Source: a virus. From it: a stretch of DNA of 34,409 bases. How positions within the stretch are numbered: position 1 is the first letter of the stretch; every line of letters starts with the position of its first letter. The stretch is from the IMG/VR virus record IMGVR_UViG_3300025759_000325, positions 1 through 34,409 of that record. One strand, 5' to 3'. A program made the position numbers and the translations under genes. Shown here one piece after another: positions 1 through 34,409 of the stretch. Below the pieces are notes generated by a model, which saw nothing but the letters and a program-made list of their open reading frames with translations, did no database searches and was not told the origin of the DNA.

Positions 1-478
1 CACGCTCCTCTGCAAGACTTCTTGCGTCCGTAGGCGCAGGAAAATCAACCAGCGTGTGGCAGTGCCCATACGTCAGGGCACAGATCAAGAGTCGTCGAGC
101 GTACTCATCTAAATCTGAGCCACACCCGTCAACGTCCTTGTTAAAAACATCTGTCCAGTAGGGATCACCCTGGACGCTAATTGGTTTTCGCAGGATTAAC
201 CCAGCCGCTGCACGAAGCAAACGCTGCGTATAAGGCGTAAAAACAGAGCGATTGACTCGCGCTAAGTACGCGCTGTAGTCCTCACGCGGCTCTAGAGGCA
301 AAAACGCTTCGCAGTTATCACGCAAATACTCCGTGCCGTTTGTAACGGCCTTCATAATCTCCCAGCCCTTCATCTGGTCGATTACTGCCCGCGTTCGCAC
401 AAACGGACTGTCAACACTCCCCATATAGGAGCTGCTGACCAGATGGGTCCTGACGAGCCCTGGGACGGAGTAAGTCAT
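1..478 (-). CDS. Portal protein, N-terminal part (runs off the left edge)
   Basis: The leftward reading frame starts at an ATG at 476-478 (MTYSVPGLVRTH...) and stays open to base 1, giving about 159 residues with no stop. The text resembles the start of DUF4055-type phage portal-like proteins: a region rich in R, W and Y (KGWEIMKAVTNGTEYL), then YSAYLARVNRSVFTPYTQR and an A/G-rich helix ending GLILRKPI, then TYGHCHTLVDFPAP. Portals form the dodecameric ring at the packaging vertex of the head. Its position downstream of the large terminase in the same direction fits. The C-terminal two thirds are outside the window. The family assignment is from memory of sequence pattern, so it is good but not certain. 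Confidence 0.72.
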   Translation of the reverse strand, partial: MTYSVPGLVRTHLVSSSYMGSVDSPFVRTRAVIDQMKGWEIMKAVTNGTEYLRDNCEAFLPLEPREDYSAYLARVNRSVFTPYTQRLLRAAAGLILRKPISVQGDPYWTDVFNKDVDGCGSDLDEYARRLLICALTYGHCHTLVDFPAPTDARSLAEER

Positions 479-498
479 GTTTTCATTTTAACCGTTGA

Positions 499-765
499 TT
501 AGTTGTTGCAACCCCAGCGACGCCGGGCAGCCTTGCCGCGTTCACCAGTCCAACTCTTGCTACGAGCGCAAAAAGACTTCTTACGTGCAGCCTCTTTTTT
601 GTTCTTGGGCTTGCCAGTGACAGGTGGCTTCAAGTTTGAGCCCGTTTCTCGATTATATTTAGCCCTGCCCTTTGCAGTTAGTCCGGCACCCTTACTTGCC
701 GGAAGTTTTTCACCACGACCAACGCTCAGATTTGGCCCCTTTTTGCGCTTTTTCTTTTCAGCCAT
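499..765 (-). CDS. Small basic cyanophage-type protein (DUF6321-like)
   Basis: This 88-residue, Lys/Arg-rich protein contains the pattern GAGLTAKGRAKYNRETGSNL followed by KPPVTGKP and KKSFCARSKSW. That pattern is typical of a short domain found in many marine phages and annotated as DUF6321 or hypothetical. Function is unknown. The ATG at 765 lies inside the end of the upstream gene (8-base overlap), so the two are probably translationally coupled. It is the last gene before the portal. High charge and the location among head genes make a nucleic-acid-binding or minor virion role conceivable, but nothing in the sequence proves it. Confidence 0.72.
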   Translation of the reverse strand: MAEKKKRKKGPNLSVGRGEKLPASKGAGLTAKGRAKYNRETGSNLKPPVTGKPKNKKEAARKKSFCARSKSWTGERGKAARRRWGCNN

Positions 766-1069
766 TTTTCTTTTTGGTAGATTTACGGCGCTTATGCTGA
801 TAGCTTATCTTCTTTGAGCCGGTTTTCTCGCGTTTAAACCGGGCTTTTTCGGCAGGCGACATCTCTTTAGTCGTCTTAGGCGTCTTGTCCGACACCCGTT
901 TTGACGGTCGGCACGCCGGATAGTCCCGCTTCTCCCCCTTGGAGCGGCCACAAGGCTTCCCGGTCTTTATATCGACCCATTTCTCGTCAAACCATCGGCC
1001 AAGGCCACCACGGCCCTTACTTGGCTTTTTTGGTTTTGCGGGTTTTCGTGGTTTTTTTCGTTCCGCCAC
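758..1069 (-). CDS. Small basic protein with GGLGRWFDEKWVD motif
   Basis: The conserved core is GRGGLGRWFDEKWVDIKTG, then KPCGRSKGEKRDYPACRPSKR and a very basic tail ending KRRKSTKKKNG. I recognise this pattern from marine cyanophages, where it is an uncharacterised small protein; the spaced C-G-R...C-R-P residues could bind metal, which is inference. No ATG is available in frame before the core. I chose a GTG at 1069 (about 103 residues) rather than the far TTG at 1153, which would run across most of the neighbouring gene. It overlaps that gene (1017-1223) by 53 bases in another frame. The start is therefore uncertain while the coding frame is well supported. Confidence 0.65.
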   Translation of the reverse strand: MAERKKPRKPAKPKKPSKGRGGLGRWFDEKWVDIKTGKPCGRSKGEKRDYPACRPSKRVSDKTPKTTKEMSPAEKARFKREKTGSKKISYQHKRRKSTKKKNG

Positions 1070-1223
1070 TGGTTGCTTTGCGATAAGTGCCACCACGCTT
1101 CTTATATTCGCGCACAAGCCACGCATTTGCATACGCGCTTGGATACACGTCAAACTTGCGCTTGGCCTCAGCCTTCACGCGAGCATAAAGCGTCTTGTTT
1201 ACTGGGACGTTTTCACTGGCCAC
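1017..1223 (-). CDS. Small basic protein with AKRKFDVYPSAYANAWLV motif
   Basis: This 68-residue protein has a conserved first half (LYARVKAEAKRKFDVYPSAY, then ANAWLVREYKKRGGTYRK) and a Lys/Thr-rich tail. The motif is widespread in marine phages and has no assigned function that I know. The start is a GTG at 1223 that lies within the end of the upstream small gene (11-base overlap), which supports reinitiation. Together with its neighbours it forms a cluster of five tiny, strongly basic proteins between terL and the portal. Confidence 0.7.
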   Translation of the reverse strand: MASENVPVNKTLYARVKAEAKRKFDVYPSAYANAWLVREYKKRGGTYRKATSGGTKKTTKTRKTKKAK

Positions 1224-1320
1224 AGCTGCACCGCATCTTTTTGCTGCCCTTCTTCATGCCCTTTTTCTTCTTGGGCGGACGGCCTTTTTGTGTGCCGTAA
1301 GTCCCTGGACCTTTAGGCAT
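1213..1320 (-). CDS. 35-residue basic peptide
   Basis: The ATG at 1320 opens a frame reading MPKGPGTYGTQKGRPPKKKK and ending KKMRCSCGQ, 35 residues. The N-terminal MPKGPGTYG...GRPPKK pattern is one I recall from marine phage minigenes encoded beside the portal. Its last 11 bases overlap the GTG of the next gene. It is too short for a confident family. The conserved gene order is the main reason to call it real. Confidence 0.55.
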   Translation of the reverse strand: MPKGPGTYGTQKGRPPKKKKGMKKGSKKMRCSCGQ

Positions 1321-1354
1321 GACGCAAAATGCGACGACATACCCAGTCTAACCG

Positions 1355-1450
1355 TTACTTTTTCTTCTTACTAGCCTTCTTCTTGCCCTTGCGAACGGCT
1401 TTCATGTAGCCCTCACACCGCTTCATTGCAGCGCTTTTTTTGTCAGCCAT
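1355..1450 (-). CDS. 31-residue lysine-rich peptide
   Basis: From the ATG at 1450 the frame reads MADKKSAAMKRCEGYMKAVR and ends in a Lys-rich tail (KASKKKK), with TAA at 1355. It sits in the gap between the zinc-ribbon gene and the 35-residue gene, in the same orientation. Composition matches its neighbours. Its role is unknown; it is supported mainly by context and by filling an otherwise empty slot. Confidence 0.45.
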   Translation of the reverse strand: MADKKSAAMKRCEGYMKAVRKGKKKASKKKK

Positions 1451-1476
1451 ACGAACAAAGCAGCAGTAGACGCATC

Positions 1477-1731
1477 CTAAACAGCTTTAGACCCGTATTC
1501 CAACGTCACGCGACGCTTACTGCCGCTAGGCGAATTCCATCTAAAAAACTTCACCTGCACTGACGGATGAAGCTCTTCCTCAGGTGATTGCAGCGTTTTC
1601 CACCGATGATCACACTCCAAGCACCGCCGCTCACGCACACAATCATTGTCCTGCGACGTATAGCGCCCCATCACCTTTGACTCCTCTGACCCACATTTCG
1701 GACAACAAGGTGCGTTGAGCGGACGAAACAT
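1477..1731 (-). CDS. Zinc-ribbon protein (NrdR-like N-terminal finger)
   Basis: This is an 84-residue protein with a four-cysteine zinc ribbon near the N terminus: CPKCGSEE, then about 20 residues, then CLECDHRWKT. The sequence between them (RYTSQDNDCVRERRCLEC) resembles the finger of NrdR-like regulators, but the ATP-cone domain that follows in NrdR is absent, so it is not NrdR itself. The ATG at 1731 follows directly after the terL stop (TGA at 1734-1736), which favours it over the TTG at 1737. A DNA-binding or adaptor role next to the terminase is possible but inferred only. Confidence 0.68.
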   Translation of the reverse strand: MFRPLNAPCCPKCGSEESKVMGRYTSQDNDCVRERRCLECDHRWKTLQSPEEELHPSVQVKFFRWNSPSGSKRRVTLEYGSKAV

Positions 1732-1733
1732 CC

Positions 1734-2987
1734 TCAATACAAGCGGTATGACGTAGTTCCCATGGCCTCAGGCTTGGCCAAGTTGAACTGCTGCAACACA
1801 AGATACCCGAAAGCATCAAAGGCGTGGTCCACACCTAAGTTTTTGTTAGGCAAACCAGTCCCTGGTGCGTAAGTCAGCGTCCGCAACGACTTGATCAACT
1901 CCTTACACCTCGGGTGGATCTTGACCCGTCGCGCCCCAGAAGCATCCATCAGGCCAGTGTTGACCGCTGTGATCTTGTCTCGGATCTTCCACGGTGACCT
2001 GGGACTCTGAACCGTGAAACCGCTACGTCTGAGAATTGCGTGGTCCGTTACGCCCACTCCGCTTGTCTTTCTTGCGCCGCCTGTAGGGTCAGGACAGGCG
2101 ATAACCCGACGATCCACACCGTATCTACGAGTAACTTCATCGGCAAAATCCCAAGTTGTGGCACCGCCAGTCAGCATGATCTCGTCAAACACGTACAACG
2201 TGTCCTGATCTTTGACCGCGCAGATGCCACTCATTGGATCCACGTTGAAGTCAACGCCCAGCAGTAACGGTTGAATCGAAATGTCCTTGGCGTCCGTTGA
2301 AATGTTGTCGTCCGAAAAGCTGATGGCCACCAAACCAGTCAGGTTCTCGAAGGACGCTTCGAATTCCTGGCGGAACGTGCGCGTATCAAGTTGAGCGCGG
2401 GCTGCTTCGACCTCGTGCTTACTGACGTTTCCGCCCTCAATCGTTGTATAGCTCCATCGTTGCCATTCGTTTGTTTCGTCGTCTGGGACATAGCACCACA
2501 AGTCATAAAACCAGCTAGCTGTACCGTCTGGCGTTGAAATAAACAACGCCCAACCCTCTTTATCCGCTAATGCAGGTCTGATCACCTCAAACCAGACCTC
2601 TGAATCCATAAATGCCGCCTCATCCAGCACCACACCGCTCAAACTCCGGCCTCTCAACGCCATTGCGTTTTCAGTGCCCTTCAATTCAATGGTTGAACCG
2701 TTGATTAGCTCGATTCGTAGGTCTGTTTCGTTCTTGCTCTTGATCCAAACCTTCGGAACCAGCTTTTTTAACGCTCGCCATGCAATATCTTTCGCCATCC
2801 GGTACGTCGGGGCACAGTAAAAGAACGTTTCACCCGGACGATTGAGCGCTCCACGAAGTAGCTCAACGCATGACAAGTACGATTTGCCGAATCGACGACC
2901 GGCAACTAAAACCCGGAATCGTTTGTCGCTTGAGAAGACTTGGCCCTGCGCCCATCTCAGGCTTACAGGCTCTGCTTTTGTGCTCAT
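1734..2987 (-). CDS. terL: Terminase large subunit (packaging ATPase/nuclease)
   Basis: This 417-residue protein drives DNA into the prohead and cuts it. The ATPase domain shows Walker A AGRRFGKS (29-36), Walker B VVLDEA (119-124, D122/E123) and the coupling motif STP (151-153). The RNase H-like nuclease domain shows GVDFNVDP (D246), CPDP (D300) and DHAFDAFGY (D387/D391). All catalytic acids expected for the family are present, and length is normal for the Terminase_6/TerL group. The ATG at 2987 begins MSTKAEPVSLRWAQGQ. It heads the leftward head-gene cluster. The likely small subunit is on the other strand, which is less usual. Confidence 0.95.
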   Translation of the reverse strand: MSTKAEPVSLRWAQGQVFSSDKRFRVLVAGRRFGKSYLSCVELLRGALNRPGETFFYCAPTYRMAKDIAWRALKKLVPKVWIKSKNETDLRIELINGSTIELKGTENAMALRGRSLSGVVLDEAAFMDSEVWFEVIRPALADKEGWALFISTPDGTASWFYDLWCYVPDDETNEWQRWSYTTIEGGNVSKHEVEAARAQLDTRTFRQEFEASFENLTGLVAISFSDDNISTDAKDISIQPLLLGVDFNVDPMSGICAVKDQDTLYVFDEIMLTGGATTWDFADEVTRRYGVDRRVIACPDPTGGARKTSGVGVTDHAILRRSGFTVQSPRSPWKIRDKITAVNTGLMDASGARRVKIHPRCKELIKSLRTLTYAPGTGLPNKNLGVDHAFDAFGYLVLQQFNLAKPEAMGTTSYRLY

Positions 2988-3085
2988 GGCTATTACATTA
3001 CACAGTTTTTCAACCCCTACCCCCCTTTGGGGCGTGCCAGATCGTATGGCAGGCAGTTATTATCTGAAAAAAGGTCGATAGGTTG

Positions 3086-3472
3086 ATGCCTGAGCCTCTA
3101 ACGGATCGCACCACACAAGCAAAAGAAGATCGCGTTAGGCGGCTCTATCGACGACAGCTCGATGGATTGTCCGCTCGTGCGCTCGTGTACGACCACAAGG
3201 AGAAAGAACAGATCTCAATCAATACTGCTTGGCGCGATTGGGCAGAAGTTAAAAAGCTCGTTGATGAAGACTGGCAAGCTGATCGCGACAACATGCTCGC
3301 GCGTCTTCAACACATGCGTACCAAACTCTTTCATCAGGCTCTGAAAAAGGGACAGTTGCAGACCGCTAGTCAGGTGCTCGACTCCATCGGACGTGTCATC
3401 GGTGAATCCGTTGAGACAGTCAATATCCAGGCACCTGAACTTAAAATCTCCATCGAAGATAAGGGCGACTGA
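3086..3472 (+). CDS. Putative terminase small subunit
   Basis: This is a 128-residue, highly charged, mostly helical protein. The N-terminal half (RVRRLYRRQLDGLSARALVY, then ISINTAWRDWAEVKKLVDED) looks like a helix-turn-helix DNA-binding region, followed by a helix LARLQHMRTKLFHQALKKG and a short acidic tail. Small terminases have this plan and recognise the packaging site. It lies back-to-back with terL, separated by about 98 bases. The ATG at 3086 is preferred to the TTG just before it, with a weak AGG upstream. The gene is followed by a strong terminator, so it is its own transcription unit. The assignment rests on context and fold impression, and a transcription regulator is the main alternative. 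Confidence 0.5.
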   Translation: MPEPLTDRTTQAKEDRVRRLYRRQLDGLSARALVYDHKEKEQISINTAWRDWAEVKKLVDEDWQADRDNMLARLQHMRTKLFHQALKKGQLQTASQVLDSIGRVIGESVETVNIQAPELKISIEDKGD

Positions 3473-3499
3473 TCCCCACGCTCACAACTTCAGACCCCT

Positions 3500-3523
3500 G
3501 CCCCCACCTAAGGGGGCTTTTTT
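3500..3523 (+). terminator. Rho-independent terminator after the putative small terminase
   Basis: A six-pair stem GCCCCC (3500-3505) / GGGGGC (3512-3517) closes a six-base loop and is followed by six Ts (3518-3523). It lies 28 bases after the stop of the gene at 3086-3472. Confidence 0.85.
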
Positions 3524-3725
3524 ATTACACGAGTACTGTTGTGCAGACATATGTGTAAGTAGTGGGCAACCTGCTACCTGCTGCGGCGATTTGCAACCGT
3601 ACCCCCCGGCAGCTGGGCGGCTGGGCAGCCAGCGAAAAACCGGAAACGGTGGGAAAAAGTGCGAAAAACCCACGTTTTGCCAGCTTGTGCCAGTCGGCAA
3701 GCTGACCCAATTTCTCCCCTGACTA
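3524..3725. other. Gene-free region with packed inverted and direct repeats (possible packaging site or origin)
   Basis: No credible gene is seen here on either strand. The right half holds several dyads close together: GGCTG/CAGCC at 3619-3630, ACCG-GAAA-CGGT at 3639-3650, GTGGG (3649-3653)/CCCAC (3669-3673), and CAGCTT (3681-3686) with GCC/GGC and AAGCTG (3699-3704). A 10-base direct repeat, GCGAAAAACC, occurs at 3632-3641 and 3661-3670. Phage cos/pac sites and origins are often repeat-rich and lie beside the small terminase gene, which is the case here. Which of these roles applies cannot be decided from the sequence. Confidence 0.45.
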
Positions 3726-3754
3726 TTGCAAGACACCAGTAATTGTGCAATACT
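3726..3754 (+). promoter_or_regulatory. Candidate early promoter
   Basis: TTGCAA (3726-3731) and AATACT (3749-3754) are separated by 17 bases, a reasonable sigma-70 pair reading towards the early operon. Part of the -35 box is echoed at 3743-3750 (TTGTGCAA), so a regulator could bind the spacer. It would give a leader of about 240 bases before the first gene at 4004. Confidence 0.5.
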
Positions 3755-3759
3755 GTAAG

Positions 3760-4003
3760 AGAAGAGAGGGGAGATCTTCCCCGCTCCGTCAGTTCAGCAC
3801 CTTGACAACTACATAGGGAGCAGATCCGCACCAACAGCACAGCCCCCAGGGTTGCAGCTGCAGGCGCCGACAGCAGACCTCAGCGGTTTGCACGTCACCG
3901 GACTGCACCCAACCAAGACAAGCGAGCCAGCCCTCAGACGGGTCTCTGATCTGCCTAGGGGTGGTCGCTTGGATCATCCAATCAACTCGATTATCTGATC
4001 ACC
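3760..4003 (+). promoter_or_regulatory. Long early leader with a stable stem-loop at 3919-3971
   Basis: This stretch has no convincing gene and probably forms the untranslated leader of the early operon. It contains a TTGACA at 3802-3807 without an obvious -10, and a palindrome TGCAGCTGCA near 3854. Near its end is a long imperfect stem: CAAGCGA (3919-3925), CCA (3927-3929), CCCT (3931-3934) and CAGA (3935-3938) pair with TCTG (3945-3948), AGGG (3957-3960), TGG (3962-3964) and TCGCTTG (3965-3971). It ends about 30 bases before the first start codon. A riboregulator, a stabilising structure or a processed small RNA are all possible; it matches no riboswitch class I know. Confidence 0.4.
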
Positions 4004-4147
4004 ATGAGCAACCCGACAACGTTCTGCATCGTGCTCGCCAGCTACATCACCGCTGGTTTGTTCGGTGTCGTTTTTGTCCAGACTGCGCTCCAAACTCCAA
4101 TGGTTCAGCACAGCGGCACTCAGGCCTACGTTCGCGTGGTGCGCTGA
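4004..4147 (+). CDS. Small single-pass membrane protein (47 residues)
   Basis: The frame begins with ATG at 4004 (MSNPTTFCIVLASYITAGLF) and holds one hydrophobic span at about residues 6-27, followed by a short polar tail. The stop (TGA, 4145-4147) is one base before the ATG of the next gene, so the two are likely co-translated. It is the first gene after the structured leader. No family is recognised; small membrane proteins made early by phages often affect superinfection or host membrane functions, but that is only a parallel. Confidence 0.5.
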   Translation: MSNPTTFCIVLASYITAGLFGVVFVQTALQTPMVQHSGTQAYVRVVR

Positions 4148-4148
4148 G

Positions 4149-4469
4149 ATGGCTTTGATGTCTGACTGTCCCCTCAAGACCGCTCTTGAGGCTCGGTTCA
4201 CGGATGACTCAGAGATCCGGGATGTGGCCAGCTATGGCTGTATCCAGGGAATCTCTGGATTCACCTATCGCAAAGAGATCAACGACTTCTTTAACGAGCA
4301 TGAGGCAGACATTGAGAGATGGCTGCTAGATGAACACGATTTCACCTTGGAAGGTTTTTCCAAACGTGCCAAAAGTATCCATCAACTTAAAACTGCGATG
4401 TTATGGAAGGCGGTCGATCTTTACTGCCAGGAGATTGTCATCTACAACGAAACATTTCAGCCCGCTTAA
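4149..4469 (+). CDS. Uncharacterised early protein with GISGFTY motif (106 residues)
   Basis: Starting at ATG 4149, the protein reads MALMSDCPLKTALEARF, then DVASYGCIQGISGFTYRKEI, NDFFNEHEADIERWLLDEH and a C-terminal helix QLKTAMLWKAVDLYCQEIV. The combination of a GxSGFxY...E segment and a late WxAV..YC helix recalls a small family of phage and plasmid proteins (I believe DUF7222-like) of unknown function. It is acidic and soluble. Its stop codon lies in the loop of the following terminator, so transcription and translation end together. Confidence 0.65.
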   Translation: MALMSDCPLKTALEARFTDDSEIRDVASYGCIQGISGFTYRKEINDFFNEHEADIERWLLDEHDFTLEGFSKRAKSIHQLKTAMLWKAVDLYCQEIVIYNETFQPA

Positions 4470-4483
4470 TTGCGGGCTTTTTT
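4460..4483 (+). terminator. Rho-independent terminator overlapping a stop codon
   Basis: The stem GCCCGC (4460-4465) / GCGGGC (4472-4477) with loop TTAATT is followed by six Ts. The TAA stop of the gene at 4149-4469 is inside the loop, so ribosomes finishing that gene would cover the stem and could modulate termination. The same stem sequence is reused at 4863-4880. Confidence 0.85.
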
Positions 4484-4509
4484 CTTGTCATCTACTACCG
4501 CACCAATAA

Positions 4510-4854
4510 ATGCGCAAAATCGAATCTGAAATGGTGGCCGCAGTTTGGAACCATCATGAATGGAGAAAAGCCAACACGAGAGTAGAGATTAAAGGCCCTC
4601 ACGCAATGGTTTTTCTTCACGGCAACCATATCGCAACGTTAAATCGTTTCGACAAGTGCCTGGAATTTTATGGAGGTTCCGACAGCCGCTGGTTCAGCCG
4701 CACCACATTCAGCCGGTTGAATGCTTTAGCGCTGCAGTTCTGCGGCGTTAGACCGTTCTATACCAAGCGCCACGTTCCAATGATCAGCACCTGCAGGGGT
4801 GACCGTGAATGGACCTTGCGCGATTTCTACAGCTTCAACGCTTCCGGCTGCTGA
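4510..4854 (+). CDS. Conserved small phage protein with LHGNHIATL and SRLNAL motifs
   Basis: The 114-residue product reads MRKIESEMVAAVWNHHEWRK, NTRVEI, MVFLHGNHIATLNR, then a TTFSRLNALALQF stretch and a C-terminal Arg/Trp region. This succession (W...NT.V.....LHGN.IA......SRLNAL) is one I recall from many unrelated phages and bacterial mobile regions, always as an uncharacterised protein. The start ATG 4510 lies 27 bases beyond a terminator, so the gene depends on read-through or on its own weak promoter; none is obvious. It is closed by a second terminator, making it a single-gene unit. Confidence 0.7.
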   Translation: MRKIESEMVAAVWNHHEWRKANTRVEIKGPHAMVFLHGNHIATLNRFDKCLEFYGGSDSRWFSRTTFSRLNALALQFCGVRPFYTKRHVPMISTCRGDREWTLRDFYSFNASGC

Positions 4855-4862
4855 AAAGATGA

Positions 4863-4887
4863 GCCCGCCATTGAGCGGGCTTTTTTT
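4863..4887 (+). terminator. Rho-independent terminator
   Basis: The stem GCCCGC (4863-4868) / GCGGGC (4875-4880), with a six-base loop and seven Ts (4881-4887), terminates the gene at 4510-4854. The stem is identical to that at 4460-4477. The leftward gene 4886-5071 also ends exactly here, so the hairpin sits between two convergent genes and may help stop both. Confidence 0.85.
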
Positions 4888-5071
4888 ATGCGCTGAGCCG
4901 GATGAGACATTCCTCAGCTCTGCAGTCTTCGAGCTTGGCTCGGACCCAGTTAAGGCGACCGGCGACCCTGCGACCGTCGTTGGTGTCCTTGTAAACGTGA
5001 AGCGCTTCGAGCAGGAGCATCCACTCATCAGCGCAGAAGTGAATGGTCTTAGTGGGCGCTGGGTCAGTCAT
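4886..5071 (-). CDS. 61-residue protein, product of the leftward arm of a divergent promoter pair
   Basis: The ATG at 5071 opens MTDPAPTKTIHFCADEWMLL, followed by a helical, charged stretch (LLEALHVYKDTNDGRRVAGR, LNWVRAKLEDCRAEECL). It is the only leftward gene within the early block and has its own candidate promoter (TTGATC, 16 bases, TACAAT). It has no recognised DNA-binding fold, although two predicted helices would allow one. A longer start at 5134 (82 residues) is less likely because it would run through that promoter. Confidence 0.55.
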   Translation of the reverse strand: MTDPAPTKTIHFCADEWMLLLEALHVYKDTNDGRRVAGRLNWVRAKLEDCRAEECLIRLSA

Positions 5072-5082
5072 GAATGGGCCGC

Positions 5083-5134
5083 TTGCGGTTTCCGTGAATG
5101 GTCTGTATTGTAGTACAGGAGTCAAGGGGATCAA
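5083..5134. promoter_or_regulatory. Overlapping divergent promoters with a central dyad
   Basis: Rightward: TTGCGG (5083-5088), 17 bases, TATTGT (5106-5111). Leftward: TTGATC (complement of 5129-5134), 16 bases, TACAAT (complement of 5107-5112). The two -10 boxes overlap almost completely, so the promoters cannot be occupied at once. A dyad CTGTA (5103-5107) / TACAG (5114-5118) covers the shared -10 region and would be a natural operator. The rightward message starts the run of small genes from 5164; the leftward one serves 4886-5071. Confidence 0.5.
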
Positions 5135-5163
5135 CCTGGCTCCGCCCCATCATCAAATCATCA

Positions 5164-5388
5164 ATGGACTCAACCGTTAGTAGCACGTTCTTTTTTAAGA
5201 ACGGATCAACCGTCAGGTTCGGAACTGGCTCCGCCACCTTCCAAGACGATCTCAACGTGACGACCGTCATGGTCCACAACGACGCCCTGCTGGAAGCAAT
5301 GGCGGTTTATCTGAGCAAGCAAGACGCCGACACCTTGGCTCGCTTTGTTCACCTGTTCTCGCCTCACGTACTGGAGGCTCAGGCTTGA
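5164..5388 (+). CDS. Small early protein (74 residues)
   Basis: The frame from ATG 5164 reads MDSTVSSTFFFKNGSTVRFG, a beta-like N-terminal half, then a helical C-terminal half (HNDALLEAMAVYLSKQDADT, LARFVHLFSPHVLEAQA). It is the first gene behind the rightward promoter at 5083-5111. Its stop overlaps the TTG start of the next gene. No family is recognised. An upstream in-frame GTG (5098) would precede the predicted transcript start and was not used. Confidence 0.55.
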   Translation: MDSTVSSTFFFKNGSTVRFGTGSATFQDDLNVTTVMVHNDALLEAMAVYLSKQDADTLARFVHLFSPHVLEAQA

Positions 5389-5741
5389 AACGCTCCAGTG
5401 ACACCAGAAAAAAACACGTCGGGGAAGCTGTGCGACTCCTAAGCCTTGGCTACCAACCAGCAGCCGTGGCTCTTCGCCTTCAACGGTTGTTTGGCATCAG
5501 CCGCGCCACAAGCTTCCGTGACGTTGAAACGGCTAGCGCTGAGATGGATGCAGAAACCATCGAGCTGGACGCTGACACCGAACCAGCGCCCATGACAGAA
5601 CGCCGTAACGCCATGCTCTGCGACCTTGAGCAGGCCTGGATGGAAGCTTCAGCACAACACAACGTGCAAGAGCTGATGCAGCTTTCCAGAGCCTGGGAGC
5701 GTCTTTACCGCATGGGCGGCGATCAGTCTCACAAGTTCTGA
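5385..5741 (+). CDS. Helix-turn-helix-like protein with a TTG start
   Basis: This 118-residue protein has an N-terminal region RKKHVGEAVRLLSLGYQPAA, VALRLQRLFGISRATSFRDV that fits a helix-turn-helix of the kind seen in resolvase/Trp-like regulators and in small terminases (A..L...G.S..T..RDV). The C-terminal half is helical and acidic, ending LSRAWERLYRMGGDQSH. The start is TTG at 5385, eight bases after a strong GGAGG (5372-5376) and overlapping the previous stop (TTGA), a convincing coupled start. It could be the regulator acting on the dyad upstream, or an alternative small terminase. Confidence 0.62.
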   Translation: MKRSSDTRKKHVGEAVRLLSLGYQPAAVALRLQRLFGISRATSFRDVETASAEMDAETIELDADTEPAPMTERRNAMLCDLEQAWMEASAQHNVQELMQLSRAWERLYRMGGDQSHKF

Positions 5742-5770
5742 GACCTTTGTCTCACACCGCTCCAATCATC

Positions 5771-6040
5771 ATGAATCCAACCAAGCTCACAACAGATCAA
5801 CGAGAGTCCGTGGCAATCGCCTTAGGTGAACGCACTGGCATGGATGTCGATGCAAACGATGTCGCAATCATGGGGAAATGGTTGTTTCACAATCACCCTG
5901 ACTACGAAGAAGTGGACATCTACGAACTTCCGCTGCCTATGTGCGCTGAAGTTTGGGAAGACTGCAAGCTCGAAGAAAGCCCTTTTGGCACCAAGGACCC
6001 TGCAACGCTCCAAACAACCATCATCAGGCTCGAATCATGA
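5771..6040 (+). CDS. Acidic early protein (89 residues)
   Basis: ATG 5771 begins MNPTKLTTDQRESVAIALGE; the rest is strongly acidic (HPDYEEVDIYELPLPMCAEV, WEDCKLEESPF). There is no recognised domain. Its TGA overlaps the next ATG (ATGA at 6037-6040), placing it in a tightly coupled operon. Small acidic proteins are common among phage inhibitors of nucleic-acid-binding host enzymes, which is a parallel only. Confidence 0.58.
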   Translation: MNPTKLTTDQRESVAIALGERTGMDVDANDVAIMGKWLFHNHPDYEEVDIYELPLPMCAEVWEDCKLEESPFGTKDPATLQTTIIRLES

Positions 6041-6210
6041 TTGATTGGAAACCTGTAGATCGGTGGACTCGTGCTGGATCTCGCGGTCGTCTGATCAAAT
6101 GTCCACATTGCGGCCATGAGGGTCGCGTCTACCACTTCTCCTGGTCTGCTGTGACATGCCAAGGCTGTAAGCGCATGGTGGAAAAATCAGACTTCACCAC
6201 CCGAAAATGA
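6037..6210 (+). CDS. 57-residue zinc-ribbon protein
   Basis: The product reads MIDWKPVDRWTRAGSRGRLI, KCPHCGHEGRVYHFSW, then SAVTCQGCKRMVEKSDF: a CPHCG...CQGC pair spaced as in a classic zinc ribbon. The family is unknown to me, although tiny ribbon proteins with the K(C)PHCG.....VYHFSW pattern are frequent in cyanophages. It starts and ends with ATGA overlaps with its neighbours. Confidence 0.65.
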   Translation: MIDWKPVDRWTRAGSRGRLIKCPHCGHEGRVYHFSWSAVTCQGCKRMVEKSDFTTRK

Positions 6211-6359
6211 CCTTCACAGACCACGAGCTTGAGCTGCTGGTTGACTCCATCTCTTGGGAGCTTGACTTCCTGGAGTCCACCGGCTGGCACGAGTCTCCGC
6301 GCCATCAAACCCTTACCGAGCTTCAAGCTCGCATCCAATCATTCCTTACGCACCAATGA
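6207..6359 (+). CDS. 50-residue helical acidic protein
   Basis: The short frame MTFTDHELELLVDSISWELD continues FLESTGWHESPRHQTLTELQ and a final helix. It is coupled by ATGA overlaps on both sides. It has no recognised family and is supported by the overlap pattern and by amphipathic helix spacing rather than by motif. Confidence 0.55.
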   Translation: MTFTDHELELLVDSISWELDFLESTGWHESPRHQTLTELQARIQSFLTHQ

Positions 6360-6526
6360 CCATCATCCGAACAGACGACATCGACGACCTTCTGCCGTCC
6401 GAATACAAAGATCCTTGGCCGCCTCTGTCGGACGAGGAGATCGAAGACCGAGAACGCCAAGCCGAATGGCAGGACTATCTCGACTCCATCCCTGACGCTG
6501 CTGAACGTAACCGCAACCTCAAATGA
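6356..6526 (+). CDS. 56-residue very acidic protein
   Basis: The frame begins MTIIRTDDIDDLLPSEYKDP and continues WPPLSDEEIEDRERQAEW and QDYLDSIPDAAERNRN. Nearly a third of residues are Asp or Glu. It is ATGA-coupled at both ends. No family is known to me. The charge pattern is compatible with DNA mimicry or with an intrinsically disordered binder. Confidence 0.55.
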   Translation: MTIIRTDDIDDLLPSEYKDPWPPLSDEEIEDRERQAEWQDYLDSIPDAAERNRNLK

Positions 6527-6795
6527 TTGAACGCAAAAAAGCTGACCGCTCCATTGAGCAGCTGCTCTGTCTCATCCTCGGCAAGCAACACGCCAAAGCA
6601 TCTGAACACCTTGACTACAACAATGCAGAACGCATCGAGTTCTGTTTCAAAATGGTTCACAGTGAAGCTCAAAAGATTGTTGAAACCACTGAAGCCTCAC
6701 AGCTCTCAAAAGCCATTAATGCTTCACGGATGAAGCTAGACAGCCTTCAGTCCCTTAAAACCCTTAACCAACTCATCAACGAAGTCGAATGGTAA
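6523..6795 (+). CDS. 90-residue helical protein
   Basis: The product starts MIERKKADRSIEQLLCLILG and is nearly all helix-forming (KASEHLDYNNAERIEFCFKM, VETTEASQLSKAINASRM), likely a short helical bundle or coiled coil. It overlaps the next gene by seven bases. No family is recognised. Confidence 0.58.
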   Translation: MIERKKADRSIEQLLCLILGKQHAKASEHLDYNNAERIEFCFKMVHSEAQKIVETTEASQLSKAINASRMKLDSLQSLKTLNQLINEVEW

Positions 6796-7004
6796 ACGAA
6801 TTCACTCAAGTCGAATCAATCGTCAAAGATCTCAAAGCCATCATTGATCGCGAAGACAAGCGTCATCAGATGGATCAACATCTCACCACTTCTATGCGTC
6901 ATCTGCTGGAAGACGAGATTATTCCACAACTTGAAAATGAACTTGACTTTGACCCGACTCCTGAACACCTTTGGGATCTAACCGCTGGAGAACCTCCGTT
7001 ATGA
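6789..7004 (+). CDS. 71-residue helical acidic protein
   Basis: From ATG 6789 it reads MVNEFTQVESIVKDLKAIID, then a charged helix and LLEDEIIPQLENELDF. It is acidic with likely coiled-coil character. The TGA overlaps the next ATG (7001). It may pair with the helical protein encoded just before it, since the two are translated from overlapping frames, but no function is recognised. Confidence 0.55.
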   Translation: MVNEFTQVESIVKDLKAIIDREDKRHQMDQHLTTSMRHLLEDEIIPQLENELDFDPTPEHLWDLTAGEPPL

Positions 7005-7204
7005 GCGCCCTTCTTAATGGCAGCCGTCTCTCGCCTAAAGGCTCCCGCGTTCCAACAGATCTCCTACCTCCTGCTATCCGTTATGAAGCAGCTAGGGCTG
7101 TGATCTTTGAAGACTGGGGAGACTACATCCGCGCTAACGAGTGCCTAGGCCTTAAACGTCACTACGAACGAAGAGCTATGGAGGAGTGTACTGATGCCTC
7201 GTAA
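7001..7204 (+). CDS. 67-residue early protein
   Basis: The frame is MSALLNGSRLSPKGSRVPTD followed by LLPPAIRYEAARAVIFEDWG and DYIRANECLGLKRHYERRAM. A helical, mixed-charge protein of unknown function. It overlaps the next gene by 11 bases. Confidence 0.55.
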   Translation: MSALLNGSRLSPKGSRVPTDLLPPAIRYEAARAVIFEDWGDYIRANECLGLKRHYERRAMEECTDAS

Positions 7205-7373
7205 AAAGAAGCAAGACTGGAAACCAGCCACCAGCTTCACCGTCAAAAAACTCAAACCCAATGGACCTAAAAATGGACAATCAACTGAAAGCTGGATGAA
7301 AGGCAAACAAATGGAGGAAAGTCGCTTTCAACAGAAAATTCAACACGACTCCTCAGACCCAGGGCCAACCTAG
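7194..7373 (+). CDS. 59-residue basic protein, last gene of the early operon
   Basis: ATG 7194 begins MPRKKKQDWKPATSFTVKKL; the C-terminal half is hydrophilic and probably disordered. It ends inside the 3' end of the leftward gene 7353-7529 (21-base tail-to-tail overlap). No terminator is evident, so opposing transcripts may meet here. The gene is supported by coupling to its upstream neighbour. Confidence 0.45.
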   Translation: MPRKKKQDWKPATSFTVKKLKPNGPKNGQSTESWMKGKQMEESRFQQKIQHDSSDPGPT

Positions 7374-7529
7374 CTCCACGTCTCCGCGCCATACATCCTC
7401 ATCGATGGGGCGCTGCATCGCATAAACCCGAAACAGGCGTTTCAGCTCTTCCGTTGAGACGCCTATTTCTTTTGCCTTCACTGCCACATTGCACTTGCCG
7501 CGATAGATCTCGTCTAACGCTTCATCCAT
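7353..7529 (-). CDS. 58-residue protein with RLFRVYAMQRP and ELGWPW motifs
   Basis: The frame begins MDEALDEIYRGKCNVAVKAK and continues EIGVSTEELKRLFRVYAMQR, ending RGDVELGWPWV. The first part looks like a short helix-turn-helix (AVKAKEIGVSTEELKRLF). The ending resembles a motif (D.ELCWPW-type) that I recall at the C terminus of tiny cyanophage proteins. It is coupled to the exonuclease gene by a TGATG overlap. It may be a DNA-binding partner of the nuclease, but the function is unproven. Confidence 0.62.
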   Translation of the reverse strand: MDEALDEIYRGKCNVAVKAKEIGVSTEELKRLFRVYAMQRPIDEDVWRGDVELGWPWV

Positions 7530-8350
7530 CACATAACCTCTCCACTCAGCAACATCTCCTTATACAGGTTGTTCCGATCGGTCCATCTGGCCTCACAACC
7601 TCTCATCTCAAGCTCAGACAACATCCGTAGCTGAATGCTGCCGTTTGGCTTCGCAATCACTACCGCTCCAGCATCAACACGAATCCCAGCTCGTTCACGC
7701 AGCGCAAGGCTGTAAGCGCCAAGCTGGTCCTGGTGGTCCTTCAGCCATGCCTCTGGCTTGTCAGTCTCTCGGCTGGTCGTCTTGAAGTCACAGATCGTCA
7801 GACCAAGCTCCGTATCGATCAAGGCGTCCGCCGTCCCAGCAAAACCTTCGTCACTGCTGACGCTGAATTCGGATGCATGAATGGCCGTTACGCTTCCGCT
7901 CACCAACCAGTCGGATAAACCTCTGGCGTACTCACGGGCTGGCCATGCAACTTTCGGCGAACCCTTCTGCGCTTTCTTGAGTGCCCAACTGGTGATCGCC
8001 TTTGGAGGTCGAGCCAATCCATCATCCCAGACCTTCCATGCACCCTTCTTGTTGGCGCTCTGTCGAGCCAGCTTGGCTGCGGTCTTGAGAACATATTCAC
8101 AGTGCTCGTGAGCAATGGTTCCGCGATTACAGGCCAAATCACGCTGTAAACCACTCCCTGCACGCTGTGCCCACCGCTCCAAAGCATCTTTCTGTGATTG
8201 AGGGGCTGTGTTCTTCAGGATATGGGTGACAGAGTGATAAATCTGCCCATGTTGATCCCTGTAAACCCTGAATCTGCCTGAGTTGTCCTGCTCCAGCTGC
8301 CATTGGCGCAGTGAAGCCAAAATGTTCTGCGGATCAGCTTCAATCGTCAT
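7529..8350 (-). CDS. PD-(D/E)XK exonuclease (RecB/Cas4/MGME1-like)
   Basis: This 273-residue protein carries the residues of the RecB-type nuclease fold: GTIAHEHCE (78-86), a Glu at 161, GTADALID (172-179, D175), the catalytic CDFKTTS (187-193, D188 and K190) and the QLGAY motif (209-213). These proteins degrade or resect DNA ends, usually for recombination, replication restart or breakdown of host DNA. The leftward neighbours are a possible ssDNA-binding protein upstream and a small helix-turn-helix-like protein downstream, giving a compact recombination cassette. Length is normal for phage exonucleases of this group. Confidence 0.85.
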   Translation of the reverse strand: MTIEADPQNILASLRQWQLEQDNSGRFRVYRDQHGQIYHSVTHILKNTAPQSQKDALERWAQRAGSGLQRDLACNRGTIAHEHCEYVLKTAAKLARQSANKKGAWKVWDDGLARPPKAITSWALKKAQKGSPKVAWPAREYARGLSDWLVSGSVTAIHASEFSVSSDEGFAGTADALIDTELGLTICDFKTTSRETDKPEAWLKDHQDQLGAYSLALRERAGIRVDAGAVVIAKPNGSIQLRMLSELEMRGCEARWTDRNNLYKEMLLSGEVM

Positions 8351-8501
8351 GAATGGCGTTTTCTTGCAGCCACCTTTGGCGGAGCTGATTTTCCTTTGGC
8401 TCTACGAGATGAGCGCTGGAGACCACACCAGTTAAATGTCCGACAGTCACAGAGACGCAACCGTCCTCCATGAATGTCGTAACTGTCTTGGGTGGTTCCA
8501 T
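8340..8501 (-). CDS. 53-residue protein upstream of the exonuclease
   Basis: The ATG at 8501 is preceded by a good GGGAG eight bases upstream and opens MEPPKTVTTFMEDGCVSVTV, followed by GHLTGVVSSAHLV and a charged tail. The frame overlaps the exonuclease start by 11 bases. The first half suggests a small beta-rich fold. No family is recognised. It is supported by the ribosome-binding site and the coupling. Confidence 0.55.
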   Translation of the reverse strand: MEPPKTVTTFMEDGCVSVTVGHLTGVVSSAHLVEPKENQLRQRWLQENAIHDD

Positions 8502-8515
8502 AGACGCATCTCCCC

Positions 8516-8556
8516 AAAACTAATATATACCTAAAAAAAGGGGGCGCAAGGCCCCC
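8516..8556 (-). terminator. Leftward terminator with an embedded promoter
   Basis: On the minus strand, GGGGGC (8556-8551) pairs with GCCCCC (8545-8540) around a five-base loop, followed by seven Ts (8539-8533): a strong terminator for the gene at 8566-9204. The same DNA offers a promoter for the downstream genes: TTGCGC within the stem, 16 bases, then TATATT near 8523. Termination of one unit and start of the next would share sequence. The terminator is well supported; the promoter is tentative. Confidence 0.75.
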
Positions 8557-8565
8557 GCTCCAAAA

Positions 8566-9204
8566 TCAGGACTCGGCAAACGGATCGCCGCCAACGACCA
8601 TACGACTCAGGTCAAAACCTTCCTTCTTCACCGCCTTATATGCGGCTTCTGCTTCGTCTGCATCGTGACTGTCATCACGAGGACTAGGCATCACCTCATA
8701 GGTAGTGCGGTTGTCGGAAGTCACCGTTTTGGTGATCTCGATGTCGATGTCAGTCAACATCTTTTTCCAAGTCTTATGAGTGCCGATGCTTTCCATCCCA
8801 GTACGAGTGGAAACATGACCGCACTCAAGCACCTGAACCTTCTTAGCCTCCCAGTTGTAAACAGGCCAAGTCCAGTTCAGGTTTGGCTTGCGAGGACGCT
8901 GCATTTCGACAGGCTTGTTCCTGTCTTCAAAGGCGACATCTTGGATGTAATCGCTTCCAAGCTCTTCTTCAATCTCAGCTTCAGTAGGCCTTGAAGGGAA
9001 ACGAAAAGGCCGGTTCTGGGTGGGATCGTTAGGGCTTGCTTTACTGCGACCCCAAACAGTGAAGTAAAAGATGGGATCTTCCTCAAGCAAGGAAAACACC
9101 ACGCCTTCACCACTGCTCAGCTTGGTGTACTGGCAGTAACTACTGGCAGAGCTTGCTCCCCCTGAGGATTCGCTCTCTTGACGGAACTCTTCTGGAATTT
9201 TCAT
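8566..9204 (-). CDS. Possible ssDNA-binding protein (212 residues)
   Basis: The protein begins with a Ser-rich segment (ESSGGASSASSYCQYTKLSS) and continues with a beta-rich core containing FYFTVWGRSKA, NRPFRFPSRPTEAEIEEELG and a Trp/Tyr-rich strand region (NLNWTWPVYNWEAKKVQVLE). The last 30 residues are acidic to mixed and end VVGGDPFAES, reminiscent of SSB-type acidic tails ending in a phenylalanine-containing motif. Many phages with a Prim-Pol and a RecB-type nuclease encode such a protein. I do not recognise the family with certainty, so ssDNA binding is an inference. It has its own promoter (9252-9280) and terminator. Confidence 0.45.
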   Translation of the reverse strand: MKIPEEFRQESESSGGASSASSYCQYTKLSSGEGVVFSLLEEDPIFYFTVWGRSKASPNDPTQNRPFRFPSRPTEAEIEEELGSDYIQDVAFEDRNKPVEMQRPRKPNLNWTWPVYNWEAKKVQVLECGHVSTRTGMESIGTHKTWKKMLTDIDIEITKTVTSDNRTTYEVMPSPRDDSHDADEAEAAYKAVKKEGFDLSRMVVGGDPFAES

Positions 9205-9251
9205 GGAAACTTACGGAGGTTTTCGGAAGACGCCTTGAATGGCGCATGACT

Positions 9252-9293
9252 AATGTAAGCCGGTATTGACGCATGGTCAACCTTCGGTAGGAT
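9252..9293. promoter_or_regulatory. Divergent promoters sharing a palindromic -35 region
   Basis: The palindrome TTGAC-GCATG-GTCAA (9266-9280) supplies a -35 box to each strand. Rightward: TTGACG (9266-9271), 16 bases, TAGGAT (9288-9293), transcript start near 9300. Leftward: TTGACC (complement of 9275-9280), 17 bases, TACATT (complement of 9252-9257), transcript start near 9245. The rightward promoter serves the primase-helicase and the leftward one the possible ssDNA-binding protein. One factor on the palindrome could set both. Confidence 0.65.
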
Positions 9294-9301
9294 AAAAAAA
9301 C

Positions 9302-9337
9302 ACCCGACTCGCCCTGCAGCTAAAGGGCGAACCGGGT
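9302..9337. promoter_or_regulatory. Hairpin at the predicted 5' end of the primase-helicase message
   Basis: ACCCG (9302-9306) pairs with CGGGT (9333-9337) and TCGCCCT (9309-9315) with AGGGCGA (9324-9330), separated by a symmetric AC/AC internal loop, with an eight-base apical loop. It begins about two bases after the predicted rightward start site, so it would cap the message. On the minus strand the same hairpin is followed by TG and a run of seven Ts (9294-9300), which makes it a terminator for leftward antisense transcription. Confidence 0.6.
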
Positions 9338-9359
9338 TTGCATTCCGTTCTAATCTTAC

Positions 9360-11594
9360 ATGAACTTCGATCAGTTCGTCAAGGCGCTGCCAGAAGGGCT
9401 CGTTTACGCCCCAATCTATGCAAAGGGCACTCGGATGCTCTCGGGCAAGCCTGCTACTGGCAAAAACCCCTTAGAGGCCAGCTACGAACAGAAGTTCGGA
9501 CCTGCCGATGTAGCTCTCGCGGTCCAACGCAACCCTGACCTCCAAGCTGTTGGTGTCTTCACTGGCATCCGTGGCAATGGCATCGTCATCCTTGATGTTG
9601 ATCGGAACCTCTCGAAGTACTTGAAGGCATGGGGCTCCTCGCTCGATGGCGCTCCAATAATTACTTCCACCAAGGCCAACGCAGCTAAGTACCTCTTCCG
9701 TGTCCCTGAAGAACTGTGGGCCGACGTAAAGGGTCATGGACTCCGCAAGGAAGACGGTGGAGACTACGAGATCCTTTGGGGACGCCAAGGCGTTGTCTTT
9801 GGTGCTTACCCAGGCGGCAAAGTCTCTAAGCCCGGTCAATATCTTTTAGACGGCAGTCTTGCCGACATCCCTACAGCTCCAGACTGGTTGCTGGCAGAAA
9901 TGAAACAGCCGCCACGCACCATCAACAAGAAAGATCTGGACTTCAGTGATCGCACTCTGGATGAGATCCAGCAGATCATCTTTGAATGCCTTTCAGTGAT
10001 TTCGCCCCAAGGTAAAGGCACCCGTGATCACTGGGTGAAGATCGGGATGGCGATTCATTCCGCACTGCCCACCGACATGGGTCTTCACCTGTGGGCTTCC
10101 TGGTCCTGTGAGGATCCTGATTACGCCTCTGAATGGGAAGACTCCAACCCTTGCGAAGAGGTCTGGTATTCCTTCAAAGGAAATGGTGTTGGCCTTGGCA
10201 CCCTCATCTGGTTGGCAGACCGGGAGGACCCACAGCGGAAACGATTTTCAGAAGACACCGCAAAAATTGTGGCCTCAGCGGAAGCCAAAGTCGTAACTGA
10301 GATCCGGCAGGCCACACTCGACTTCGATGAAGTCATTCGCCGTGCCAAAAAGATCCTTGAACTCGACAACCCTGCTGAGGTCAATTACAAGCTCAACACC
10401 CTTGCTCTTCAAGCTGGCTACCGCGATCAAACTGCTCTCGAAAAGCTGATCGTTGACCAGCTTTCATTTGAAGAGGCCAAGGACATCATGAGCATTCAGG
10501 AGTTGATGGAGACCGAAACAGAGCGTGAATACCTCATCCCTGACGTTCTGCCTCATCCCTCCGTCGTCTTGATATATGGCGCTGGTGGTGACGGTAAATC
10601 CATGTCCGCTTGGGCTCTTGCTAAGCACATCGCAACTGGCAAGCCATTTGTCGTCCGTGGAAATCACGTTCCAGTGAAAAAGGGTCCTGTTGTTCTCCTG
10701 AATGGCGACCAGCCTCTTGTTCAGCTCAAGGAACAGCTGCAAGAGGTGGACTTCCCCATCACCAAAGACAGCATGATCCAGACGGACTGGCAGCTTCAGC
10801 GCTATGCCCAGTTCATCAAGCTGATGAAGAAGCATCAGCCCAAGCTGGTGGTCATTGACTCACTGATTGGCTGCTCTGGTGGTCGGGCCTTTGATGAAAA
10901 CAAGTCTGACTTCGCCACTCCGCTCTACTGGCTGACCAAAAACAACGGTGTTCTCTTCCCCAAGGCCACCATCCTTATCGTTCACCACGCCAATAAGAAC
11001 GGTGGCTTCCGTGGCACCTCAGCCATCCGTGACGCCGTAGACGAAACCTGGGCGCTCCGTAAGCCCACAGACGAGGAGAAAGCCTCTGTAGGCGCTTACA
11101 GCCGCCTTATCACTATCGAGAAGTCACGCTCCGGTCGGATGGGCACTCAACTCGTCATGCAGATGCAGGACGATCTGTCCTTCACCATTTCTGACTTCAC
11201 TCCTGAAGTGGACGTGACCAACACCTCTCCCGCTTCAGTCACTGATCGTGTTCTTCAGAAGCTTCGCGTCGTCTACCCCGAATCACGCTCCAAAGATGAT
11301 CTGGTCTGTGATCCGCTGATTGACGGCAAACCTGCTGCGATCCACAAATCACTTCAACGGCTTGAGAAGCGGGGCTTGATCGTCTCAGACGCTCCAAAAG
11401 GATCTCAAGCTAAGAACTGGACAGCCGTCCTCGCACGTGGAGAGGGAGAGAGAGTGTCCACCGCTCCAACAAAACCAGTCATGGAGCGGAATCTGCCCCT
11501 GGACACTACCCCTGGACAAGTCAAAGGTGTCCAGGGTCTGTTTGATGGAGCGGTTGAGATTGAGCTGTCTGGCGAAGAGGCTGGACACATCTAA
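9360..11594 (+). CDS. Primase-polymerase/helicase fusion
   Basis: This 744-residue replication protein has three parts. Residues about 10-180 form a bifunctional primase-polymerase (Prim-Pol) domain with the metal-binding LDVD (78-81), preceded by GVFTGIRGNGIV. Residues about 200-300 match a PriCT-2-like linker (SVISPQGKGTRDHWVKIGMA, W.SWSCEDPDY). Residues about 395-610 form a RepA/DnaB-like ATPase with Walker A GAGGDGKS (407-414), Walker B KLVVIDS (495-501, D500) and HHANKNGGFRGTSAIRDAVD. The C-terminal part has a winged-helix-like region. It probably primes and unwinds phage DNA. The ATG at 9360 lacks a clear ribosome-binding site. Confidence 0.9.
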   Translation: MNFDQFVKALPEGLVYAPIYAKGTRMLSGKPATGKNPLEASYEQKFGPADVALAVQRNPDLQAVGVFTGIRGNGIVILDVDRNLSKYLKAWGSSLDGAPIITSTKANAAKYLFRVPEELWADVKGHGLRKEDGGDYEILWGRQGVVFGAYPGGKVSKPGQYLLDGSLADIPTAPDWLLAEMKQPPRTINKKDLDFSDRTLDEIQQIIFECLSVISPQGKGTRDHWVKIGMAIHSALPTDMGLHLWASWSCEDPDYASEWEDSNPCEEVWYSFKGNGVGLGTLIWLADREDPQRKRFSEDTAKIVASAEAKVVTEIRQATLDFDEVIRRAKKILELDNPAEVNYKLNTLALQAGYRDQTALEKLIVDQLSFEEAKDIMSIQELMETETEREYLIPDVLPHPSVVLIYGAGGDGKSMSAWALAKHIATGKPFVVRGNHVPVKKGPVVLLNGDQPLVQLKEQLQEVDFPITKDSMIQTDWQLQRYAQFIKLMKKHQPKLVVIDSLIGCSGGRAFDENKSDFATPLYWLTKNNGVLFPKATILIVHHANKNGGFRGTSAIRDAVDETWALRKPTDEEKASVGAYSRLITIEKSRSGRMGTQLVMQMQDDLSFTISDFTPEVDVTNTSPASVTDRVLQKLRVVYPESRSKDDLVCDPLIDGKPAAIHKSLQRLEKRGLIVSDAPKGSQAKNWTAVLARGEGERVSTAPTKPVMERNLPLDTTPGQVKGVQGLFDGAVEIELSGEEAGHI

Positions 11595-11687
11595 CCTGTC
11601 CACCCCCACTGTCCAGGGTCAAATCCATTGCGATCACTACGTTTTGGAGCGCCCTGGACACCCTAGACATCTATACGCGCGTGAGGG

Positions 11688-11831
11688 ATGAACTGGACTG
11701 AGATCTTGAAGCGTGGAAACGTTCCAGAACCACCCGGCTATCACGAGACTGTCGCTCGCATACAGTCCAAACCTGCCAAACCGCGTATCAAACCGTCTCA
11801 AAGGAAGAAGAAACCTAAGAGGCGTAAGTAA
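11688..11831 (+). CDS. 47-residue basic protein
   Basis: The frame reads MNWTEILKRGNVPEPPGYHE, then TVARIQSKPAKPRIKPSQ and a poly-basic end (RKKKPKRRK). The N-terminal MNWxEILKRGNVPEPPGY pattern is one I recall in other phage small proteins. Its C-terminal charge would favour nucleic-acid binding. The start lies 93 bases after the helicase gene. Confidence 0.55.
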   Translation: MNWTEILKRGNVPEPPGYHETVARIQSKPAKPRIKPSQRKKKPKRRK

Positions 11832-11840
11832 CATCTCCCC

Positions 11841-12104
11841 ATGAAAGAAATCAAAACCCTCCTTCCAGAAGAGCTGATCGAAAGACTCTCTGCTGAAGCG
11901 AAAGAAAAAGGACTCCATCGGTCAGAATTGATCCGTGAACGCCTTTCACAACCGCCCAATCACTTCGGACTTACAACCAGTGATTTTCATAAAGCTGTTA
12001 CGAAGGTGCGTCGTCGATCGAGCTATGGTCTGGATAGACAACAGGCTGAAAGCCTTGTCGCAACTGTCTTCAACGAACTCTTCAGCCCAAGCAATGGGGA
12101 CTAA
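11841..12104 (+). CDS. Ribbon-helix-helix (CopG-like) regulator
   Basis: The 87-residue protein begins MKEIKTLLPEELIERLSAEA and KEKGLHRSELIRERLSQP: a short beta strand, two helices with the K.....RSELIRE.L pattern of ribbon-helix-helix DNA-binding proteins, then a C-terminal helical extension. Such proteins act as dimeric repressors. It overlaps the next gene by 11 bases. Its target is unknown; the palindromes at 9266, 5103 and 14788 are candidates. Confidence 0.7.
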   Translation: MKEIKTLLPEELIERLSAEAKEKGLHRSELIRERLSQPPNHFGLTTSDFHKAVTKVRRRSSYGLDRQQAESLVATVFNELFSPSNGD

Positions 12105-12351
12105 ATCAGTGCATCTTCAATACTGTCAGATCTCTGATGAACACTGTCCGCTTGCGATAACTCGCTTCACCTCATTTGACTTGGACAACAAGCCTTTGAG
12201 TGTTGAGCAGGTCACTTATGAGTCCAACATGGACTATATGGAGCGACAAGTCATCAACGCATTGCGCTGCAATGTTGAAGTGAGCATTCTCACAGCAACT
12301 CCAATTCATGAATTCAAAAGGCTCTATCACATCTTCAATAGTGATAAGTGA
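12094..12351 (+). CDS. 85-residue uncharacterised protein
   Basis: From ATG 12094 the product reads MGTKSVHLQYCQISDEHCPL, a beta-rich stretch, then VINALRCNVEVSILTATPIH and EFKRLYHIF. It starts inside the end of the ribbon-helix-helix gene and its own stop overlaps a GTG start (GTGA), so it is in a coupled series. No family is recognised. Confidence 0.55.
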   Translation: MGTKSVHLQYCQISDEHCPLAITRFTSFDLDNKPLSVEQVTYESNMDYMERQVINALRCNVEVSILTATPIHEFKRLYHIFNSDK

Positions 12352-12521
12352 ACATACAAATTTTTCGGCACAATGATGAATGGATTGTGCTAACTGAGTC
12401 TTACACGCTAACGTTCCATCAAACCCTTGCTGGTGCGATGAGTCATGCCGCAACCGAGATCGGGGCGTCAGATCATCATGGAGCGCCTAAACAAAGCAAT
12501 ACAACTCTCGACGACTGGTGA
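12348..12521 (+). CDS. 57-residue protein with GTG start
   Basis: A GTG at 12348 overlaps the preceding stop and opens a frame reading VNIQIFRHNDEWIVLTESYT, LTFHQTLAGAMSHAATEIGA and a short polar end. The beta-beta-helix outline (EWIVLTESYTLTFHQTLAGA) is plausible for a real small fold. It overlaps the following gene by up to 77 bases in another frame, so one of the two may begin later than shown. Confidence 0.5.
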   Translation: MNIQIFRHNDEWIVLTESYTLTFHQTLAGAMSHAATEIGASDHHGAPKQSNTTLDDW

Positions 12522-12654
12522 CCTGCAAAGAGCTGCAATGTTCCTAGAAGGAGCAAGAAAGGTCAGACAAGGCTCTCGTCGTCAACGCACCAATGCAAGA
12601 TCTTCTCAAGCAACTGCATGGAAGAAAAAGGTTGACGACTCGATAACATGGTAA
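12445..12654 (+). CDS. 69-residue basic helical protein
   Basis: The frame from ATG 12445 reads MPQPRSGRQIIMERLNKAIQ, LSTTGDLQRAAMFLEGAR, then an Arg/Lys-rich end. A second ATG at 12478 (MERLNKAIQL...) would shorten the overlap with the preceding gene to 44 bases and is perhaps the better start. No family is recognised; composition suggests nucleic-acid binding. Confidence 0.5.
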   Translation: MPQPRSGRQIIMERLNKAIQLSTTGDLQRAAMFLEGARKVRQGSRRQRTNARSSQATAWKKKVDDSITW

Positions 12655-12678
12655 CATTCGTCTAGTATTTTAAAGCCG

Positions 12679-13011
12679 ATGGCCACGAAGCACGGCAACC
12701 GGGTATATATCCAAGTTTTGCTTGAGCCCTTTCGTGGTGAACTCTTCGTGGAGGAGGCCAAAACTCAAGGCATCAAGCCTTCAGCGCTCATCCGTCAGCT
12801 GGTCTACAACTACCTCGCAGAGAACACCAACGAAGAAACCTATTGCGAAGCCTTGGCCAGCGACAAGCAAAAATGGCAAGACGCCGTGGATTCTAGACTT
12901 GAAGGCAGGCGCAAAATGCGGAATTACCGCATGACAGGCAGTTACTCCGACCCTGAGCCTGAAGAAGATCAGTCCGACGCAACTATTGATGCGTCTAGCT
13001 CACCAATGTGA
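12679..13011 (+). CDS. Ribbon-helix-helix-like protein with acidic tail
   Basis: This 110-residue protein starts MATKHGNRVYIQVLLEPFRG, then ELFVEEAKTQGIKPSALIRQ, LVYNYLAEN: a beta strand followed by two helices with the KPSALIRQLVYNYL ending typical of Arc/MetJ-like proteins. The C-terminal third is acidic and disordered. It is the second such protein within 1 kb. Its 3' end overlaps the leftward gene 12969-13184 by 43 bases. Confidence 0.62.
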   Translation: MATKHGNRVYIQVLLEPFRGELFVEEAKTQGIKPSALIRQLVYNYLAENTNEETYCEALASDKQKWQDAVDSRLEGRRKMRNYRMTGSYSDPEPEEDQSDATIDASSSPM

Positions 13012-13184
13012 CCTACTGCCTGCTTAAGCAGCTTGGCCTGATGCCAGTTGGTACGCACCAATGACACACATAACGCTTTAAGTGCATCCTCATCCGTGCA
13101 TCCCTGAACGTCTCGCACATTTCGTTCCAGCTCTAGCTCCTCCTCAAGGCTCTGGTGAACCACGAGCCAGTCAGCCCATCCCAT
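12969..13184 (-). CDS. 71-residue helical protein
   Basis: From ATG 13184 the frame reads MGWADWLVVHQSLEEELELE, RNVRDVQGCTDEDALKALCV and NWHQAKLLKQAVGHIGEL. It is acidic and helical. A TTG at 13205, two bases after the dCTP deaminase stop, would add seven residues and is a possible coupled start. Unknown family. Confidence 0.5.
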   Translation of the reverse strand: MGWADWLVVHQSLEEELELERNVRDVQGCTDEDALKALCVSLVRTNWHQAKLLKQAVGHIGELDASIVASD

Positions 13185-13206
13185 AGCCCTGAAGATTCTT
13201 ATCAAT

Positions 13207-13725
13207 TCATGCCACGGACGGCATGACTGTCAAGTGGTTGTTGTAATGACCTGTCTCGGCATAGCTATGCATTGGGACGTTTGACATTGCGTGAAACACC
13301 ATCTGACCAATCTTCAGGCCTGGATACAGCGGCAAAGCATGATGCAGCCGTTCATTCTTCAATTCGAGCGTGAGCTTGCTTCCGTGCCAGCCCGGATCGC
13401 ACCAGCCAGCAAGCAGGTGATTAAGACCAGATCGTGCGCGGCTTGACTTGAGTACAAATTGGCAGCTGATGTCGTCGGGCAGGTTAAACAGCTCAAGTGT
13501 CTCAGCCAAGCAAAACTCGCCGGACTGAAGCATGAACGGGTCATCCTCTGTTTTGTCCGCGATGTTGATACGCACCAGATCAGGGCTATAGATGCTTTCC
13601 ACCATCACGTAATCACCCAGCCTCAAGTCCAAACTGGCTGGATTCAGCAGCTCTTCATCGAATGGGACGACCATTTGGCTTTTCCGGCACCGAGCCGAGA
13701 TCTCCCAATCGCACAGAACCGCCAT
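13207..13725 (-). CDS. dcd: dCTP deaminase-like protein (Dcd/dUTPase superfamily)
   Basis: This 172-residue protein matches the Dcd fold: NPASLDLRLGD (28-38), KSSRARSGL (93-101) with the Ser/Arg phosphate ligands, AGWCDPGWHG (106-115) and LTLELKN (118-124), where E121 corresponds to the catalytic glutamate. The enzyme turns dCTP into dUTP, or in bifunctional forms into dUMP, feeding dTTP synthesis and adjusting the nucleotide pool for phage replication. I used ATG 13725 because the family begins near there; the frame stays open upstream to 13824 but that part lacks similarity. Whether it also has dUTPase activity cannot be read from this. Confidence 0.85.
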   Translation of the reverse strand: MAVLCDWEISARCRKSQMVVPFDEELLNPASLDLRLGDYVMVESIYSPDLVRINIADKTEDDPFMLQSGEFCLAETLELFNLPDDISCQFVLKSSRARSGLNHLLAGWCDPGWHGSKLTLELKNERLHHALPLYPGLKIGQMVFHAMSNVPMHSYAETGHYNNHLTVMPSVA

Positions 13726-13851
13726 ATCTGAAACGCAAAAATCAATTTTAAGGCAGGTGAAGACATCGAGCTGCAACCCGTTGCCTTCGCGATCAGTCAA
13801 ACAACGCTTCCCGGCGCAGTTCACTTCTCACGAGAATTCTACTAGCAAAAC

Positions 13852-14601
13852 TCACTCATTCACCAGAATCACCCAACCGGTTCCAGGGCCTTCAGATTGC
13901 CAACGCTGGTAAAACGCAGCCTGTCTTATTCGGACGTTACGTCCCAAATGCGGATTGCTATGGCCACCCTTCTCCATTTCGGGATAGCCACGAGGATCTT
14001 GCATGATCCACTCTGGATCGCTGCTTTTCTTGCCTGCGTAACCACTGATCACGCTCCAATGACCACACCCCAAACCACTGCACATTGGTGGTTCGCCTAA
14101 AAGCATGTTTCCGGCGTGCAACCAGCCAACCAACACTGGCCTGCCAGCTTCGATCTCAAGCTCCACCATGTCAGCATCGCCGTCCTCACGGAACTCAGCT
14201 TCCAAACCCAAGCTTCGCAACGCTGCTAGCTGAGCTTCTACTGACGTGGTGTCCCCGTATTTGGCACGGATCTCGTTGTACTCATCATCCGTCCGAACCT
14301 TCTTGTAAAACGCTGCCACCATCGCAGCTGCTGAGCTGAAGCACTCGCGGTATCCCGTTCCAGTCTTGTTGTCGAGCTGCTTGAAGTAGGGCATGAAGAC
14401 CTGCTGGTCATATCCACTCTCTTTCCACGCCTGAAACCAATCAGCTTCGTGCTCCTCCAGTAGTTCCGGCGGCATTGACTCCTCAAGTTGTTTAATTGCA
14501 GCCAGCTGGTGGGGCGTGCCACGGAAAAACTGGAAAAACGGCAGTAAGGCAAGACCCATGGCCGTCAACAGCAAGGTCAACTGGATAATGCCGGACGCCA
14601 C
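13852..14601 (-). CDS. Membrane-anchored C39-like cysteine peptidase (possible endolysin)
   Basis: This 249-residue protein has a hydrophobic span at residues 5-26 (IIQLTLLLTAMGLALLPFF) and then a papain/C39-type domain with KQLDN (74-78), the catalytic Cys in YRECFSSAAAM (C87), GCGHWSVISGY (H181) and MQDPRG (D202). This domain recurs in marine cyanophages beside a holin-like gene. A lytic role as a signal-anchor endolysin is likely; processing of exported phage proteins is an alternative. The start is GTG at 14601, placed directly after the TAG of the upstream small gene, a strong coupling argument. Confidence 0.75.
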   Translation of the reverse strand: MASGIIQLTLLLTAMGLALLPFFQFFRGTPHQLAAIKQLEESMPPELLEEHEADWFQAWKESGYDQQVFMPYFKQLDNKTGTGYRECFSSAAAMVAAFYKKVRTDDEYNEIRAKYGDTTSVEAQLAALRSLGLEAEFREDGDADMVELEIEAGRPVLVGWLHAGNMLLGEPPMCSGLGCGHWSVISGYAGKKSSDPEWIMQDPRGYPEMEKGGHSNPHLGRNVRIRQAAFYQRWQSEGPGTGWVILVNE

Positions 14602-14775
14602 CTACTTTTCAACTCTTGTGTCAGGCAATAACAAATCCTTCAGGTGCTTCACCGCAAGATCATCCAAGTCGTTGTCAGTGCGAGTAACGATCTTCTCCAA
14701 CATCGCCACAATCAACTCCTTGAACGCTCTAGAGCGCCACATCGTCATGACCAGAGGCTTAAGAACTAGAAGCAT
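14602..14775 (-). CDS. 57-residue companion of the C39-like peptidase
   Basis: From ATG 14775 the product reads MLLVLKPLVMTMWRSRAFKE, LIVAMLEKIVTRTDNDLDDL and AVKHLKDLLLP. The pattern of a short hydrophobic helix and TDNDLDD(L/Q)A is one that I recall from cyanophages, where it often lies beside lysis genes. It is amphipathic and may bind membrane. Its TAG abuts the GTG of the peptidase. Confidence 0.7.
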   Translation of the reverse strand: MLLVLKPLVMTMWRSRAFKELIVAMLEKIVTRTDNDLDDLAVKHLKDLLLPDTRVEK

Positions 14776-14781
14776 TGGATT

Positions 14782-14800
14782 GACCTAGTTACCCTGTAAC
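14782..14800. promoter_or_regulatory. Divergent intergenic region with GTTAC-N3-GTAAC dyad
   Basis: The 42-base gap between divergent lysis-type genes contains TTGACC (14780-14785 region) and the inverted repeat GTTAC (14788-14792) / GTAAC (14796-14800). It is a plausible operator or promoter site, but no clear -10 box was found. Confidence 0.3.
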
Positions 14801-14817
14801 AGTAGCTCTGTTCTGCT

Positions 14818-15084
14818 ATGGCTTCCAACTCAGAAGATCAACACGAAAAGGAAGGCGTTTCAATGGCAGATATCGTCAAGGCTCTGGTCTTGGCTTGGAG
14901 TGCTGCACTGCTCACCGCTTCTTATCTGGGCATCTTCCCTCAGATGAAAATGGACAATACGTTCGTGGCGTCACTGTTGACTGGTGCGATGGCTTCGTTT
15001 GGCATCGAACGAAAGAACAATGGAAATGGCAACAAGAAACCTACTATCGTCGATAACAAAGACACCAAAGCTGGCATCAAATGA
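14818..15084 (+). CDS. Holin-like membrane protein
   Basis: The 88-residue product has a charged N terminus, a first membrane span DIVKALVLAWSAALLTASYL, a short loop around FPQMKMDNTF, a second weaker span VASLLTGAMASFGI and a polar Lys/Asn-rich tail. This is the plan of a small holin, and nearly the same arrangement occurs in cyanophages. It sits opposite the C39-like peptidase, completing a possible lysis unit. The stop overlaps the next ATG (ATGA). Confidence 0.62.
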   Translation: MASNSEDQHEKEGVSMADIVKALVLAWSAALLTASYLGIFPQMKMDNTFVASLLTGAMASFGIERKNNGNGNKKPTIVDNKDTKAGIK

Positions 15085-15587
15085 ACCGCTCACTTTTGGT
15101 ATTGGGCATCACATTGGCAGCCGCTTTGCCTGCTCGTGCTGATTTAACCCACAAAATTCAAAGCTCAGTACAACTGGAGGTCGGCGGAGCGTCCACACGC
15201 GCCATCAGAGTTGGCAACAGCTACAGCATCAGCGGAACCGGAGTGGACACCAGCGTCACCGCAGGTGGCTCTACTACCAGTGACGCTCTTGGTGGTCTTG
15301 GTGCGGCAACCAACGGCGTCAATGCCATCACGATCCCAGATGCAACCCAAAAGACTGCTGGCAACTCATTTAGCTTTGCGACCAGCTACACCCAAGGCGA
15401 TACCGTTCCAACGTCAGCTCCGACCGTTGGTGCCGTTCCAGCATTCGGCGATGTCACCAGCACAGCTGGTGGCGTTAATACTGGCTTGGCTGGCACCATC
15501 ACCACAGCAGGCGCTGTCACGATCTCGCCTGGCGGAGCCAATACAACGGCTATCGGTCAAGTCATTACGGAGCTGCAAACCCGGTGA
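15081..15587 (+). CDS. Exported Gly/Thr-rich protein (cyanophage type)
   Basis: This 168-residue protein has a signal peptide (MNRSLLVLGITLAAALPARA, predicted cleavage after residue 20) followed by LTHKIQSSVQLEVGGASTRA and a low-complexity Gly/Thr/Ala-rich, probably beta region. The mature start (LTHKIQSSVQL..GGA) recalls proteins of marine cyanomyoviruses. Function is unknown; periplasmic, outer-membrane or extracellular location is implied. It is the first of three coupled exported proteins. Confidence 0.68.
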   Translation: MNRSLLVLGITLAAALPARADLTHKIQSSVQLEVGGASTRAIRVGNSYSISGTGVDTSVTAGGSTTSDALGGLGAATNGVNAITIPDATQKTAGNSFSFATSYTQGDTVPTSAPTVGAVPAFGDVTSTAGGVNTGLAGTITTAGAVTISPGGANTTAIGQVITELQTR

Positions 15588-15970
15588 GACGGCTAATCAT
15601 TCTGTTGCTGTTGCCGTCGCCAGCAGTAGCAGTCCCGGTCGTTCCAAACTTCAGTCAAGGCGTGGTGTCGTCTCATACTGAGTCCAAGACGATTGTCAAA
15701 GAGTCGATCGTCTCCGAGTCCTATCGCAGCGGCTTTGAATACACAGTCAGCGGCACTGGCGTCGAACCAACAAGCGGCATCGTTAGCCCATCCATCAGCG
15801 GTAACAAGATCAACCTCTCCAGTCGCTCCAGCTGGAAACAGTCAGTTCCCGGCGCTGCGTTCCAGTTCGTTGAAACGTTGAACACGCCTGGCCTAATCGA
15901 AAAAGTCATAATCGATCGCGAGACCATCACTGAAACAGTCATCGACTCCACCAGCACGTTTAGCCAATGA
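15584..15970 (+). CDS. Second exported protein of the trio
   Basis: A GTG start (15584) overlaps the previous stop. The protein, 128 residues, begins with a signal peptide MRRLIILLLLPSPAVAVPVV and continues with beta-like, Ser/Thr-rich sequence containing YTVSGTGVEP, similar in style to the SISGTGVDT segment of the preceding gene, so the two may be related by duplication. Its function is unknown. Confidence 0.62.
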   Translation: MRRLIILLLLPSPAVAVPVVPNFSQGVVSSHTESKTIVKESIVSESYRSGFEYTVSGTGVEPTSGIVSPSISGNKINLSSRSSWKQSVPGAAFQFVETLNTPGLIEKVIIDRETITETVIDSTSTFSQ

Positions 15971-16737
15971 GAGCGACAGCCTCTGTTCTGCTGTTCAGCC
16001 TGCTCTACACCGCTCCAGCAGCAGCACAAGTCAGTGCAACTGCATCCCCCGTCAGCAATAGCAGCGGCTCAGTCGTCAACCAGGCTGTTCAGATCACACC
16101 TGGGCAATACATGAAGCACAGCTACGGATCACAGATTCAGTGTGATTCGGCAACGCTAAACATCTCCCCCTTTGCGTCGTCTACGCATTCTTTTGGCAAA
16201 CCAAACAATCAGTATTATCAAGAGCCCGTTTACGACAACAGCGACAACTTTGGCCTAATCGATCCAGAGACTGGTCTAGATGGACCCGACGGGGTGCCCG
16301 ACAATATCGGTCGCATCCTGTACTACAAGCCGCAACGCACAGGCTACCGCCAGAACTTCAGCAATAACTTCGGCATCACAGCTACCTTTTCAATCCCACT
16401 GGATCGTGGACCGATTGAGCTATGCAAGCAGGCTGCGAAGAAACAAGTGGCGCTCTACGAGCAAGCCCTAGCTGACAAGCGGCTCAACTACGAGATGGGG
16501 CGGCTCAAGGCTTGCGCTGAAGCCATAAAGGGTGGTTATGGGTTTGCCAAAACTTCGCCGTTTTACTCCATCTGCGCTGATGTAGTCATCAAACCCAAGC
16601 CGGTAGAAGATCACACGCACCAGATCATTTACCCAAAGCCCGTCTTAGATCGCGAATGGCTTGATTCCGGTGACGCTGCACCACCCGCCGCTGCTGTAAA
16701 GATTCCGGTTTTACCTTACGGCCAAGCTTCTGATTGA
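15967..16737 (+). CDS. Third exported protein of the trio (256 residues)
   Basis: A signal peptide MRATASVLLFSLLYTAPAAA is followed by a low-complexity linker and a conserved core: YGSQIQCDSATLNISPFASS, YYQEPVYDNSDNFGLIDP, then GILYYKPQR-like text and FGITATFSIPLDRGPIELCK. Four Cys (in QIQC, ELCK, KACA and SICAD) suggest disulfides outside the cytoplasm. The same core is known to me from cyanophages and some host-like genes, function unknown. Its last 113 bases overlap the opposite gene 16625-17401. Confidence 0.7.
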   Translation: MRATASVLLFSLLYTAPAAAQVSATASPVSNSSGSVVNQAVQITPGQYMKHSYGSQIQCDSATLNISPFASSTHSFGKPNNQYYQEPVYDNSDNFGLIDPETGLDGPDGVPDNIGRILYYKPQRTGYRQNFSNNFGITATFSIPLDRGPIELCKQAAKKQVALYEQALADKRLNYEMGRLKACAEAIKGGYGFAKTSPFYSICADVVIKPKPVEDHTHQIIYPKPVLDREWLDSGDAAPPAAAVKIPVLPYGQASD

Positions 16738-17401
16738 CCTTCTTCACCACCTTCTTGGTCAGAGGCTTTGCCAGCTTCTGCAAGAGTGAAGCAATCGGCT
16801 TGGCAAAGATCGCCACAGTCGTTGCAATAGCAGCAGTCAAAGCAACCGATACGGTCGGACCAGCATCAGGCACATAATTCTGAATCACCTGCCCAACAGG
16901 CACCGGATCCCACAGCTTTACGCACTTGCCATCCTGCAGCTCATAACCGGCAAGAACTTTCGTTCCGAGTTTGTTAAACGATCCGATTTCTTTTGATCCA
17001 AAGGGTGGACATGGTGGAGGTTTAGGCAACCTTGGGGGGTCGGGAGCGCCACCCGGCAGCGTGGGTTGAGGGACAGAGGCCGGGCTTGACACATCCGGCC
17101 TCTTTATTTTGGGTTGTGGTGGCTGCACCCAAGTGAAGTCACGTGGTCTGTAATCAGGAGCCTCAAAGACAGGCACCGCTCCAGTGCATAGCGTCACGTT
17201 GCCGCGTGGATCTTCCTCAAACGTTTCCGTTCCATTGCCAACAGCAATTCTTGCCCGCACGCAACCGGGCATATCAATGATTGGGAACCGCGTAGCCGTA
17301 ACTGGCGGTGCTGCTGGTAAAACAGGTGGTGGTATCGGCTGACCTACAGAGATCATTGGTACGCCGATTGCATTTACCCCGATCTCAGGAATCTCCGGCA
17401 T
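16625..17401 (-). CDS. Pro-rich membrane-associated protein (258 residues)
   Basis: The protein begins MPEIPEIGVNAIGVPMISVG, has the conserved patch DMPGCVRARI and EEDPRGNVTLC, a Pro-rich middle (PPQPKIKRP, PTLPGGAPDPP, PKPPPCPPFG), then GYELQDGKCVKLWDPVPVGQ, a hydrophobic span VSVALTAAIATTVAIFAKPI and a very basic C terminus (RRVVQRHRNQAIRDLRRAL). The order resembles a cyanophage protein found beside fibre and exported genes. A single span with a basic tail suggests membrane or cell-envelope placement, possibly in the virion. Both ends overlap neighbouring genes on the other strand. Confidence 0.68.
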   Translation of the reverse strand: MPEIPEIGVNAIGVPMISVGQPIPPPVLPAAPPVTATRFPIIDMPGCVRARIAVGNGTETFEEDPRGNVTLCTGAVPVFEAPDYRPRDFTWVQPPQPKIKRPDVSSPASVPQPTLPGGAPDPPRLPKPPPCPPFGSKEIGSFNKLGTKVLAGYELQDGKCVKLWDPVPVGQVIQNYVPDAGPTVSVALTAAIATTVAIFAKPIASLLQKLAKPLTKKVVKKVNQKLGRKVKPESLQQRRVVQRHRNQAIRDLRRALGK

Positions 17402-17714
17402 GAAGTCAGAACGGTTTACAGCAGGTCAGCTCTGGATTGAACGTAACCGCAGACGCGAAGGGCCGCCTGTTGTTTACACCGTATTGTGCGGCAAAACTGC
17501 CAGACCGTTTACCGACCCAAAAGCAATCCTCAAGTGGGTCAAATGGCCAAAAGGTACGCCTACAGGTGACGCGCTACGCGAATGGCTGACCTCGTTTGAG
17601 CAGAAAGCTGAGGCTCCCGCGCCAGAACTTGATATGGCAAAAATCAAGGCCGAAGGCTTCGGGCCTGAAGCTCATGACGACGATCCAACCGCCAACACTA
17701 AAATGGTGACTTGA
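17400..17714 (+). CDS. 104-residue protein starting at a shared CATG
   Basis: The frame reads MKSERFTAGQLWIERNRRRE, GPPVVYTVLCGKTARPFTDP, KAILKWVKWPKGTPTGDALR and a C-terminal acidic stretch. Its ATG (17400-17402) and the ATG of the leftward gene (17401-17399) are two halves of one CATG, so no untranscribed gap separates them. The 3' end overlaps the leftward gene 17698-17934 by 17 bases. Function unknown. Confidence 0.58.
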   Translation: MKSERFTAGQLWIERNRRREGPPVVYTVLCGKTARPFTDPKAILKWVKWPKGTPTGDALREWLTSFEQKAEAPAPELDMAKIKAEGFGPEAHDDDPTANTKMVT

Positions 17715-17934
17715 TTGGCACAGCTGGACCCGTAGTGGTCGGCAGCTCAGGCAGTGCCTCATCAATCTGACCTGGAACCATGTTGGTGACGATCTTCGTC
17801 ATCTCCAGCGTCAGCTCGCTCATGTAATACTTCGTGAGCGCTGGAATGCGGGTGTAGAGAATCACCGACCCAGCAACCATCCCCGCAGACATCGTGAATG
17901 CCGCAACGGACATCACGTTGAAAAGCTTTTGCAT
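17698..17934 (-). CDS. Small single-pass membrane protein (78 residues)
   Basis: The N-terminal span (MQKLFNVMSVAAFTMSAGMV, AGSVILYTR) is followed by a helical, charged segment and a Pro-rich end (ELPTTTGPAVPIKSPF). The plan of an N-terminal LxNVxSVxAFxxSAG helix and a PI..PF ending recurs in cyanophages near fibre or exported genes. It could be a membrane or virion component. It lies just downstream of a terminator and probably has its own start. Confidence 0.65.
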   Translation of the reverse strand: MQKLFNVMSVAAFTMSAGMVAGSVILYTRIPALTKYYMSELTLEMTKIVTNMVPGQIDEALPELPTTTGPAVPIKSPF

Positions 17935-17957
17935 AATCGCTCCAGAAAAAACAAAAG

Positions 17958-17973
17958 ACCCCCTTTCGGGAGC
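17958..17973 (-). terminator. Terminator after the exported beta protein
   Basis: On the minus strand, GCTCCC pairs with GGGGGT (two G-U pairs) across a GAAA tetraloop, followed by a T-rich stretch (CTTTTGTTTTTT). It lies 41 bases past the stop of the gene at 18014-18358 and probably closes the long leftward late operon. Confidence 0.65.
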
Positions 17974-18013
17974 CTGATGTCGGTCTGTGTGAGAAACCTG
18001 AGTTAGTTATAGC

Positions 18014-18358
18014 TCAGAGTTGGAATTTGCCACCAACTTTCAAGTTGATGCTGGTGTCATCGTCATAAGAGACGAAGGACAGCTCGGTGTAGCCAGGGCC
18101 AAAGCCATAGCCAGCCTTGCCGCTGATGCCGTAATCCACTTCACCAGTGTCAGGGATTTTGACCATGGGACCAATCTGGGCATACGCACCACCACCTTCG
18201 ATCCCAAGATGAAGGTCTACATCCATTCCGCCGACACCAGTGTCAAGGTTTCCACCGACGTTGGCTTCAGGGTTGAAGTAGACGGGAGCTGCGTGCGCAG
18301 GAGATGCCAGCGCAACTGCTGAAGCGGCGACACCACTCGCAAGAAGAATTTTGAGCAT
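18014..18358 (-). CDS. Exported beta-rich (porin-like) protein
   Basis: This 114-residue protein has a clean signal peptide (MLKILLASGVAASAVALASP, AHA, cleavage near residue 23) and alternating polar/hydrophobic strands ending NLKVGGKFQL, with a terminal hydrophobic pattern typical of outer-membrane beta proteins. The segment DLHLGIEGGGAYAQIGPMVK and final VGGKFQL remind me of cyanophage-encoded porin-like proteins. It may insert in the host outer membrane, for example to block receptors or leak nutrients, but this is inferred. Confidence 0.65.
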   Translation of the reverse strand: MLKILLASGVAASAVALASPAHAAPVYFNPEANVGGNLDTGVGGMDVDLHLGIEGGGAYAQIGPMVKIPDTGEVDYGISGKAGYGFGPGYTELSFVSYDDDTSINLKVGGKFQL

Positions 18359-18369
18359 GGGGAAGAGAA

Positions 18370-18495
18370 TTAACGTTTTCCTTGGCCACGATACTTCTTA
18401 CGCCCATGGGACGGTTTTGAATGTGATCCATTCCCCTGTCTGGTTTTTTTAGGCTTGCTGGGAATAAAAGTGTCCCCGTTAAGTGACTTTGCCAC
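18370..18495 (-). CDS. 41-residue basic peptide (SKPKKTRQGN motif)
   Basis: A GTG at 18495, overlapping the TAG of the upstream gene by one base, opens VAKSLNGDTFIPSKPKKTRQ, GNGSHSKPSHGRKKYRGQGK. The KPKKTRQGN...KKYRGQG(K/R) pattern is one I recall as a conserved minigene in marine cyanophages near tail fibre genes. Its function is unknown. The recognisable pattern and the coupling together make it convincing despite the size. Confidence 0.65.
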   Translation of the reverse strand: MAKSLNGDTFIPSKPKKTRQGNGSHSKPSHGRKKYRGQGKR

Positions 18496-18689
18496 TAGAT
18501 TCCGTCAGTTGAACTTAAATTCTGATATTTCAGGGCCAAGCCAGTAAATAACCCGTATTGCGGATGGCTGATCTGGTCACGACCATCAAGGAAGTACAAC
18601 TCCTCAAGCCATAACGTCCGAGCCGCCATTGCTTGCACATCAGACGCTCCAGGCTTAGAGGCGATCATCGGGTCAGGTCGTTGCATCAT
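18495..18689 (-). CDS. 64-residue protein with LWLEELYFLDGRDQ motif
   Basis: The product reads MMQRPDPMIASKPGASDVQA, MAARTLWLEELYFLDGRDQI, SHPQYGLFTGLAL. The PGASDVQAxAARTLxLEELYxLDGRD stretch is strongly reminiscent of conserved small cyanophage proteins. A small chaperone or fibre-assembly role is possible from its place downstream of fibre genes. ATG 18689 overlaps the end of the 25-residue gene. Confidence 0.68.
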   Translation of the reverse strand: MMQRPDPMIASKPGASDVQAMAARTLWLEELYFLDGRDQISHPQYGLFTGLALKYQNLSSTDGI

Positions 18690-18763
18690 TCAGCAGCAAT
18701 AGAAAGCAGCGCCCAGCCGAGCACCAGCAGGACGCCTGTAGCCAAACCAGCCAGAAACGTCAT
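18686..18763 (-). CDS. 25-residue membrane peptide
   Basis: ATG 18763 overlaps the TGA of the upstream gene (ATGA) and opens MTFLAGLATGVLLVLGWALL SIAAE: one glycine-rich transmembrane helix and almost nothing else. Its TGA overlaps the next ATG. The exact fit between two coupled genes argues that it is translated. Possible roles include a small holin or regulatory membrane peptide; none can be assigned. Confidence 0.55.
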   Translation of the reverse strand: MTFLAGLATGVLLVLGWALLSIAAE

Positions 18764-19365
18764 TCGACAGGATCAGGCCAGGCTGTAGCCAGATTAGGGT
18801 TGGCAATCATGATTGGGTTGCCGTCCTCATCTACAACAGCGTGACCATCTTCGTCGGTTTGCTGAACCTGTCCCGTCCCAAACAACAGTTGTTTTAACGC
18901 TGCAACATCAGAGCAAGCGTCAATCTCAGACTGGCGCGTGTTGCAAGCTGTGCGCACTGCAGCCCGATAGGTCTGCCACTTCGTCGGCAATGCAGTCTTG
19001 GCAGCACTGAAGCTGGTGTTGACCTCAAGCACTTTGACAACGCGCCAATCAGACGGTGCAAGCAAACTGGCGGCGATCTCGTTTTGCTTTGCCTTCCATA
19101 GCGTCTTTAAGCCGGTCTGCGTTCTGCCGGTTTCGTTGCCATCTGCGTCAACTTCAGGCTGATCGTTGAGCTGCTTAGGGTTATCTACGCCCCAATAAAA
19201 CCGCGCATCGTAGTTATTGCTGGTGTCGGCAACCCATGTGATGCCAAGTAACTCGCGGTCACGCTCAGTCGATAACCTCAAAAAATTCGCTGGACGTTGG
19301 ATGCCGTCTGCGTCGGTCCAGGCAACGTCTAGAGGCAGTTTGCGGTCACCAATTTGGTAGCCCAT
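18760..19365 (-). CDS. Tail fibre assembly-like protein
   Basis: The 201-residue product begins MGYQIGDRKLPLDVAWTDAD and has in its middle a segment of the kind found in phage tail-fibre assembly (DUF4376-like) proteins: KQNEIAASLLAPSDWRVVKV, then PTKWQTYRAAVRTACNTRQ and a helix. The last third contains a short acidic repeat (TDEDGHAVVDEDGNPI). It lies 23 bases downstream of the large fibre gene, the normal place for a fibre chaperone. Confidence 0.6.
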   Translation of the reverse strand: MGYQIGDRKLPLDVAWTDADGIQRPANFLRLSTERDRELLGITWVADTSNNYDARFYWGVDNPKQLNDQPEVDADGNETGRTQTGLKTLWKAKQNEIAASLLAPSDWRVVKVLEVNTSFSAAKTALPTKWQTYRAAVRTACNTRQSEIDACSDVAALKQLLFGTGQVQQTDEDGHAVVDEDGNPIMIANPNLATAWPDPVE

Positions 19366-19388
19366 GGGATTGGAACGATGGTGTGAGT

Positions 19389-22300
19389 TTAACGAGCAAG
19401 CCCGCCATTGGCTTGGAATGGGTTACTAGCGAACGCTAAATATATGTAGGTCTCTCCATTTAGGTTTATCTCTGACGCCCCATTGTCGCGCAGACAGAAC
19501 CCATTGCTCAAGATGTCAACTCCAAAGTCCGGGGCTGATGCGGTGCTGTTATTTCCACGTTTACCTTCTTGGTTAGTGTTGTTAGCAAACAACGAGTTTA
19601 CATTAACATTATAAGCGGGGGGTCTTTCTGTATCAAATATCGCCCAGCCCGTATAGGCGGGATAAGCAGTAATTGAGACAGTTTTGATCATTATCCACCT
19701 GGGTTGGAAACCGAGGTATTGGAAATTGCGGGCTGAATTACCTTCGTATTTGCCGACGCGACTGTAGCCTGCAACAGACGCAAAGCAGTATGCAATGTGC
19801 TGATCCCCGCTAGAACCAATAGACCCTGCCCTGATGCCAACAGTGGTGCTATCTCTATGGTAAAGATCAGATCCAGAAGTGTGTTTTGCAGCAGTTGTGT
19901 TTAGATATATCTCGTCTCTTACTGGATTATTAAAAACCTCAGAATAAACATTCCAGTCACTTGTGTTGTTGATGCGTTTAACTATGACAAGATCAGGGAC
20001 AACGCCGAGCCCGTGACCCCAGCGATGGCTAGAGGGAGTGTTGTTTCCGTTATTTGTCCACTTTACGATAGAGAATCCAGCAGTTTGATTTGCCCTAACG
20101 GATGAGGTTACGTCGCCATCAGTGTTACTAGCCGTAGATGATGCAGCCACCCAAGACCATGCAACCATTTGAGCTGAGTTAGCATTAACCCCACCAGTAG
20201 CTGTATCAGCTCCTATGCTAAAACCATCAGAGTTAAATGAAGTCAAGGTATCGGTGCTGCTATCTCCGTCTTCGTCGTTGTTTCCGCTTGTCATCAAGCG
20301 TCGCCCAACACCACGAACAGAATCAAACAGGAAATGGTTGTTACCTTGATTTCTAACTTTTAACCACACAAAGTCCGAGGCGTGGCCTGTCGTGATTGAC
20401 TTAGCGGTTTGGTTCCCGCTGTATAAAACCGTTTCAAAATAATCTGAACCATCGGCAATCGTCGGAGTTGGTAACGAAGAAGTATTTAGACACTTGAAGC
20501 CCGTGGGTGCCGTGTAAGCAAAGGGACGTTGGCCAAAATTTACCGCGTAATTAGTGGCTACACCGCCGTTGCCAAAAGAAGGAAAAAGCCCCGCTATTTG
20601 GTGTGATAAAGCGCCCTGAGAAGAATTGTTTTTGTAAAAAGTAATTGTTCCTGCGTCTGCGTCACAAGCACATCCGATAATGTCGCCTAAGGTCCACGTC
20701 GCACCGTATGACTGGTCAGTAACTCCGTCTACGTTTTTAACGCCAGAAGTTGAATACAGAACAGAATTTGAATTCTGATAAATATGTCCAGCTGGTTTAT
20801 GAGCTGCCAAGCCAAGGTTAAGAATGCCTGAGTTAGTCATCTCAGCCTCAAAGTACCATTTTCCTGACGCTGGTATTGCAAATGATGCGTGCTGAGAAGA
20901 GCCAACAGGACACTGACCCTGAAGATTTCCCTGTGATAGTGTTCCACTTACCGCAAGGGGGTTAAGAACGCAGTACCCCCCGCTGACTTCTCCACCCGCA
21001 CCAGTGTCTGACTGATCGCCGTTTGTCGGTACGTCAAACAAGAGATCTAGGTCTCGCCCCGGAAGTCCATTTGTAGGATTGTTTGGCGGTGTGAAGTTGC
21101 TGGTGTACTTAGCAGCGCCGTAAACGCGCAAGTCTTGGATGTAGCCATCAAAATCAAGTTGGCTGCCTAAGTAGTTGCCAATTTGCGCACTATCGCCAGA
21201 AAGGCTATGCGTGAAAGAATGGCTACCACCTTCAACACCATCAACATAAAATTTCAAAGTTCCGCTATTCCTAACAACCGCTACATGCGTCCATTTGCCT
21301 AGTGGAATAGTGCCAGTGGTTCCATAAACAGTAGTAGAACCTGCGTCATAGCGGAGCCTAAAGGGCGCTGTTGTTCCGTCGATAACAAAGGCGTTACTGT
21401 TTACGCTGCCAAACTCAATAAGCCGCCCATAATAATGGCCGTTATCTGTAAATTTGACATACGCTTCAATGGTAAAATTGCCAGTGCCAAACTGGCCTAG
21501 CCCTGTGGCGTTAGATATTACAACTTTGTCACTGTCAAAAAACGCTGCGCTTTGACCGTAAAATTTTGAGTGATCAGTTGTAAAAGTAACGCCTGTGTTG
21601 GTAATTGTATAGCTATTGCCTGATACATCGCTTAAATCTGCGCGCAAGGGCATTGCCAGTTGCAAACTACCAGACAGCGAATCAGTGCGATTTCCAGAAG
21701 CAACAGTTCCGCCATACGTCCCAGTGGTGTTCCGGATAGGCAATGCTCCAGTTGCGTTGGCGATAGAAACATCAGCCCCGGCCGTTGAGCCAACAAGATT
21801 GTTTGCTGTAAATGAATTTGAGTTGCCACTAACGTCAGCGCCTAAATCTGATCCGTCTGCAAAATTAAGATGGAATCCGTTCGTTCCAAATGTTCCGCTG
21901 TAGGCTGCAGCTTGCCAGACTCCGTTGCTGTCAAACGCCCCAAATGATGTGCAATCAAGCTGGGAGCCGTCAATGTTATAAATATCGGCAAAATACTGAC
22001 CACCGTAGCCAGTACCGGCCTGGTTTATCGTATGCAAAGATGCAGAGTTCCAGTTATATGTTGTATTTTGTGCAGGATAAGTTGCAGTAGAAAAAGCGGT
22101 CTCTTGAACGCCATTTGTGTAAAGCTTAATCCTGTTAGATGCAGTCGCCTGGGTAGTATCGACTGCAAGGACTATATGATAAAATGAGCTGAAATCTCTA
22201 TAAACTCTAGAAGTTATTATGCTTGAAAAGCTGTAATGACCGAGCTGAAAATTGTCATTACTGTCAAACAGAAGACTGACAAGTGAATCATTTAATGGGC

Positions 22301-22520
22301 TTCGAGCATCAATTAACGGATTGTATGCACCTGATTTAACCCTTTTAACCCAAAAAGAGATGGTAAAAGTTTTTTGGTTGCCAGCTGAAGACGGAGTTTT
22401 TGAAAGATAAGCCGAATCACCGTCGTCGAAACGAAGCGATTTAGTGGCTATGCCACCAGCCGCAGCAGCAGCAGCAGCAGTTGCCAGCAGCGGAGAAGAA
22501 AGATTGCCGGGAACTGTCAT
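19389..22520 (-). CDS. Large tail fibre with LamG/lectin-like and SPRY-like domains
   Basis: This 1043-residue protein is probably the host-binding fibre. After an N-terminal alanine run (TAAAAAAAGGIATKSLRFDD) come two concanavalin/LamG-like modules (about 28-230, with FTISFWVKRV; about 280-480, with FTIEAYVKFTD and GKWTHVAVVRN), a SPRY-like module (about 515-690, with GKWYFEAEMTN and GDIIGCACDADAGTITFYKN) and a C-terminal domain (about 700-1040) with repeated FVWLKVRNQG and DLVIVKRIN strands of the type seen in cyanophage fibres (DUF7483-like). Such modules bind sugars. Overlaps by one base with the gene upstream. Confidence 0.8.
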   Translation of the reverse strand: MTVPGNLSSPLLATAAAAAAAGGIATKSLRFDDGDSAYLSKTPSSAGNQKTFTISFWVKRVKSGAYNPLIDARSPLNDSLVSLLFDSNDNFQLGHYSFSSIITSRVYRDFSSFYHIVLAVDTTQATASNRIKLYTNGVQETAFSTATYPAQNTTYNWNSASLHTINQAGTGYGGQYFADIYNIDGSQLDCTSFGAFDSNGVWQAAAYSGTFGTNGFHLNFADGSDLGADVSGNSNSFTANNLVGSTAGADVSIANATGALPIRNTTGTYGGTVASGNRTDSLSGSLQLAMPLRADLSDVSGNSYTITNTGVTFTTDHSKFYGQSAAFFDSDKVVISNATGLGQFGTGNFTIEAYVKFTDNGHYYGRLIEFGSVNSNAFVIDGTTAPFRLRYDAGSTTVYGTTGTIPLGKWTHVAVVRNSGTLKFYVDGVEGGSHSFTHSLSGDSAQIGNYLGSQLDFDGYIQDLRVYGAAKYTSNFTPPNNPTNGLPGRDLDLLFDVPTNGDQSDTGAGGEVSGGYCVLNPLAVSGTLSQGNLQGQCPVGSSQHASFAIPASGKWYFEAEMTNSGILNLGLAAHKPAGHIYQNSNSVLYSTSGVKNVDGVTDQSYGATWTLGDIIGCACDADAGTITFYKNNSSQGALSHQIAGLFPSFGNGGVATNYAVNFGQRPFAYTAPTGFKCLNTSSLPTPTIADGSDYFETVLYSGNQTAKSITTGHASDFVWLKVRNQGNNHFLFDSVRGVGRRLMTSGNNDEDGDSSTDTLTSFNSDGFSIGADTATGGVNANSAQMVAWSWVAASSTASNTDGDVTSSVRANQTAGFSIVKWTNNGNNTPSSHRWGHGLGVVPDLVIVKRINNTSDWNVYSEVFNNPVRDEIYLNTTAAKHTSGSDLYHRDSTTVGIRAGSIGSSGDQHIAYCFASVAGYSRVGKYEGNSARNFQYLGFQPRWIMIKTVSITAYPAYTGWAIFDTERPPAYNVNVNSLFANNTNQEGKRGNNSTASAPDFGVDILSNGFCLRDNGASEINLNGETYIYLAFASNPFQANGGLAR

Positions 22521-23344
22521 CAGGAAGCGGCCTTAACGTCCAGGTGTGCTGTGATCATAATCTTTTCGTCAGCCATTACCGCATACGCAAGAACATCTAC
22601 AGCACTTGCAGTAGTCGTCAGAGTCGGCGCAGTACCACCAACAAAGCGATAGTTCGACGAAAAGCTAAGTGTTCTACTGCCCGTGCCGTCTTGATGAACC
22701 TCAATAAATCCTGTCTGGCCTTCAACCACATTTGTTGGGTTGCCTAATGTTCTATTTCCACCGAGAACTAATTTCATATTGTTATTATCATCCATATCGA
22801 TTGCCACAGTTGACGCATCGGTCAACGTTGTGATTGCGCCACGAACACCGCCCGTAACCACCTGACCATTGGTGGTTTCGGTGGCAAGCAGGAAAGAAGC
22901 AAAGCCGAGGTTGCCGCTGGCGTCAGTTTTCAGCGCTTGGTTTGCCGTTCCATCAGCAGAAGGCAGCGTGAACGTGACGTTGCTGGAAACAGTGGCAGGG
23001 GCCTGAAGCGCGACGTAGTTGCTGCTGTCTGCGTCAGCAAAGCGCACATCAGACTGCGCGTTCAGCGTGATGTCACCCGTAAATGTCGCGCCAGACAGGG
23101 CAGCCAAGCCAAAATTGGTCTGGACCGGACCAATAGTGATATACCCGTTATTTGCGGAATTTCTAAGCTTGTAGACAGCAGGGGTCGCTGATGTATCCAC
23201 AAAAGGCTCAAACGCCACCTTTGTGCCACTTGGCTCGCTTGAACCGCTGTTGTTGCTAGCGATGGCAGCCAGCACAGAGTTCAGCTCTGTTCTGAAATTC
23301 GCGCCTGACTGATTACTGAGGGTTTTATCGGTGGATTGAGCCAT
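22520..23344 (-). CDS. Tail fibre/structural protein (274 residues)
   Basis: The N terminus MAQSTDKTLSNQSGANFRTE, LNSVLAAIASNNSG is a pattern shared by many phage fibre or baseplate-linked proteins, probably the part that docks on the tail tip. The middle is beta-rich with GDITLNAQSDVRFADADSS and FTLPSADGTANQALKTDASG, typical of short fibre repeats. It lies between the gpJ-like protein and the large fibre, so it may connect the two. Exact family unknown. Confidence 0.75.
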   Translation of the reverse strand: MAQSTDKTLSNQSGANFRTELNSVLAAIASNNSGSSEPSGTKVAFEPFVDTSATPAVYKLRNSANNGYITIGPVQTNFGLAALSGATFTGDITLNAQSDVRFADADSSNYVALQAPATVSSNVTFTLPSADGTANQALKTDASGNLGFASFLLATETTNGQVVTGGVRGAITTLTDASTVAIDMDDNNNMKLVLGGNRTLGNPTNVVEGQTGFIEVHQDGTGSRTLSFSSNYRFVGGTAPTLTTTASAVDVLAYAVMADEKIMITAHLDVKAAS

Positions 23345-26300
23345 CAGGTGATCTCCTTGCCGTGCCCAACGGCTTGATAGTCGAATGTCCTATTAAGCAC
23401 TGTAGTCGCATCAGCAGCAAGGAACTTGATGGTGAATCCGGTTCTGCTAACGCTGCTCAACTCGAAGTAATCACCCGTTGCCATGTTGGTTGCCGTAATG
23501 GTGATGCTCGGCGTGCTGTAGAAGGCAGACGGGAACGTCACGGCTTTTCCGCTTGAGCTTGTGCCGCTGCTGATGTTGCGCTGCTGCTCTGTGCGGCGCT
23601 GGAGCTTTACTGACACACCCAGGGTTTCGACTACAGGGTCTTGAGATTCGTTCCCCGTCTCCATCTCAACCTTGAACTGGAAACCGCGCCCGCGCTTGGT
23701 TGAGTTTGCGAACGGCTCCCAAGTGCCATAGGTAGGCGATCCGCCAGGGTTGTCGTCCGTCGATCTGACGTACAGCTCAGCATTGGTTTCTGACAAGTCA
23801 TCAGCATCAATGTCATTCCAAACGTCGATTAGCTCACTGCGAGAATCCCAGAAGTCGTCAGGGTTAATCGACTTCATCTGCAAGTTGGCTAGCAGCTCAA
23901 CGTCATAGACAGCGCCCATGTCAAGCGTGTTGGCAAAAATGTAGTTGCCTGTACTTTGAACACCGCCAAAAAAGTCCAAATTGGTAACGGCGTCAAAATC
24001 AGCAATCGAGTCAATCAAGCCTTTGCCTGACAAGGTGATGCCGCCCTCTGTAACACTGTTGAACGACTGCGAAAACGTGCCTGTGAAATTTGGGCTTTCT
24101 GTGTACGTCTGAACAACCTCTAAATCCTGCGGCTCTGGCAGTGCAACTAGAACTTTGGGGATGCCGGACTCAGCTGCATAGTTGTCAACAGAATCTTTTG
24201 CGCGGACAAGGTAGTGCCCACTCAACAAAGGAACAATTTTTCTGGTTGAGCTGCCGTTGACAGCTGGGACAATCTTTTCTGACTGTGACCACTTAATGTC
24301 CCCTGTGGTCCTTGGGTTGTGGCGGATCTCAACCGTTCCGCCGATCTTTACATCAAGGTCAGTTGCTTCAGGCCAGTGCAGCTCAGCAGTGTGCTGATCG
24401 ATTGGCGTGATGTTCAGCGCAGCAATGTTGCTTGGCGCTGTGCTTTTGCCAACGGTCGCAATCGTGCCGACTGTTGGAGCTGAACGCCGCCTGCCTGTTT
24501 GCTCTACGTCTAACCCATAACCAATCGCGGTAACTCTGACTTCGTAAACGCCCCTTTGTGTGTCTGGGATGGAGAACGCAGTGCTAGTGACAAAACGTGA
24601 CTCCGGTGCATCATTGTCAAGGCGGAACTCCACTTGATATTCATTTGCCCTTGGCGACTGCTGCCAACTGACAGCTACACGCTGCAGAACCTTGTCGCCC
24701 TCTTCGTAGAGGATTTCTTCCAACTGCAGGTTGGTTACAGGGTCTGGTTTTTCAGCTAACTGTGTTACGTCACGGGGGCTGAAGCTTTGCTCTGCCTCAA
24801 TAGCTGCATATTTACGGCTGTCGTGCGCTAAGGCTGTTACACCGTAAGTTGCTTCATTTTCGACAACACTTAAGACGCGCCATGTACTTAACAAAAGCTC
24901 GTCGTAACCAATCGTAAAAGCAGAGCCAGCTACAGGCGCACTGTTTAACGTCGAGCCAGGGGTGATTGTGTTGCCAACAATCGTTGATCCACTAACCACC
25001 TGCACTTCATAAATTAACGCCCCTGTTCTGGGATCTGTCTTTGCGGAACCGTCGCCATTCCGACCCTCTGTAATTACATTCAGAACAAAGCTGCTGGGCG
25101 CTTGTGCCCCGAACATGTCAACGTCACTCCGATCCAGCTTGACTGATGTTGTCGTAGAGCCCGAGGAGATACGGCCAGCAACTGTTTTGCCTGCGCGGAC
25201 AGGATCGCTGATCTTGACTAGATCACCTGGCCTAACTGTGATTCCAGCGGCAATGTCAGTCTCAAAGCTGCAAACCTCAGTTTCATGGTGCGCTGTGTAG
25301 AGGAACCATTTGCCTAAACGATTTGCCTGGGCACGACTGGTGCAAGCAAACGCCGTGATATTTTGCTTGTTGTAGCCGTACTTTCTTACTGGCTTGAATG
25401 CTGTATCAGCTAACTCGACAAGCTCGTTAGCAAAGCCTCGAAGGTTGTTGTCAAAGTATTTAACCGAGACACATGTCGGCCGATTTTTCAGGCTTGATCC
25501 TGAGTAACTGAAGCCAGCCTGAGTCACGTTTGACTGGTTAAATGTGTAGGCAAAAACGTCAGGCGCATCCTGAGAAACAGTTATTCCTCCAACTTCCCAG
25601 AAAGGCATTGCCCTGAAAACAGAGCACATTTCCTGAATCAGCTTGAAAGCGTCCGCCTGTGTTTGCAGGAGAACATTGCAGCTAAATCGTGGTTCGCCTT
25701 CGATCAGCTCTCCACAGTATTCGCTAGCTTTTTTGAAGCTATACAGGTCAAGATTGCTAGCAGTATCAGACGCACCATTGAAGTTACCCGCAGCATCTTT
25801 GGCCCGCTCTTCTGGTGTAAGAACTTGCGAGCCTAATCCGTACCTAGTGGATGTCAACAAGTCATAAAGTATAAACGGGGGATCTGTTGTCCATTCTCTA
25901 GTTGTTTTTAACGTGCCATTAAAAGGCGTACTGGCGTCGTACTCCAACGATCCATCAGCACGCACTGTTGCGTTGTGTGGGATGCGCACTTTAATTCCCC
26001 GTATCTTGTAACTACGTTGCGGAATACTTGGGAACTGCTGAGCATCAAATTTAAGACCGACAACAGCACTGTTTGGGTATCGCGTCTTTTCGCCAACCCT
26101 TTCTGTGTAGTCGTACCAAATCAAGTCATCCGTTTTAGACACAGTGTCGTCATGGAACTCATGACCAGTTCTTGTCAACCGAATATCAACAGGGAAAGCA
26201 GTGCCTGCTTGGACTTTTGCCTCATCTAAAATAATGAGATGCCTTCGCTGATACAGGTCAGGTGAATAGCCTTTGAGCTGAAATTCGCCGTTGCCCAGAT

Positions 26301-26931
26301 AGCTGTCGTAGAAATCAAAATCACCAAAATCAACAGGGCTGTAGCCGTTGCCTTGGTATTGAATTTCAACCTTGTAGGAGATATGCACGGCTCTTACCCT
26401 GCCGTCATCTTTCGCCACCGTCATGGACGGAGAGCCAATCGTGATACGAACGCTTGTCACGTCGGTATCAGTAATTTGCCGGGTCACTGGCGTTGCTGTT
26501 GCCCCTGCCGCTACATCTTTATCAGTTCTGCTTGTTGAGCCGCCATAGAGAAAAAAGTTGCCTTCATTGTCGCCAATGTCAGCTTTCGTAAGCTCGGCAT
26601 TTACTACAAGTGTTTTTTGGTTAAGTATCCCAATGCTTTGCAGGTTTGTTTGCGTTTGCGTGCCCAAGCGACTTTCAAACGTCGCATCACGCATATCAAA
26701 ATTCATCTGTTCAATAATACTTGCATCTGTTTTCTTGCTGGTTGCAGTAACAGTGGCGCTAGCACCAAGCACAGGCGTGTTATTAAAAAACGTATCTTTG
26801 AGAGACGCCAAGTTGTAGGCTTCCGATCCAACAGTCAAACCGCTTGCAGACGGGAAGCCCTCAATTTCGCCTTCACTCAGCAGGTCAACGAGCCTGGCAA
26901 CCTGTCTTGACTCAAGATTATCCTTGGGCAT
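23344..26931 (-). CDS. Tail tip/host specificity protein (lambda gpJ-like)
   Basis: At 1195 residues this is close to gpJ of lambda (1132). It begins MPKDNLESRQVARLVDLLSE, GEIEGFPS, the usual gpJ opening, followed by NTPVLGASA and long beta-rich hub domains, the tail_3-type region (RGIKVRIPHNATVRADGS; WTTDPPFILYDLLTSTRYGL; EPRFSCNVLLQTQADAFKLI), fibronectin type III-like modules near residues 730-920 (LQRVAVSWQQSPRANEYQVE), and a C-terminal FITIKF/WDSRSELIDVWNDI region. The protein forms the tail-tip hub and central fibre. Gene order L-K-I-J is conserved. Confidence 0.9.
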   Translation of the reverse strand: MPKDNLESRQVARLVDLLSEGEIEGFPSASGLTVGSEAYNLASLKDTFFNNTPVLGASATVTATSKKTDASIIEQMNFDMRDATFESRLGTQTQTNLQSIGILNQKTLVVNAELTKADIGDNEGNFFLYGGSTSRTDKDVAAGATATPVTRQITDTDVTSVRITIGSPSMTVAKDDGRVRAVHISYKVEIQYQGNGYSPVDFGDFDFYDSYLGNGEFQLKGYSPDLYQRRHLIILDEAKVQAGTAFPVDIRLTRTGHEFHDDTVSKTDDLIWYDYTERVGEKTRYPNSAVVGLKFDAQQFPSIPQRSYKIRGIKVRIPHNATVRADGSLEYDASTPFNGTLKTTREWTTDPPFILYDLLTSTRYGLGSQVLTPEERAKDAAGNFNGASDTASNLDLYSFKKASEYCGELIEGEPRFSCNVLLQTQADAFKLIQEMCSVFRAMPFWEVGGITVSQDAPDVFAYTFNQSNVTQAGFSYSGSSLKNRPTCVSVKYFDNNLRGFANELVELADTAFKPVRKYGYNKQNITAFACTSRAQANRLGKWFLYTAHHETEVCSFETDIAAGITVRPGDLVKISDPVRAGKTVAGRISSGSTTTSVKLDRSDVDMFGAQAPSSFVLNVITEGRNGDGSAKTDPRTGALIYEVQVVSGSTIVGNTITPGSTLNSAPVAGSAFTIGYDELLLSTWRVLSVVENEATYGVTALAHDSRKYAAIEAEQSFSPRDVTQLAEKPDPVTNLQLEEILYEEGDKVLQRVAVSWQQSPRANEYQVEFRLDNDAPESRFVTSTAFSIPDTQRGVYEVRVTAIGYGLDVEQTGRRRSAPTVGTIATVGKSTAPSNIAALNITPIDQHTAELHWPEATDLDVKIGGTVEIRHNPRTTGDIKWSQSEKIVPAVNGSSTRKIVPLLSGHYLVRAKDSVDNYAAESGIPKVLVALPEPQDLEVVQTYTESPNFTGTFSQSFNSVTEGGITLSGKGLIDSIADFDAVTNLDFFGGVQSTGNYIFANTLDMGAVYDVELLANLQMKSINPDDFWDSRSELIDVWNDIDADDLSETNAELYVRSTDDNPGGSPTYGTWEPFANSTKRGRGFQFKVEMETGNESQDPVVETLGVSVKLQRRTEQQRNISSGTSSSGKAVTFPSAFYSTPSITITATNMATGDYFELSSVSRTGFTIKFLAADATTVLNRTFDYQAVGHGKEIT

Positions 26932-27542
26932 TACTCAAGCTCCTCGACGTTCAGGCCAGCCGATACAACAACACTACCGACGATCACCTCTCCGTAGGCA
27001 ACCGGGACGGGGACGCCTTCTCTGCCAACGTTTTGAATGCCGGAAAAGCTGAAGTTGTTGCGCGGATCGTTGTCTGTCTCAGGTGTAGGCACTGTGGGCG
27101 ATAGCAGGCCAGCAACGCCGACTAAAGCTAGTCCGATACCAATGTTGCCTACTGCTGCAGATATGCCTGCACCGCCAGAAAAACCAGTTAAACCCAAGCT
27201 AAGCGAAGCACCGCCAGTAGCAAACGCCAAACCGACCAAAGCAAAACCAGCAAGAGCAAGGACAATGTTTCTGAATGGATTAGCCCCGGTCACAACAGGA
27301 ATAATCCTGATGTCATCGTCAACCATTAACGGGTAGCTGAGCTGTTCTGGAGATTGCCCTAGCTCCAGCGTATGCGGACCAACGCAAACGGTGTAGTAAC
27401 CCTCGCCCATGACTGAGCGCAGCTCAGGGAAGTTGCACAACAAAAACCGGATTGCCTCAGCCGGTGTCCTCGCTACCGCTTCAAAAACTTTCTGACCGCA
27501 GTGCTCCGCCAGGTGCCCATACAGCCTGATTTTGCGAAGCAT
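26931..27542 (-). CDS. Tail assembly protein (lambda gpI-like)
   Basis: This 203-residue protein has an N-terminal beta-grasp-like domain (MLRKIRLYGHLAEHCGQKVF, EAVARTPAEAIRFLLCNFPE), a central Gly/Ala-rich hydrophobic stretch (NIVLALAGFALVGLAFATGG to VGVAGLLSP) and the conserved C-terminal tail GIQNVGREGVPVPVAYGEVI. These are the hallmarks of gpI. ATG 27542 was chosen over the GTG at 27551. It precedes gpJ and follows the JAB-domain gene, as in lambda. The protein is needed to assemble the tail tip but is not found in the lambda virion. Confidence 0.88.
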   Translation of the reverse strand: MLRKIRLYGHLAEHCGQKVFEAVARTPAEAIRFLLCNFPELRSVMGEGYYTVCVGPHTLELGQSPEQLSYPLMVDDDIRIIPVVTGANPFRNIVLALAGFALVGLAFATGGASLSLGLTGFSGGAGISAAVGNIGIGLALVGVAGLLSPTVPTPETDNDPRNNFSFSGIQNVGREGVPVPVAYGEVIVGSVVVSAGLNVEELE

Positions 27543-27580
27543 TGCCGTCACTCGCCATGCCCTTTGATTCTACCGATGAC

Positions 27581-27901
27581 TCAAGGGTCGATCTTTAGCC
27601 AGCTTTGATCTTCCATTCCATAGATAAACCACGGCAGACCGTATTGAGTGCAAGCCTTTTTGTCGGGCTTGCTGGGCAATGCAGGCGCGCCGGGATGACT
27701 ATGGACAACAGCAAGCACCTTGCCGGTGTCTTCTGCAGCCGCATAGCCCATAGGGTCAAGGACAAAAACGTCATCCTCATTGCTTAGGTTCTTGCACGGC
27801 CAATAGTGCTCAGCGCCGTCAAGCATGACAAGCAATCCGCAAGACTCCTTTGGCGCTTCCGCTTCAGCGTGCTGCACTGCAGCCTTTTGCCAATCTTCCA
27901 T
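27581..27901 (-). CDS. JAB/MPN metalloprotease-like tail protein (gpK N-domain)
   Basis: The 106-residue protein carries a full JAMM motif: PKESCGLL with E19, HSHPGAP (H67, H69), S77 and D80 in LPSKPD. It corresponds to the first domain of lambda gpK; the NlpC/P60 hydrolase domain that usually follows is absent, so cell-wall cutting is not expected from this gene. It starts directly after gpL (1-base overlap) and precedes gpI. Confidence 0.88.
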   Translation of the reverse strand: MEDWQKAAVQHAEAEAPKESCGLLVMLDGAEHYWPCKNLSNEDDVFVLDPMGYAAAEDTGKVLAVVHSHPGAPALPSKPDKKACTQYGLPWFIYGMEDQSWLKIDP

Positions 27902-29598
27902 CAGTTGTTCAAACCAACAGAGGGGAACGACCCAAACGGCAAGCCACCGTTTGCATCACCGCTAGGAAAACGTTTACGGCAATCACTGATCCGCTTGCCA
28001 CACACGTCAGCGTCTACAGAAGGTGTTTTCGTTACCTGCTCAACTTTCGGCTCTGTCGTGATGGGATCGTTTGACGAAGACCATGTGACATCGCTGCCGT
28101 CAGAGTCTTCAACCACTAGAACGCCATCATCTTTTAGGCGTAGCTGCTTTGCATTTAAGAAACCAGTAGCAGTGACTTTGTATCCAGCTCCAACTTCTTG
28201 CAAGGTTCCATCTGTCGGATGGTTGTCGCGGAATGGGTTGTTAGACGTGATAGGGACTTTTGCAATCCAATCTTCCTTGTCCTTCCAAAGGCCAGTCTGG
28301 CTGTTGATCGTGATGCCTGTAATCGTGTTCCAGCCAAAGCCTGTGTAGTTGTTGTTGCTCGCTGAGTAGTGACCAGCGGGCAATGCAATAGAGGTGAGGT
28401 TGAAGGTGATGTTGACAGAGCGGCTGCCGTACTCAGGATGCGTCTCAGTAAAGTTCTTTGTTGCCGTTGTGGTCTGCCCTGCAGCTGAGGGGCTGCTTCC
28501 TTTCAGCTCCCAAGTAAACGCGCCAGATTTGCCACTCACAGTGTCAAGCGGATACCACTGATCCGCGCCGTCAATGTTTAGTCGAGTTAGTGCCGAGATC
28601 TGTCCCAGCCTATTAGTATCGGAGCCAGTCCAAACAACAGAGCCGCCAGCGTAATCACTTCGGGCTACATCGTCGTTGTAAAGGACAAGGTTGCCATCCT
28701 TTTGCATCACCAGCGTGTAGCCATTGGCGTTTCTGCCAATGTTTGTTTCAGACGACCAGACCGCGTTTGCTGGGATCTTTTCTGGCTTTCTGTAAACAAC
28801 AAAGTTTCCGTCAGCCTGTACTACAGCAGCAAACCAACCGTTAGTCGAGACAAGCTCATTGCCCTCAGTCAGCGATGAATCTGCGGTCAGTTTTTCTTGG
28901 TTCGTTGAGTATCCAAAACCTGTGGCGGCAACCAAGGTTATTTGCTCTCCTGCCACGTCAAAAGCGTTAGAGCCGCTGTAACCACACTCTTTGCTTTTGT
29001 ACTCCCACTGGCAGAGGTTCTGCATCACAAGGCGGCGCGGTGCCTTTGTGTTCGCCATATCAAACGACGACACCAGCTCAAACTCAACAAAATCTCTGTT
29101 CTCAGCAACCTTGCGATCGATGTAGTAAACCTCTTCCGGGAACTGTGCATTAGCCCCAGAGTCGGGGTTGCCGTAGGGATTAACGCCGTTCTCCCAGTTG
29201 TCGCTATCGAGAAAACGGCTCAGAGTGCGGATCCGTTTTACCCTTGCACCACTTAAATCATTGCCTGGCGTGATTTGGTTTACGCCTAGCAGCAAAGCCG
29301 TCATTTGGCTCTGCAGGTTTGCAATGCGGATTGATGGCCTGGGTAACGTGCCATCACCGTTAAATTCAAACCCTGATGCCTCTACAGGCAAAGGGATGTA
29401 AGGCGTGCCGCCAAATTTAATTGAGAAAGCATCGACAATATCGTCTGCATCAGTCGGCACAGTCGTCTTGCGATTCCGACCTGCATGGAAGTAATACTCT
29501 TCATCAGAGCCGTGCAGATCTTGAAACAGCTTCAACTCAAACAGCTCAATGATTGCAAAAGGGCCGGAGTTGAGAAGCTCAACAAAAGCAGTGCTCAT
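27901..29598 (-). CDS. Minor tail protein (gpL-like) with inserted bulb-type lectin module
   Basis: The N-terminal 210 residues match gpL (FELKLFQDLH, YYIDRKVAENRDFVEFELVS, APRRLVMQNLCQWEY, KSKECGYSG) and the last 40 residues match its end (DADVCGKRISDCRKRF, LPFGSFPSVG). The four Cys (196, 205, 533, 540) fit the Fe-S ligands of lambda gpL. Between them lies an insert of about 315 residues that contains two clear bulb-lectin repeats QADGNFVVY (261-269) and QKDGNLVLY (299-307), plus a degenerate third (LRLKDDGVLVVED, 486-498). The protein is 565 residues against about 230 for lambda gpL. Confidence 0.88.
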   Translation of the reverse strand: MSTAFVELLNSGPFAIIELFELKLFQDLHGSDEEYYFHAGRNRKTTVPTDADDIVDAFSIKFGGTPYIPLPVEASGFEFNGDGTLPRPSIRIANLQSQMTALLLGVNQITPGNDLSGARVKRIRTLSRFLDSDNWENGVNPYGNPDSGANAQFPEEVYYIDRKVAENRDFVEFELVSSFDMANTKAPRRLVMQNLCQWEYKSKECGYSGSNAFDVAGEQITLVAATGFGYSTNQEKLTADSSLTEGNELVSTNGWFAAVVQADGNFVVYRKPEKIPANAVWSSETNIGRNANGYTLVMQKDGNLVLYNDDVARSDYAGGSVVWTGSDTNRLGQISALTRLNIDGADQWYPLDTVSGKSGAFTWELKGSSPSAAGQTTTATKNFTETHPEYGSRSVNITFNLTSIALPAGHYSASNNNYTGFGWNTITGITINSQTGLWKDKEDWIAKVPITSNNPFRDNHPTDGTLQEVGAGYKVTATGFLNAKQLRLKDDGVLVVEDSDGSDVTWSSSNDPITTEPKVEQVTKTPSVDADVCGKRISDCRKRFPSGDANGGLPFGSFPSVGLNN

Positions 29599-29936
29599 GG
29601 CTCAATAACTTGCTGGAACGTTGCGGTCAGCTGATTAAGTCCAGCAGATGTCATCTGCTTCGACCACTGCTGGCAAATCCACTTGTAAGTGTCAGTGTCG
29701 TCTGGTGGCGACCAATCAAAATGCTCAGCCCCACCGCGTGCCTCAAGGAACGTCTCAATGGTGTCAGAGTCTGTCTCGCTGATGTTCTCCCAGGTCAGAT
29801 TCCACACCTTGAGATCTGTGTTTAAGCCATAGCGCAAGCGTTGGCTGTAGCCATCCCCAAACTGCACGTTGCGCACAGTCGGTTGACTCGTCTTAGTCGC
29901 CCCGAAATTGGGGTCAATAGAAGGAAACGTTGCCAT
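29595..29936 (-). CDS. Minor tail protein (lambda gpM-like)
   Basis: The 113-residue protein shows the gpM pattern: FPSIDPNFGATKTSQPTVRN, VQFGDGYSQRLRYGLNT, WNLTWENISETDSDTIETFL, ARGGAEHFDWSPP and an ending TATFQQVI. The protein belongs to the tail-tip complex between tape measure and gpL. It overlaps gpL by four bases and abuts the tape measure gene. Confidence 0.88.
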   Translation of the reverse strand: MATFPSIDPNFGATKTSQPTVRNVQFGDGYSQRLRYGLNTDLKVWNLTWENISETDSDTIETFLEARGGAEHFDWSPPDDTDTYKWICQQWSKQMTSAGLNQLTATFQQVIEP

Positions 29937-31606
29937 TAGCGGGTCAGAAGTCCTCCAGGTCGTTTCTGCTTAATTAACTCAGCCTGCACAGCTTGGCCAA
30001 TAACTCTGCCCAACTGGTTTGCATCAGGCTCATTGCCCTGCACGCTACTGCCACTCGCATCAACATTCACAACCACGCTGCCAACGCCACCACCTGAGGT
30101 TTCAACACCAAGGCGACCACCACGGCCACGGCGTAAGGGGAGCACGGCCTCAGGGCCTGCCTCACCCATCAACGCCATTGTTGGCCTGCCGATGTAACCG
30201 CCTTTGGCATAAGGAACGATGCCGTTCTGAGCAAACACGTTGCCCTTGGCGCTGGGGAAGATTTGACCGACCAGTGAGCCGATGCCTGAACGCAGGAACA
30301 TGCTGGCAAATGTTTTGAGCAAGCCAGATAGCGATTCACCTAAAGACTTAGTGCCGTCAATCAAACCCTCAATGGCGCTTGTGATTTGGTTGGCAAGAAC
30401 GTCTTTGACTTGATCAAGCGTGATCTTGTACTTGTCTGTTGCCTTGTCAAGCTCGACCGTCGCTGCCTTAGTTTCCTTTACTGCCTTTGTCACCTTCTGC
30501 TGCTTTTCTTCCGGCTGTTCTTTTTCATCCTTTACAGGCTTAGTGATTTGTCTGAAACGTTCGCGAACTTCAGGCACAACAGCAGCCGGTTCAACACTTA
30601 CTCTCGTTGCTCTATTGATTTCGTTGCGAAGAACTTCGCGTTTCCGCTCTAACTCCGCCACAGTTGCTTCAATGTTTCTGATTACGGCAGCTCTCTGGCC
30701 CAAAATATCCGGGCCAGTCTCAGCTTTAAGCTCCTTGAGGTTGCGTCTGTACTGGGCCAAAGCCTTATTAGTGCCCTGAATTAGAAGCGTATTTTTTCTA
30801 ATCATGGCGTCATCGCCAATCCCAAAGAACTTGGCAAAAGCCCCTGCCGCTCCACGAATAGTTTTTGTCAGATCAATAAATCCTTCTGAAAGCTCAATAA
30901 GGCCAGGCAACAAATCGTCCAAGATCTGCATCTTGAGCCGGTCCATCTCAATCCCAACCTTTGTGAGGTTGTCATTGAACGTCTCAGAGTTACGAGCAAA
31001 GTTCTCGCTTAACTCAAACCCAAATTCATCGAGAGCCTCTGAACCACCGTTTAGCAGCGTGATCATCTTTTGGCCAGAGCGGCCGAAAATGTCCATGGCA
31101 ACAGCTGCCTTCTCAGGGCCGTTCGGCAGATCTTGGAACCGATCTGCAATGTCCGACAGCAGCTGGTCAGAGTCCTTGAGGGTGCCGTCTTGGTTCTTGA
31201 CCGCGACGCCCAACTTTGCGTATGCGTCGGCGTAGGTTGCAACACCCTCCGACGCCTCGACCTGCGTGCGGGCCAAAGTCCGCAGACCCGTCTCTAGATC
31301 GCTCTGGCTAACGTCAGCAAGCTTGCCAGCATTGACATACGCCAGCAGCTTGTCGGCAGCAATGCCTGTCCTAGTGCTCAGCTTGCCAAACGCGTCAGCA
31401 GTATCAATCGCGCTTTTGCCAAGGGCGACAATTCCACCAACAGCAGCAATTGCAAACAGACCCTTGAAGGCTGCGCCGACGCCACGCACGGCCATGCCAA
31501 GGTTTTTGGCCTTGCCCTGCACTCCCTGCATGGAGTTGCCGAGCTTTTTTATATCGTTGTGGCCTGTGACCTTTGCGCCAATCAGTAGCCCAAACTTGGC
31601 AGCCAT
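29936..31606 (-). CDS. Tape measure protein
   Basis: This 556-residue, helix-rich protein starts MAAKFGLLIGAKVTGHNDIK, KLGNSMQGVQGKAKNLGMAV and has a hydrophobic stretch FKGLFAIAAVGGIVALGKSA, long coiled-coil segments and the C-terminal MALMGEAGPEAVLPLRRGRG patch common in tape measures. At about 1.5 angstrom per residue it predicts a tail near 80 nm, short for a siphovirus. Central spans may help DNA entry. It lies after the G/GT chaperones, as expected. Confidence 0.92.
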   Translation of the reverse strand: MAAKFGLLIGAKVTGHNDIKKLGNSMQGVQGKAKNLGMAVRGVGAAFKGLFAIAAVGGIVALGKSAIDTADAFGKLSTRTGIAADKLLAYVNAGKLADVSQSDLETGLRTLARTQVEASEGVATYADAYAKLGVAVKNQDGTLKDSDQLLSDIADRFQDLPNGPEKAAVAMDIFGRSGQKMITLLNGGSEALDEFGFELSENFARNSETFNDNLTKVGIEMDRLKMQILDDLLPGLIELSEGFIDLTKTIRGAAGAFAKFFGIGDDAMIRKNTLLIQGTNKALAQYRRNLKELKAETGPDILGQRAAVIRNIEATVAELERKREVLRNEINRATRVSVEPAAVVPEVRERFRQITKPVKDEKEQPEEKQQKVTKAVKETKAATVELDKATDKYKITLDQVKDVLANQITSAIEGLIDGTKSLGESLSGLLKTFASMFLRSGIGSLVGQIFPSAKGNVFAQNGIVPYAKGGYIGRPTMALMGEAGPEAVLPLRRGRGGRLGVETSGGGVGSVVVNVDASGSSVQGNEPDANQLGRVIGQAVQAELIKQKRPGGLLTR

Positions 31607-31933
31607 TTACTTGCTCTCCTTATTCAGGATCTTGACCGCCGCAGCCTCCATGACCTGCAAATTCTCAAGCACGGTCGGCTGATCCTCGACTTCATACAGT
31701 CTAAACAGCCATTCAAGAGCTACATAGTCAAAACCGCAAACGCCTGCAGACGTTGTGCGCCATTGCGTCTGACAGCGCAAGAACATCTCAACAGCAGGCC
31801 AGTTATCAGGCCACACCTCAAAATCCTTAGGCGCATCAGGCTCAGGCAGAGCCAAGCCAAACGCCTTGGCATCAGCCATCAACTCTGACTTGTCATCAGG
31901 GCCGCTGAATAGATACTCAACGGCCTCCTCTAG
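31607..31933 (-). CDS. Tail chaperone, second frame (GT extension, DUF1799-like)
   Basis: The frame reads back from 31607 without a stop through MADAKAFGLALPEPDAPKDF and LEEAVEYLFSGPDDKSEL to the slippery site at 31933-31939. As a separate gene it would start at ATG 31879 (90 residues, DUF1799-like: DFEVWPDNWPAVEMFLRCQT). Read by a -1 shift from the upstream frame it gives a fusion of 114 + 108 = 222 residues. This mirrors lambda gpG/gpGT, in which the fusion chaperones the tape measure and recruits tail tube. The region is therefore probably expressed mainly as the fusion. Confidence 0.85.
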   Translation of the reverse strand, partial: LEEAVEYLFSGPDDKSELMADAKAFGLALPEPDAPKDFEVWPDNWPAVEMFLRCQTQWRTTSAGVCGFDYVALEWLFRLYEVEDQPTVLENLQVMEAAAVKILNKESK

Positions 31934-32274
31934 TTTTTTCTCTTGGCTCCCTGCTTGCTTTCCAGATAAGCGCCAGCAATCGCGCTAGCCATCATCGGCA
32001 CGTCGAGCAGCTCGTCGCGCTTGGTGATGCTGTAAGGCAGCTCTTTGCCGTCCTCATCCTCAACACCTGCCCAGCCTGTCATCACCTCACGGGCGATCTC
32101 AACGTCAGACAAATTGCCTTCACCGCTCAGCTCAGCAATCTCCAGCAGCCGGCTTTGCGTCAAGTCTTTGAACTCAACATCAAAAGTGACCCGCTCGTGT
32201 TTGCCCCCATCAACAGGGACATCCACAGAAACGGGCCACTTGTAGGTGTTGGACTTTTTGAGGACGAATCCCAT
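31930..32274 (-). CDS. Tail assembly chaperone (gpG-like)
   Basis: The 114-residue protein opens MGFVLKKSNTYKWPVSVDVP, DGGKHERVTFDVEFKDLTQS and ends AGAYLESKQGAKRKN. The pattern of a beta-rich start with VEFK and a helical end is typical of gpG-like chaperones placed between tube and tape measure. It is probably absent from the mature virion. The last three sense codons form the slippery site, and TAG follows at once. Confidence 0.85.
   Translation of the reverse strand: MGFVLKKSNTYKWPVSVDVPVDGGKHERVTFDVEFKDLTQSRLLEIAELSGEGNLSDVEIAREVMTGWAGVEDEDGKELPYSITKRDELLDVPMMASAIAGAYLESKQGAKRKN
31933..31951 (-). promoter_or_regulatory. -1 programmed ribosomal frameshift site A AAA AAC
   Basis: In the frame of the gpG-like gene, codons AGA AAA AAC TAG present the heptamer A AAA AAC (31939-31933), directly before the stop. 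A -1 slip enters the long frame 31933-31607. A Shine-Dalgarno-like GGGAG (31951-31947) lies seven bases upstream, the position at which such motifs stimulate -1 shifting. Confidence 0.9.
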
Positions 32275-32305
32275 AAAAGGAATAATTCACCCCAAAACTA
32301 GCGCA

Positions 32306-33241
32306 TCAAGTTAAAACAATCGAGTATTCATTGTTGCCTGCTGTTGTTGGCGTGGCTGTGTAGTCAAAGTTCAGCATCTGAATCCCATCAGAATCTGAGT
32401 AGCTGACAGAAGACAAATCAGTCTGAGCTGCGCTAAACGTAAACTTGTTGCCAGCGGTTTGACCGTGCTGGAATGTGTTGTTTCCAGTAGCAGTGCCAGT
32501 GATGGCAGTGAAATAGTTCTTGGTCCCCATTGCCACGGCCTCAAGCACGATGCTGCCGCCAGGGCGACGATCAGTAATCAAAACCTCTTTAGTGCCTCCC
32601 ACCAGCTCGCGGTAAACGGTCTGGTTGTTTTGATCAAAGCTGAATGACTGAACAGCGCCGGCATAGCTGAACAGCTGCTGGCTAGTGGTGTTGCCGTTCT
32701 TAAACAACACAGGCTTGGCCTGGTTTGCATAAGTCGGCGTGGGGTTGGCGCTGTCGTCCGGTGCGTTGTAAATGCCGATCATCGTGAAACTGATGGTCGG
32801 GATTGAGCCGATCTCAGCACTGATAGAGAACGAGCCACGAGCACCAGTCACCTTATGGCGCACGCCGTCGGTGTAGTAATACAAGGTGACTGAGCTAAAT
32901 GAGCTGCTGACCGGGGCATAGGTGACAGAGGTGCTGCTAGCAACAGTCTCACTGTTGCCGCAAGCCTTCATGATTGGCCCCCATGCAGGAGCTGTGCCTG
33001 CAGCGCCAGAGGCAACCATCTCAACCTCAAAAGTCACCTCGACTCTTTGGTTGGCGTGCAAGGTCTCGTAGTTGCCCATGTAGCCACGAATCAGCTCACG
33101 TTCAACAACGTCAGACTGGAAAGGGCTGATCTCAAGGCTGCGAACCAAAATCGCATTTGCAGAACCTGTTGGGGTCGGATCGCTGCCGTAGCTGCTTTCA
33201 GATTTTGCCAACAGGAGGCGTTGACTCGTTCTTAATGCCAT
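32306..33241 (-). CDS. Major tail tube protein
   Basis: The 311-residue protein begins MALRTSQRLLLAKSESSYGS, then NAILVRSLEISPFQSDVVER, ELIRGYMGNYETLHANQRVE, VTFEVEM, a pattern common to siphovirus tail tube proteins of the gpV-like group (first strand domain, VER.LIRG). The middle is beta-rich (ITFTMIGIYNAPDDSANP-like text) and the end NEYSIVLT. The position between tail terminator and chaperones is the classical one. The ATG at 33241 is clear. Confidence 0.88.
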   Translation of the reverse strand: MALRTSQRLLLAKSESSYGSDPTPTGSANAILVRSLEISPFQSDVVERELIRGYMGNYETLHANQRVEVTFEVEMVASGAAGTAPAWGPIMKACGNSETVASSTSVTYAPVSSSFSSVTLYYYTDGVRHKVTGARGSFSISAEIGSIPTISFTMIGIYNAPDDSANPTPTYANQAKPVLFKNGNTTSQQLFSYAGAVQSFSFDQNNQTVYRELVGGTKEVLITDRRPGGSIVLEAVAMGTKNYFTAITGTATGNNTFQHGQTAGNKFTFSAAQTDLSSVSYSDSDGIQMLNFDYTATPTTAGNNEYSIVLT

Positions 33242-33293
33242 CGGTCAAAACCTCAGTTGAGAACAGCAAGTTGACTATCAGAACCCATAATAG

Positions 33294-33725
33294 TCACGGG
33301 CCTTGAGTCAGGTCAGCGAGACGGGTGCGATAGCGCACTAAATACTCCACACCAATCACACCAGCTGGCTGATCAGCGTCAACCATTTCAAACGTTGTCG
33401 TTCCTGGCTGTACGTCGATCGCCGATCCGCCAAGCGTCAGGTCCGCCATAATTTTGCTGTGCAGACTCTCAACAATCGGGTCTGCAACTTCATCAGGCTT
33501 GTCGCCACGCACGATCACAGACACACGCACTGTGAGCGACCAGTCCAAAGTAGGAAGGCTGGTGTTCTGCTCAGGCGTATCACTAATCGCTTCAACAACT
33601 AATGCGGGGCTCTCACCACGCTGCAACGGCACCACACGGCTTCTGTAGATGCGCGTCCCAACGTTGGTTGTGCCAGCAAGGCTGCTGACAATGTCGTCAA
33701 GAATGTTTTCCCGCAGCGTCGTCAT
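33294..33725 (-). CDS. Tail terminator (lambda gpU-like)
   Basis: The 143-residue product starts MTTLRENILDDIVSSLAGTT and contains RIYRSRVVPLQRGESPALVV and a beta/helix plan with DPIVESLHSKIMAD, ending GVEYLVRYRTRLADLT. This is the pattern of gpU-type tail terminators that cap the tube and join the head. It precedes the tube gene by 52 bases. Confidence 0.8.
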   Translation of the reverse strand: MTTLRENILDDIVSSLAGTTNVGTRIYRSRVVPLQRGESPALVVEAISDTPEQNTSLPTLDWSLTVRVSVIVRGDKPDEVADPIVESLHSKIMADLTLGGSAIDVQPGTTTFEMVDADQPAGVIGVEYLVRYRTRLADLTQGP

Positions 33726-34015
33726 GTCTTCTGCAGCGAGATTTCACAGATCAAACCATCGCCTACAAGACGGGTCTCTCTGACGGTGTAATCGACTGAA
33801 TCAACAGTCATGCTGGCGCCTGCCAGCAGTGTCCCAAAGTCAGAAGCCTTGGCGGTGACTTGGTAGTCAGTGCTGAGCACCATGTCACCAGCCAAGACCT
33901 GACTGGGCTGATCCAGCAAGACTTTCGCAGTCGTCGAACCCGATGTCGCCGACACCCCAAAAGGATCGTCGAAGAAAACAGCAAGGTCGTCAGTGAGAAA
34001 GTCTGCAAGTGCCAT
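33722..34015 (-). CDS. Head-tail connector (gpFII-like)
   Basis: The 97-residue product MALADFLTDDLAVFFDDPFG, a strand-rich middle with STDYQVTAKASDFGTLLAGA and an end SVDYTVRETRLVGDGLICEI, has the length and the 'Yxv......DG' ending of lambda gpFII-like head-tail joining proteins (Phage_attach family). It overlaps the terminator gene by four bases. Gene order (connector, terminator, tube) supports this. Confidence 0.75.
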   Translation of the reverse strand: MALADFLTDDLAVFFDDPFGVSATSGSTTAKVLLDQPSQVLAGDMVLSTDYQVTAKASDFGTLLAGASMTVDSVDYTVRETRLVGDGLICEISLQKT

Positions 34016-34017
34016 GA

Positions 34018-34395
34018 TCAGCCGTACTTCTTAGAACCAAGAGCAACAACGCTCAGAGCACCAGCGCCAGTGCCACCAGCAACGGTGATGACGGCACGGA
34101 TGTAACGCTTGACCTCATCGCTGTTGATGCGAAGGGTTTCAGTCAGTGCGGTGTTAGCAGTTGTGGTCGTGAAGGCCAAGCCAGAAACATCACCAAAGGT
34201 GCTGTTGTCTGCAGAGTCTTGAATCTTCACGGCGTAGGTGATGCCAGAGCCACCGGCTTCAGCATCAAGTACGGCCATGATGTCGCCCTCGTAATCAACG
34301 AGATCGACGCCAGTGCGGTTGGCGGTGGCAGTCACCACATCACTTGCCGAGAGCGACAAGAGCGTGGTTTTTGTGCCGAGATTTTGGACGGTCAT
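34018..34395 (-). CDS. Probable virion structural protein (125 residues)
   Basis: The product MTVQNLGTKTTLLSLSASDV is followed by a beta-sandwich-like sequence with SGITYAVKIQDSADNSTFGD and a Gly/Thr-rich end. Similar small proteins occur between capsid and connector in cyanophages and other siphoviruses, probably as head-decoration or neck components; the ITYAVKIQDSADNSTF pattern is typical. It is two bases from the connector gene. The true role (decoration or neck) is undecided. Confidence 0.6.
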   Translation of the reverse strand: MTVQNLGTKTTLLSLSASDVVTATANRTGVDLVDYEGDIMAVLDAEAGGSGITYAVKIQDSADNSTFGDVSGLAFTTTTANTALTETLRINSDEVKRYIRAVITVAGGTGAGALSVVALGSKKYG

Positions 34396-34409
34396 GATTG
34401 TTTAGCCCT

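Follow-up and report, generated by a model that had tools for sequence, protein, structure and literature searches.

A B-lectin interrupted by a nested domain lies between the cysteine pairs of a lambda gpL-type tail-tip protein in a clade of uncultured aquatic phages

Results

The analyzed window was a 34,409-nucleotide stretch of viral DNA, corresponding to positions 1–34,409 of the IMG/VR record IMGVR_UViG_3300025759_000325. All window features given below are on the minus strand. The ORF at 27901–29598 encodes a protein of 565 residues, and it overlaps its neighbouring genes by a few bases. It is placed in a lambda-type M-L-K-I-J tail cluster, between a gpM-like minor tail protein (29595–29936; Pfam Phage_min_tail, 1.5e-28) and the K-I-J genes. 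The latter encode a gpK-like protein (27581–27901; Prok-JAB, 3e-17; phrog_30), a gpI-like tail assembly or plug protein (26931–27551; phrog_32, 1e-39), and a gpJ-like central fibre (23344–26931; phrog_31 central tail fiber J, 1e-145). The gpK homologue has only 106 residues and consists of the JAB domain alone; the relative in L065 is longer (233 residues).

The 565-residue protein matched Pfam Phage_tail_L (PF05100) with an E-value of 1e-40 and a score of 139.7 bits (cut-off 25), and the phrog_18 minor tail protein at 1e-62. Sequence matches to solved gpL proteins included lambda gpL (8iyk_L) and an F-type pyocin. Two AlphaFold models were generated. The first, built with 21 close relatives, had a mean pLDDT of 57.8, and no conclusions were drawn from it. 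The second had a mean pLDDT of 81.3, with values mostly between 83 and 97 for residues 220–510. Its pTM was only 0.46, therefore the relative placement of the domains is unreliable. This model matched lambda gpL 8iyk_L by fold (E = 2e-13, prob 1.00). The protein is a lambda gpL-type hub protein. Its HDI (attachment) domain, residues 1–185 (29044–29598), aligned with the lambda gpL, T1, and F2-pyocin hubs, and was modeled with pLDDT values mostly of 70–88.

The protein contains four cysteines only, at positions 196, 205, 533, and 540. These form a C-x8-C and a C-x6-C pair, separated by 327 residues (206–532). The first half of the Cys4 domain, with Cys196 and Cys205 (residues 186–215; 28954–29043), aligned with lambda gpL CTWTYRGDECGY. 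The second half, with Cys533 and Cys540 (residues 531–565; 27904–28008), gave a second Phage_tail_L stretch and aligned with lambda gpL, T1, F2-pyocin, and gp21. Against the hub chains of the same four systems, a profile of 75 gpL proteins yielded two aligned segments flanking the insert. All four cysteines were invariant columns in this profile (75/75; 43 proteins with the insert and 32 without it) and in all of the 70 lectin-bearing lineages. The insert is thus located exactly between Cys205 and Cys533, within the Cys4 domain, as the earlier note had proposed. Lambda gpL has 232 residues and its cysteines are at 173, 182, 205, and 212 (PMC10721106). It shares the HDI domain, the C-x8-C and C-x6-C pairs, and the M-L-K-I-J order with the window protein, but only 22 residues lie between its cysteine pairs and it carries no lectin. 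The window protein is 333 residues longer, close to the 335 estimated previously. By analogy with the solved split-domain homologues of RcGTA, R4C, and JBD30, the four cysteines may converge on one [4Fe-4S] cluster; the cysteine segments themselves were modeled with low confidence (pLDDT about 41–70).

The insert contains B-lectin repeats 1 and 2, residues 235–330 (28609–28896). These carry two canonical sugar motifs, QADGNFVVY at residues 261–269 (28792–28818) and QKDGNLVLY at residues 299–307 (28678–28704). Repeat 3, residues 476–512 (28063–28173), has a degenerate motif in the window protein, LRLKDDGVLVVE, around residues 486–497. The two canonical repeats and the degenerate third one had been recognized correctly from the sequence. 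According to composition-preserving shuffles, the chance of finding even one QxDGNxVxY in the insert is p about 5e-5. A linker, residues 513–530 (28009–28062), leads back to the core and is the least conserved segment, with a mean pairwise identity of 42%.

The profile and fold comparisons suggested in the earlier note both pointed to a lectin. The full window protein scored 30.3 bits against Pfam B_lectin (PF01453), just below the curated cut-off of 32.4, yet 43/43 non-redundant members matched B_lectin inside the insert (E ≤ 1, best 5e-9). The insert profile matched solved B-lectins with E-values from 2e-18 to 1e-12; the best match was the mycobacterial lectin 4oit (2e-18), and plant and pyocin lectins followed at about 1e-15 to 1e-12. 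Foldseek aligned the model with garlic lectin 1bwu_P (prob 1.00, 2.3 Å over 93 columns), which has the predicted beta-prism II fold. The insert between the cysteine pairs contains a bulb-type (monocot-type) B-lectin.

The description of the insert as a bulb-type lectin was incomplete. The lectin is present according to both profile and fold, but it accounts for no more than about 133 residues of the 327-residue insert, and its repeat 3 is parted from repeats 1 and 2 by a domain of about 145 residues. This nested beta-rich domain, residues 331–475 (28174–28608), was predicted to comprise six strands and one helix, with pLDDT values mostly of 66–97. Its length was between 129 and 151 residues in 44/44 aligned lineages. 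The PDB sequence search gave no match for it (best E 0.1), and neither a confident Pfam family nor an informative PHROG was obtained.

When the nested part was removed from the lectin profile, the spliced profile aligned over the junction with pyocin L1, pyocin L2, and putidacin L1 in an unbroken manner. The B_lectin score of the window protein after the same removal was 35.6 bits. Three relatives (L462, L464, and L466) contain three strict QxDxNxVxY motifs each, the third being at the repeat-3 columns. In these proteins, 33 residues separate the first motif from the second, and the third is found 182–192 residues further on. The central Trp triad described for B-lectins (PMC6240691) is retained with one Trp per repeat: W281 in 68/70, W323 in 70/70, and W506 in 64/70 lineages. 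In the AlphaFold model, the predicted strands at 484–498 echo the pattern of repeats 1 and 2. On the basis of the spliced-profile alignment, the three-motif relatives, the Trp triad, and the predicted strands, we conclude that the insert consists of two domains, a B-lectin split by a second domain. By homology, repeat 3 would pack onto repeats 1 and 2. Such double nesting, with one domain inside another that is itself inside a third, is unusual.

We counted the strict sugar motif, defined as QxDxNxVxY, in the 70 lineages. Nine proteins had none, 15 had one, 43 had two, and three had three; at least one motif was found in 61/70 lineages, and two was the commonest state. In repeats 1 and 2, the residues predicted to contact the sugar (Q, D, N, and Y) had a top-residue frequency of 86%, as compared with 58% for the other columns of these repeats. 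This conservation supports sugar binding but does not prove it, because the same residues are important for the structure as well.

At least 145 confirmed loci with the insert were found in IMG/VR, and the insert was in frame in 176 full-length ORFs among the fetched loci, several of which overlap. Among the 80 gpL loci nearest to the most divergent member, the lectin was present in each one whose contig covered enough of the protein. The clade in which it is fixed occurs in many separate IMG/VR samples. A quick tree of the gpL core, calculated without the insert, placed the 43 lectin-bearing proteins in one group (SH-aLRT 99) with one change. On this tree, the lectin was gained once, and it is fixed in a large clade of uncultured aquatic phages. 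Mean pairwise identity was 70% for the HDI core, 52% for lectin repeats 1 and 2, and 47% for the nested domain.

The insert alone, used as a tblastn query against 50,697 phage records, yielded no match at E 0.01. A lectin-only query matched two Pseudomonas phages; the match in Riah is a hypothetical protein outside the tail genes. Its plasmid matches, largely from actinobacteria, were to bacterial lectins, to LysM-type proteins, or to proteins without a name, and none of them carried a phage tail annotation. BFVD already holds one uncultured phage protein, gpL or otherwise, named 'Bulb-type lectin domain containing protein'.

The nearest isolated relatives, as judged from terminase, J, and gpL, were mainly the cyanophages S-2L, MED4-117/184, and S-H1, with about 34–44% identity. 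A picocyanobacterial host is only suggested by this resemblance. The only locus from a bacterial genome whose gpL start matched, a MAG contig carrying gpL and the start of the lectin (L211:1391-2614), was considered for host assignment and rejected; it breaks inside the lectin beside unrelated bacterial genes and is probably a mis-assembly.

Discussion

The position of the insert has precedents among tail hubs. In the RcGTA hub g13, the ion-binding segments 143–167 and 250–263 flank an oligosaccharide-binding domain at 168–249 (PMC7296036). The R4C hub has the same layout, with segments 142–161 and 244–266 around a domain at 162–243 (PMC10276861). Both resemble the window protein in their two-segment ion-binding domain, with a putative oligosaccharide-binding domain between the segments. 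They differ in the inserted domain, which has about 82 residues and an oligosaccharide-binding (OB) fold, whereas the window insert has 327 residues and combines a B-lectin with a nested domain lacking a family match, rather than an OB-type fold. In the upper baseplate protein gp50 of JBD30, Cys147, Cys156, Cys238, and Cys245 coordinate one putative metal ion (PMC11445458). The coordination spans a gap of 81 residues between the cysteine pairs; the insert is smaller than that of the window protein, and no B-lectin has been reported in it.

In cyanophages, the same slot is occupied by a 246–274-residue insert in S-CBS4 gp036 and its relatives (L209:2462-3859), and by a 181-residue insert in the S-2L gpL protein S-2L_46 (L492:3847-5154). 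Unlike the window insert, these have no lectin motif. On either side they are bordered by long stretches whose sequence looks helical and which may represent stalks. The S-CBS4-type insert proteins formed one clade in the gpL-core tree. The other gpL relatives have roughly 16–39 residues between the cysteine pairs. In Prochlorococcus phage MED4-184 (L208:2483-3055) and a related viral contig (L313:2016-2549), gpL stops after the HDI domain and has no Cys4 domain. The gpL relative of Marine virus AG-345-A17 (L065:5001-5993) also lacks Cys4; it has a different insert in the HDI domain, of cupredoxin-like appearance and with Thr-rich linkers. The C-terminal region of gpL has been described as a focus of hypervariability, presumably near the cell wall (PMC13243795).

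The lectin-like bacteriocins pyocin L1 and putidacin L1 share the B-lectin fold, the QxDxNxVxY sites, and the Trp triad with the insert, and with these they bind bacterial surface sugar. They are, however, free-standing, uninterrupted tandem lectins outside any virion. In the evolved Dit and Tal proteins of Gram-positive phages, a loop of the conserved tail-tip protein likewise accommodates a carbohydrate-binding module (PMC7291167), but the carrier is Dit or Tal, not an Fe-S hub, and the modules have other folds. In the open-access literature searched, no paper on a bulb-type lectin together with a phage was found, only papers on lectin-like bacteriocins. Since the slot is already filled in RcGTA, R4C, JBD30, S-2L, and S-CBS4, the novelty appears to be limited to the lectin occupant and its nesting.

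These observations led us to a functional proposal. We consider it probable that the lectin in the Cys4 loop serves as an auxiliary surface-glycan adhesin on a gpL-type hub. This reading is supported by the gpL family assignment and synteny, the invariant flanking cysteines, the lectin profile and fold matches, and the conservation of the contact residues. It is also supported by the putative sugar-binding domain in the same slot of RcGTA and R4C, and by lambda, whose tip contains three gpL molecules with their Fe-S domains on the exterior (PMC10721106). The identity of the protein, the place of the insert, its homology to lectins, the split of the lectin, and the single origin are results of the analysis, whereas the display of the lectin, its copy number, and how, when, and on which host it would bind sugar are inferred. 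By analogy with lambda, the tip would carry three lectin copies around its outer flank, close to the host cell and with two canonical mannose-type sites apiece. The lectins would grip surface glycans, such as LPS O-antigen, capsule, or slime, probably in a reversible manner. This grip may orient the tip, and the gpJ fibre would then engage its receptor. The Fe-S clasp would allow the insert to exit from the hub fold and rejoin it, leaving the trimeric core undisturbed.

The nine lineages without a strict motif and the degenerate repeat 3 of the window protein count against the adhesin reading. B-lectin folds are sometimes structural, or they bind proteins or other sugars. The insert might accordingly be a structural or docking module that has lost sugar binding in most members, and may attach a side fibre, e.g., the 19389–22520 protein, or brace gpJ. 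The fold is retained even in the lineages devoid of strict motifs, and the nested domain keeps a steady length throughout the 44 aligned lineages, which points to constraint from a role in assembly. On the other hand, the sugar-contact positions are the better conserved part of the lectin, and two canonical motifs are the commonest state (43/70). We regard a structural or docking function as unlikely.

The lectin could instead bind environmental polysaccharide (slime, aggregates, or mucus) and keep the virions near their hosts. Mannose-type specificity is broad, and the fixation of the lectin across many separate IMG/VR samples would fit such a role. The three tip copies expected from lambda are below the numbers known for capsid decoration, however, and the tip position favours a host-proximal function, which leaves this explanation distinctly improbable. 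An intein-like in-protein parasite, or a sequencing or assembly chimera absent from the mature protein, is barely credible: the length of the insertion and its precise placement between conserved residues would be in line with it, but the insert is in frame in the 176 ORFs and inherited as one clade, Pfam shows no intein family, and the independent contigs refute an assembly artefact.

Beyond the proposed adhesin function, the split Cys4 domain of siphophage hubs might be a general exchange socket, stapled by metal, for adhesion modules that are unrelated from lineage to lineage, i.e., an OB domain, a helical stalk with a head, or a nested lectin. The ligand signal of the module could then open the tip through the Fe-S clasp. 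We find this extended proposal rather improbable. If true, the tip-opening signal would give the Fe-S cluster a role, which is an open question for gpL (PMC10721106). The occurrence of unrelated large modules in one gpL loop leads to the testable proposal that the cluster staples a display socket. The insert also offers a sequence handle on auxiliary host binding in phages that have no cultured representative.

Further likely binding modules are found in the ORF at 19389–22520, which encodes a 1043-residue fibre-like protein with Laminin_G_3, SPRY, and DUF7483 domains. The C-terminus of the J protein (23344–26931), residues 1130–1187, gave a weak H-type lectin match (E 0.018). A dCTP deaminase-like protein (13207–13824) adjoins a C39/C70-type papain-like cysteine peptidase (13852–14601).
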